Both the position numbers and the translations under genes were made by a program. From NCBI RefSeq assembly GCF_001619985.1, contig NW_017264197.1, forward strand, positions 1,364,001-1,428,000: DNA of 64,000 nucleotides, read 5' to 3'. This document shows, in pieces, positions 1 to 64,000 of this stretch; within the stretch, counting starts at the first letter, position 1, and each line of letters opens with the position of its first letter. Under the pieces are notes generated by a model, which saw only the letters and a program-made list of their open reading frames with translations, was not told the DNA's origin and ran no database searches. The DNA comes from Xylona heveae TC161 (Eukaryota > Ascomycota > Xylonomycetes > Xylonales > Xylonaceae).

Positions 1-3000
1 GAGCGCTCCTGAACGGATATTTTCAGCGCGTAAACCTTTCTCCTTTGGAGGAGGTCGGTGTACCTTACACTCCTCTTCGACGCCATTTGCGAGACCTGAC
101 TTTGACGCAGAGCGATTGGATGTCTGTGCATTTTGGCTAGAAGATTTGGTCGCTGGAACATCCGGAGGGCTAACCTGTTGGCTGGAAACTCCATTGATCC
201 GTGAGCCCGAGTCATGAGCTGGCTTCTGAGCCTGATTGTGAAGCTCCAATAACCTTTGAGCATGAAGCTGCTGTGACAGCTCGGAATAATCGCCCTCCGG
301 AATTGCATCTGAGGATTGCGTGTCCGACATAGTCGCCGACGTGTCGTAGCTGTGATCCTCTGATGCCGAAGTATTCCCGCTTGCTTGCACGCCGTGATGC
401 TCCTTATCTATCGTAGGTGGCGCGTAATTCGAGCCATTGACGACTAATGGCCCACTGGTATCAATAGCCCGCGCTGTAGCCAATGACCTTTTCAAATTTG
501 GGAACGTTGAAGTGGTCAACCTTTGTTGATCGATGGAGAGACTTCTCCGATGGGTTAGGGGCGAAGGTGATCTGGAAGACTCTTGGAAATGCCCAAAAGG
601 TGCAGCGATGATTTGAGTATCTCTCCCATCTCGAGAGCAGATTTCCCCAAACGGGTAAACACCTTGGACGGGCACAACTTGAGAAGATGGAGCAACCGGG
701 GAACCACCCAAATAGTATCCGATATATTCCTTTCGCAAGTCGTCCTCGTGCGGTAGATCCTCAGCTAGAGACCGTTGACTAGATTCATAAAGTATATTGT
801 CGCCACCGTGCATAGGACTCGTCGCCGGAAGGCTTTGGCTGTGTTGCATTGCTTGAAAGCCACCCATGCTGGGGACGATAAATGGCGTAGGAACAAATCC
901 GTTCAGAGTAGTAATCGGTCTAGCAGGTTGGGAGTGAGATCTCAAAGATGCGGTCGCAAAACCCTCTTGGCCAGGTGAACGTTGCAAACTCCGCCGCAAT
1001 TCTGGCACCGCAATTGGTGCTGCTGGAGAAGCCGGATTCGTCTGGGGGGTGGTTTGGGTTGCATGGGGCAATGGCCCGAATTGCAGAGGGTGTAAGAATA
1101 GATCGGATCCAAGCTGGCTGGGCAGTGGAGGTTCCTCTTGGGAGCTTGAGCGACGCCCATTCAAATTAGCTTGAGTGTCCAAAGAAGGCTGCCCTCTGGA
1201 GTGCGCTTGGGCATACGCGCTTGCTTGGGCTTGAGCCTGGGCCTGAGCTTGCTGCATCAGCTGGAACCTCAGCTCGCTCTCCTGGACTTGAAGCAGCTGA
1301 TAGCGTTGAAATAATTGGTCGTGCAGTTGATTCTGCGCTTGTGGTGAGAGGAAATACTGATGACTCGGAATCCCAGGTTGGGGCCCATGGAAATTATTCA
1401 AATTAGCATTTCCGTATGCAGTGGCACTGGAAGATCGTCGTCCTCCTTGCTGGCCGCGAGAATATGTATTGTTTGGATGTCGATGTCCTCGTGAATTTGT
1501 AAACTGAGCTCTTCCGCTGCGCCCACCAGATTGCGAGTGACTTCGGGTCAGGACGGCCGGCCGAGGTTGAGAGGGTGGCTTTTCCCATACTCGCTCCTCT
1601 TCAGCAGGAAATACAAATTGATCACAACATTCCCTGAGTTTGGCCCCATCGGCGATGAGGTCAAATGCCCTTCTCAGTTCGATGTGGACGCCTCGGAAGG
1701 ACGTATCATCGGCAGTATTACCCAAATTCCTGGAGATGTTGAAAGGTTCCTCAACACAGAGCCGATTATTGAGAAGTAGTTGCCACCCTTTTTCTTCCTT
1801 TGTGAGCAATTTCCCGAGCCGAACAGAAATTACTGATTTCTCATAGTCCAATTCATGCCCGTGGCGGCGAAAGAAATGGAAGAGCAACTCTCCAAGCGTC
1901 TCGTGGTTATTTTTTCCGAATCCACGTAGGGAGTCAATGTCGTCAGCGAACGCCGATTCCTTTCCAGGGACAGCCGGACGCTTTCGATGGGGCAACTGAT
2001 GAAGCGCTGGAAGAATCGGAGGATCTCGAGTTTGGAGGAAATTTATGATCATACATATCCACGTGTAGGAGCTGAGTGTGCCGCCAAGACCTATGTCAAA
2101 ATTAGCCATTTATGCTAGACATGCCGAAGAGATGCTATAGCACCTACCAGCATCATTCAAAATCCTCGTCTTGGTCCAATGTTTGATGATCATTGCTAAC
2201 GGCCGAACCCGTTCATCAATCTGCACATAAGTCTTGACCATTCGAGTATTCTCCAGCGCCGACGTGTTATTCACGTTCATGTCGCAGGCTAGGCGAAGTT
2301 CGGGGTCCCAAAACTTCACTATCGGTACTTTTGCAGTGGGTATACAGATGACCCGTTCCATACCATCTGAATCAATTGTGAGAAATGCCGCTTTGATTTC
2401 ATAAGGTTGGGAAATTCATACGTTCAGCCAGAGCATTTGCTAGTAAACAAACTCTTTCAAGTTCCTTCATTGTGGTCGTTATACATATATCGACTGGATA
2501 CGATTAGCTACATTTACTCATAATCGTGGTGATCCATACTTACCATCCGACTCGCTCGTACAAAGGAGATTACCAGAAGACCCAAAAACGTGGACCCTGA
2601 TATTGCTCCCGGGCCATTTGTTATTCAGCAGCTGATCCAGCTTTCGGACAAATTTAGATCTTCGCTCATCGCTCTCGTTTGACGGTAATAATCGGTCATA
2701 GAGTTCCCTCATGTCGCCGCTCAGTTTCTTCTCCTCTTCCTCACTTAAACGCGCTTTGGGCGTCTCCTTGGCTGGTTCTAGTGTGTCTCCACCAATTGAG
2801 TAAGGTATTCTCCTTCTAAAGTATGCCATTCCTGTCTCAAATCTGCAGCCTGTTGGTGGCGGCCTTCGAAGCGGGGGAAGCGTACTATTGGATTCGGAAT
2901 ATGCAGATCTTGGCGAGTGGCTGTGGTTGCCATCATTTGGTGACGGTGACCTTGAGCCAAAGGAGAGCTTGCGAGCTCGCTGCTGCGGCGTGGATGGGAG

Positions 3001-3525
3001 GGAATTCGATTGATGCGACGACAACGCCGGCCTTGTAGGCAAGGCACTGGGGAGGTTTTCGCGTCTTAATTGGGGCATGGCTGCAGTCTGGGTCTCTGTT
3101 ATAAAAGATCTACCGCCGTTCTCAGAACCTGAGCCGCTAGTATTCCCATGGATGTCAGATCGATACCGCGGTGGCCCTGGAGCCTGGCCACCTCTGCGTA
3201 AAGCAGTGTCTGATGTCAGATGGGACTGAGCCCTGGGTGTTCCACGTGCGGTTGTCCGATATTGGTTTTGTGGATCTATTAGAGTCGTGCGTCGATAAGG
3301 ATCCTGCGCTTGTGGAAGTAAACCCAGAGACTGATTGAAAGGGAGGACGACAGGAGAAACGACTGGCGGTACCAAAGAAACCGGCCAAAAGGCTGGCTGA
3401 AATGCTCCTGGGATACCAAATGTATAGACAAATTGCTGTTCCTTTGATGCAGGTGAATACGGCAAGGATTGAGCAGGATAATCTTGTAAGAAAGCTGTTG
3501 TAGAAGCGTCTTGCTGAAACCCCAT
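1..3525 (-). CDS. Cid1-type non-canonical poly(A)/poly(U) polymerase, C-terminus cut by window edge
   Basis: Template-independent nucleotidyltransferase expected to add A or U residues to RNA 3' ends. Four exons are readable: 3525-2544, 2493-2422, 2366-2148 and 2090 to beyond base 1; joins restore the frame at each intron (GTAAGT/CAG, GTATGA/CAG, GTAGGT/TAG). Residues 1-220 are Ser/Pro/Gln-rich and disordered. The catalytic head reads GSSGNLLCTSES followed across intron 1 by DVDICITT, the G-S...D-x-D signature; the third acidic site lies in RLACDMNVNNT. The PAP-associated domain follows at about residues 425-560, including LGELLFHFFRRHGHELDY. A long Gln/Ser-rich tail then runs off the window, giving at least about 1120 residues, far longer than fission yeast Cid1. 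Start: the ATG at 3525 is chosen; an in-frame GTG lies two codons upstream. Adenylyl versus uridylyl preference cannot be read from this sequence. Family assignment is firm, exact orthologue is not. Confidence 0.9.
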
Positions 3526-6490
3526 TAACACCGTGAAGGTTTCAACACGGGGATGAGCACCTCGCAGAGTACCGGCACGCTTGACTTGTTAAAATTAACA
3601 CTAAGCGTCCGCAAACTCAAATGATGGATTTTTCCGACACGGACAGATTGCGAAAATATAATGGAAGAAATTCCGAGCGTGTGAGTGGTTGTTTGAGTAT
3701 TTTGTAGTCGAGACAGGAATCGATTTTCGACTCGGGAGTAGAAAGGAAAAGTGGTAATGTGGAAGCCGACAAACTAAAAGTGACGACAGAGGCGAGAACA
3801 AAGTGAATGAAAAGCCTCTCTCCACACTGCCTTGCTCCAAGAGACTGGGCGTAGAATACTGGAGGGGTTCAGTGCCGTAGAGTGACGCGTGAGTATGCGC
3901 CGACAGGGAAGTATAGGGCGTTCCTCGAGCAAAGCTGAAAGTGCTTCCCTCTGATGGAGTGCCACTCTCTCTGTGTCTCTGCCCTCTCTTCGTGTGAGCG
4001 CGACCCTTTCAATAGCCTAAACTAATCAAATTGGACAGGAGTCGCTAACTACCGTCCACTCGGTTTGGCACACCCAACGCCGACCTCGGTGTTTGCCGGG
4101 CTTAATTAAGGGCAGCAGAGAAAATGATGACTATGAAGAGTAAATGTGGAATGAAACGAGATTGAGGCTGTCTTTCATGGAAAGTGATAACTATCGGTTC
4201 GAGATACGGTAAAAGGTTGAATTTGATGTGAGACAGGGCAGCAGTGCAGTATAGACTTGTTGGTGCCAAAATCCCAGAGAGTCCCGCATAAAGGACGGGC
4301 AGATATTCCCAATCAGGAAGTCGCATCTAATCTCGCCTTCCTCGCGAGTCATCGTGAATCAATGAATGAATAAACGCTTACAAGGGAAAGACGCCCTTCT
4401 AGCTACGATCATTCGACCTACCTTCCTTGGGAGGAGACCTACATGCCTACCTTCAGACGGCACAAGTGGCCTGGCGTTGGTGGCCTTTGCTTATTGAAAG
4501 ACCCTCTCGCCAATTACTGTTTCAGGCTCCTTTCAGCATCAGCTTGAGCTGATGAGGCAAAGCCCGTAAGGACTCGCGCCTTTCATCTCCGTCTTCGCCA
4601 GAGTATATAAGCCTTGTTCGAGCCTTGTGGCGTAGAATATGCCGAACCTGGACGAGCCTCGCCGACTTAGCCCTTTTGCTGCCCGTCACCGCCGACCTGG
4701 ATAGGCTCGCGTATTGCTGCAAACTCGATCTTGGCCTCGTGATGCTCCTTTGAAAGTGTACTATGTTTTTCGGAAGAAGGGTCTTGTAACGTCATTCCTG
4801 ATCACAAGATGACGAAGATATTCTGTCGATGATAATGAATGTTTATCTCTAATCTTAGCAGATGCAGCTTCTGGGTCGCATCTGATACATGTTCATGCCC
4901 CTTCGTAATACCTAAATATTCTTAGTCCGCCAACCTGTTACTCAATTACGTTACAGTAGTTTGAACGCTAGCCATCAAGGTAGCAGCGAGGAGCTCGAGG
5001 ATTGAGGGACAAGATTCTATTTTGTACAATAACTTTCTCGACAATAGTGGACAACGTGTCATCAATTTCGACACTCCTCACCACGCAAGCAGCGACTTCC
5101 GGACGTCGGCCCATTTTCAATCTATATACGGTACTTCGTATCATATTGCAATTCAGGCGAGCGAGATGGTTGAGAAGACCAGGAACACGAAGCGGCATCT
5201 CTTATCGCCCGGAAATTGCTAAGTCAAAGTTCTCCTTCTATACTTTCATTGGCTCGCAAAATATGACTGACACTCCTCTTTATCCTCTGCCCTAGCCATG
5301 TTTTCAGGTCCCTTCTTTACGCGGTAAGGATTTTCTTTGCTTAGATGGACAACAAGAGAAGCCCAAATACCTGAACATTCAATGCGGGCAAATTAGAATT
5401 ACAAAGTAGGTAGTTGGGCTCAAATGCCCGCTACCCGCGTAGACTGGGTGCGGAAGGTTCAGGTAGAATGTACAAGCCAGGAGAGATGCTTTAGATGAAC
5501 CTGAGAGTAATGATTAGCTCAATGGATATTGTCTACAAAGTACTGGAGGAGGTGTGGCTTAGTTTCTGTCCTGGCGCAGAAGAATACAGCCATTATACGG
5601 CTGTGCTAGCACCAAAGCAGCACACAATCAGGGATTGCACAGGCGGTGACGGGAGCTAAAAGAGCTTCAATGGTCTGTGATTTCTGCCTGCGTCGTTCGT
5701 AAAGCACTTTTTGCAAATCATGTCCACGCTTTCAGAGCCTCACTCTCCCCTTGGCACATAATCAAGCCCAGCCTACGAGCCTGAACAGCTGGCAAGCAGC
5801 CATGAGCGCCAACAGCCGCGTGCCGCGCGACACCCGCATTGTCGCGGGCTCTTGATTGGCTCAGAAACCAAGTAGAACCCTCCTCTTGGGAATTTATAAA
5901 ATGTGGAGGGTAAATGTACTCCATTCATAAAGCCGGAAACCTGACAACAACAGAGGAGACATGGGCAGGGGTCGGTGGTTATACTATGTATGAGCTACGA
6001 TGGGAGTGTGACGTGGTTCTTGTTGGGCTACTGTTCCCCTGAGATGTTGCAAGACGGTGCAGCTAGTCTAAAGCAATAAAGCAGCATCTCTTCGCTTTCT
6101 CGATGTGTCTTCAATATCATCAATCATCCGCTACATCGCCATTGACAAAAGCCCAACTTCATGATTTGAAATTCTTTCAATGTGAAAAAGGCAATGTCCG
6201 ACAGAGTGGAGCATTGAATGGAATGTGTTACTAATCCTCTGCCGTGCTTGAGGTCATATTAATCACATTTTCGCATCCGAACCCCTCGGACTTTAGGCTT
6301 GCTGACGCCAGGCAAGAACAAAGGTTCGAGGCCAGAGCCTCTAATTGGTTCAAATCTGTTTGCTTTGGCATCATTCACGGTTTATTTTTGCTTAGTCAAC
6401 GGCTTGGTGAGCGATTCAGCCGGATCCGTCGGCAGAACTATACCGCATTTGGATAAGCCCTAGCCGTCCTGGAGTGCTCCAAGACACACG
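3526..6490. other. Intergenic stretch, about 3 kb, no supported gene
   Basis: Contains the promoter and leader of the Cid1-type gene (about 3526-4000) and the upstream region of the small membrane protein at 6491. All reading frames are short, lack family signatures and have no convincing splice partners. No tRNA-like cloverleaf or repeat array was recognised. Confidence 0.6.
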
Positions 6491-6979
6491 ATGACTACAC
6501 TCTCCGTCGTCTTACCGGTTGTCTTCAGCTGCCTATTCATTTGCATCGCTGTTATTTCTTTCTGCATCTGTGCCAGCAATCCAGAATTGCTTGTCACGCG
6601 TTACTACGACGAAGAGAAAGTCGAGAACGCGGGCGTTGTTGAGAGTGCAGCCAGAGTCGAATCCGCAGGCGGTGACGCAGGACCCGCAGAGCCGCAGCCG
6701 GTTGACCAACCCCCTCCACCTGCCGAACGAGAAGCACCAGAGGATTCAGCACCACCACCGCCTCCTCCCGCAGCGGCAGAGACATCACCATCACCATCAC
6801 CACCAGAAGGGGCTACCGCCGAAGCTGGACCCGAAGTTGAAACGGCTGCAGCAGAGGGCGGACCCAAAGAAAGCGATCCAGCAGTTGAGCAGGAGGAAGC
6901 GCCAACTGCAGCCGCAGACGCTGAAGCAAAGCCTGAAGCTGAAGCGACCGAGGGACAACCTTCGACGGAAAAGGATTGA
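6491..6979 (+). CDS. Small single-span membrane protein with acidic Pro/Ala/Glu-rich tail
   Basis: Intronless frame of 162 residues. Residues 4-28 form a strong hydrophobic segment (VVLPVVFSCLFICIAVISFC), directly followed by a polar region and then about 115 residues almost entirely of A, E, P, S, G and T with a poly-Pro run. This suggests one N-terminal membrane anchor with a disordered acidic tail; which side the tail faces is not decided. It ends 215 bp upstream of the next gene on the same strand and could be an independent gene or, less likely, an upstream exon of it. No family recognised. The biased composition makes alternative frames open too, so coding status rests mainly on the clean ATG, the hydrophobic segment and the stop. 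Confidence 0.5.
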   Translation: MTTLSVVLPVVFSCLFICIAVISFCICASNPELLVTRYYDEEKVENAGVVESAARVESAGGDAGPAEPQPVDQPPPPAEREAPEDSAPPPPPPAAAETSPSPSPPEGATAEAGPEVETAAAEGGPKESDPAVEQEEAPTAAADAEAKPEAEATEGQPSTEKD

Positions 6980-7194
6980 AGAGACGCGCGAAAGCATCAG
7001 GAAAAGGATTTTAGTGGAATACAGCAGGCAGACCCAGCTTTTGCTCCCGTGAATCACTCGTTTACCCCTGTCGAAACGCCCCCAGCCGATCCGCAAGGCA
7101 TTGACATCATATCCTGCGAGCGAAGTATTACAGACGCGTTGAACCACCTCCTTTTCCACGGATCGCAACGCATTCCTTCAATCTATCCTTAGAG

Positions 7195-8090
7195 ATGTCT
7201 TCCTATAGACAACGGTATGTCAATTCGGTTCCATCGATGACATCGTGTAACCGGGGATAAAACTGATTCATCTTTCAGAAATACGGCCGCGGCCCTTACA
7301 ACCCTAGCGATAATTTACAATGCCGTTTCGGCTTATCTTCTCTACCAACTCCCCGATGACCCATACCATCTTGCTTCCAATTTCTCTCTTTATGCATCAT
7401 TCGCTGGGCTTTTGAGCATTCTTGGCTTAGTCGGAGTTGTCAAGGTAAGCTATCATCATCACGGATACTGCGACCGTGATATTGATATAACAGTATTTCG
7501 CAATTGGGCTAACAAATGGATAGGAAAATGCGACATTAGTGGGCATCTTTGCGAATTACCACTTGATCGATACTATCTTGTGCTCAATACCCAGATTCCT
7601 TGTTCTTACCTTGTTCTCGGGGTTCCGCGATAGCTTCTGCGTACCCGATTCGAGCTTTGCTTTTCAAAAAGGGTCGTCTTCGGGCCCTTCACGGAATTTG
7701 CTGGAGCAGTTTGATCATGGAGAACGTCGGTCTTCTTCCGCTGCAGTTGCGGTCGCTCTTACCGATTCAGAGCTCTCCCTCGAACATTGCTTACGCGTCG
7801 TTTGGGTGGTGCAAATCATTGCCTTTGTCGGCATCGTCGGAACAACGCTAGTCCAATTCTATTTGGGCCTGCAAGTTCGAGATTATGCGAACAGGCTTTT
7901 TATGCGCGAGCAAGCGCGTGATGAAGAAAGGGTCCGGGCAATTGAGCAAAGCGGCGTTGCCTACGAAGACGACAATGAACGTCCGCGCGTTGGTGCTCTC
8001 TGGGAGAAAGTAGAGATTGGCTCGGATGATCTGGATAATGATCCAGTTCCTCCGTACGAAGAACGAGCCGCCTTTACGGGAAAACTTTAG
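7195..8090 (+). CDS. Conserved-looking four-span membrane protein, function unknown
   Basis: Three exons, 7195-7214, 7279-7444 and 7524-8090, give 250 residues. Intron 1 (64 nt) is GTATGT...TTTCAG; intron 2 (79 nt) is GTAAGC with a GCTAAC branch point and ATAG acceptor. Four hydrophobic segments are visible: ALTTLAIIYNAVSAYLLYQL, YASFAGLLSILGLVGVV, the stretch beginning VGIFANYHLIDTILCSIPRF and VVWVVQIIAFVGIVGTTLVQ. The loop between spans 3 and 4 is about 65 residues and Ser-rich. The C-terminal tail of about 80 residues is charged and ends in PPYEERAAFTGKL; PPYEE resembles the PPxY motif bound by Rsp5-type ubiquitin ligases, which is an inference. Topology with four spans and a cytosolic tail is plausible. 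I do not recognise a named family. Confidence 0.8.
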
Positions 8091-11000
8091 GGAATTCATG
8101 CTATACTGATGCGTTGAATTATTTTCACGGCGCTTGGAAGGGCACGATTGTGCGATCGATTCCCCCACTTTTTTCCGCGTTTCGCATTGCTTTTACCGCC
8201 GGCGTTGCGTTGATTGAAACGAAGAAAACGAATGGCGTTGCGATCTATGCTTAGCCTCCCCTTTTTTTTCGCCTTCTCCTTGGTTTTATTGCATGATTTC
8301 CCTTTGCTTAAGCTCATCTCTGTACCTCTTTTCTGATGTCCTTTTGAAGATACCATTTCATCATTATCACGTTCCTTACGAAGCAACCAATGACGTTATC
8401 ATTTTCAGCTATACCGCCAAATAAAGATACCATTGCATTTTATCACTCCTTCAGCACATCCCCCTCCTCCGATTCAGCTGCAGGTTATTTTGGGTTTGGA
8501 GCCACAAGTTTTCATGTTCAGCTTATCGGCACGTTGCCTAAGCTCTTCAGTACCGATCAATTCAGTTATGCTTCTTCAAATTAATCTCTTCACTCAATGG
8601 CTTTCCACTATAATTTTCGTCTCGTGCAGACATTTTTGCTTGCTCTTTTGACTTAAGCCTCGATCTCTTCTAATTGACTAATTGTCTCGAAAACATAGCA
8701 TGCTCAAACGCCTTCGCGCCTCAAGATCATGTTATTCGTCACCATTTCCTATCTGATCCTCGTCATCTCCTCGCTAATTGAACTTTCTACCGCCCCCCTA
8801 AATTACCAATCTACCTATTCTCAATCTTACTTTCCGTTGCACTTCTCACAACACGCAATCAAGCTCGCTCAGGAACTAACCAGCTCCTGGCTCCTTCTTA
8901 CTTTCTTCTTTATGCAATTCATCCATAAGCCTGGTACCTGTGACCGCCTGGCTGATATTCCGTGAAAGCCCACCAGTAGGTGCCAGCTCCATTATTTGCC
9001 CTGCGAGATAAAAATTACCGGATTATTGCTGTCACATGTTCGGCCTATGCCGAACACGAGCTTGCTTCTATCCCTCCCTTGGCCAGCCTGCACCATGCGC
9101 CATGCGCCACAAACCACAAGCCATTATCTCGGTGGGGTTGTGGGGTTCTCTTTCTCCCTTGTGTCAGCTTGTAAGAGGAGATTTCTAATAACTATATTCC
9201 TCTTATTGGGAGACTTGGAAAATATATATACGAAATAGCAGCATCGCATATGCCGCAGTTCCAAAGCTTATGGCAGAGAATCTAGGCATTCTCATGGGCG
9301 AACGAGACCCGGCACATGTTTGTGAATAGAGTTCATCTACGGTCCGTACTATCCGTCTCTATGATGAAACTGAAGCTTGAGCTTGAGTCTGAGCATGAGT
9401 TCCGAGTCCTGATCTACCGTAGTAGTTCAATTTCCAAGCTGACGCTTAAGCTTAAGCTTTGACAAGGAAAACGATGGCCCTTTTGGCCCTCGGAACCCAA
9501 GCAATGGCCTCGGAACCGACGTCGCGGGCCGCACCTCTGGTCTCTTGATTTGAAAGGTTCCGGTTCGAGGTACTGTAATCCTAAGGCATTCAAGGTATCT
9601 CGACTTCCCCCTTGTCTTTTTCTGTATTAATTGCATGGGTCGGATCCATCCCAAGGCGACGCGTCTACAAGATATAAAGTAATAATATGATTGTTTGTTC
9701 CACACATAAATGTCGATCAAATCTACGGTTCTGGAAAGCAGACGAAGAACGACACGCCCGGTCTAGTAAGCAAAAGCCCAGGCCAATGCGGGCAGTAATT
9801 TCGTCATCTAGCAGAATGTACTCCGTAGCGGGGGAAAGGAGATATGTGTGTGTGTCTGCGTGTGTGCCCCACATCATATCGCGTGTGCGGCAAGCGGTAG
9901 GCAGCGTCTTAATTTTACTGTATTATAGAGGGGTTCTGTCTTAAATGAGCCGGGAAAGGGGGGGGAGGGGTAAGCTCTTCGGCACTGTAATGTACTGCAC
10001 TATAGCACACATGTGAGTTCCTGTAGAGAGGAGGGGCCTGTTGGGGGGCGGGAAACGAGAACAGGTATGAAACCAGAGAACCCAATGTCGAGGTTCGTGG
10101 TCTGTGGTCCGTGATCTCGGATTGTTTGGGGAAGGGAAGCTTTTGGAGGAAGGCAAAAGGGAGGGATGCTGTGCGTAGGCTGACGGCATTATGGTTGGGT
10201 CGAGTCCTGCGGGGTCGCCTTTGTTTCTCTTCAAGTATTGGTCCCAGTGAGGGCCGAAGGTGCGTTGGCGAGCAGCGATGATCCGTGTCGCAAGCGTTGG
10301 CTGATGCTGCGCGCAGATGAACATGCAGATTGCATGAGGTGTGATGGGAAGGAGACTGAAGAAGGTAGTGATTGTATCCCTTCGGGACCGAGAATAGGAA
10401 AGTTCCATATCATGACGATGCCTGGCGTCATCATCGAGCATGGCCGTGAGTTTAGATACTCGGGAAGATCACTTCATGTATAGTGTTTTCTTGCCTTGTG
10501 ATCGTCGTGGCCCCGATTCCCCACGAAGGATAAAAGATCAAAGGGGAGCTGCCCAAGGCCGCGGACGAATCGGATATGGAGATCACATAAAAGCCAATGG
10601 AGACTGAAAGTGGCGCCAGGGCGCGCGTGATGGACTTACCGGAGTACGGCTGCGTATATTGCAAAGAAAATTGAGGGACTGACTCTTTTTTTTTCTTCCG
10701 GGCTCGAAGACTTCTAGATTCCTGGCGTTATTGGATACTCGTGCGGTGCGTGGGATATGCTTCCTTACCTGCCTTCCTGAGCGATAGCCGGTGCGTGTCG
10801 GGTGTGTCCGTTCGTGGCGCCAGCCCACGGCTTTCAAGGGTTCCATGTTGCAACTCTCACTTTTATCGCGCCGTGTACTTGATCGTATCGCCAAGTCCTG
10901 CGTCGCACAATTTATATGAAAATATGATCCGAATTACCTTTGCATACCTCCATTTCCTTGCGGACCTTTCAAGACTTGCAACTCGTGGGGCCAATTTGGT

Positions 11001-12809
11001 CTCTATCACGGCTACAGTAGTTCGGCTCGCTATCATTACAATGGGCGGGGATGGAGGCCGTCTCCGAGCTTTTTTTGGTCCCAAATGTTGCTGTGGCTTT
11101 GGGTTGACCCCACTAACGACGATTTTGGTACGAAAATTGGGATCACTTCTCTGAACGAGGTCAGTTCGATATAATGACCTCTACTCTGTAGTGATGACTA
11201 CTTTTTCTTCCTACGTAACACGGCTACAAGATGGGTCATTATCATCGTCCTTGACGGTAACGATAGCTTAATTCGGTGCAGGTTTCGGAAATGGCAATGG
11301 TTTCCATGGGAGTATTCAGCATTCCATACATGAAGGGTACCCCTCTGGCTGCGCACCGATGGATTAGCCTAGTGGATGTATGAGGACGGCTTTATCCGTT
11401 CAGATCACGTCAATCACTTCTGTTAACAAATATCAATGAGAAAGAGAAAAGGAAAAGGCGCCGATGACGGCGAAATTATTGGCGGCTGAGGGCAGGCGGC
11501 ACGAGGAGAAGGGATCGGGGAAAAGGGTTTTAAGCTCCAGGGTCCGGGAGACTATCCAAAGTGGGACTATGCCATGAGGGGTCATGTAGCCGATCGCATG
11601 TTGTCGCCAAAGACCACGAGGGGTACCTGGCGATACTCCTGTCATCGGAGATCCGATGGCTATCGACAGGTATCGATCTCGTAGCACGATAGCTAGGGCC
11701 TTCTCTTGGGGCCCCCCCGTCAAAAGGCAGGCCGTTCCTCGTGTGATTTCCCTGGGACGCCTTTAGCGGGAATAGCGGTTTTCCTCATCACTGCGACTTG
11801 ACAGAAAGTTGCACATTGTCCCATCTCCGAGGGCTTGTTCCATCCTGTACTCCGTACGTACTTAACTTATCTTGCCAAGTTTGACCATCAAGTCGTGCTC
11901 CAGTCCGGCCCCACGCCACGGACCAGCAGACGACTAAGTTCCCAGTCGTGCTCTTGCGCTGGCGGTAGATTGCCTGACACCGACCATCTTCAAATGGCTC
12001 TAAAATGTTCGTCGGCTCGCTTCCTGCCTAGGCCACAAAGGTGCCCGTAGTAGTCCGCTGGGTCGGTCATCTTTTACCGTTTGAGTACAATATCTCCACT
12101 CCAGTTTAATTATATATCGCCAAGTTGTGATTGAGCCATCTACGAGTATGTATATTACAGGCATATCTACGATTGAGCCTAAAGATTAATGTAGTCTTTT
12201 CACGGTCTCTTGCATTTTCGTGGATTATGGATGTGTCTTCTCTCTTCTGACGTCGCAGACAGGTGTGCCGACGGCGAAGAGAAAAAAAAAAAGTTTGATT
12301 GCCGGATTACGCCATTGGTATGCATCTCTCACCGTAGTAAGCCTTAGGGTACGGTACTGTAGCGAATCCCTTGGACCGGGGGTTGTGGATTTCTGCTTTC
12401 TGGCAGCGGGACCAGTCAGCGTTAGCTTCACTCGCACGCTCTACCGCAACACAACCCAAGGAGGGAAAAAAACCGTGGGACCGTTACTTTTTGCCCATCA
12501 ATTAATCTCCCTTTTCGCTTTTCGTTGCGGCCCACAAAATACTCACCCCGACTCTTCTTCTCATTTCACCCTTGAGCCCGCCGGAACCCTTTCCACTCAC
12601 TTCTTCTCGCAACGGGGCCTGAACCACCACTTCTTCCTATCCTCGAGACCTACTGTACTCCCCCGTCTCTTCCCCTCCTCCTGCTCTCTTCTTCCTCTTG
12701 TCTTTACCCGCCTGTTTTCTCTGTCGTCCATACCCGTGGATGCTTCGCAGAGAATCGCGTCGCTCTCTCGCTATCAAGTTCCTTTCTGTCTGTTGCTCTT
12801 GACTGCAAG
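8091..12809. other. Long intergenic stretch, no firmly supported gene
   Basis: About 4.7 kb. It holds the 3' region of the four-span protein gene and probably the promoter and first leader exon of the gene at 13357. Short low-complexity tracts occur: a TG-rich tract near 9847-9868, a G-rich tract near 9956-9970 and an A-run near 12282-12292. One minus-strand frame at 9941-10441 (166 codons, true ATG) is the only candidate coding segment and is treated as a finding. From about 12480 the plus strand becomes pyrimidine-rich, as is common in fungal leaders. Confidence 0.5.
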
Positions 12810-13229
12810 GTAAGTTTTTTTAGCCTACCAGATTCTTGCTCGCACCACCTTCATACACACGGACACCCACCCACCACCACTCATGCACACCCTTCACCCA
12901 AACACCGCACAGGAAAAAAAGCAGAAAACCCTCCCCCCCCCAGTCCCCTTGTGTCTTAATCTCGCCCCCGTCGCTTGCCGTGGCTCGGGACGCCTCCGCT
13001 CGCCAAAAATGCACATTGAAATCTTCGACTCCTCGGCTACCCTGTAAATCTGGCGCACGCCGACGATTGTGGGCACAGATTTCTCTTCCTCGATCTCGTC
13101 TGACTCCCTCCCACCTCTGGTGCAATCGAGCTGGTCACCATCACTACTACCATCTTCGCTCTTCGAATTGCATTTTGTTTACGGGTGGCATGGCAGCATC
13201 GTACTGACCTTTATTTCGCATCCTCTTAG
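12810..13229 (+). other. Probable 5' leader intron of the gene at 13357
   Basis: A strong donor (GCAAG|GTAAGT at 12810) is matched by a TACTGAC branch site near 13202-13208 and a pyrimidine-rich acceptor ending CTCTTAG at 13229. The interval of 420 nt lies in the untranslated leader upstream of the start codon at 13357. Long leader introns are common in fungal regulatory genes. The placement is inferred from motifs only. Confidence 0.5.
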
Positions 13230-13356
13230 CTGTTTGGTTTAACTTCGGACCCTCACCGTCCAAAAACACACTCCTTGTCCGACCTTGTCTGCCATTCAAA
13301 ACGCCTAGACTATCCTTATCCCCAGCGTCTTCTGTCGTCTGACATAGCGCCGCATC

Positions 13357-14935
13357 ATGTCTTACTACGAACCTCAGGGCTGGCAGGCTCCTGTCCGCCA
13401 GACATCGTGGGACCAGCCCGCACCTCCCTCTCGCTCCGGTAAGAGAAATACACTTCAAGGATATCGTCAATGGTTCTTTTCTGATGGAATTTGACAGGAG
13501 CGAGCTCTGCTGTTCAGCGTGATGACAACACTGCTTTCAGCTCTCAGCTCGATGGTAAGAAAGCCCTTTTCGCCCTCCGATCGATGCCCTTGATTCCCAG
13601 TCTATTGTTTCCTCGAAATACTTTTCAATTCTCCGAAAACTGTCGAGGCAATATGGCAGCATCAACGCGCTGGATCGACTTATTTGAGTGGAATTGTGCT
13701 AACAACTGGATTAGAGGTTGATAGGGCCGTCGACAATCTCATGAAGAGCGGCAAAATGTTCAACGCGGTTCCCCGCCGGGACTCAATGCCTGTTTCTGGC
13801 GCCCCACGCCCGTTTGAATATGGTATGGTCATTGAGAACCCCAGTATGCCAGGCATATATTGACTTTCGAGTTAGACCCGAGACTTGGCGGCTCTGCCCC
13901 TCAACGCCCGCATTCCCTCGACTTTGAGCAGATGCGCCCTCAGTCTGCAACCAACCTGCAAAACTTTTATGCCAACCAGCGTTTTCAGCCGCGGCCCAAC
14001 GAAGCTGAGCAGATGATGCAGGCCAAGCGCCGCATGGCGGCTCAGCGGGAACGTGAGCTTCGCAACTATCACCAAGAGCAGCAGTACAACCGAAGTAAGT
14101 GCATGAAGTCTGCGGCTTAGCTGTAAAGTAGACGTGCTCATTATCGACCTTTACAGAAGTCACTACCCAGGGCGGCAAGGTTGACCGCTCGATGAGCCCC
14201 AGTGCCATGAGCGAGGACGAGCGTCGTGACCTCATTGCCCGTCAGCACCGAGCTCTGTACGGCAATGAAAGCGCCAACTTCTTCGAGAATGGTGCTTTTG
14301 GTGGCGATGCCAACACCCCTCGTGCTGCTGCCGCTGCGAATGCCGCTTCTCAGGCCGCTGGCGCTGCTGGCGCCCGTGGCTCCTCTCCCCTGGCGTTCGA
14401 CCCCTTTGGATCCCAGAACCCGGCCGCTGCTGCTGCGGCTGCCCATGCTTCCAAGGATGCCGTTCCGACTCCCCAAGTAGCTGGCGGCGCTGGCCCTTCG
14501 CCTGTTCAGGTTCAACAGCGCTCTCGGGCTAACAGCAACTCTTCGCCCTCGTCGAACCCCAATAGCTTCAGCCTGTTCGAATCTGCTGCTCAGCAGTCTA
14601 GCCGCACCTCGAACTCGTCGCCGGGTGGATCCCCTCCCGCCCAAGCTGGCAAAGCCCCTGGTGCCTCTGCTGGCGTGGCTCCTATTGGCACCCGCCCTGT
14701 CCACGCTTCTCAGGGCCCGGTTGTCAACCCCGCGCTCAACAAGCGATCCACGACTCCTCTTCCTTCTCCCCTGAGTTACGGCTTTTCTCAAAACGATCGG
14801 GCCAATGAGCGTTCTACCTCGTCGGCGTCTAACCCTGCTGGAGCCTCCGATGTTGGTCTTGGCTGGGGCAGCAAGAGCGGCGGTGTCTGGGGAACCAAGA
14901 ACCCCTTGGGCGTGCAAGCGTCTGTTTGGGGCTAG
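13357..14935 (+). CDS. Disordered ascomycete protein with charged helical segment, function not assigned
   Basis: Five exons (13357-13438, 13499-13555, 13715-13822, 13876-14094, 14157-14935) give 414 residues; every junction has a GT...AG pair and restores the frame. The protein starts MSYYEPQGWQAPVRQ. Residues of about 40-60 (EVDRAVDNLMKSGK) and 126-155 (QMMQAKRRMAAQRERELRN onward) are likely helices, and the second is strongly basic. A further motif, DERRDLIARQHRALYGNES, lies near residue 180. The rest is Ala/Ser/Pro/Gly-rich and disordered, ending SVWG. The composition suggests a cytoplasmic or RNA-associated regulatory protein, but no catalytic or known binding domain is visible. The long leader with a probable intron suggests regulation at the mRNA level. 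High coding GC and clean splicing make the gene model secure; its role is open. Confidence 0.85.
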
Positions 14936-16966
14936 GCGTATTGATTCTGGGATAAAGGTGGGTATGTGGTGAATGGTGTTGCTGCTTTTACATTTGAAGG
15001 GAAACATGAAATCACGTTTGTTTGTTTCATTCTTGGGCGCGGGTGTATTTTGGTTTGGATTGTTTTCTCTTGCCGGTTGCCTTTCCCATATCATCTCTTC
15101 CGCTCCCGTCGCTCCCGTACGCCTCTGCACACGATGGTTATCACCTGCTCTAGGCATATATCAGCGTTGCAGTTCGTGTCTCTTTAGCGTTCAGCCTTCC
15201 ATCAAGAGCGAATATCGTTTTCCAGTTCGCCCTGGTCGCGGCTACTCATATGTTGCGGGGGCGTTGTCTATTATTATTATTCTTCTTCTTCGTCACATGC
15301 CGTTTGCTTTGTTTGGGGAGTGAAGATTTTTCAAGTTTGGTGTTCGTGAGGGTAGTTGGGAATCTATTCTTTTCGGATTACACGGCGACTGGGTACTCCG
15401 TCATGGGTCCTTCGGTGCTGATTTGCGTCAATTGCTCGGGATTGGTACATTGAGGGATCAAGGTGTTCTGACTCTTTGTCTCTTTTGTCTTTCTTTTTTG
15501 AAAGTCTCATTTGTTCAACCTTTGCGTACTCGATTTCAACATTTCGAAAGCAATATCTCTCGGGCAAGGAAGAAATGCAGAGGGAGAGAAGAAAACAGGA
15601 GAACGAAAGGCAGAGCATCTTATGATCTGTCAGTCGTTTGGTAATTACGGGAAGATGGGATAAAAGCTATTTCGCACGACAAAAACGGACAAAAACTCGA
15701 CAAAATCAAACTGAAATCAAAAGTGCTTCCACTCATGGGCATAGGTGTTTGTTTTCCTCATTGCTAGCGGGTGGAGCGGGCATATGGATAATAAATTTTC
15801 GTCTGGGAATTGATATGGGTTTGGCTTGGCTTGGCTTGGCTGTTTTGTTTTTTTTTTTGTTGCTTGCGTTGGGCTCCTTTTCGGCTTCGGCTTTTGCCTT
15901 TTGGCAACTTTATTCTTACCGTTGGTCTGGCTTTTTCAGGTACTGTTTTTGTTATGCCTTTTTTTCTCATTGCCTTTTTGTTTTTCCCTCATCTCGCTTT
16001 TGTGGCTGTAGTTGTTTTCTTCTTTTTGTTTTCGACGGATGCGGCGGGGACAAAAATTGCCGTGCATGTCCCATGGCGCGTTGTTGTTTCTTGTTCTTGT
16101 TGCTTGTGTTGCTTGGTTGTTGGGTTTTGCAACAGGTCGCTGGGTTGCGTTGCTCGTTGGCTGCATTCATAAACACTGGCGAGAAGGGTTTCATCCATCT
16201 CCGTTTGTTTGTCCCTTCTCATCTTATTCAGCTCTACGATTCCCCCCTTTTCCCCCCGATCTTCTTGCTGGTCTGTCGGTCAGTGCCAGGTTGATGATCT
16301 GCCAGGGAAAAAAGGGAAACGGCTGGACGTCTTATACCCGTCCACCAACACTTTTTTTTAACAACATGGGGTGTTTGTTTTTTATTTTTATCTTTTTTTT
16401 TTCTTTTTTGTGATTTCCATTCTTTAGTTTTACACACCTAGGTAGTTTTCAACGGTTAGTTTGCGTGTGTTTTTCTGCTAAATGGAGCTTATAGTGGGAT
16501 TTTCTATCGGATATATCCATGGATTTCTTGTATCTTGTGGTGACGGTGATTCTGTGATTCCGTGATTCCGTGACTGTGATTAAACAAGTGCTGTAGAGTA
16601 CCCTGGACGTTTCATCAGAAGTGTAATACTTTCCTTAGTTTTGATGCATCGCACAATGTCTATACTGCTCCGGCGATGTTGCCCGCATGTCCCTTCGAGG
16701 ACGAGATCGAATGCGTACTGCTGGAGCCCTTTGGCCATGGTGCCACCCTTGCTATTATATAAACACGGTACACCCTTGCCTGGCATTGTTTTGACTCCGA
16801 CACAGTCACACAGCTCTCTCGCCCTTCTATCTTTCTGAACCCCACAGGTCAATCACTTTTTGCCATGGTGACTTTGACATTTTTCATTTCTTAATCGGCT
16901 TCTAGTTATATTCCCTTTTTATTTATACACCATCTGGCATATTCCTAAATATCAATACAGTACAGG
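14936..16966. other. T/G-rich intergenic stretch between convergent genes
   Basis: Two kilobases between the gene ending at 14935 (+) and the GT32 gene ending at 16967 (-). From 15640 to 16430 the plus strand is very rich in T and TTG runs, including a GGCTT tandem near 15822-15840. This leaves long open frames without coding character. Probably 3' untranslated and spacer DNA; no gene supported. Confidence 0.6.
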
Positions 16967-17902
16967 CTATATAGATTCATGAATATGATTTTCTTTCCAG
17001 ATGCCCTTGAATAGATGCTGAACAAGCGCCGTATCATCACTTGGTTCGCCACTGTCGGAGTGGGGCTGTCCAGAACCAAACGCATTCACCGGCAGGATCA
17101 GTACATCATGTAACAGCTGTGGTCCGGCATGCCTTGTCATATCAGCGCCAGTGACATCTCGTTGCAAGTGGTGCGTTAGGTATCGGAATACTTCAGCCGT
17201 GACAGCAGCAGGGCCAGTGATGTTGATCACCTGTGCAGAGGACAAACTCACGGCTGAAATGTGGACCTGTTGCTCCTCTGACAATACTCGCAGTCGTTTA
17301 AAGATTCCTTCAATAAGAGACCAGAGCAGCCAATGCTTTGGCTTGGCCATCATTGTCCACTGGCATAACTGAAACCGAGACGTTCCCGGCCACACCTTCC
17401 CTTCAGGCTGGTCCATTTCGATCCCGATGGCAATGTTTGAAGTGGACTTGAAAGCTGATGGTATCCAGTTGTCAACTTCTTTCAGGACTTTTGTGTCAAT
17501 GTCGCTATACACGCCGCCCTCCATGAACAAGACCATATATCTGAAGAGGTCTGCACGAAGGATATTATCCTGTAATTGTCCGAAATTTTCTTGCCACACT
17601 GGAAACTCCTTGAAATTGGCTGATATATATTCGGCCACGTCTTCGTCGGTCAATAGGTGGTGTTCAAATTCCGGGTTGAGATCTCTCCACTGCTGAACGT
17701 TTTCGTGTTCGGTTGTTTCCAGGGATAGAAATGGTTGTTTCCACGTCTGCCATATCTTCTTGGGATAATCGGGCATTGGCGTAGATTGCTGCCATAAAGG
17801 TGCAGGGTGGTGGTGGTGGTGGTAAAGGTGTCTGCTTGTCGTGAAGATTGCTGCAGCAATTATGGAGAATATGCATAACTTGGCAACAAATCGAGATATC
17901 AT
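16967..17902 (-). CDS. Och1-like alpha-1,6-mannosyltransferase family protein (GT32)
   Basis: Single-exon gene of 311 residues starting at a clear ATG. Residues 7-22 form an uncleaved signal anchor (KLCIFSIIAAAIF), followed by a His-rich stem (HHHHH near residue 30), the usual layout of a type II Golgi enzyme. The GT32 core is plain: PKKIWQTWK at 48-55, then ILRADLFRYMVLFMEGGVYS ending in the DID motif at 134-136, which would bind the metal and GDP-mannose. The C-terminal part contains WTMMAKPKHWLLW and NITGPAAVT, both typical of this family. Expected role is transfer of mannose in the early outer chain of N-glycans or on sphingolipids; GT32 paralogues differ in acceptor, so the substrate is inferred. 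It lies convergent to the gene at 13357. Confidence 0.88.
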   Translation of the reverse strand: MISRFVAKLCIFSIIAAAIFTTSRHLYHHHHHPAPLWQQSTPMPDYPKKIWQTWKQPFLSLETTEHENVQQWRDLNPEFEHHLLTDEDVAEYISANFKEFPVWQENFGQLQDNILRADLFRYMVLFMEGGVYSDIDTKVLKEVDNWIPSAFKSTSNIAIGIEMDQPEGKVWPGTSRFQLCQWTMMAKPKHWLLWSLIEGIFKRLRVLSEEQQVHISAVSLSSAQVINITGPAAVTAEVFRYLTHHLQRDVTGADMTRHAGPQLLHDVLILPVNAFGSGQPHSDSGEPSDDTALVQHLFKGIWKENHIHESI

Positions 17903-20032
17903 GGTTCGTGATATACAAATAACTTCAAATGAAATAAGAAAATTTATTTATTTTTCAACTGGTAGACCGTAGACTCGTAGGTAGGTTGAACCGTTGAAGT
18001 TCAGTTCCCAGAATGCCCAGAATGCCCAGAATCTGGAGGATCCCCCTTTATAATAAGAAGAACAGCCATTTCGAAATTGCCCGTGGAGTCGTTGCATGGG
18101 TATGTGTTTCGGGTTGGGGGATTGGTTCATCAAAGTCAGGCTCTTTTTTTCGTACTGCCCCTTCTGTTTGCAACAGGGATGATGGATGGTCGGATAGCTT
18201 ACAAGTTACAGCGTTTACCAGCATGCTGCATCCATGTTATTTATCCTGGACCTCGCAGTTCACAGTTCTCTTCTGGAGAAGTAGACCCCTATCCAAAGAC
18301 TCGTGCAATACCCATCAAGACCACCCCAAATGATCCCCTATTTTTTTCGGAGTAGTCCTTTCACGAAGAAAAGATTATCCGTTAGTACTTTGTATTGTTA
18401 CTCGTGGAAAATCGGGCTCAAAGGAGAGCCGAATCCTTTCACGGCTCTCTCATATGGAATCCATGGGTAAGGTGACTGGGGGGGGGGTTTTTGGACTCGT
18501 CGGTCCTGATCAGCTTCCCTGAGGATACCTGAGGAAAATGGGGAGTTGGGAGTTGGGAGTTCTGCCGTGACCCGTGGCCCGTGACCTGTGACCCGTCTCA
18601 GAGGGGCTCTTTCACGGGAACCCTTTGTTTGATAAGTAGATATAGATCCATGACCTTGTTGTTACAAAGTTATTGTACCATGTCAGTAATTCGTACCCAC
18701 ACCAAAATTGTCGCGCTCAACCATGTTATGAATTTTCTGGGTACGATTCTACACTACGCGACCAATGATTGATCGTATACACGCGCCGGACCACTATAGC
18801 GCCCGACATTTAGCGCCCGGACAACTAGTTGCGGCCTTGCGGGACAACTAGTATTTATCGTTGCAACCTTAATCACAAAAGCCCAGAGAGGCAGAGAGAA
18901 ATAATACGTCCCACAGAGAGACGAAACACATATGGACGAAAAGATACCTACCTTAAGCGAAACCAGGCAACAGACGGTGTTACCCGTGGTTGTTCCACCA
19001 AAAGGGACTCTTCGACATAAGGTAAGTTACCTTAGGTAGGTAAGTTAGCCAGTGGAGAATGGTGCGAGGGTGCTGGATCGGAGCTCCCTCGCTCGGTACT
19101 CCGTATAATAATCATTCTGAACCGCACGAGTACAGAGGTAGTAATCAATCGATAACTTTAATTTTAGCAAAATCACATGACAGGTAGCAATGTAGCAATG
19201 TAGCAATATAGACATACAAACATAAAACATTGCTTCTTTTTCGAGATTGTTGCTACTGCCCACTGACAACATCTACTAAGACCTGAGGTCGGTGGAAACA
19301 GCAGGCTCATTTGCCTAGCGCAATGTTATATATAGTTAATGAATGTAGATAGGTTTTTTTTGCCAGAGGATTATATCATTATACTGCTTCGATGTATGTT
19401 TTACTTCCCGTAGCTACCTGTACAATACCTCCAATAAGCTGCATCAATATCATACGGGTAACAGAGTACTCCACGACATGCCCGATCAATAGACCGAGAA
19501 CCACATAGCCTGCGAAAAGCATGCGAGGTATCGCAGGCCCATCCTTAGACGTTTGACGAAGAACAGCTCTGATCGCCAAAACGGGTTAGATGCCTGCAGC
19601 CGGACTCAATATCATCAGCTTGTGTGACTTGAGAAGTTGAGCAAAGTAGTATAGGATAGCTACGTCAGAGTAAATGCTCGAATGGGAATTCACATGGAAG
19701 CATTTGATATTACCAGTACAATCTTGGAGTTTTTGTGTTTGCTTTCTATCCTGAATCCTGAATTTTGAATCCTGAATCTTATGCCAAGGATGCGGTATTG
19801 TGATGCCTGCTTTTGCTGTTTTCAAGCTCGGTTGAAGAGGAATACAAAAAAGTTGGGACAGGAAGAACAACAGAGTAATAGGGGAATACAAAAATTTGGA
19901 AGAACGAAGAAGACAAAACGCGGAAACGAAAAAGAGAAAATGAAGAAAAGGCCGAAGAGAATTGGACACAGAAGAAGGAAGGAAAAAAAAAAAAAAAAAA
20001 AAAAAAAAAACCGGAAACGGGGCAGAGAAAGG
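17903..20032. other. Intergenic stretch with short tandem tracts and a possible transposon end
   Basis: Holds the GT32 promoter and the 3' flank of the F-box gene. Small tandem tracts are visible: a G run near 18478-18487, GGGAGTT three times near 18542-18561, CCCGTGAC-type words near 18568-18597, and GTAGCAAT three times near 19190-19208. An A28 tract lies at 19983-20010. The segment 18790-18862 has repeated TAGCGCCCG and CAACTAGT words. No gene can be supported; a spliced minus-strand remnant near 19379-19572 is only a possibility. Confidence 0.5.
19983..20010. repeat. Poly(A) tract, 28 bp
   Basis: Uninterrupted run of 28 A on the plus strand, just downstream of the F-box gene stop at 20033. 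It reads as poly(T) in the direction of that gene's transcript, so it is not a retroposed tail of that gene. Confidence 0.9.
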
Positions 20033-21943
20033 TCAGAAATGCGGGTTAAAGTCAATGATAGTGACACAGTAATTGTCAGGCCCTTCACTTTCGGGCTTGA
20101 GCCCACTAAGGACGAGGTAGAATCCTACCTGTGTGACTCTCAAGCCCGGCGAGAGCTCAGGATCGCAGCAGACAGGGACTCGTCGTTCTATAAAGCCGCG
20201 GTTTCTGATGCGAAAGTAGGTAGCAGAGCCGAGGTGGGATGGGACAGTGATCAAGCGGCTGTTGTTACAGAGATGGGTGTAAAAATGTTCGCGTTTCATT
20301 CTTGCTGATAGCGCGGTAGCTTCATGGTCGCTGGGATAGTCAGAGACTCGTCGAATATAGGCTCTGGTGTCGTTGTATGCATTGTCTAGCCAGAGGCCTT
20401 CTTCCAGATAAAAACAGCCATCTGCAAAGGCGTCACGCCGTACGGCAAAGTTGTCGGTTCTGCGGTGAAAGAAAAACTCGCCAGAGAATCGGTGGTGTTC
20501 TTTTTCATAGACGGCTAGGCGCCGGCCGCGGTAGCTGCGGATAACAATCTGTTGAGCGTTGCAGGCGAATCTGAATATAGGGCAAGCCTCGTTGTCGGTC
20601 CGAGTTGAGAATTCATCCTTGTATAAAAGTCGCAATGTACTTGAGCACATAATTCGTAATTGTATTGTCTTTGGAGCTGTGCGCATAAGAAGAACGAAAT
20701 AGTCTCCTGCGGGGGAGAAGCTATAGGCGAACCTCAGGTTCCGTTTTCTCTCTTGTCGTTCCTCATCTTCATCGCTGGAGTCATCGTCGCTGGTGTACGC
20801 GCCCAGTGCACTTTCGACGTCAGAGCCATCTAAAGATGGCGAAGAGGGTGGAGGAGATAGGGGTGATGATAATGCAGACGAAGTAAGAGAAGGCGGAGAA
20901 GTTGTGGTCGAGGATTTCGACTGTGTAGGATTATCCACCTTTTCTGGAAGCTCCAAGTCGGAGAATGAAAGCCGGATCCGCCTTGTAACACGACCATCCT
21001 CTAGACGCCTGGCAATAATCTCTGGAAGTGTGCGGCATGGGTTGCCGATTCTATTGAAAATGTACATTTTGTCCCCATATATGCTCGGGCCATGAAATAC
21101 ATCCCTCGTGGCAACCCCCTTTTCGACGTGTTCTCGTTGTGATAAGTCCACATCAATCGACCAGACAATAGTGCCATCTCGGGTGAGCTTGAACATTTTT
21201 GCTAAAGAACTGAAAGACGGATAAGTACACTGTCTACTAGCTCTTCAAAGAGGGCAACAGAAAAAAGTTTGTAAAAGTCACAATGGTATGGGAGAAACAC
21301 ACCTTGTACCCCATACTGGGTGTTGCGTCAGATCAGAGGGAGAAAGCATGGCTTCGTACTCGATAATCACATCCCCCTCTACTGTTACCTTGAGAGAGAT
21401 TATGTACCCGGCGATCCCTCCTAATGCTTCTATCATAAGGAACCTTGGGCGCGATCGCTGAGGTTGATTTGGTCTAAGGTCCCTTATCCATACGAGGCCA
21501 TACGACGAAGAATACGCTAACCAATGACCGGCAACACTATAGAATTGGCATTCGCCGATGCGGAGTACTCTGTTTGCCCGGCCTTTTTGGAGAGCATTAT
21601 AATAGTAAGCTGAAAGGGCATTAGCCTTTGTTTCGATATGCCTTTCCTCAAATGTAGACAACTCACCAAGTCTTCGATAAACTAGATGTGCCTCCAATAC
21701 GGAACAAAATCGCTGATAAGTCCCTTCGCAATGGGAAAAATGCTTCAAAAGGCATTGTTTGGAAACAAGTACTTGGTTGAGATTTTTCCAACGAGTGGAA
21801 ACTCTTTTTATAATCAGCGCACTAATGGGGTCAAGCTCTAGCACGACGCCGAGAAGGCAGTCAAAGTTGAGCTTCTCAAATGGGTCAGCTCGACGCGTAG
21901 TGGAACAAGTCCTCAGCGCAACTGTCCTTTGCGGTAAGGCCAT
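20033..21943 (-). CDS. F-box protein, putative SCF substrate adaptor
   Basis: Two exons, 21943-21303 and 21209-20033, encode 605 residues. The 93-nt intron runs from GTGTGT to TTTCAG and joins WGTS to SLAKMFKL in frame. The F-box lies at about residues 20-60 (DPFEKLNFDCLLGVVLELD and on to STRWKNL), where it should bind Skp1 and recruit the protein to an SCF ubiquitin ligase. The remainder contains Trp- and Tyr-containing strands and an acidic insert (SDDDSSDEDEERQ), the usual form of fungal F-box proteins with a divergent C-terminal substrate-binding fold. The start is set at the ATG at 21943; the upstream open codons contain no other ATG. Substrate unknown. Confidence 0.85.
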
Positions 21944-22135
21944 TGCTTCAAGTCTTGCAGCTCTCAGTCGCAATAATATGTCGCGATGACAGGGTGCTAG
22001 ACCACGAACATTGATCGAATGAATGCATTGAGGGTGGAACTGACAGATCGCAATTGAGGATCATTGTGGCAACGGAGAGATAGATGTTAGATTCCTCCAG
22101 TATCTGTGCCGTTCCAAGTACACAGAGCTAATAAA

Positions 22136-23989
22136 TCATTCGGCACCCTCGGACGGAGCTGGTATGCTTCCCTTTCGGGAAAGAGCGAGTGCAGCAGCAG
22201 ACCTTCCGGCTTTGCGGCCAAATACTGCTCCTGCAGTTAAGCCGCTCCCACCCGGGTAATTTTCATAGAACAATCCCCCCACCATCTCGCCGGCACAGTA
22301 AAGTCCCGGGATGTCCTTTCCTGTGACTCTAGAAAGCACTCCTGCCGTATTTGGGTTGATTGCAAGCCCACCAAATGTGAAAGTGATCCCAGCAGTCACT
22401 TTGACAGCTACGAAAGGTGGCTGATCCAAAGGTAGAGCCCAGTTGCTCTTTGGTGGATTCAGCCATCGAGAGCTTGACTGCGTAGACAGACCATCTTTGA
22501 CCGCAGGGTCCCAGTGTCGGCCGGGGTTTTCGCGCTGGCTGGCGTAGACAGCGTCGTTATATCCTTCAATGGTTCGGACAAACTGTTCTCCATCCACGAG
22601 CCCCAATGAACCACACTTTTGAGCCAATTCTTCCACACTGTCGGCATAAATCTTCCGCACGGTCTCATCTCTATACTCCTCCGGGCGGAGCCAGTCTAGA
22701 GTCTGTGCATCCCACACTTGGAACGCTATCCCATCAGGCTGGTGCAAAATTTCTTTCCCAAACTTTGCGTACGTGTAGTTTCGAAGATCCATGCCCTCGT
22801 CAACAAACCTATTGCCGTGGCTGTTTAGCATTAGTCCTAGCGGATATCCGCTCTTTGTGAACTCATTCGTTTTCTCTTGATCGCCTTCTTCGGTTGGAGC
22901 ATTTGCATCCCATGCTACGGAATGGCAGCCTGACCAATTTCCCATTTGTTTTGCATTGGCATCTCGAATCGCAATCTCCAACATTTCTCCGGTATTGTAA
23001 GGGCTTCCCCTCACATATGCCAGATCCCATCCTGGTCCAAGGTACTGCGCCCGCATTCTGGGATTGGCTTCAAAGCCACCGGCACAAAGAATAACGCTAG
23101 TGGCTCGAATTTCCTCGATAGAGCCCCCAGGCATCTGTACCAGGATACCAGTGACGCCTTTGCCTCCTTCTTCGTCAGTAACCAGCTGTGTGGCAGGAGT
23201 ATCGAATAATAGATCAACTCCTTTTGCTCTTGCAGCCGTCAGCAGGCTACCGATTAAGCCTTTGCCTCCTCCGTCGACTGTAAGTGCGAGCCCTCCCCAG
23301 AATTTCCACTTGTCTTCGATCACATATGCTTGCCTGTGGAAGCCCAGTGCGAAAGGAATGCGGGCTATCCATTTCAACCAGCTTAGAACATCCAAGCTTT
23401 CGGTGATCAATGCATCAGAGAGATGGTGATCAGTTCTGCCGGCAGTGACTCGATCAATATCCGCACGGAATTTTTCCATCGTATAAGGCTCAAGACTTAA
23501 CGATTTTTGAGCTTCATCAAACGTATGTGTCCTTTTGCCCTTGAGCGCATCATTCTCTGACAGAGGGAAATCGATGGTACCGTTATTTTCAATCAGTGGC
23601 CACAAGTCTTCGAGTCCATTATGGATTGTTCGATATGCTCCGGCGGTGAAGTAACCATTACCGCCAGCCCAGTCTGGCGGACATTTGTCAATCAGAAGCA
23701 CACGAGTGGCCCCGTGAGCGCGAGCAGACAAAGCTGCCGTGAGACCGGCAGCGCCGGAGCCAATGACAAGTACGTCGTAAGGTGACGATTTACTAATTGA
23801 TATGCGAGACTGCCTTCGGGGCTGTATTTGTGGCTCAGGCTGGATACTCTGAAGCCGCGAGTCCTTTCTCCTTGGGGCAAATGACTTGTACTGAGGATAG
23901 TGAAGTTGCGGTTTTGCGTAGAAGCTTGCACTTGAACGCCTCCGGTCTCCGGGATAGTCAGTAGGCGAAGGAGAGCTAGGCAGCTCCAT
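22136..23989 (-). CDS. FAD-dependent dehydrogenase of the fumarate reductase / tricarballylate dehydrogenase type
   Basis: Single exon, 617 residues. After a 70-residue basic, Ser/Pro/Gln-rich extension, the FAD-binding Rossmann core begins YDVLVIGSGAAGLTAALSAR with the GxGxxG at 77-82 and the acidic strand end at LLIDK. Further hallmarks of the FAD_binding_2 family are GGNGYFTAGAYR, GGLALTVDGGGKGLIGSLL, SVILCAGGFEANP and the C-terminal block NYPGGSGLTAGAVFGRKAG, closest in memory to tricarballylate dehydrogenases (TcuA). Related flavoproteins oxidise or reduce C-C bonds beside carboxylates; the real substrate is not known. The N-terminal extension is longer than in bacterial relatives and is not an obvious mitochondrial presequence. 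It is divergent from the Zn2Cys6 regulator at 24853 across 863 bp, which could reflect local control but could equally be chance. Confidence 0.9.
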   Translation of the reverse strand: MELPSSPSPTDYPGDRRRSSASFYAKPQLHYPQYKSFAPRRKDSRLQSIQPEPQIQPRRQSRISISKSSPYDVLVIGSGAAGLTAALSARAHGATRVLLIDKCPPDWAGGNGYFTAGAYRTIHNGLEDLWPLIENNGTIDFPLSENDALKGKRTHTFDEAQKSLSLEPYTMEKFRADIDRVTAGRTDHHLSDALITESLDVLSWLKWIARIPFALGFHRQAYVIEDKWKFWGGLALTVDGGGKGLIGSLLTAARAKGVDLLFDTPATQLVTDEEGGKGVTGILVQMPGGSIEEIRATSVILCAGGFEANPRMRAQYLGPGWDLAYVRGSPYNTGEMLEIAIRDANAKQMGNWSGCHSVAWDANAPTEEGDQEKTNEFTKSGYPLGLMLNSHGNRFVDEGMDLRNYTYAKFGKEILHQPDGIAFQVWDAQTLDWLRPEEYRDETVRKIYADSVEELAQKCGSLGLVDGEQFVRTIEGYNDAVYASQRENPGRHWDPAVKDGLSTQSSSRWLNPPKSNWALPLDQPPFVAVKVTAGITFTFGGLAINPNTAGVLSRVTGKDIPGLYCAGEMVGGLFYENYPGGSGLTAGAVFGRKAGRSAAALALSRKGSIPAPSEGAE

Positions 23990-24852
23990 GATGAAATTTA
24001 TGAATCTCAGAGTAAATGCAAACTTGCTTTAGCAAATGGCTTAGAAAACAAAGAAAGAAAGCAAATATTTGATATATTGCAATTGCGAGTTCCTTGCTTA
24101 ACAATTGCTTCCAAAGATATAGTGGGAATTCAAGATACAAGTTCTCGAAAGGAAATATATTTCAGTGTTTCAGACTTTGAAACAATGCGATGAAAGAACC
24201 AAATCAAATCTCTGAAACTCGTGACTGATGTGAAATAATGTGGAAAAGGGAGAATGTAAGACTTGAGGAGTGGAGACGGTAATGGGTATGGAGATCACCA
24301 CACTAGTATGGCATGCGACTTTGCGGGGTAGCCAAAGATAACGTCAGAGTCGTTTTGCTCATCTCCCAAGAGATTGTTCCAATTCTTGCACCCTAGATCT
24401 TTCATATGATAAGGACAACTGAGAGAGAGTCCAGCCTTCAAAATGACGATTGGTTCTTTTCTGCCAACTCCCAATTGACGTTGTGAAGCGTGACGGTGCC
24501 ACCCATATGAAATCCGGGGAAGGACAAATACAGTAACGTCCGGAGAATAGTTCATCCAGACGGATCAATGAGCTGCAGGAAGGAATATTATTTGTCCGAT
24601 GATTCGGCCGAGCGGCTTGGCGTGTTGACAACACTTCACTATGATAAGGGGCCACCAGTTATGCCAACAATGTTACTTTGATCTGGAGTCTCCCATTGAA
24701 TTAAAAATTTAATTATACAAGATAATTTGACAGGAGAAATTTATTCAACCCCGTCAATTTCATGGTTGTCGCTTGGGCAGCCAAGTTGAGCTTGGAGACC
24801 TGAGCGACAAAGCTTCCTCTAGCGTTACTTCCTTACGAGATTCAAACCCATA
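23990..24852. promoter_or_regulatory. Divergent promoter region between FAD dehydrogenase and Zn2Cys6 factor
   Basis: 863 bp between two start codons on opposite strands. It is AT-rich near both ends and contains no coding signature. No single operator could be picked out with confidence; paired CGG triplets expected for a Zn2Cys6 dimer were not clearly seen. Confidence 0.45.
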
Positions 24853-26772
24853 ATGGCGACCAATGGACCTGAAGCTGCTGAGATGCATTTTTGTCACACT
24901 CTAGGAGAGTTACAGGAACGACTGGGTCACTCTCTTGCTCAGGAAGCTTCCTCTCCTCTCCCCAGCCTTGCAACGTTCACGTTCTGGCTGGCCCCGACTT
25001 TCCAGGTCATCATCCCACGGACTGTCACATCTCAACAAGCGACCCCGCCGGAAACACCGCAACATGAAGCTGGACAGGCCGCAGCCAACTCAAATGAGAA
25101 GCGACAAACAGTTTCACATGTAATCAACCAAGAGATTACTCTGCGTGAAACCTTTGATGACGATCTTGAAAATCACGTGGTCCAAGCTACACAACGAGTG
25201 GTATCTGGTGTTATAGCCAAGGCTGTGCAAGATGTGGACGGTTTCAAATATAATACTCGAAACATTTGGAGTACGTCGAAAGGGAGTCGGTTCAATTATA
25301 CATGTGGCGAATCAAAACATAGTGGTAAACGCAAAAGAAGCAGTGTGGCTAACGCGGAGGTCTCTGAGAGTAAGTACTACCTTCTTTTCACATGACATGC
25401 CTCCCACTACCCCATTGAGCAACTAAAGGCATGTTCCACACGAAACAGGTTCTAGATCTAACTAATAAAATATAGCTTCGGCCGATTCAAATGCACTCAT
25501 CGACTGCAAAGGATCAGTGACCCTTCGGTTTTCCAAAGAAGACTTTGCCGTCGAGCTCACTTACACTCATGCCCCAATTCATCGGACCACGTCCAATCGT
25601 GATCCAGGATGGATGAGAGTGGGACTAACCAATCGAGTTCCCTCTGCCTTTAAACCTACTGATCCGCCTCTGCCGCTCTATGCCCCGTCAGCGCCTCAAG
25701 GCCATGCAGAGCAGGACAACACGCCAATTGACCCGCAACTCTCTTCTTCTACTATTGCCAATGCATCGCCTTCGCGCCACACACTCGAGAATCCAGCTCC
25801 TCAAAACAGTTTTGCTGCACCACCGCATCGGCAATTCAACACTGGCGATGCTCCTGCCCGAGCTCCCTCTCCAATTAAAACAGAAACATATCCAGCACAT
25901 ATCCCAACTCATGCTCCTCCCTTTCACGATCCGCAAATTCAAGGCTCTCAGAGGCTCTCCACGAACGGTTTTACCATAAACGGTACTCCGATACAAGAAG
26001 GCGTATTTGAGCATCGACCTGAACAAGCCCGTCCACGCTCCTTTATAGAGTGGCAGCAGCAGCAGCATCCACATCCCGATGACGGAGAACAAGTTGCCCG
26101 CATCAAAAGAGCCCATAAACGCACCAAGACGGGATGTTTAACCTGTCGGGCAAGAAAAATAAAGGTATGTACAAGCTTCTTCATGACATCTTCTTTGCTG
26201 CACCGGTGAATTTCTCCCCGCTCTACTTCTTTATTTCGTTCTTGAGGTTGCCTTGTACAGTACGCTTACCACATTCCCCCATTCAGTGCGATGAGTCTCG
26301 ACCCAATTGTACATCATGCCGCAAAGGCAACCGCCAATGCACGTACCCTTCTGACTCCGTTCCCAATGCGCCGCCGGTCGCGCAGTCCCTCGAGGCAGAA
26401 GGATTACCCTTTTACCCAGACCCATCGGTATCTCAGCCTCAGCCTCAGAGTACTCCAACAGCCCCAGCTCCAACACCGACTGTCGCTCAAGCACACACCG
26501 CGACCGAAATACACCCACTTGTCACCGCCCAGTATCATCTCACCATGGGCCATCCTAATCTCCTCCCTCCTCCTAATCCGAACCAACAAGTCATGCCGGT
26601 AACCGCTCAAGTCTTCAACGAAAATACCGGGACAGTCTATGGCAATGTAACCGGATATGTCGCCTGCGCTCCCGGTACGCGACTTCCGTTGGATCAAATT
26701 GCTTTCAAACTTGTTCCTCTTTTTCCGCCCGGCGCAGCGGTAGATCAACAGCATCTTCCTCGAGCGACTTGA
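24853..26772 (+). CDS. Zn(II)2Cys6 transcription factor with an extra N-terminal C/C/H/H motif
   Basis: Three exons, 24853-25369, 25476-26164 and 26287-26772, encode 563 residues. The fungal binuclear cluster is complete: cysteines 393, 396, 403, 410, 413 and 420 (CLTCRARKIK, then CDESRPNC, TSC and C), with the last intron falling between Lys402 and Cys403, a common site in such genes. A basic helper RIKRAHKRTKTG precedes it. Residues 145-208 contain a second possible zinc motif: FNYTC (C151), IDC (C183) and HAPIH (H204, H208), reminiscent of WRKY/GCM1-like and FAR1-type domains. The C-terminus is short, Pro/Gln-rich and lacks the usual middle homology region, so this is not a classic Gal4-type regulator. 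Regulation and targets are unknown. The gene is divergent to the FAD dehydrogenase. Confidence 0.87.
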
Positions 26773-27629
26773 GTATGATAATCTCTTTCTCCCTTTCTTT
26801 CTTCTTTTTCGATCCTTATTTAAGCTCTTTCCAAGCTCCTTGTCTTCCTACAATCTTCTCTTTTAATCTTCTTGCTTCTTTTTAAAGCGGAATTTTTTTA
26901 AATCCCTCTTTTTATCTTTTTATTAATATTTTAATTCTTTAATTCTTTACTTTTTATATCATTCTTTTTCTTTCTTTCTTTCTTTCTTTCTTTCTTTTTT
27001 TTTTTTTAATTAAGCTCGTAAATTTTGCAGAATCGCAAAGCTGAATAGCGTCTTTGCTACCTTATTCCCAAGAAAACATGTACAAAAGATACCATTACAT
27101 GTCATTCTAATTCATTCTATCGAGACGCGATAGACCGATCTCACAGTCAGAATATCAATAATAGAATCGCACATAACCTTTCTCGTTGAACCTTCGACAC
27201 TCTTTTGTTTTTTTTTTCATCAACACTTGACTTATCAAACTTATTAACATTTTGTTGTTGGTTCAAAAAGTTGTGCATTTAGAAAATTTAACATGACTCC
27301 TATATACAAGCAAGACCATTTCGAAACGCCAAAGCCAATACAATTGAGGGGAAAAGGACTATTGGATAAACGAAAGAAGATATGTAGATGAAAACTGGCG
27401 AAAGACGCCCGTGTTGGTATAAACTGTGATATGTACGAGGTATAAATAGTTATATATACGCGGGTAATGTAAACCAAAAGGCCACAGAAAAAAGTGCAAG
27501 GGAAACAATATATATGTATGAAGAAAGAAAAAAAGCAAGGGGGACAATATGTAAATGAAGAAGAAGAAAAAAAAAAAGGGAAAAAATATATAGGGCAAAG
27601 TAAGCATATGATTTTATGCCGTTATGCTT
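26773..27629. other. Intergenic stretch between convergent genes with CTTT microsatellite
   Basis: Separates the Zn2Cys6 gene from the PPR gene end. It is strongly AT-rich with pyrimidine runs; the CTTT array is listed separately. Open frames here come from composition and lack Met-initiated coding character. Confidence 0.6.
26964..27007. repeat. (CTTT)n microsatellite ending in a T run
   Basis: Tandem CTTT words from about 26966 to 26996 run into an uninterrupted T tract ending at 27007. Likely length-variable between strains. Confidence 0.9.
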
Positions 27630-30600
27630 CTATGCCTCGCATGAGACGACGGAAGAAGCGTGGTTGTCTGATGACGCCTGGGTCGATTGAGCGGTTGGTT
27701 TTGGTTGGCTTTCGGTAGGTGTAATGTGTTTGGACGGTTTCCTGGCCGTTTTGAGAGACTTGCGCTGACGCGTTGGGACATTAATCGAGGGGCGAGAAGA
27801 AGAAGGAGTAGGAGGAGGGGAGATGGACGAAGCAGAAGCGGAAGAAGAAGAGGATGAAGAAAGAGGAGTAGAAGAAGAAGAGGATGGAGAAGAAGAAGTC
27901 TTCTTAATCAGTTTGACAATGGCTCTTTGCTGCCTTGCCGATTCGGCCTCCATGTACTTTTTCCGCTGACTGACTTCCACGACCCAGGTGTCAAGGAGTT
28001 TCAAGAAACGGCGACAATCGTGAACCATCTGAGGAGAGTAGGGGACGGTACTGAGACTCCGCTGGCTCAGGGAGGATTTTGAAGTCGCATTGATTGCCCA
28101 TGAAGCCGAAGAGGAATGAGAAGAAGAAGCATGAGAATGATGTTGAACACCATGACTGGTCATGATGGCTCGCAATCCGGACTTTGCCTTTTTCAAGACA
28201 TCCACGAATGGTTCGTCGATTGGCATGTCGGTGGAAAAGACGGTGTGTAAGACCCATTGAATACCAGCGACCTGGTGCAGTTGGACGTAGGCGCGGAGAA
28301 AGGTGGTCATGCCGACGATATCAAAGGGGGTTGATTCGTAAAGAGGAAGGCTCTTGATGTTGGTGAGGAGACTGATTGCTTCTGATGGTTTCCCCTGATT
28401 GATCAACCGGTTGGCAGCGGTGATGGCGACGTGGTGCTTGATAGGGAGGCCGTGCTGCTCCATGGTGCGATAAACATTGAGCACAGCGGTCTTGAGGTCC
28501 TCGCCGACATGGCGGCGAATATGGCTGGCCGATTGATAGAGATGATGAATGAATAAAGGAGTAAGAGCATCTTCGGTTTTTAGCCCAGACTCGCGTGCGG
28601 AAAGTACGAGACCATGTGCTTGAGCAAAGTCATCACCGGTGGCACGAAGACTGGCCTCGACAGCCGTCTCAAGCAATTGCCGCGAGATGACAACTCCGTC
28701 GGCAACAGCTCGTTCGTAGATTCGCACAGCTTCCGCTGGTCGACCGTCGATCATGGCAAGGTCCATTTGCCGATGGACGCCTCTTACTCCCACCCCCATC
28801 TCCAGTTTTTCGTTGGGAGCGTCCTTCAGCGGCTTCGAATTAAGTTTCCTTGGCCTTTGGCTCTTCCAGCGCGCAATGACTTTACGGATGCCATGAAGAG
28901 CTTCGTCGTTCACTGCAGACCTCTTCAGTTGCCGATGAGCGAAATGTAGCTTTTCGACACGGGTGGTGGCGCCGTTCTTGTTCCGGGCCCAGAACCGCTC
29001 GAGGTTCTGACCAAAAGATTGAGCGTCAAGTTTCAAGTTGAACCCTTGCTGTCGAGTGTACTCCATCCATTCCTCGATTTCAGAGACGAGTCCATTCTCT
29101 GCAAGTATGCCAACGACAATATCGGAAGTCGATTGATCAGGACGTAATTCGTAGGCCTCGATAATAGTGCGCGAGAAAGATACCAGATCTTTGGAATTGC
29201 CTTGTCGACCGTATGCGATCAAGAGTGGGTTAAGTAGCGCAGCTGGCGTTTTTGCCTCTGCAATCAGGCCCGTCGATTTCAGATTATCGAGACTATTTTG
29301 TACGCCTGGCCAGTCTTGTTTCTGAGCTTTAGACAACACAAAATGACCGAGAGTTCGAATGTTAGGTTGGAGCGACCACTTTTCTTTCATCTCAAGGACG
29401 TATGCCTCTGCCTGTTCTTCTTGGTGACTCTCGACGCATGATCGGATAAGGCTGTTGTACAGCGCAACAGAAGGCCGAAAGTCCGCTGACCATGAAAGCA
29501 TTCGCGAGAAAAGTGCCTTTGTTCTCTCAAGATCTCTTGTCGCTCTCCATATCCCGCTGAGTAGCACAACATAACTGGCCCGCAACTGTGAAGAATTCTG
29601 CTTTGAAGCGGACTGCAATATCTCTTCCGCTTCACCGAGTTTCGAGTGAGCCACGAAAGCTTGCATTGCCGGCACATGAGACTCGTCATTTGGCCTAAAC
29701 GTTCCCCGCCAATCCTTGAAGATGTCGATCAGCTGCCGGTGCTGTTTCTGTTCCGCCAGTGCTTTGAGCATAAGTGACCAGCAGCGCCAATCAAGAGCGT
29801 TCAACTCTCGCATTCTCCAAAAAATATTCTCCACCAGGTTATATTTCTTCTCTTGAAGAGCAGCAGACGCGAGTTTGAACGCAAGTTTCGTAAAGCGTGG
29901 TCTAAGCTCCGTCGAAGTCTGGTTAGAGAAGGTCTCCAAGAAAAGAGCGACGGCATTCCGGGTATCTTTTCGCGCCAGTCTTGTGTCAATGTGTTGAAGC
30001 AGAGATTCCGGATTACTTTGTGACCCTGGCTTTTCAACAGTCGCTATCGCTTCTGCGGATGATTCCCTTCCGGATGTAGTATGCGGTCGAGTCGATGAAA
30101 GATTGCCTGTCTGAGCTGAATCTTTTTCGATGACATTGTTATTCGAGGGAGGAGTATTTTTCAACGCCGTATTGCTCAGCTGTTCGTCTATGCCGCGAGG
30201 GACGAATTTGTGCAGCTTCTGTGGGGAGTGCGGTGTTAAATCTGATCCCCCCACCACTGCAACGTCTTCAGCTTTGGATCTGTTTCCGACGGCAACATCT
30301 GAATTATCTGCGAAATCTTCTCTTAATTGATGCTTTTCGCTCCGATGTATTCTTTCTTTGTGATGCTTGTGACTTGCACTGGATGGGAAATGGACGCTCT
30401 CGTATGCTTTATTAATCTCAGAGGGGAGGAATGGCGTGCGAGATGGATCGTCTTCCGGCGTTATATTGATGTCCCAATGCTTATATATAGCATGCTCGGA
30501 ACTCGAGTCACGCTCATTCTCTGCTGCGGATGCCGCACTATGGTATTTGCGGCTCGATTTAAGCTTCCTCGTCGTCTCATGGATCTCTCTGGCGGCACAG

Positions 30601-30728
30601 ATCCTGCGTCGTCGGTCCTCCAAGATCACGGCCCCTCCACCAATTGACCCAGCAAAAGAGCCGGCATATGCAATCTGGCGAAGCAGACGCAGTGCGCCCT
30701 TTGAGGGCACAGGGAACGGTGTAATCAT
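27630..30728 (-). CDS. Mitochondrial pentatricopeptide repeat (PPR) protein
   Basis: Single exon of 1032 residues with a true ATG. The N-terminus is basic and rich in Arg and Ser (ALRLLRQIAYAGSFAGSIGG, then RRRRICAAREIHETTRKLKS), fitting a mitochondrial presequence. Residues of roughly 245-830 are made of paired helices of about 35 residues, with recognisable PPR phrasing such as FWRMRELNALDWRCWSLMLK, RPSVALYNSLIRSCVESHQ, and PAEAVRIYERAVADGVVIS. Proteins of this kind bind organellar RNA and steer its stability, processing or translation; the target RNA cannot be read here. The C-terminal 110 residues are a basic, extremely Ser/Pro-rich disordered tail. About 180 residues between presequence and repeats are polar and probably disordered. 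Orthologue identity is not claimed. Confidence 0.87.
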   Translation of the reverse strand: MITPFPVPSKGALRLLRQIAYAGSFAGSIGGGAVILEDRRRRICAAREIHETTRKLKSSRKYHSAASAAENERDSSSEHAIYKHWDINITPEDDPSRTPFLPSEINKAYESVHFPSSASHKHHKERIHRSEKHQLREDFADNSDVAVGNRSKAEDVAVVGGSDLTPHSPQKLHKFVPRGIDEQLSNTALKNTPPSNNNVIEKDSAQTGNLSSTRPHTTSGRESSAEAIATVEKPGSQSNPESLLQHIDTRLARKDTRNAVALFLETFSNQTSTELRPRFTKLAFKLASAALQEKKYNLVENIFWRMRELNALDWRCWSLMLKALAEQKQHRQLIDIFKDWRGTFRPNDESHVPAMQAFVAHSKLGEAEEILQSASKQNSSQLRASYVVLLSGIWRATRDLERTKALFSRMLSWSADFRPSVALYNSLIRSCVESHQEEQAEAYVLEMKEKWSLQPNIRTLGHFVLSKAQKQDWPGVQNSLDNLKSTGLIAEAKTPAALLNPLLIAYGRQGNSKDLVSFSRTIIEAYELRPDQSTSDIVVGILAENGLVSEIEEWMEYTRQQGFNLKLDAQSFGQNLERFWARNKNGATTRVEKLHFAHRQLKRSAVNDEALHGIRKVIARWKSQRPRKLNSKPLKDAPNEKLEMGVGVRGVHRQMDLAMIDGRPAEAVRIYERAVADGVVISRQLLETAVEASLRATGDDFAQAHGLVLSARESGLKTEDALTPLFIHHLYQSASHIRRHVGEDLKTAVLNVYRTMEQHGLPIKHHVAITAANRLINQGKPSEAISLLTNIKSLPLYESTPFDIVGMTTFLRAYVQLHQVAGIQWVLHTVFSTDMPIDEPFVDVLKKAKSGLRAIMTSHGVQHHSHASSSHSSSASWAINATSKSSLSQRSLSTVPYSPQMVHDCRRFLKLLDTWVVEVSQRKKYMEAESARQQRAIVKLIKKTSSSPSSSSSTPLSSSSSSSASASSISPPPTPSSSRPSINVPTRQRKSLKTARKPSKHITPTESQPKPTAQSTQASSDNHASSVVSCEA

Positions 30729-31227
30729 GACCGATTCGCAGCCCTCATGCTAGAGAGAGCTTTGATCACGGATGTTTTTCCGGGTTCCTAGAAATTCGGT
30801 TTGTCGCTTGAGGCTTTGGGGGTCAGGGAGTCAAGCCGCAAACGCTAATGATAAATTATACTGCGGATGTGCACACCTGGTCACACCATTCGCTACAAGC
30901 TCCGGCGCCATTGGTTCTCGCAATTGCTGTGCTCTATACGGAGTACCCCAGATATATATCAAACAGACAAAGCTCCCTAAATAAGCCAAATGATTCCAGA
31001 AAATCTAAAATCTTGTATCAGAAATATGCCCGTATGTATAATGCTTCAATTGCCATATCACAATTATGGGTACTTTGATATTGGGATGCAAAGGAGCATT
31101 CGATTCCGCGAACAAAACGCCCCTCAAACGCACAAGAATGTCTATCTATAAAATCCTAGATGCAAGAAAGAACTCCGCCGCGAGGCAGTAAAGAGAGATG
31201 AAACATTAACGTTAAAAACCAACAACA
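30729..31227. other. Intergenic stretch, promoter of the PPR gene and 3' end of the MFS gene
   Basis: Both flanking genes are on the minus strand. No coding sequence or repeat is recognisable. Confidence 0.6.
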
Positions 31228-33132
31228 TTAGCCCGATCGCTCTACGCCTTCTTCTCCAGAGTCATGGGATGATACATTGTGGATCGGGACTTCTGCTGCG
31301 TGAAGATAGACTGTATCTGTTAATACTCGCGCCGTTAGGAAACGGGGTAGAAGGGAAAGCTTACCATGTGGTTTAATGAACCAGCTAAGGATGGCGGAAA
31401 GGCCAAATAGAGATGCTAAGCAGACGAAAACCGTCTGAGGAAACTTTCCAACTGTCGCTCCGTAGATGAGGTTAACCACGGTAGGCGCCACCACACGCGC
31501 CAGCGCGTGCAATAGACCGGTGGCTCCCAGCAGCTGACCAGTCCGGTCGGATGGGACGTGTTTCGTCAAAGCTGATTGCAGTGTCGGTGAGACAACGCCT
31601 CCAACGGAAGCAACAACCGCAGATAGAATAAATAAATTGCCAGTCCGCACCAGGGTGTAGCCAATATAGCCTATCACATCAAATACAATCGCAAACCGGA
31701 TGATTGCTAGCTCCAGCCCATCTGCTCCCTCATTGCGATGCCGCGTGATTCTCTGAGGCCCGCGAACCAACCTCGTAATTAGTGGTAGAATTATCAATAA
31801 GCAAACCGACCGGGAGGTATTCGCGACCGATACTAGGACGCCTGTTTCTAGACTCCCCCATCCAAACTGGTAAGTAGAGTAAAGAATGATTACCGTAATC
31901 GAGCCCATCGCCACACCGAAAATTATAGTATCAATCGCAGCGAGAAGCAGTAGATTGATCCGAAGCGGTCGACCCGAACCTGGACCTGTTGGAAGGAGGA
32001 TAGCTAGTGGCGCAAGGATATTTGCGCTTTTCAGCGTGTCAAGCCATGACTGAGTAGGGGTCAAATGCTTTTCGAGCCGATGCTTGTCCCTGGCTGCGGC
32101 CTGCCTCTGCTTTGAAACAGATTCCGGGAGGAAGAAGACAAAAAAGATTACCACGGTAAAAGTACAGGTGGCTCCAATATAGAAGATGGAAACAAGTTGC
32201 CCTGTAGCTTTAATGATATAACCAGCGGCAACCGGACCGACGGCAATCCCTCCAAAAAAGCAGCCATGGAAGACACTAAACGCGACGGCCCGCTTTGCAG
32301 GAGGCGTGCAATCGCTCAAATATGACAATGACATGGCCATAGCAGCGATGAAAGAGCCGCAAATGCCATCAATCAGGTAGCTAACCAACAACAAATTTTC
32401 GGAGAACCTGTCAGGGTTCGTTCCCACCACCGTGAAAATTAAATCTGTAATCATCGAACCTGTCGCAGCAAGTACGAGAAGATATTTGCGACCATATCGG
32501 TCAGATAAAGCGCCCAATTTGGGACTCAAGATTGCGCATGGGATGGCGACCATCAGGTTGCAATAGAGGGTGAACCTAGACACCAGCGTCTGAACCTCGG
32601 GTATCTTACATTGTGGATTATTGCCGCCAAGAATAACTGGAAGAAATTGAAAGTTGGGATCTTCCGCAGACCGGTCCGCCAAGTATCTACGGCAGATGAG
32701 CGACAATATGAAATTTATTTTTGGTACGGCCGTTGCTCCAAAAGCCAGCGTAAAAAGCATTACAGGTGGTAGGATCCATGCGACCTATAGAGCATGATCA
32801 GTGATTTTCTAGGGAATTGAACATGCTTTGAAAAACCCTACTGAAGGTTTCTTCCACCAGGGTAACCCCTCAAAGTCAATCACGCCATGCCACTCGGTGC
32901 CATCTGAGCTTCCTTCGTCCTGAGAGACGCGGCCAGTATCGTCTTCCTGACTTTGTTGCCCAAGCAAAGGCGATGCCTCTGAGACAACAACATTATGTTT
33001 ATCGTAGCCACCTTGAGCCGCGACAGTTGCGTCCACGCCGATATGAGAACCTCGACGATGCCGGTCAGGAGAGCTGTAGCGCAGCCGCGTTTCGGCGCTT
33101 GCTTCAGCTTCGAAAGCTGCGTCGTTCTCCAT
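31228..33132 (-). CDS. Major facilitator superfamily transporter, probable drug:H+ antiporter type, likely vacuolar
   Basis: Three exons, 33132-32842, 32784-31365 and 31316-31228, encode 599 residues. About 12 membrane spans are visible, beginning with VAWILPPVMLFTLAFGATAV. MFS motif A is at 188-197 (GALSDRYGRK), and the pattern of loops resembles tetracycline-efflux/DHA1-like carriers. A long luminal-type loop follows span 1 (RYLADRSAEDPNFQFLPVIL), and a charged loop in mid-protein carries KQRQAAARDKHRLEKHL. The 105-residue cytosolic N-terminus contains EASPLL (52-57), an acidic dileucine sorting signal of the ExxxLL type. The last intron is only 48 nt, in frame and free of stops, so retention would still give a full protein. 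Substrate unknown. Confidence 0.87.
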
Positions 33133-33818
33133 GTTGATAGGGGGTTTGTACAGTTAGACAACGAGAAACGCTCCCCGAAGTTGTTGACTATTTATCCTAC
33201 AGCCTGAACTCTTGATTCTGCAGGGCTGTCCTACAGTAATTGGGGAGGTTTTCGGTAAAATCACCGATCCATCTTTGCGAAAGGTGTGGATTTGCGAGCC
33301 GCCACTGATATATCTCAAACCTGGGGATGGGGGACGTCAGGATGCTGCTAAACTAAGTGTGCTTGTTAATCAGGCTGGAATGCTTACCACGTTCATGGCA
33401 TGCGAGATAGCAGACTTTAGTCACGGCAGCTTGACTTTGACTGATACGCACAGGAACCGGACTTGCGACGGGGATGGCGCGAGTCTACTACGTAACTGTC
33501 TCCCATCCAGGTGGAATTACCCTTTACCCGAACCAGTTAAAGACAAGCATGCTTACCCCCTTCCCGTCCCAAAGTAGCCGATGCATCTCGGACACCGGAG
33601 TTGTTATCATTCCGGGCCATATGATAGCGGTCCCCGGATAGCCCCATTCTACGAGCACAATGTGCCATATCACGAATCCAAGTCGAAGATGATGCTGAAT
33701 TGAATCATGGCAATCTATGTTTCCCCACCCAAATGCTTTTCTATGTACAGTGTCTTCCAAAAATATGACTGTCGTCCAGCGACATATCCAAGGTCCAGAT
33801 GGAAAATATACGTCTATT
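33133..33818. other. Promoter region of the MFS gene and 3' flank of the GH47 gene
   Basis: 686 bp between two minus-strand genes. The plus-strand frame here has no recognisable domain. Nothing else seen. Confidence 0.55.
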
Positions 33819-35749
33819 TTATTGTTGCGATCGCCGAAAAGGATGCGCTTCGGTATTTCTAGACGATATACACATTAGTTCTGGCAGACGTTCAAAGATT
33901 AAATGCAAACTTACAGCACAAATTCATCCAAGCTGACCAGATCCGGTTCACTAAAAATGAGATAGAAATATTTGAGCGTTTCTGCAAACCAAAAGCTTTC
34001 CATGTTCGCGAGTTTCTCTGACATGGGTCTGGTAACGTCTGCAATGGCGGAGTAGGCAAGATTGGTTTTTGTCTGCTCTTCGATAGCGAGAAACATATTC
34101 CAAGCCTTGTCCTGGTACATCTTATCGCCGGTGAGGCGGTAGAGCACAAAAACTGATTCTATCGCTTCCGGTCTAAGTAAGAATCGTCAGCATATATGAA
34201 CCAGATTAGGTCAACCAGTTCGAGTCTTCGCGCACCTGAGCAGATATCTCCCATCATCCACTTTGACAAACCCGGGAGGGATGGCTTCGTTAATCCTCTT
34301 CGTTTCCCATTCTTCCTGGTTCCACTCGCAACCGCTTACATCCGTGCACGGGAGATTCTCAAACTTCTCGGGCATGATGCCACTGGGCATACTTTCATAA
34401 GCCCATATACAACCATCCACGAGCCTTCGAGCTGTTTCCATGTCGTTTTGCCGATCAAAAGCTTTGGCAGCTAGGCCTACCATGCCGCCTGTAAAACAAC
34501 TGAGATGCTGGCTCTTGGGCACGAGGCTTGAGCTTCCAGTTCGGTAGACTTTGATGTCGCCTGGAAGGAGAATATCTTGATTGGTAGGAGTCATTGGTCG
34601 ATAGAACAAGTTTTTGAACGTTTGAAAGCTGTTTTCGTACAAATCGCGGTACTGTTGCTTGCGGCCGCCGAGAAGAATGTATTGTTTCGGAAAGTATTCG
34701 TATACTGAGTCGCTCATCCCACCAAGCGTAAATGTGCCACCAAGGTCGAATATGAGCCTTTCGGCATCAACGATAGTAGGCCACATTCCGGGAAGTCGGG
34801 TCTTGTTTTGAGCTTTCTCCAATTCGTCTGTAACTCTTTGTACAGCATCAAAATATTTCGGATCATTAGTCAACTGAGAAAGCCGCGTGAACTCCAAAGT
34901 AAGCGACCCTAGGTCCGCTAAAGGGGTAGTCAGAGAAGCCATTTGTTGATTCTCACTCTCTTGTCCTTCTGTTTTTGTCTGGAGGCGTGCTTTGCTGATT
35001 GTCCCGCCGTCAGCAACTCCATCCATGCGGTAGATGGCGAATTCATGCGGAGGCACTCACAATTTCAGATCCCAGTGAGCGACAGGCATTCTATTGGGTG
35101 TATCAAAAGCAGCATAAAGCATATCACCAACCTCCACGGCCTTTTCTAACAGCGCAGGATACTGTCCCTCACTTACGTCGTAGGCTCCAAGCAAGCCTCC
35201 AAGGAAACGGATAGTCGTTTCGAAGACACTTATTTTGGTCTGCCGAGTGGTGGAAAAGTCAATCGTTTTCAGCGCATCGACGGTCTCTTCAAATTCTCGT
35301 TTCATGTTCATGATCCAAAGCGTATCCAAACCATCCACTGCTGTCGCGGCCCAGCCGCCAAAAGCATTTTTAGATTCCCCAGACACGGGATTTACCTCGT
35401 CTTTTAGCCAGGCATATCGCTGATAAGTCTCCCAGGATCGCTGGAAACTTTTTGCGACCGCGTCTTGCCGCCCTTTTCTTTCATTCTTTTCTCTTCGGCC
35501 CTCTTGCCCAAAATTGTATTGAACCTTCGGAATGAAAGCATGACTTCCTTTCGGTAATGAGATGGTCGAGGTAGGAGGATATTGCATTATCATTTTGTTC
35601 CAGGAAAAATGCTGCTGCGACGGTACTGCCTGCGCATGGTCTTCATTTTCAAAAGGCGGAGGCAACGGAGGAAATATGCATTTGTGTAGAATGAACAGGA
35701 CACAGCCAACGATCAAAAGAGCGAGGATGGGCTGTCGTTTGAACGCCAT
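33819..35749 (-). CDS. Class I alpha-1,2-mannosidase (GH47), type II membrane protein
   Basis: Four exons, 35749-35061, 34994-34236, 34172-33915 and 33858-33819, encode 581 residues. A short cytosolic head (MAFKRQP) is followed by a membrane anchor (ILALLIVGCVLFILHKCIF) and a Pro-rich stem. GH47 marks in order: NAFGGWAATAVDGLDTLWIM, SVFETTIRFLGGLLGAYDVS, LADLGSLTLEFTRLSQLT, GGMSDSVYEYFPKQYILLGG, FTGGMVGLAAKAF, RPEAIESVFVLYRLTGD, ESFWFAETLKYFYLIFSE and SLDEFVL joined over the last intron to NTEAHPF. These include the conserved Glu residues and the Thr that holds the calcium ion. It should trim alpha-1,2-mannose from N-glycans in the ER or Golgi using Ca2+. The start is the ATG at 35749; upstream in-frame codons carry only TTG. 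The last exon is just 40 nt. Confidence 0.92.
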
Positions 35750-36555
35750 GATAAACAAGCTGCTCTGCTGAAGAACAGGCAAGATGTCGCGTGCTTTGAA
35801 TTTCAAAATCTTTTGCGAAAAAGAGCGTTATGAAACAAAACCATGTCTCGCAAAGTCACCAGCTTAGCTAGGCACCGTTTAAACAACTGGAGACATGTCG
35901 TAGAAGACTCTATTTTATTTGTTCTCGCCGGGGAAAGAAAAGGAAGAAAGGAGCCAAAATCCTCTCCTCCGGGGAGAAGCCATATTAATTGCATGAAGTG
36001 ATGCATATTTTCAAAGCCAGGGCCACGCACACTGTTCCAATTGACCCCTGGAAAGCCTCCACGCATCCACTGATCTTCAATACTATTTCAATAGCCTTGG
36101 CGCAGGGGAGTTCCAATTGTGTCGGGTGCGTCATAAAGGGGTTGTCAACAAGGGAATACATTCAATCCCGGTGGCGTCGGTACGCGAATTAGCGAACGAG
36201 AGAGAGACCTTGCCTGAAGAATCAGCCCGTCTCTCTCTCTCTCAACTGCAGCCCACTTTGTTTTGCCAAGAAGTCTCGGCCCCCGTACGTTGAACTTTTT
36301 GGTAAAAACGAACCACAGCGAGTGAGAGTTTGACTGATTCGCCCTGGCCCCTGACGATCGCTAGACACCATGCCGCATGGAAGGCCCGCCCTACGAATAC
36401 TGTACGAGTACTGACATTGCAGCAGTTTGTACAATCTGTATATTACTCCTTATAGCAGGATAACGAGTAGTAAAGCCTATAAAAAAAATTATGTATAATA
36501 TGAATATTCTTCACGTGCTAATATACAGTTTCTAAGATTACTATGAATGATAATA
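35750..36555. other. Intergenic stretch upstream of GH47 and downstream of ferrochelatase
   Basis: 806 bp with a CT-rich run near 36226-36243 and an AT-rich patch near 36478-36520. Both neighbours are on the minus strand. No coding or RNA feature recognised. Confidence 0.6.
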
Positions 36556-37962
<1,407 letters not shown>

Positions 37963-38414
37963 GATCTCCTCGCCAAAGGAACAAAATAACAGCAACAATT
38001 GAAATCCTTAGGAACTTTTTTGAGAACTGGAGAGAACGACTCAAACCATTGTCAAGCCATGTCGTAAGATTGTAAATAACAAATCAACCCAGGATCTAAA
38101 GAGGTGCTTTACCGATCGCTACAGGGCCCAGACTACTTCGACTTTTACTAACCATCGGCCGACCTTCGCTGATCGATGACGGAAAGTGCCAGACCCAAAC
38201 CAAGCTAATGGGAGCCAGTCAGAACTTACAAGAAAGTCATCCCAGAATACTTGGTCACATGATCACCCGTCATTAATGCACGCGACGCGTCTGCCTACCA
38301 AACTGGGGGCTTGCTGAAGGTAGAAATCAACATAAAACATACATTTTAATTCAAAGTAGTGACCACTCAACTAAAGCTGCTTCACTTGTAATCACCAGAT
38401 GCTTATCGTGCACT
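37963..38414. promoter_or_regulatory. Divergent promoter between ferrochelatase and Ku70
   Basis: 452 bp between the two start codons. No specific operator identified; the region is ordinary AT-balanced sequence. Confidence 0.5.
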
Positions 38415-40648
38415 ATGGGAGATGAACGGCCTTGGGAGTCGCGGGAGGACGAAACGGAAGATGAAGAGGAGATAGATGAAACAGTAGGACAAGCCATAGG
38501 ATAGATATATGCCGTTGATCCTAACGGTCTTTTAGGGTTACAAGACTGTCAAAGATGCTGTACTTTTCAGTATTGATATCAGCTCCTCCATGCTCAAGGC
38601 TTCCTCGGATTCGGAGTCGAAGCCGGGAGAGGATGACAGTCCGGCAGCTGCGGCGCTGAAATGCGCCTTTTCTTTGATGCAACAACGAATCATATCTAAT
38701 CCTTCTGATATGATGGGCATCCTTCTGTTTGGTACAGAGCAATCAAAATTTCAGACTCCTGACGAACGCAGCAAAGGCGGACTCGCGTACCCTCATTGCT
38801 ATCTGTTGGCCGATCTAGACGTCCCGTCCGCGGAAGATGTTAAGAGACTAAAGTCCCTTGTTGAGGATGAAGAAGAGTCCAAGTCGCTTCTGGTACCATC
38901 GAAGGAGCCAGTATCAATGGCGAATGTGCTCTTCTGTGCCAACCAAATATTCACCACCAAAGCACCCAATTTCTCTTCCAGACGGCTTTTTATTGTGACG
39001 GATAACGATGATCCACATACACATGACAAAGCTCTCAAGTCAGCTGCGGCCGTCCGTGCAAAAGACCTCTATGACCTGGGCGTTATAATTGAGCTGTTCC
39101 CGATATCGAAACCTGACCACGATTTTGATCGCAGTAAATTTTATGATGTAAACAACATGCTCCTGCTTATTTGTCTTCAACATGAACTGACAGCTCTAGG
39201 ACATTGTATATCGCTCATCTCCACTTGACCCGGAGGCACCTGCGCCCTTGGCACCGACTGTCAAACCTTCTCTGGCGAAAGATGGCATTTCTCTCCTCCA
39301 TTCGCTTCTGTCTTCGATCAATTCAAAAGCAGTCGCAAGGCGCGCTCTCTTTGCAAACTTGCCATTGGAACTTGGGCCCGGCTTCAAAATTTCCGTCAAA
39401 GGATATATCATATTCAAGCGCCAAGTTCCGGCCAGGAGCTGTTACGTTTGGCTTCAGGGTGAAAAGGCCCAGATTGCAAAGGGAGTAACAACTCAAATGG
39501 CGGATGACACATCGCGCACCATTGAAAAGGCAGAAATTAAGAAGGCTTATAAATTCGGCGGTGACCAGGTCGCATTTACACCCGAGGAGATCAAGAAAGT
39601 TCGCAATTTTGGAGACCCAGTCATTCGCATTATCGGCTTTAAGCCATTATCATCGGTGCCGTTCTGGGCTTCCGTCAAACAATCAACTTTTATTTATCCG
39701 TCTGAAGAAGATTTTGTTGGCTCGACTCGCGTCTTTGCTGCGCTTCAACAAAAGCTTCTGCGCGACGAAAAAGTTGCAATTGTTTGGTTCATTGCGCGAA
39801 AGAACGCTGCTCCCGTTATTTCCGCTCTTGTTCCTGGGCCAGAGCAATTGGGTGACATTGGAGAGCAGGTCATGCCGCCAGGCATGTGGCTCGTGCCCTT
39901 GCCTTATGCCGATGATGTCCGCAGCAACCCAGATACGACTCTCATACAGGCTCCAGATTCGCTCGTAGATATGATGCGCACAGTGATCCAACAGCTTCAG
40001 CTTCCCAAGGCTCGATATGATCCGCAAAAGTATCCGAATCCAGGTGCGTCTCAATTTCCTTGCGAAAGGAATATTTGCTAACTTTGACTCAAAGCACTGC
40101 AATGGCACTATCGCATTCTACAAGTACTTGCCCTAGACGAAGATTTGCCAGAGAAACCTGAAGATAAAACCATACCCAAGTATCGACAGATCGACAAGGT
40201 TGGTGCATCCAAGTGTTATTTTCGCGAGCTCAGCTAATATATTGTCACAGCGTGCAGGCGGCTATGTCATTGATTGGGGACATGAGCTAGAGGATCAGTT
40301 CCGTGCCTGGCAAAAGGAGAACGGCCCTCGCACCTCAAGCGCGAAACGATCAGCTCCGGATGAAAGTGCTCCTCCAAAGAAAAGAACAAAACCATCCGAT
40401 GGTGTGGAGTCGGGTGACGGTCCTAATTCCATAAATGATAATGACATCAAGCAGCATTATAGTAAAAACTCCCTTAATAAGGTACGCTACAACCGCCCAC
40501 ACGCTCTTAGCTTACAGGGTTCGTCCGCTGACTGCAAAAGCTCACGGTCCCAATTCTCAAAAGTTGGATGGAAAACAAAGGACTTAGCACAAGCGGGAAA
40601 AAGTCGGATCTGGTTGAGAGAGTTGAAGAATATTTCGAGAATAAGTGA
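38415..40648 (+). CDS. ku70: Ku70, DNA-end-binding subunit of non-homologous end joining
   Basis: Forms the Ku70-Ku80 ring that loads on double-strand breaks and telomeres. Six exons (38415-38483, 38536-39147, 39200-40043, 40095-40198, 40251-40481, 40541-40648) encode 655 residues; all five introns are 51-59 nt and keep the frame. The acidic N-terminus ends [13 protein letters not shown] and leads into the vWA-like alpha/beta domain with [11 protein letters not shown] and [20 protein letters not shown]. The Ku core contains [61 protein letters not shown] and [20 protein letters not shown]. The linker ([17 protein letters not shown]) looks like a nuclear localisation signal. The last exon is a SAP domain, [20 protein letters not shown] to the end. 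Stop codons of this gene and the convergent oxidoreductase are 199 bp apart. Confidence 0.96.
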
Positions 40649-40847
40649 TAATTATTTATGTTTGATATTCCCCATTCGGCGTTTCAAGGGTCGCATCAAA
40701 ATGCTCTTTCATCGTCGGATTATTGAGGCGTCACTAGATAAAACCTCTTATTGTCATTCCGGATTATCGACATTTATGTGGCACTACCACATGGCGATGA
40801 TATCGAATTTGAAACTCAAATCTGCTGGCTGACGCTGTTTTACACGC

Positions 40848-42407
40848 TCATAATTTCGCTACCGGAGCTTTCGTACCAAAAGAATGTGATGATGACGATG
40901 ACGATCCAGATCCAGAAACAGAAGCCACTTCAACCATCGTCTTGCCTATATTCTCGCCGGCAAACAAACCCACTAGTCCTGCCGGAGCAGCTTCCAGTCC
41001 GCCTTTTATGACATGCTCGCGTCGCTTGATTTTGCCTTGTTCCAACCACGCGGAAAGATCTTTGAGCGCCCGTGGATACTCTTTGACGTAATCGAATACG
41101 ATGAAGCCTTGGAGCGTAACGCGCTGGGACTGATAGATTGAGATTGTTAGCTTGGGTATGTCTATACAGCTGTGCAGCACGGATAAAAGGAATCGAAAAA
41201 GAAATAACAAGATAATAAAATAAATCAACGAAAGTAATAAAAAACAACAATGAGAAATGGAGGGGAAAAAATAATAAGATAAAATAAATAAAATCATATA
41301 GGATAGAATCAAGGAGAGGGAAGGGGGAAAGGCAAGGAACTTACAATAATCATCATGTAATTCTGCAACCCTCTTACGCCGCCACTGCCACCGCTTTTCC
41401 CCGCTCCGCCGAAATCACTTCCAGTATTATACTGGCTAATAGCACCACACATGACGAATCTCGCATTCTGATTCGCCCGCAGGAGACACGCATCTAGAAT
41501 CTCTCCACCAACATTATCAAAATACACATCGATATACTCCGGTGTTGCGTCCAGAAGTTGCTTTTTCCAATCTGTATCTTTGTAATTAATCGCCTTATCA
41601 AAGCCGAGCTCATTGACAAGGAATTCGCATTTTACACGTGTCCCCGCAAGACCAATGACACGCTTGGCTCCCTTGAGACGTGCAATTTGGCCGACAACCA
41701 TTCCTGTTGCGCCTGCCGCGCCGGATATTACGACCGTCTTGTCCCGCGATGCGTCGAATTTCCCGACGTGTAAGAAGCCAAAGTATGCGGTTAGGCCTGT
41801 CGTTCCGAGTGTGCTGAGAAAATCGGTTGCTCTGATTTGAGGCTGGTTGGTTTTTGGCCCGGTCGAGGCTTGAGATGCGGTAGAAATGGTCTGAAGCGGA
41901 CCAAGTGGTTCAATGGCATTACGGTCTGTTGGAAGAAGAGCATATTCTTGCCAGCCAGTGGCAGCGCGGGCGTATTGGCCGATTTTAAACTTGTCTTTTA
42001 GTGATCGTTAGACATATTATCCTTGAAATTTGAGCGAAGCATGAGAGAGTCGAGAATGCTGGAATTGGGAATTAGAAAAGCGAAAGGGAAGGAATGGTAA
42101 TAGTACTGGTATCAATCCCTTTTCCAAGCCCAATAATTTCAACTATGCCCTGTCCGCGCATAATTTCGCCAAGCTTAACAGGGGCAATGTACGACCGTTT
42201 AGCAGTAAGCCATTGCCGCATGGCCGGGTCAAGAGATAAATAGAGCATGCGCACGAGAATCTTGTTCTCAGGAATAGCATCGACTGCCGGGTCGGGAAAG
42301 GTGCTGGTGCGCAGTTCAAATGTCCCGTCTCCATTGGAAGTAACGGAGGGATTGATTGAAGGAGTTGGTTTGCGTGTGTATATGAGTTGTTTGTTGGTGA
42401 GTGGCAT
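40848..42407 (-). CDS. NADP(H)-dependent medium-chain oxidoreductase (prostaglandin/alkenal reductase type) with peroxisomal tail
   Basis: Three exons, 42407-42107, 41994-41345 and 41129-40848, encode 410 residues; introns are 112 and 215 nt, the second very AT-rich. The protein belongs to the zinc-free MDR group of PTGR and alkenal double-bond reductases: LVRMLYLSLDPAMRQWLTAK and MRGQGIVEIIGLGKG in the N-terminal lobe, FLSTLGTTGLTAYFGFLHVG, then the nucleotide motif VVISGAAGATGMVVGQIARL (GAAGATG 192-198) and DVYFDNVGGEILDACLLRA. No zinc ligands of classical alcohol dehydrogenases are apparent. It should reduce the C=C bond of alpha,beta-unsaturated carbonyls. It is longer than the usual 340-360 residues because of a Gly/Ser insert (GGAGKSGGSGG) and a Ser-rich tail ending in AKL, a canonical PTS1. 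An upstream in-frame extension without ATG evidence was not used. Confidence 0.88.
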
Positions 42408-43459
42408 GATGGTGTTATCGCAATTGAAGCCTTGGAGGAAAATTGATTGAGAATATAAGGCAATGTTTAGACGGCGTAAAAAGCAAATGCAAGATCCAAT
42501 GTATTCAGCGGTCGTAAATAAGTGACTGTACTGCTGAGCATCAAAGGCGTCGCAAAAAGCAAGGTAAATGGAAACCAGACAAGTCAAAGAAGACTCAAAT
42601 AAGGAAACCTGAGGCTAAGGAGAGCTGTCGAGGGGGTAGGTACGATAGGAAAACACAGATACGTTAATTGATGCTTCAAAACTTGCAGTCGTGAAAAGAG
42701 AGTGCTAATTGATCTGAACAATGTGTTATTGCGAGGAATGGAAGAAAAACCAGTAATTCCGGCGGAGAAATCCGATTAAGGATATGCTCCAATGTTGGAA
42801 TCAATTCCAAGTCAGCAAAATATAGATATATACAGTAGCTTATAATACACTTATTAATTACAAAGTCTCAGGTTGGAAGTGTTGACGTATGACTACAGTG
42901 ATGTTTGTCAGTAAGCCGAGGTCTGTCGTAGGGTTCGGGTATCTTTACCCGTCTGGGGAGAAAATCTTGGGGTTGGACCGCCCTAGGTTGCCGCTGGACT
43001 TGAACCGAGGCTTACTGCCCTCGGCCTGGCCGAGAGCTTTTAGTGAACGCGAAACATCAAAGCCAGAATGCTGCTTTTTACGGCCTACCGCAAATGGACA
43101 TTTCTCCGATTCGATGGCTGTTATAGTAATCCCATGCTGTAAGTAAATCTGAGAACGAGATACGACTGTAAGATAGAATGGAAAGGCAAGACTTGGGAGT
43201 CTTTCATCACGAGTATCACTACTGTAACACCCTGAATCACGAAACGGAGCTTCAAGCATGGTTCAAATAATATGGATAAATTGTAATAAATCTTTATCAA
43301 CTAGATTTACAAGACTAAATTGATGTGTTTGATGCTCGCCAGCGAGATTAACATGATATATCAGTAGCCAAGATGCTCGATGCAAGCAAAGTAATTGAAG
43401 GCAACTTTTCTCTCCGCCACCCTAGAGACAAATAAACCCAATTCTGCTAAAAGACACTA
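42408..43459. other. Intergenic stretch with inverted-repeat patch, possible decayed repeat
   Basis: About 1 kb between two minus-strand genes. 42909-43034 contains a 9-bp inverted repeat (CAGTAAGCC at 42909-42917 and its complement at 43009-43017) and a palindrome CTCGGCCTGGCCGAG at 43020-43034. The rest is AT-rich. No gene supported. Confidence 0.5.
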
Positions 43460-44650
43460 TCATTCTTCATCTCCTCCTTCGCCTTCCCCTTCCTCTTCGC
43501 TGCTCACTTCTTCTCCTTCCGCAATCGCCTTCTCCCTTCGCTTCCTAGCACGCTCGCGCTTCTTATCCAACAACCGCTTGAGGTTCTTTGCGGTATTGAA
43601 CACACCTCCAGTACCCGCACCACATGCGGCACAAGACGGGTTCTTTCGATACCGCTGGAGTGCGCAAGGCTCGCAAAAGTAGTGTCCGCATTTCGTCGTA
43701 ATCGGATACTTGTATGGTTTCCTGCAGATAATGCAAGCAAACGGAATGTTCTCCAACAGATCGTCTTCATCTTCTTCGTCTTCGTCGTCATTGTCCCCAA
43801 CACGCCGTTTTGCGGCAGACGAGACCGCCTTTCCTTGGACTTTCTTCCCTTTTGTCCCTATTTCCCAATCTCGATCTAGCTCCCAGCCTTGTTTATAATC
43901 TTCACGCGCATGCAAGAACTTGCAGCTATCGCCGAAGCCGCAAAATCCAGTTTGCTTATAGTCCTTGCATACATCGGGCGCGTAATCCGTAACGGTAATG
44001 GTCCGAATGTTCGTTGGTGCCTTCACAGGTCCCACTTGCTTATTCGGTGCGTCTGGGTTCTTCTGGATGAAGCTCTGGTACGCGCCCGATCCTTTGTAGA
44101 GACCGTCATTCTTGCCCTCTTCCCCGCCTGCGGGTCGAACACGAGTGCTGCCAAGTAATTCTTTGGCGCTCATTTGATCATTGTCTTCCTTGCTCTCATC
44201 AAACCAATTTGACTGTTTGGTAGCGTCGTTGGCGGAGGAAATATTTCCGGACCGATCTGCAGTAAATGTGCTGGCTTCAAGTCCGGCGGAGCTTGTCTTC
44301 GCAGCACCCCCTGCAGTGACGACTCCACCATGCTTGCGTCTTCTCTTAATCTTTCGTCCATCTTCGCCTTCTTCCTCCGACGTTGTGTAATCTGAGTCTG
44401 AATCGGAGGCTGGAGGCGGCGTCGCAGGTCTTTTGCGCAAGCTAGATTTGGACTTTGCAGATCGCTTTTTGAAGAGACTGACGGGTGGCGCAGCTTCTGT
44501 AGCAGTATCGCCACCTTGAGGAGGATTGAGCGAAGCCAACTTTTCTGTATCCATGCTCGATGCGATTTGAGGACTCAACAATGCAAAGGAGTAAGAGTTG
44601 AAGGTGAGGCTGGGGGCAATGAATGTCGAGTGCACGGACGTTTTTGTCAT
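43460..44650 (-). CDS. cwc24: Pre-mRNA-splicing factor Cwc24 (CCCH plus RING finger)
   Basis: Single exon, 396 residues from the first ATG; an internal ATG at 44554 (MDTEKLASLNPP) is an alternative start and would remove a hydrophobic, unconserved-looking head. The CCCH finger is at 228-247, VCKDYKQTGFCGFGDSCKFL ending in His, with C-x8-C-x5-C-x3-H spacing. The following DYKQGWELDRDWE is typical of the Cwc24/RNF113 family. The RING finger is at 306-343: CIICRKPYKYPITTKCGHYF, then CEPC and CAAC. Between and around them are acidic tracts (DNDDEDEEDEDD) and a basic Ser-rich N-terminus with KIKRRRKHGG as a nuclear signal. In yeast Cwc24 binds the 5' splice site region before the first catalytic step of splicing; the same role in the nucleus is expected here. 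The acidic C-terminal tail (EEGEGEGGDEE) is low-complexity. Confidence 0.93.
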   Translation of the reverse strand: MTKTSVHSTFIAPSLTFNSYSFALLSPQIASSMDTEKLASLNPPQGGDTATEAAPPVSLFKKRSAKSKSSLRKRPATPPPASDSDSDYTTSEEEGEDGRKIKRRRKHGGVVTAGGAAKTSSAGLEASTFTADRSGNISSANDATKQSNWFDESKEDNDQMSAKELLGSTRVRPAGGEEGKNDGLYKGSGAYQSFIQKNPDAPNKQVGPVKAPTNIRTITVTDYAPDVCKDYKQTGFCGFGDSCKFLHAREDYKQGWELDRDWEIGTKGKKVQGKAVSSAAKRRVGDNDDEDEEDEDDLLENIPFACIICRKPYKYPITTKCGHYFCEPCALQRYRKNPSCAACGAGTGGVFNTAKNLKRLLDKKRERARKRREKAIAEGEEVSSEEEGEGEGGDEE

Positions 44651-45836
44651 GTTCGAGAAGGCTGACTAATGCGGAAGTGTGGCGCAGGTGGCGCAAGAGC
44701 ACGTGCCACACGAAGAATCGACTTGTTTTGGCCATACAGCACCAATACAATGATAAAATGCTGAATAATAGGGTAAAGAAAAGACTCTATTCAGAACAAC
44801 TAGCAAAAATCTTGATTAATCGGTTGATACATATTATTTCTTGGAATTGCTTATGTTAGTCCGAAGGTATACTCATTACTTTGATAGAGTACTTGGACGT
44901 CAAGAAAGTCTGCGCTTTGCACTTGGTGAGCTTAACAACAGACTGTGTGGGCTCGTTGAACCAGTCTCAGCCACCATAATCACTGATCTCACTGTAAAGC
45001 ATTCCTAGACTTAGCAGTGAAGCATATCGAATCCCATATGTCTGAGCGGATGATGAATTGAATTGACGTCTGAGAAAGTGTGGTAGCGCGTCACAGGCTT
45101 GAGTTGGCCATGACAGAAACAGGTCCCCTCTTTCCCATTTAGGACTAGACAAGGGGACAGCTTTCACGCGTCAGGGGCCAACAGGGCCCACGAACAACAA
45201 CAACATCAAGTTACCCTACCCTTTGATGTTTTGGCGGGGGGAAAACACGATCCATTGCGTCTTGTATCTCTTTGACTCCCCCGACAACTACTGCCCGCCC
45301 AGATTCGATTCGACTCTCCTCTTTTCCCTCCTCCCACTCCCCCAGTGCAGCTGCGTGGCTCACGTTGTTGCATTCCACGGGTCGCCCATCGCGACTGTTC
45401 CCTCGATTTGTATTGTTTTTACTCTTTCTTCCCCACTTCAATTCACCTCTTCTATTCGTTGTCACGAGTGATCGTTGATGGTTCTTTTCTCTCTTTAAAC
45501 AAAGAATACATTTATTTCATATATTACACTTTCGTTACGTTAGGTACTTGATTGTACCTTCTGAGGTCCCTCCGTTACGGAGTGGCTTCTCTCATTATTG
45601 GCACAACTTGCCGCACCCTCGCTAGATTTAACTTTCCACGACCATCGAGCTTGTGCGACGATCATGCGACGATCGTAGAGGGAGAGGCTTCACCTATTGC
45701 CCCAACGTCTCTTCCAAAAAGCAATCCTCTCTGGCGCCAACACTTTGCGCTGAGAGGCCTTCGGAGTTTCATCGTGTTACCCTTGTGACTGAGCAGTCTA
45801 AGAGGTGACACGGGATTTCAGCGCCCCCAGGCCAAT
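44651..45836. promoter_or_regulatory. Divergent region between Cwc24 and ApsA/Num1
   Basis: About 1.2 kb. The half nearest ApsA (45250-45480) is strongly pyrimidine-rich on the plus strand, as expected for a fungal core promoter and leader. No precise start site or operator can be fixed. Confidence 0.5.
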
Positions 45837-48800
45837 ATGGCTGCGTATCTGTCTCCAGGAGATGGAGCACGCATCACCGATCCTACCCAGCATGCTGTCG
45901 ACTCCCCTCGCTCTCCTGACGATCCTTTCTTGAATACCCCGCAAAATAATCATCGCGCGCCGCGCTTCGCTCCCTTCGACAACGATGCGTTTGAAATCCA
46001 AGCGCAAACCTCACCTGCACAGGCGAAGCGTGCACTCGAGGCACACCTTGCGGAAACCGAGCGGCGAATCGAGGAAGCTTCAAAGCTAGGCACCACGCTG
46101 TTGCGTCAAAGAAAGGATCTGGACGAGCAAATCAAGGAAATTGAGAAGCAACAAGGGGGCAGTGAATTGGGTCCGGAGTTGAGGCAGAAATTGGCGGAGA
46201 TTGAGAAAGAGTATATCGAGGTTGGCCAAGAGAGTGCCCGGGCATTCTTCCCTCCGCGATCGCGAGTGGTTAGCAGCGAGGTTGGATTAGGCGCTCCGTC
46301 TCCAAAAGATCCTCGCGCTACGAGCCCATCGCTCTTTGCAAGCCAAGCGACCAATTCTCCGAGCAAACTGAACATACCCTCCCGAAGGCAACGAAACCAG
46401 CCTTCGGGGCGCGTCCATGACATTGAATTCGCCACCGAAATCAGTACAGCCTTGCTAGCGCAAGTACGACAGCTTCAGGCTGTTATAGCAGAGCGTGATG
46501 AGACGCTCAAAGCGCTCAATGCGGAGAAGTCAAAGCTCGAAATTGAAAGCGAGGCGCTCGCCGAGCGACTGCACAACCTGGACGAGAGCGAGCAGAAATT
46601 CAAAGACGAGAATTGGAACCTGGAAACGCAGACTCATGAGCTAATCGCGGCTGCCAAGGAAGCCTCGGGTCGCGAACAGCGACTGAATCAAGGTCTCAAT
46701 GCTGCTCATGCTGAAAAATCAGCCATACTAAGGGAGCTGGATGAGCTCAAACAAACAAACACAAAGCTTGCCGAAGAGAGTGCGGCCAACCGGAAGCAGC
46801 TCGAGGCGGAGCTTGCGGGTATGCGGCGAAATTTTATGATGGGCGAGAGCGAAAAAGGAGCATTGCATCGAAAGGTTAGCGAGCTCGAGTCGCAAAACCA
46901 TGAGCTTGCCAAGGCAGTCGCCGGACGACTCCGTGGAGATGAGGCTCGGCAGGTTATTGAGGTGCCCATGGCTGGTGAAGAAGATATTGAAGACGATTCG
47001 ACGTCAGACCCATCTCCAAATGCCTCACCCGCCAAGGGCACACCACGACATACTGGCCTGGAGACCGAGACTTTGAGGAGTTCACTGCACCACGCGCATC
47101 GAATGATTCAGAATCTCAAGAGCACTATCCACCGAGAGAAGGCAGAAAAGATTGAACTGAAGCGTGTCTTGCAGGAGGCCAAAGACGAATTGGAGATCAA
47201 GAAAGCTGAAGCCAACCCAGGTTTCTCTGGTAGCGCAGGCAAGCGCAAGAAGAATGCTGCTCAAAATGACCGCTTCAAAAAACCTCCCAGACCAAACATG
47301 CTCGGCGCAGGAAGAGAAAGCAAAAATGAGATCATTGATGACGAGGAAGAGTGGGAGGATCATCAGGAGGGAGCTAGTCCGGAACATGACAAGCGATTCG
47401 AGAAGAAATTGACTTCTCCTCGAGGCAAGAGGCATTCCATGTCCAGGGTGCCGCCTGTTCACCATCATGCTCGTGGTACCGATCTCAGCGAGGCTTTTGA
47501 GACTGCTCACGAGACCAGTGATGCCTTTGAGACGGCGGAAGAGAGGGAGGGCACGACAACCGAGACTGATGCGTTCCAGACTGGAGCTGAAAGCTTTGGT
47601 GGTGATTCCAGCGACGAGCTCACCGAGACTGAAACCGTCACAATTCGAGGCGGCACCATTCGTTCTCGGAAACCTTCTGGCCTCGAAGTCGCTGCGAACC
47701 GCAACTCGTATTTGAGTACTGCGTCGACTTCTGCAGACGAACTGGATTATGACAGTGAACCGAGGACGCCATTGCACTCTCAGCAGGAAAGATTCCGTCT
47801 TCGAATGAACCGCGGCGCCGCCCATCGCAGGTCGAGGGTCGGAAGCGATGGCGGTCTCTACAGAAGCGATTCAGTTAGCGCCAAGAGTTCGCCTGTAAGC
47901 GTCCTGAGCAATGAAAGCCCCGCTGCGCCTGTAGGTAATAGCTTGTTTGCGGAGCTTGGGGATCTCAATGGTGGTGACGACAGCGAAGAGGAGGAGGAGG
48001 GCGAGGAAGTCGAATTGACTCCTCGCAGAACGCGAGCAGTGTCTCAAACTTCGTCTACACTAGCTAGAAGCTTTGGTGCTACGAGGGATCAGTTTTCGGT
48101 GTCGAAGCCCCAACTTCATCCTAAGCCCGAAATGTCAGACATGGGAATCATGACTGAGCCTTGGAACCCTGAGCCAGCGATTCATGAGGAAGCAGGAGAC
48201 GAGAAGGAACCCGCAACAGCAGCTCTGGTTGCTGCGACTCCTTCCTCGGCGCTGTCAACCATTGAATCGCAACATACCGAGCCACTCGTCCCTGATCCAT
48301 CAACGAAGCTCGGCATCTCTGCCGTTAGTGCCCAAGAGTTTGTGCCTCAAATTCCTGAAGTCCCCGCACCACCGCCGCTGCAACTTTCGGAGGTGAATAT
48401 TCAACACACTGAGCCTCAGCATGTCGAGCCTCCGCCTTCGGTTCCTCTGCAGCTTAGCAACGTCAGCGCACAACACACCGAGCCGGTTCGCCCGCCATCG
48501 CCAGTGACACAGTCCTTGAACATTTCGCAAGTGCAATCCTTGCATACTGAGCCCAGGGAGCCCGTGGTCCTTGTTTCAGCACCGGCTGATTCGAGCCATG
48601 AGAATCCTCAGGCCGACGAACCTCGCACTCTGACGTCTGCCGCGCCTCAATACCAGGAGTCACCTTCTCCTGTCCAGCTTGAATTCAGCGGTGTCAGCAC
48701 CCAAAATATTGAACCTGTCCGGCCGTCATCCCCTCTTCCGGAATCGCTAGACCTCAGCCATGTCTCTACGCAATCGACAGAGCCTGTGCGCCCTCAATCA

Positions 48801-51061
48801 CCTGTTCCTGCGCCACTGGATCTCAGCAATGTTTCGGCGCAGGCTACAGAGCCACAGCGTCCTACGTCACCTATACCGACGTCTTTAGAACTTTCAGCCA
48901 TCAGCACACAAGATACCCGGCCGTTGGTGCCTGAGCTGAAAGAAGAAGCGCCTGTCCATCTTACTGCACCAACACCACCTTCATTGGAATTCTCAACCAT
49001 CGTGTCTGAAGAAACCGAACCAGTCGCAGACTCTACGCCTGCAACTGCTAGAGCGATATTTGCTTCCGATGTCAATGGCGAGAAAACCACAGCCAATGCT
49101 GCAACGGTCAAGGATGAGTCTAAATCAGAGGAATCAAAGGCAGGAGTGCTTGGCTCAATCTTCGGCTGGGGCAAAGGATCGGCATCCCGGCAACCTGAGA
49201 TTGCGGAAGACGAAACGAGCCAAAAGTCGTCTGGGGAAGTTCCCATTGAGACAGAGAAATCAAAGCTACCGTTACAAAGTGTATCGAGTAATATTGCCTC
49301 GAAACGCCCAGAGCAGAAGGAGCTTGGTTTACAAGCGACCGCTTCAAAACCGTTTGATATGGCAGACCAGAGCTCGCAAACATTACTTTCAGCAAGCCAG
49401 ATCGACAATCTGTTCAAAGAGATATCCGATAAACCTGAAATGGCTGCTGGCTCGTTTGTTCGATCCCCTACAGCATCAACACTTGATCAAAGTGTACACG
49501 GCGGACTTGAGCGGACATTCTCCCAAGATAGCATGCCTAGCAGCCCAAGATCCCGGACGCGAAGAACCGGCGTTGGCCTTGCGGCAGGAGAGGCGTCCCC
49601 CGTCAAGGCTCCCAGGCGACCAGGAAGCCCAGGAAGCATACGTAGCCTTGCCAGCAATCATCCTCCATTGCCTGTGGACCACAAGCAAACAATTGCAGCG
49701 GCCTCGAGAAGAATGTCTGGTGGTGAAGGTTCAGGAATTACTATGGGTCCGCCGCTGCAGCCGGCTTCGGCGTACAAAGGCCAACCTCATCTGCGCCCAC
49801 AGACGCCCAGCAGCCAACACCAGCAGCAGCATAGCCCAGCTTCCAAGGCCGGTACAGCTTCCCGACCACGACGCCTATCGTCAGTTCGGAGTGAGATGTC
49901 TTCGGCTCTCACGCGGCGATCTTCTGTTACGTCATTTGCGTCCGAGCTGGACGAGCGCTTTAACATTCGGCCGGATGGATTCATGCCATATGACATGGCC
50001 GGCGGTACAGACCCGCGGATGATTGAAGCCATCACTCAGACCATGATAGGCGACTATCTTTGGAAATACACGCGCAAGGCTGGCCGCGGAGAGCTTTCTG
50101 CTAACCGGCACCGTCGGTATTTCTGGGTCCACCCGTACACGAGAACACTGTACTGGAGTGATCGGGACCCGTCAACAGCTGGGAGGCTGGAACTTAAGGC
50201 GAAGAGTGTGCAGATTGAAGGTGTACGAGTTGTCACCGACGACAACCCAATGCCCCCCGGGCTTCACCGCAAGAGTTTGGTTGTTGTTACTCCTGGACGG
50301 GCGATCAAGTGTACCGCCGCTACCGGACAGCGACACGAGACCTGGTTCAATGCGCTCTCATACCTTCTTCTTCGGACTGGGGGCGAAGTTTCTGGAGACG
50401 CCGGTGGTCCTGACCGTTCGCAAAGCAGGAACACCACTCGCGAAGACGGTCAGTCGGTTGATGCCCGTTCCAGCACCAGAACTCGCACGATTGGAGTCTC
50501 GTCTCGCGCATCGCTGTCATCTTACAATAGCCGCACAACTAGAAACACATCTCCTCGAAGGCACCCATCCGGCGTAGCGACTCTGCGACCCTCGCCAGCT
50601 GGCGTTTCTCGTAGCCGCGCCTCTCAACCACATGGGTCTTTATCTCGCCTTAGCAGCATGTTCCGCTCTGGCGCTCCTCCTGGCGGTGTGCATGGATCAT
50701 TCTCAGGCCGTCGAAGCAAGCAGAGCATTAGGGACGATAGTATCTATGACGCAAGCATGGTGAATGACTCTGCCGAGGATCTCAGGCAGGTCATTGAGAG
50801 GCAGGAGCGCGACTCAAGCAGGCTGGAGAATGTACGAGCCTGCTGTGATGGTAAGATGGATATCAACGATGCGATACATTAATTTATTACGTACATCTTC
50901 CGTGCTAACGTGATTGCTTTTTTTCAGGCAAGCATGACGTCGGGTCTCTGACACGTAGAGGAGGACGCCACTCTGCACTCCACATCCATCACCATAACCA
51001 TAGCCACCACGCCCCGTCCCAGCAGGGTTCAATGCGAGGCGCGCCTTCACATCGGACATGA
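45837..51061 (+). CDS. apsA: ApsA/Num1-type cortical anchor with coiled coil and C-terminal PH domain
   Basis: Two exons, 45837-50850 and 50928-51061, with a 77-nt intron (GTAAGA, branch GCTAAC, TTTTCAG), encode 1715 residues. Residues of about 60-140 and 195-410 are coiled coil (ALEAHLAETERRIEEASKLG and following). The middle is acidic and Ser-rich, with an FETAHETSDAFETAEE patch. Residues 825-1062 hold an array of degenerate repeats of about 30 residues around LSxVSxQxTEPVRPxSPxP. The PH domain lies at about 1398-1515, beginning TMIGDYLWKYTRKAGRGELS and containing RYFWVHPYTRTLYWSD; it should bind phosphoinositides in the plasma membrane. The last exon adds a His-rich tail (HIHHHNHSHH). By homology to A. 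nidulans ApsA and yeast Num1 the protein anchors dynein and mitochondria at the cell cortex and directs nuclear movement. Confidence 0.93.
48310..49022 (+). repeat. Degenerate coding repeats in ApsA/Num1
   Basis: Roughly seven to eight copies of a unit coding for 28-35 residues. Each copy has an LS-x-V/I-S-x-Q core, a TEP triplet and a Pro/Ser spacer; best preserved are VSTQSTEPVRPQSPVPAPLD and VSAQATEPQRPTSPIPTSLE. Copies differ at many positions, so the array is old rather than recently expanded. Confidence 0.8.
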
Positions 51062-54000
51062 ATAGAGTCGCAGCAGATATATGAAAGCCAAATGCTACGC
51101 GCCCGGCTAAATCCGCCGATACTAAATACGCCTCCCCAGCCAAGAAAATGCCATTAATTATCACTAAGATCTCGCAAACCTTGGTTCTCCTGTTTCCGTC
51201 GTTCTCAATATTGGTTCTTCTCCGCGTCTTTTTTTACTTCCGCTCCTAAATTGATCACTTATTATTATATCCATTTCGGGTCCCTAAATGGGGGAAATAT
51301 CCCTCGCAACGCCGCTGGAAGAACCAGACAATCCGCTCATCTAATCATAATCATACCTACTCATATTCCTTCTCCTATTTTTTTTTTTTTTTTTTTTTTT
51401 TTCTTGTTTTTCTTTTTCTCTTTTCCGGTCATCAATTCCTTCTCACATATTTTAACCATTAAGCCAGTCACTCGTTTAACTTGAAAATTATCCACTCACA
51501 TACATATTGACATACATACACTCGTTTAGAAAAAATTCTTTTTCCTTTTCTTTCTTTTTCTTTCCTTTTTTTTTTAAGTTACTTGGCTCCTTTTTATATT
51601 TCTTTCTTTTTCAGTTCCTTGGCTCCTATCTTCCTCCCCTTTTGATTTTTGCTTCTTGCATTTCTTTGCACACTTTGAAGTTTTGCAAATCAACCCGCAA
51701 TTTTTCTGTGTTATAAAGCAGTCTGCAGTTTTAGCGTTGAAGCGCCAAAGAAATCTAAAAAAAAAAAAAAAAAGGCATTGATCAATTTGCTCTCTCACTT
51801 TTTCTATGAATCTAGTTTTGACCTTGTGTTAGTGTATGGCAATTAATATTGCATTTCATGCAAGCATATTGAGGTTGTGAAGTGATGTAATTGACGCTGA
51901 GCGATGCTAAGGTATACAGGTTAAGACTTTGTCAATTTATGCGATCTTAAGTCTGTGTTTCCAGACACAGACTGTCAAAAAACCCAATCGTTATAGCGCG
52001 GTATGTGGCAAAACTTGATGCTTCAAGTGTTAGTTAGGCTCACTGCAAGATGTGACGAGACTTCAAAATGTGCGCTATAAAATATGTCACATCAATGTAA
52101 TTAATTTGCCTTGTGTGTTTATTTATTTATTTACCATACCGAGACCTTGCTCAATTGACCTAAATCTATTGCAGCAGTTCAGTAGGAAATTAAATAACTT
52201 ATGTGACGAATTGAAGGACATTGGACATCATACATTTGCTCGAGTCGTAGAGCTGAAATGTATCGGCGCAAGACGCTCTTGTGGACCTGGCAATTTGCAA
52301 TCTGCAAATGCTGGCACCGGGTTGCTGTGGAGAAAGGCGCAAGGTCAAGTATTTAGTAGTTAACTTACCTAACTTATGGATAACTAACGGGGCTACGGTT
52401 GGGGGAAACTGGAAACTGGGAACTCCATCAAAGACAATGGTAGTTAAAATACCTTGCTGTACGTAGAACTGAATAAAGTCCCCTCTTTGGTTGAGAGCTG
52501 AGAGGGGTTTATTGTGGTACTAGGTTATACTTTGTGTCGTGATCAATACTACACTGAATAATTCTAAGAACCTCTCTCCTCTCCCGCTCAATTTGCCGGG
52601 GCAGTATGGAGTTGTGGCCTGGCGAGGATGATGCGAGGATGGCTCCCTGGCTGGTCCTTGGTCAGGGTGCGCTGGTGCTCGGTTGGCGGTTCGCGCCGAC
52701 GAGCGAAACACAGACCAACAAAAGGCCCTCGATCTGCCAACCGCAAGCGCTGCAGCGTAACGTACCGGAGTAACTAGCAGCCAACAAAGCCAAGGTCAAA
52801 CAAGAACGCACAGACCACACACCCAAAGCCAACGTCCGCGGTCGTCTTGGTCCGACATCAAACCTTTGCACTGCGCCGACAACGAAAGGAACAAAGAAAA
52901 TGTATATCCGTTCTTATCACAACACCAAGATGCCTACGCTATTTACGAAAAAAAAAAAGGCTTTTACGAAAAAGGCTTAAACTCATGTACGAAAGGACTG
53001 AAACCAAAGTCCATAGACGCTACGGGCCTACGGCTCATCTCAAAGAAACATGCACGATACAGACATTGACGAAAAAAGACATCACATTATAGAAACGAGA
53101 TTGCATGAGGGAAGGGAAAATGGGTTCGCCAGAAATACGTCGCAGACCAGCTGCGACAAGAGATGATATTTCCGACTTATATCTAAAACTAATCCTTTTG
53201 CCCTGCAATGGGGGAAGAAAACCTCCCTGGAGCCCTCCCCGATGCTTCCCCGATGCCTCCCCGAAAAAAACAAGTCCCTGAACAGAAGTAAAGGAACTGT
53301 ATGAATAGAGGTAAAAGGGACTATTAAAAATCAGAGGAAGATCAACATGACCGAAACTCCATAGTATGTTTCTCGTGAACTAAATCCGCAGCTCCGTACC
53401 AACACCTGATATCGCCGAAAAAGAATTGTACGGAGTACATCCACCGAGAGAGAAAACATTTGTCCAATATCCGTTCAACACCAAAGTGCCTTCGCACAAT
53501 CTGTCCGCCAGTCCGGCCGGTGCTGTCTAGCAGACACTCGACCCCGTCATCATCCGCTCGACTTCATTCTGAACTCTCAAATCCCCACCTTGGACTCGAA
53601 ATTCGAATGCCGCTTTTTCCGTGGTCATTCGTTCCGGTCCATCCTCCAGGTTTTGCTTCGGGCCGTTTTTGGTTCCGAGCCATATTCGCTTTTTGCGATT
53701 TTTGTTTTTTTTACTTCTTTCCTGATCTTCCTTTCCCCTTCTTCTTGGTAGAAAGGAAGATGGTTGTGACGTCGGCCAGGGCGTCATATGTTTTGTTCTT
53801 TTTTTTTATTTGCTTGTTTGGCCGAAGTGGGTGTCTGAAAGCCTGTGACTTTCTTTTTTTTTTTTTTTTTTTTTTTGGTTTGTAGTGACACCACTTTCAA
53901 GTGTTTCCCAGGTCGCGAAGCCGAAAGAATAAAAGGATCAGGCGATTCGCTGTTCTTTTTTTTTTTTTTTTGTCCCTGGTCGCTCGCTCGCTTTGGTGGC

Positions 54001-55179
54001 TGGAGCTTTTGAAAAGACCTGTCGCGGCTGTATGGTAATACCGGAGCAGGGGCGGACGCGATTTTTTGCGTCCTGAAAGACTTTTTGTCTCGTTTGGCTT
54101 CAAGGCCAGTCCTCCACCCGTCATCAACACCGTTACCGCAGTACCCAAACTCCAACTCCGACTCCGACTCCAGACCAAAACCCAGACCCAAACCCAAACC
54201 CGCCCGAAAGAACCAGACACCGCCATTCCACGCCAGAAGAAACCCAGACCCAAGAAAACCAGACACCAGCCCAGCCCCGGATCCGTACTCCTGACAAACC
54301 CACCGAAAAAAAAAGTCAAAAAACCCCAAACCCAAGACAAAGGAAAGTACATGATTTAGCGCTAGACATGCTTCGAAAAAGACAACCCAAACAAAGGAAA
54401 GTACATGACTTGGCGCAACACATGATAAAAAAAAAAAAAGAGAGCCCGAACAAAGGGAATACATGATTTATCGCGACACATGCTTGATAAAAATAAAAGC
54501 AAAAAGAAATGCGCGGACCCTCAGGAGATCTCTCTAGTCGGCACATTAGTGGCTTCTGGTCAATGATCGTTCTTTTTCTTTCCTCCGGCCCTGAAAACGA
54601 GCTCAGAATGCAATCAACACAAAGACGGCGAATCAATCGGCATTTCAGGTCACGTATCCCTGGCGGATTATCGCGAGATACTGCCTACCCACCAGACATC
54701 TGTCGATCAAGCGGGATAAACTCACCGCGACCGACAGGGAAACTGGCTATCAGCAGTACCAGCGAACACGCGCACCAAAGAACGCTCCTTCCTTACTCTG
54801 ACCATCATGTTCACTCCGCTTGATGCAGAGAATAAACTCCAAAGATTGCGAGCCCAGCGCGGCAAAAGCAAGAACGGGCAATGATAGAAATACCACGAGT
54901 AATGCGCCAACACGAGATCCTTCCTATTACATGACGTGCTCCCTGGCTGTGAAAAGTACAAAGGAAAGGAAAAGAAATGACAACAACAACAAAAGAAAAG
55001 CCAGGGACGATACAAGACTTTGTGAGGGCGGCCGAAGAGAAACTAACGCTGAATGATGCGTGGCTTTGCAGCCAGCACTATTCCGTCTGTTAGTTTCTCA
55101 ACTACCCAAAAAGACAAAGAAACTCCTAACTCCAGAAACTCCAAACAAAGGAAAAAGCAGCCCCCCTTGCCATGGTCCC
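51062..55179. other. Long intergenic stretch between convergent ApsA and coiled-coil genes
   Basis: 4.1 kb with no supported gene. It holds T25 at 51378-51402, an A run near 51758-51774, T23 at 53854-53876 and T/A runs near 53956 and 54427. There is a perfect 9-bp hairpin at 51950-51973, a CCGACTCC/CCCAAAC-type minisatellite near 54150-54210, and three tandem units at 54337-54500. Open frames in 53460-54640 are the result of homopolymer and simple-repeat composition. Low-complexity spacer DNA is the best description. Confidence 0.6.
54337..54500. repeat. Three imperfect tandem repeats, period 54-59 bp
   Basis: Copies start at 54337, 54391 and 54450, each opening ACAAAGGAAAGTACATGA (third copy slightly altered), followed by a TTAGCGC/TTGGCGC/TTATCGC block, a second ACATG word and an A-rich end. 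Length differences sit in the A runs. Confidence 0.85.
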
Positions 55180-58100
55180 TTACGCCCAGAGGAGGCGGGA
55201 CCACCTCGACACCGCAAACCAGAGTTGCGTGAGCAACTCCGGCACTTTGGCCAGTGTCGAGGCCAACAGAGTCTGCGAACCGGCGGTGTGCCGGTAACGC
55301 CAGTGTAGGAGGGCCTGCCGTGTGAGGTCGTTAGCCTCCAGCCACAGCCGCCGCTCCACCACCGCGGCTCGCCACTGGAATAACCAGAGAGCGAGAACCA
55401 AGTACACCACGAGGTGCCAAACTTGGAGGGACTTGCGCATGGGTTGAGGGTGGCTTCTCGCCTGGACCCTCGATGCCAATGCGATGATCAGTGGCGAAAA
55501 GCCAAAGATCATCGCGAACATGGCGATGACCCCACCGTGTAACTCTACGGACTGTTCCGTGAGTCCAAAGAATGCCGGGAGGCAGGCAGTCACCAGTACC
55601 CAGAAAAATTCCAGGTATAGTTGCACCCACCATCGCCATGAGCTGGTGCTCATGGCGTCCGTTTGGCCATTCAATGGGTCACTTGACAGACCCGTAGCAG
55701 GAGTGGTGGAATGAGTCAGTGCCTCCAGGGCACCGAGCTCTTCCAAAACCGCCTCCCTCTCCAGTTTCAGCTCCTCTACCAGTTCGGACCGACTCTGCAA
55801 GTTGTCGGTGGCGGGGGCTGCGGGTGTCTCGCCATTGTCGTTGGACACCCAGAGATTTGCCAGCTCTTCGTCGCCGGCTTCAGAAGGCTCACGAGAGGCC
55901 TCTGGAGACGCAATTGGGGAGATGGCCCAAGAGTCCGTGGACTCCTGGGGGAATCGGTCCTCCCCTAGCGCACGCTCCAGCGGCGCAGCCAGCCGTCGGA
56001 GAAGCTCCCGCGAGCGCGGTGGCTTGACAATTTGCTCCTCCGACAGGAGACTTAGCTGCTCGTGCAGCCTGGCCACCTCGTGGCCTTCCTTGACGAGCTT
56101 TTCGTTCAGCTCGTCGACCGCGCGTTCCGAGTCGGTCAATGAAGCCCGCAGTCTGCTGGTCTCAGCAGACTCGGCTTCCAATCGCTGGCACTTGTGCTCA
56201 GCGGCTTCGAGCTCACTTTTGGCTTCCGCCATTTGCAATGTGAGCTCTTCGGCGCATTCGGCAAGGCGATTGCTCCTCCCTCGCTCCTCTGTCAACTGTG
56301 CGGCTTTCGTATCCACCGCAGCTGCGAGGTCCTTGACCTCTAGGAGCAATCGCCTGTTGGCCGTGTCGGCGTCCGTGACGTCGCGCTGAAGGGTACGGGA
56401 GCTCTGCTCCAATTCTGCAAGTCGAGAGTTCTTCTGCAGAATCTCTTCCTCGTTGTCGGCAATGGCGACTTGCATCTCCTTCAAATCGAGCTCCAATTTG
56501 GATGCTCTCGATTCGCACGTCATCTTCTCCGCCTCCACTTCTTCTTTTGCCATTCGAATGGCCTCCAATTCAACTGCAAGTTCCTGCTCTTTTTGCCGGA
56601 GCTTGCCGGCGAACTTGCTTTCAGCGGTGGCTTCCCACTCGCGATACTCTTCCAGGAGCGCTCTTCTCTGGAAGTCCAGCTCTTCGGCGTGCTGGTTCGC
56701 CTGCTCCTCCAACTTGGCTTTCCACTCATTTTCGAGGGACTTTGCCATTTCGTCCTGTTTGGACCTTCGCTGCTGCTTGTCCTTTTCAAACTCTTCGATG
56801 CGACGTCGAAGATTGGCGACTTTGTTCTCAGCTGAAGCGGTCTTGTCCTTCCAAGTCTGTTCGGATGCTTTTGCTTGGAGAAGGTTCGATTTTGCTTGAT
56901 CAAGACTCTTCGCAGTGCTATCATACTTTTGCTGGAGCTTTCTGCGTGCTGAGTAAGAGGTAGAGTTCTTTGTCTCCGTTAGATCCTTTTCGAGATCCTC
57001 TATCGACTTTTTCTCTTTGATCAAGTCGCCTTTGAGTGTTTCATTCAACGCCTGCATGAGTTCGACTTCCTTTTGCAGCTTTTCGAGCTTTTCCTCGAAA
57101 TCCGATGTGATTGTGTCGGGAACTTGTACTGGAGGTAAATCTTCGCTCGGTTGCGTCTCCGCGGCTGCGACTACATTTTCTCTAGCCAGATCTTCCATTA
57201 ACGCTGCTTCGAGTTCCTCTTCAAGTCCGTCAATGTCGGACGGGATGCTCTCAGCCGGTGGATCGTTCTGCTCTGCTTTTGCAGTAGCAATCTTTCTGTC
57301 ATATTCTTCTGACAGTTTTTGTATCTGGCTGTCGTGCTCTTCTTTGTAGAGCACTCTCATTTGCCGACTCTCTTCGTCGACTTTTTCCTTGATCGTCGCA
57401 TCGATGCCGTTACGGACATTCTCGAGTTCTTCCTCATATCGAGCTTTCAGATCCTGGTTGGATTTTTCTTGCGCGACAAGCTTTTTATTTAATCCTTCGA
57501 GCTCTTCTTGGCTCGCTTTGGCTGATTCCAGCTTTTCCTGCTCAGCTTTCTTAGCTTGCGTTTCGCGCTCGCGCCGCTCCTTCTCAAGATCCTTTTCATA
57601 CCGAGCTCTCGTTTCTTCGATGAATTGCTGCTGTGCGGCAAGCTTTTGATGGAGTTCTTCGATCTGGTTTTCGGTCGCTTTGGCTGTTTCCAACCTTTGC
57701 TGCTCAGCTTCTTCGGCTTCCGTTTCGTTGCGCTCGTTCTCATCAGCCTCCTCCTCATACAAAGCTGTCAACTCTTCAATGGATTTTTGCTGCCTGACAA
57801 GCATTTCAAGAGCTTTTTCGAGCTGTTTTTCGCTCGTTTTAGCTGCTTCCGATCTTTGCCGCTCGGTTTCTTTAGCTTGCTTTACTTCGCGCTTGCGCTG
57901 CTGTTCGATCTCAGAGAGTCTTTCTTTGACTTTCTCTTGTACTTTTTGATCGACAGATTCTGAGAACTTGGCTTCTAGCTGCTTGGATTCATTGTCGAGT
58001 TTTGTTTTGAAATCGGCTTCGATCCGTTCACGCTCTTCTTTGAGCTGTAGCGCTTTGTCCAGTCTGACCTCCTTTTCATTTTCCGCTTGCTGTGCATCGA

Positions 58101-61100
58101 ACTGAGCTTGTTGCTCCCGAAGCTTTTCCTCTAGCTTTTGATTGACGGTTTTGTCAATGTTCTCCTCGACTTCTTTGACGCGGACGTTAAACTTCTGATC
58201 ATTGATCCATTCAAGCTTGGCTTGAATTTTCTGGCGCTCATCTTCGAGTTTGTTCGCACTCTCGATCTTCAATTGCTCTTCAAACTTGGCCTGCTTTGCG
58301 GCATTCTGGGCCTTTTGCTTCCGAAGCTGCTTTGCAGCATTGGCGGATTCATCGTTAAGTGCTTTCACTTGGGCATCGAAGTTTTCGTGAAGTTTTTTCA
58401 CTTGAGAGTCGAACTCGTCTTCAAGTGCTTTGGTTTTGGAGTTGAGAGTACTGTCAAAATCATCTTCGAGTGCTTTCACCTTAGCTTGATACTCCTGATC
58501 GAAGGATTCTTTGATTTTAAGCTTGAGCTTTTCGCCGTCGTCTTTCTTTTGATCCGCGTTATCCTCGCCGGACAGCTCGCGAAGCCTTTCCTCGACCTTT
58601 GAATTGACTGTATTGTCAAATTCGTCTTGTAGGCTCTTCAGACGATCGTCGAACTCTTTGTCCTGAGATTTTTTGACGTCCAGCTTAGGCTTTTCGTCGC
58701 CCTTTGGTCGATCTGCGTCATTGTCAGCAAACATTTCGAAAAGCTTTTCTTCGACCTTGGAATTGACAGTATTGTCAAATTCGTCCTGAAGCGCTTTCAG
58801 TTTAGCCTGGTATTCCCGATCGTACGACTCTTTGATTTCAAGCTTGAGGTTTTCGCCGTCGTCTTTTTTCTGATCCGCGGTATCTTCACCGAAGAGCACC
58901 TGAAGCTGTTCTTCGACCTTGGAATTGACTGTATTGTCGAATTCATTCTCAAGTGCCTTCAGCTTAGCTTGGTATTCCCGATCGTACGACTCTTTGATTT
59001 CAAGCTTCAGCTTTTCGTCGACTTTGTTTTGACCTGCATCATTTTCAGCGGTCTGTTCGCGAAGCTTTTCCTGGACTGTTGAAATGACAGCGTTGTCAAA
59101 TTCCGATTGGAGTTTCTTCAGACGATCGTCGAATGCTTGATCCTGGGACTTTTTGAGGTCGGCGTTCTCAGATTCCATTTTCTTGACGCGGTTGGCATAA
59201 GACTTTTTGAGCTCGCTCTTGATCTGTTGGCGCTCATTTTCGACTCTTTTCGCGTAATCAGCCTTCAGCTTTTCCTCAGTCTCAGATTGCTTTGTGGCAA
59301 TCTCTTCTTGGAGTTTCTTGAGGCGATCGGCATACTTCTGATCGTGGAAGTGATCCAGCTCAGCATATTTGCTTTCGAGCTCTGACATCTCAGTGGCGTG
59401 CTCAGCTTTAATCTGTTCTCGCTCTTTTCGGTTTGTCTCTTGAGCTACAGCCAGTTGGTGCTTTATTTTTTCAGCTTCCGCAATCGCAGCTTCATATTGA
59501 GCTTGGAGCTGTTCTGTCGATTCTAGCGGCTTTGCGGTGGCAAGAACCTCCTGCGCCTTCTTCTCTGCTCGTTGAGCAACTTCACTTTCGAAGTGAGCCT
59601 CTACTTGGGCTTTATAGTCGACGAACCTTTGCTGTTCTTCTTTCAGCATAGATTGGAATTGATTCTCCATTTGCGCTCGCTCGCTAGTGTATGCCTGTTC
59701 GGCTTCTTGGCTTTTCTGCCTATACACTTCAACTTCAGCGACTGCGGATTGGGCTCGAACTTCGAGTTCCTGGCGTTGAGCGGCAAATTGGTTCATTGCT
59801 GCTTCTTTTTCAGCTTGAAAAGCTTGTCTCTCCATTTGGAGCTGAGCATCCTTCTCCTTGTAAAGTCGTTCAGTTTCGACGCGACTGGCTTCTACAAGTC
59901 TTTTCAAATCCGCATCAAAATGGGGTTTAAGTTCGGCGAGAAGCTCTTCCCTGATTTTCGGGCGGGCTTGTTCGGCGCTTGCATCGTAGCGCTTCTTCTC
60001 GCGCTGGAGTTGATCGGCAATGAAAGATTTTTCGTGCTGGAGCTTCGTTGTCTCCTCTGCTCGCTCCTTCTTCTCCTTCTTAAGCTCGTCTTCCAAGACT
60101 TTGAACTCCTTTTTGAGTTCGGCGCGTGCTTTTTCGCGTACAGCTGCAGCCTCTCCTTTAACCTTGAGCTCCTTGGCTCGGAGAATTCCATCTTCGACCA
60201 ACTTGTTGATCTGCTTCTTGAAGCTTTCGCGTTCCCGTACCCATTCGAATTCTTTTGCAGCTAGCTTAGCTTCTGCTTCCTTAGCCCTGACGGGCGTGCC
60301 TTCGAAAATATCTGTGGCCTCTCCGACGCCATGGGTAGCGACTTGAGCTTTCGGCTGCTCCTTGTCTTTCGCTAGTTTTTCTGCTAGCTCACGTCGCCAT
60401 CTGTCTCTGGTGCTCTGCGGAGGTGAGTTCGGGCCCAGGACCACAAGGGTCGTATCGCTTTCCTTGACTTTGATGCTCCGAGGCTCATCTACTCGCATCT
60501 CAGGCGGAAGATTCAGGAACTGGTGAAAGGTGGGTTCTCCAAAAGCGAATCCCGGAGGGATCGTGGGATCAGGAACTTGTTCGCTGGCGTAGTTGATGGT
60601 TTGAGGTGCGTTGAATTTGAAAATGGGTTCTGGCTTCTTCGGTGCGCTGTTCACTTTGACAGGCGACCCGGCAAGCCGTGCAGCTTCCTGTGCCTCTTTT
60701 TCGAGGTCTTCTTTGCCAGAGCCGAATAATATGTTCGCGGATTGACGCTTCACACCGGTGGGGACTCTAATTGGTCTATCCTTTAGGTCCTTGAAGAATT
60801 TCTTGCCTTTGCTTGCGCTGCCGCTTATTCCTCCTTGTCCAAAAAAGTTGAAGTCGGGGTTGGCAGCCGGGGGAAGAAAAAGGGTATCCGGAAGACTGAG
60901 CGGCTGCGGCATAAACATGCTTGGAACGCCCTTGTTCGGCTTGGGAACTGAGTTGGGATCGTTCGCGAAGAGCGGAACAGATGGGATAGGTGCAGGCGCA
61001 CTGGGGGCGGCTCTGGGGGCTGCACTGGGAGTGGCAGCATTGACACTGGCCCGCGTAAGGGCGTCGAGTTCGGCTGCGGTGAGCAATGGCAGCTCCTCAA

Positions 61101-62346
61101 CAGCGAAGTTATCAATGAAATCAGGATGAGAATTGAGCCAATCGGCAAGTGAACGGCCCTTGGATTCTTCGAGAGATCCGGGTTCGGGTGAAAACTCAGC
61201 AAGGTCTTCAAAGGTATAAACTTTTCCATCATCGTCAAAATCGACGGGGCCCTCAAGAATCGGCAAGCCGTACAAATCTCTTTCGGAGTTCTGCAAATTC
61301 TGGCTACCTTCAGTAACAGGAAGGAGCACCTGATCGATTTGCTCGGTGAACGGGATCGCGGGCGAGGTCGGGCGGCTTATTGGCGGTGAAAAGTTCAAGA
61401 CGTCATCTTCACCGAAAAGCGCGAATTCGCGTTCCTCCACACATTCGGGAGTAGCGGCTGTTTGGTACGGCTCAATGGGAGCTCCATCTGCTCCGAGGAG
61501 ACCTTCGTCATCGGGATAACCAGAGTAGCCATAGCCATAGCCATACGGGGTACTCGGCACTTCATATCTACCGCCACCTGATTCCAGCAAAGGCGATTGA
61601 AGGCCTGGTGTGACTGCGGGCGGAGTACCTATGATGCGGGAACTCTTAAAAAACTCTTCGAGCTGTGCATCAGTGATTGCCATATGATCAGGTTGTCCAA
61701 GATCCAAAGCGAAAAGGGCAGGATCAATGCGGGACTCGATGGGAACTCCCTGGGCATCATAACTCGCGGGGATCGACTGTTGGTTGGCTGGAAGTCCAGT
61801 TCCCTCAGGCTCTTTGGCCTTCTCCTTGCCTTTACCAGTGGTATCGGCGGAGCCGCTGGCATCATTGACGGTCTCAGAGGGGCCCTGACCGAGAGTATTG
61901 TCACGAACATTGCCAAGGGTGACGTTGCTCTGATTGTCTGGATTGGAAATACCAATATTGACATTGCCAGTATGGACAACATTGTCGTTGCCGACCTTGC
62001 CAAGTTCAAAATTGCCTGGATTGACAAAGCCAGCATTGCTAGCGGGGGCAAAGTTGACGAGGTTGAAGCCACTGAGGGCACCTTCATTGTTTCCAGCTTG
62101 AATGGCCGGAGTCATTTCCATGTCAACGTCATTGGTATTGGCAGTGCTCGGATTGGCAAGGTTACCGCCGTTGGAAGGGCCAACGCTGGGGCTGACACGG
62201 GCTTTCATGGAGAATGGACTGTTATCCATCTCGACTTCGTTCATTTCGTTAGGAACGGGGGAGGATGGTTCGGAAATGTGGAATTCCTCGATGCCTTGCA
62301 AGATGTTCGCGGCAAATTCATCAGCGTCCATGTTCATGCTAGTCAT
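55180..62346 (-). CDS. Giant coiled-coil protein with C-terminal membrane spans, function unknown
   Basis: Single open frame of 2388 residues beginning MTSMNMDADEFAANILQGIE. Residues 1-600 are acidic, Asn/Pro/Ser-rich and disordered. About 690-2190 is almost continuous heptad coiled coil, dense in K, E, Q and L, including an internal repeat block near 1080-1305. The last 154 residues are different in kind: Trp-rich hydrophobic segments near 2241-2262 (VQLYLEFFWVLVTACLPAFF), 2272-2293 (GVIAMFAMIFGFSPLIIALA) and 2309-2326 (HLVVYLVLALWLFQW), then a basic amphipathic tail ending SRLLWA. A long rod anchored at its C-terminus fits a tether on the nuclear envelope, ER or Golgi (golgin- or spindle-pole-like), but no KASH or GRIP motif is evident. 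Its leader contains the tandem exon-intron array described separately. Confidence 0.88.
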   Translation of the reverse strand: MTSMNMDADEFAANILQGIEEFHISEPSSPVPNEMNEVEMDNSPFSMKARVSPSVGPSNGGNLANPSTANTNDVDMEMTPAIQAGNNEGALSGFNLVNFAPASNAGFVNPGNFELGKVGNDNVVHTGNVNIGISNPDNQSNVTLGNVRDNTLGQGPSETVNDASGSADTTGKGKEKAKEPEGTGLPANQQSIPASYDAQGVPIESRIDPALFALDLGQPDHMAITDAQLEEFFKSSRIIGTPPAVTPGLQSPLLESGGGRYEVPSTPYGYGYGYSGYPDDEGLLGADGAPIEPYQTAATPECVEEREFALFGEDDVLNFSPPISRPTSPAIPFTEQIDQVLLPVTEGSQNLQNSERDLYGLPILEGPVDFDDDGKVYTFEDLAEFSPEPGSLEESKGRSLADWLNSHPDFIDNFAVEELPLLTAAELDALTRASVNAATPSAAPRAAPSAPAPIPSVPLFANDPNSVPKPNKGVPSMFMPQPLSLPDTLFLPPAANPDFNFFGQGGISGSASKGKKFFKDLKDRPIRVPTGVKRQSANILFGSGKEDLEKEAQEAARLAGSPVKVNSAPKKPEPIFKFNAPQTINYASEQVPDPTIPPGFAFGEPTFHQFLNLPPEMRVDEPRSIKVKESDTTLVVLGPNSPPQSTRDRWRRELAEKLAKDKEQPKAQVATHGVGEATDIFEGTPVRAKEAEAKLAAKEFEWVRERESFKKQINKLVEDGILRAKELKVKGEAAAVREKARAELKKEFKVLEDELKKEKKERAEETTKLQHEKSFIADQLQREKKRYDASAEQARPKIREELLAELKPHFDADLKRLVEASRVETERLYKEKDAQLQMERQAFQAEKEAAMNQFAAQRQELEVRAQSAVAEVEVYRQKSQEAEQAYTSERAQMENQFQSMLKEEQQRFVDYKAQVEAHFESEVAQRAEKKAQEVLATAKPLESTEQLQAQYEAAIAEAEKIKHQLAVAQETNRKEREQIKAEHATEMSELESKYAELDHFHDQKYADRLKKLQEEIATKQSETEEKLKADYAKRVENERQQIKSELKKSYANRVKKMESENADLKKSQDQAFDDRLKKLQSEFDNAVISTVQEKLREQTAENDAGQNKVDEKLKLEIKESYDREYQAKLKALENEFDNTVNSKVEEQLQVLFGEDTADQKKDDGENLKLEIKESYDREYQAKLKALQDEFDNTVNSKVEEKLFEMFADNDADRPKGDEKPKLDVKKSQDKEFDDRLKSLQDEFDNTVNSKVEERLRELSGEDNADQKKDDGEKLKLKIKESFDQEYQAKVKALEDDFDSTLNSKTKALEDEFDSQVKKLHENFDAQVKALNDESANAAKQLRKQKAQNAAKQAKFEEQLKIESANKLEDERQKIQAKLEWINDQKFNVRVKEVEENIDKTVNQKLEEKLREQQAQFDAQQAENEKEVRLDKALQLKEERERIEADFKTKLDNESKQLEAKFSESVDQKVQEKVKERLSEIEQQRKREVKQAKETERQRSEAAKTSEKQLEKALEMLVRQQKSIEELTALYEEEADENERNETEAEEAEQQRLETAKATENQIEELHQKLAAQQQFIEETRARYEKDLEKERRERETQAKKAEQEKLESAKASQEELEGLNKKLVAQEKSNQDLKARYEEELENVRNGIDATIKEKVDEESRQMRVLYKEEHDSQIQKLSEEYDRKIATAKAEQNDPPAESIPSDIDGLEEELEAALMEDLARENVVAAAETQPSEDLPPVQVPDTITSDFEEKLEKLQKEVELMQALNETLKGDLIKEKKSIEDLEKDLTETKNSTSYSARRKLQQKYDSTAKSLDQAKSNLLQAKASEQTWKDKTASAENKVANLRRRIEEFEKDKQQRRSKQDEMAKSLENEWKAKLEEQANQHAEELDFQRRALLEEYREWEATAESKFAGKLRQKEQELAVELEAIRMAKEEVEAEKMTCESRASKLELDLKEMQVAIADNEEEILQKNSRLAELEQSSRTLQRDVTDADTANRRLLLEVKDLAAAVDTKAAQLTEERGRSNRLAECAEELTLQMAEAKSELEAAEHKCQRLEAESAETSRLRASLTDSERAVDELNEKLVKEGHEVARLHEQLSLLSEEQIVKPPRSRELLRRLAAPLERALGEDRFPQESTDSWAISPIASPEASREPSEAGDEELANLWVSNDNGETPAAPATDNLQSRSELVEELKLEREAVLEELGALEALTHSTTPATGLSSDPLNGQTDAMSTSSWRWWVQLYLEFFWVLVTACLPAFFGLTEQSVELHGGVIAMFAMIFGFSPLIIALASRVQARSHPQPMRKSLQVWHLVVYLVLALWLFQWRAAVVERRLWLEANDLTRQALLHWRYRHTAGSQTLLASTLAKVPELLTQLWFAVSRWSRLLWA
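58430..59110 (-). repeat. Internal coding repeats in the giant coiled-coil gene
   Basis: About four copies of a block of 50-60 codons, each containing a DREYQAKLKALxxEFDNTVN core, SKVEExL, and an acidic DNADQKKDDGE-like linker. Two neighbouring copies are nearly identical (ESYDREYQAKLKAL in both), so this part expanded by recent in-frame duplication that preserved the heptad phase. Confidence 0.85.
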
Positions 62347-62390
62347 TTCGAATGACGGTAAGCAAGAGCTTCTTGAATAGAGGTTCGGAT

Positions 62391-63443
62391 CTGCAGGGGT
62401 TTGTCAGCTTCGTTCTTACTTTGGACTAATGAGTTTTAGGTCTCTTACAAGCACTGTCTAAGTATGACGTGTGTGGGTGTTTCTCGAAGGAAAGGGGATT
62501 TTGAAATCTAAATGAAGTTGTCAGCTCTTTGCTCTGCGTTTTGTCAAGATCAGGAGGACTTACCGTCTCAAGAGATCACTCCGAGCTTAGCTCAAAAGCG
62601 AGATTACAGCGACGAAAAAGGAAGCTTTCGAAGCGGATGAAAAAGAGAAGATGAAGGTGCGAATGAAAAGAGGATTTTACGTCTAAATGAAATTGTCAGC
62701 TCTATGCTCCACACGTTATCGGCATTAGGGGGACTTACTGTCACAAAGGATCACTGCGAGCTAAGCTCAAGCTCGTGATCAACAACGACAAAAAGGGCAG
62801 CTTTCGAAGCCGATGAAAAGAGGAGATGGAAGTACGAATGGAGGGGAGGATTTCGAATCTGGACGAACTTGTCAGCTCTCTGCTCCACACGTTGTCAAGA
62901 TTAGGAGGACTTACCGTTACAAAGGATCACTGCGAGCTAAGCTCAAGCTCGTGATCAACAACGACAAAAAGGGCAGCTTTGGAAAGCTGATGAAAATGAG
63001 AAGATGGAGGTACGAATGAAAAGAGGATTTCGAATCTGGACGAAGTTGTCAGCTCTGTGCTACAAGCTTCATCAAGATCAGAAGGACTTACCGTCACCGG
63101 AGAATCGGTTTGAACTGAGCTCAAACGCGAGATCAACAATGACGAGAAAGACAACTTTTGAAAGCAGGTGAAGATGAGAAAGGTACGAATGGAAAGAATA
63201 TCAGCTTGAGAGCAGACAGTTACGAACGAGAAAGATCAAAGATCAACCACGGTAAAGCTGTTCCTCGCTGACGAAAAGAAAGATGTGGATGGAGAGAAGG
63301 TGGAAGAAAGAAGAAGGGAGACGAGAGAGGAAGGAGTGCTTTTGAAGGCAAAAGTGGCTGGTCTCGCTTGAGAAGGGCGTTGTCGGGGCCGACAGTGGTG
63401 AATATGAGCTCCCTGCGGAAGGAACTGGCTACTCTGGTTTTCA
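62391..63443 (-). promoter_or_regulatory. Probable multi-intron, AUG-free 5' leader of the giant coiled-coil gene
   Basis: Reading towards the start codon at 62346, predicted introns are 63091-63036, 62914-62859, 62738-62683 and 62563-62508 (each exactly 56 nt) and 62448-62391 (58 nt). Each has a GTAAG donor and a GCTGAC branch sequence, with a CAG or TAG acceptor. Exons between them would be 121, 120, 119 and 59 nt, plus a 5' exon that could reach about 63440. None of the predicted exons contains ATG on the coding strand; the only ATGs found are inside two of the introns. Exon lengths and stop codons exclude continuous coding across them. Confidence 0.65.
62496..63197 (-). repeat. Four tandem exon-intron repeat units, 175-177 bp each
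   Basis: Units begin near 62496, 62671, 62846 and 63023. They share GAGGATTTCGAATCTGGACG-like openings, a GTCAGCTCT word, a GGACTTAC splice donor (minus strand GTAAGTCC) and a GATCAACAACGACAAAAAGG-like block. The middle copies are most alike; the outer ones have drifted. Donor-to-donor spacing is 175, 176 and 177 bp. Confidence 0.88.
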
Positions 63444-64000
63444 TTTCGAGTGACGGGCTGCTCTTATTCTCCCGCATTTGAAGGGCAAGATGGCTACGAA
63501 TTCCACTCAAATTTCTAGGCAAGTTACTCCTCGATACAGGCTATCTTGCGAATATTTTATCGATCGATTTGAAGCAGAAATGATACGTTGGCAACTATTC
63601 GTCGGTAAGTGAGATGAGGGGCATCTGAGTCCGAGTTTTGGTTCGATATTGCCTAATCGGGAAATATACGTGAATGTTGCCGGTGTTGTGGTTCGCGGTG
63701 CGCTAGGCGCGCTTGACCTGCATGGCACCGGAGCTCATTCTGACTCTACGGGGCCCGTCCTTCCCGTCTAAGCGATCATGGGGCCCTATTACCCCAGCCT
63801 CTCTATTAATGAATAGGTTTTGATGTTTTGCTACGCTTACTTGATGACTGCTCACTCTCAATCACAGGTTCGAAGCTATTCTCATATCTGGTTCATCAAA
63901 GCTACCTTGCTTTAATTTCTCAATCGAAGCTACATCTCGTGGTAGACTTGTCGTCATTCTCGAGAAGGACAATGACTTAATCACTTCACCCAGTGGCTAT
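63444..64000. other. Upstream region of the giant coiled-coil gene
   Basis: 557 bp to the window edge, probably promoter. No convincing coding frame, RNA gene or repeat is visible. Confidence 0.5.

Follow-up and report, generated by a model that had tools for sequence, protein, structure and literature searches.

On the minus strand of a 64,000-nucleotide stretch of the Xylona heveae TC161 genome (hereafter the window; contig C5, positions 1364001-1428000), we found four tandem units upstream of a large coiled-coil gene, each made up of a non-coding exon and a short predicted intron (Table 1). The array is likely to represent the spliced 5' leader of this gene, enlarged by tandem duplication and freed of its introns one by one, so that this leader is very probably richer in introns than is usual. 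The repeats, the splice motifs that stayed intact against drift, the adjacency to a start codon and the lack of ATGs in the exons are directly visible in the sequence.

Table 1. Predicted features of the array and of the open frame downstream of it, in window coordinates
Feature	Coordinates	Strand	Remarks
Putative leader exon 1	63092..63280	-	~63092-63197 homologous to the repeated exon; 5' end assumed
Predicted intron 1	63036..63091	-	56 nt, GTAAGTCC...GCTGAC...CAG; ATG at 63072
Leader exon 2	62915..63035	-	121 nt, without ATG, repeat copy 2
Predicted intron 2	62859..62914	-	56 nt, without ATG
Leader exon 3	62739..62858	-	120 nt, without ATG, repeat copy 3
Predicted intron 3	62683..62738	-	56 nt, TAG acceptor; ATG at 62725
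Leader exon 4	62564..62682	-	119 nt, without ATG, repeat copy 4
Predicted intron 4	62508..62563	-	56 nt, TAG acceptor, without ATG
Leader exon 5	62449..62507	-	59 nt; first ~22 nt repeat-like, remainder unrelated
Predicted intron 5	62391..62448	-	58 nt, GTAAGAGA...GCTGAC...CAG
Leader exon 6	62347..62390	-	44 nt, ends at the start codon (ATG 62346)
Open frame, 2388 codons	55180..62346	-	ATG at 62346, stop 55182-55180; gene that the leader would serve

An earlier note on this DNA had described four repeats with minus-strand introns, and its description proved right with exact coordinates: the three longest repeat families are spaced 175-178 nt from start to start, and introns 1-4 are each predicted to be 56 nt long. 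TRF delimited the array at 62491-63097, with a period of 176, 3.4 copies and 81% matches. All four introns have the GTAAGTCC donor and GCTGAC at intron positions 39-44, with CAG as the acceptor in copies 1 and 2 and TAG in copies 3 and 4. The units are adjacent and homologous, exon together with intron, as in a tandem exon duplication. Specifically, local alignments of the pieces comprising an intron and its following exon scored 78-261 in all six pairs, against a shuffle maximum of 43 (200 shuffles each), and searches of the genome (24,276,669 bases, 17 contigs) with one unit (E <= 10) or the whole array (E <= 0.01) gave matches, counted as lower bounds, at this locus alone. The 3' half of intron 5 with the start of the next exon aligned with piece 1 (score 40 versus at most 32 in shuffles) and only just with piece 2 (31 versus 29), but did not exceed shuffles with pieces 3 and 4 (22 versus 33 and 20 versus 36), so that intron 5 is a probable, though not a certain, fifth and diverged unit of the array. 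The likeness of exon 5 to the repeat was seen in an alignment running on from intron 4, exon 5 alone not scoring above shuffles. Older copies upstream of 63198 were also sought and rejected, since copy 2 passed the shuffle maximum there (35 versus 33) but copies 1, 3 and 4 stayed below it (33/38, 38/39 and 30/42, respectively).

The copies have drifted to different degrees. Copies 2 and 3 differ at 9/119 exon and 10/56 intron positions, and copies 1 and 2 at 31/116 exon positions, in an alignment that also covers a piece of copy 1 that lies upstream and is unrelated, and again at 10/56 intron positions; realignment without that piece gave 11 exon differences for copies 2 and 3 and 24 for copies 1 and 2. 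The kinships of exons and introns thus disagree, which would fit repeated unequal exchange or conversion. The aligned introns contain no gapped columns and the exon parts several. The further proposal that intron length has been actively kept was not borne out, because the exon parts also have few gaps, making equal length weak evidence; the difference between introns and exons is too small a sample for us to claim selection on length.

Selection on splicing is suggested by the distribution of the conserved positions. In the alignment of introns 1-4, 36 of 56 columns are invariant, including all 14 canonical splice positions (GTAAGT, GCTGAC and AG) versus 22 of the 42 others (hypergeometric p = 0.00065), the latter 42 showing 24-38% divergence between copies, with a mean of 29%. 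When the splice mask was slid over the 179-column alignment, 14/14 was reached at one of 179 offsets, the true one, and 13/14 at five or more others; the mask was defined with the motifs already known, and these tests use four related copies. Since the copies share descent, they do not amount to four independent intron predictions.

We found more general support in the genome. The strict pattern GTAAGTN{20,50}GCTGACN{8,20}YAG, which allows lengths of 43-85 nt, had 108 matches in 24.28 Mb, the four array copies included, versus 40 for the reversed pattern used as control, suggesting that introns of this type probably do occur in the genome, although a control that yields 40 matches means that the pattern by itself is no proof of an intron. 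The chance rate derived from the control is ~0.0016 matches per kilobase on both strands. Among the 100 of 108 matches listed, lengths were 52-83 nt, so that 56 nt is ordinary in this genome, and the array, as read from the list, was the only place where more than two matches fell within 1 kb of the same strand; one other pair occurred within that distance (C11:908-1203). By these pattern counts, the donor, branch site and acceptor of the array resemble those of the genome's own spliceosomal GT-AG introns. The proposal of the earlier note that a leader exon was duplicated along with its intron, splice sites being kept, is well supported by the spacing, the alignments, the invariant motifs and the count of 108 versus 40. 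A wider pattern gave runs of three matches within 700 nt only in the array when applied to the surrounding 282 kb, where it had 33 matches (four of them the array) versus 25, 22, 15, 19 and 23 in five controls; the plus strand of 62300-64000 gave none. With patterns other than the strict GCTGAC one, the controls are exceeded only slightly; for example, GTAAGT with an SCTAAC branch site occurred 143 times genome-wide versus 95 in the control. A search of the 282 kb for introns bridging coding sequence found 18 candidates versus 10, 4, 12 and 8 in four scrambled controls.

Some matches elsewhere in the genome were of separate interest. The first 15 bases of an intron-like match at C6:1501265-1501335 are those of intron 4 (GTAAGTCCTCCTGAT), perhaps a shared donor context. 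In addition, three near-identical intron-like sequences lie at unlinked loci (C5:474960, C2:1218886 and C2:1247893); at two of them, a shared stretch of ~2646 nt (85% identity) indicates that the intron-like sequence there lies in a dispersed repeat, probably a mobile element, and is not an introner.

The position and composition of the array fit a 5' leader. The predicted introns lie in non-coding sequence upstream of the start codon, as 5' UTR introns do. The exonic parts (63400-62346) contain no ATG, and the two ATGs present both fall within introns (Table 1); the nearest ATG further upstream is at 63444, with none between 63092 and 63444. Among overlapping 1096-nt windows of the surrounding 282 kb, 155/56,182 on both strands, array included, had two or fewer ATGs (83/28,091 plus, 72/28,091 minus), and shuffles of the spliced leader lacked ATGs with a probability of 0.0022 (dinucleotide) or 0.0002 (mononucleotide), treating the copies as independent though they are related. 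In a drift simulation in which the copies of the repeated exon were descendants of one another, however, the absence was not significant (probability of no ATG 0.11-0.16 over four choices of ancestor), and once descent is allowed for in this way the lack of ATGs gives moderate support at best. The spliced leader is interrupted by in-frame stops, of which the last five are at codons -156, -119, -79, -73 and -43, and this speaks against an N-terminal coding extension. A CT-rich tract at ~63270-63340 is compatible with the core promoter or start region of a fungal gene.

On these sequence features, we infer that the array is transcribed and spliced. The ancestral segment may have consisted of one ATG-free exon of ~120 nt and one 56-nt GT-AG intron, and would have been multiplied in tandem through unequal crossing-over or slippage. 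Every unit would have carried the full set of splice signals, so that the pre-mRNA would lose its introns separately by intron definition, and selection on splicing would hold the motifs. The product would be a leader of ~650 nt free of upstream ATGs, if transcription starts near 63280.

By eye, the product of the 2388-codon frame appears to be long and coiled-coil-like, with a hydrophobic stretch at its C-terminus. It matched no Pfam family at E <= 0.001, and searches with residues 1-560 and 2080-2388 gave no homologue at E <= 0.001 among the 7987 and 7985 candidates scored, respectively. Even a deposited X. heveae protein did not emerge as a homologue among these candidates; the public annotation may lack the gene, split it or model it very differently, or its protein may have dropped out of the candidate lists, which were capped. 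Within its coding sequence, at 58436-59103 on the minus strand, we observed tandem repeats with periods of 162 nt (3.6 copies) and 321 nt (2.0 copies), corresponding to segments of ~54 residues. Elsewhere in the window, the best of the 120 proteins listed for the open frame at 22136-23992 on the minus strand was the FAD-binding protein of X. heveae TC161 (91%, covering 100% of the query); none of the remaining 119 exceeded 61%. Of the 617 columns of this alignment, 560 are identical, 56 fall in two gaps and one is a mismatch at a gap edge, which indicates that the DNA comes from X. heveae or an extremely close relative. The gaps are two stretches that the deposited protein lacks, 33 and 23 residues long, and that form part of the open frame in this DNA; introns may have been annotated there wrongly, or the stretches may be genuine in-frame introns.

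A position ahead of a gene would suit an untranscribed array of promoter repeats equally well, in which binding sites have been multiplied, transcription starts downstream of 62500 and the splice-like motifs are coincidental, and repeats are indeed common in promoters. This explanation is unlikely, however, given that three splice elements are kept in order, spacing and strand in 4/4 copies and that intron 5, lying between the main array and the ATG, also has a full signal set.

A leader that is spliced but regulated, with retention or skipping of individual units altering the leader and thereby tuning translation, is likewise improbable. Its appeal lies in introns 1 and 3, to which the ATGs are confined: retaining either would add an upstream ATG with a 7-codon uORF, and no uORF would be gained from introns 2, 4 or 5. 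In local folds, the donors of the same two introns are also the most strongly paired, with unpaired probabilities of the last four exon nucleotides of no more than 0.01, compared with 0.07-0.69, 0.08-0.64 and 0.05-0.76 for introns 2, 4 and 5, respectively. Nothing but this coincidence of ATG and paired donor hints at regulation, and it could be due to chance, which would pick the same two of four introns with a probability of 1/6; moreover, the GTAAGT donor is identical in all four copies. We also considered a conserved exonic hairpin ending at the donor, whose consensus fold has 93.8% of cells paired. It was rejected, as covariation did not rise above shuffles (318/500 reached the observed two-sided changes and 205/500 the covariation score) and folding strength declines from copy 1 to copy 4, the z-scores against shuffles being -3.27 for copy 1, a weak -2.07 for copy 2, and -0.77 and -0.18, no better than shuffles, for copies 3 and 4. 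As to exon skipping, suggested previously as a source of leaders of variable length, the repeated exons sit between equivalent splice sites, so that omission of a single exon would take 119-121 nt off the leader. Such an event is possible, but nothing in the sequence favours it, and intron definition is the general mode of splicing for short introns in fungi. Constitutive splicing of the duplicated leader, with at most a modest effect on expression, is the likeliest state, and the copy number is probably tolerated rather than tuned.

A more elaborate form of regulation, a graded switch in which introns of differing donor accessibility, two of them (1 and 3) with an upstream ATG, are retained to differing degrees, seems very unlikely; if it were true, copy number and splicing state would together set the amount of the coiled-coil protein, and copy number, varying between strains, would be an evolutionary dial. 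Although the exons are non-coding, it is most improbable that the array is a separate spliced non-coding RNA, such as a host for small RNAs, as no Rfam family reached its gathering score across the 64-kb window, the two sub-threshold matches at E <= 5 (20.7 of 80 and 16.3 of 64.5 bits) are both on the other strand, and 56-nt introns leave little room for a box C/D snoRNA.

Tandem exon duplication, in which an exon and its adjoining intron are copied in tandem, is a known family of events in eukaryotic genes. The tandemly duplicated leader resembles it in the exon-plus-intron unit, the similarity of neighbouring copies and the retained splice sites, but differs in that its exons are non-coding leader, present in four copies and apparently with no coding consequence. 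The term tandem exon duplication is used in PMC2432081. The array also recalls the 5' UTR introns associated with intron-mediated enhancement, in that short introns lie downstream of the presumed transcription start and ahead of the start codon. Whereas 5' UTR introns are usually one or few and unrelated, the array has five predicted introns, four of which are clear tandem copies. Fungi are named among the organisms with intron-mediated enhancement in PMC8157754. The introner-like elements of fungi (PMC4457414) are alike in providing several similar introns in one genome, but they multiply as introns into other genes, whereas the array copies the exon too and no copy was found elsewhere in the genome. 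We therefore rejected an introner-like origin, which entails unlinked similar introns with unrelated flanking exons; here, the matches found are at this locus only and the exons were co-copied. The term spliced leader, as used here, does not refer to SL trans-splicing: an SL RNA gene consists of a short leader exon plus a donor and has no acceptor of its own, whereas each unit of the array has its own branch site and acceptor. The matches listed from the open-licence PubMed Central literature included no description of a tandemly duplicated array of leader exons and introns.

The array is a real and unusual gene structure, accounted for most simply if a spliced leader segment was duplicated in tandem and its signals were kept, and by itself it shows no new mechanism. 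If spliced as predicted, it would offer four homologous introns and leader exons as a natural series, within one transcript and at different stages of drift, allowing a direct look at which leader-intron positions are kept by selection. It would also be a case in which the number of leader introns has risen by plain tandem duplication and not by the insertion of mobile introns.
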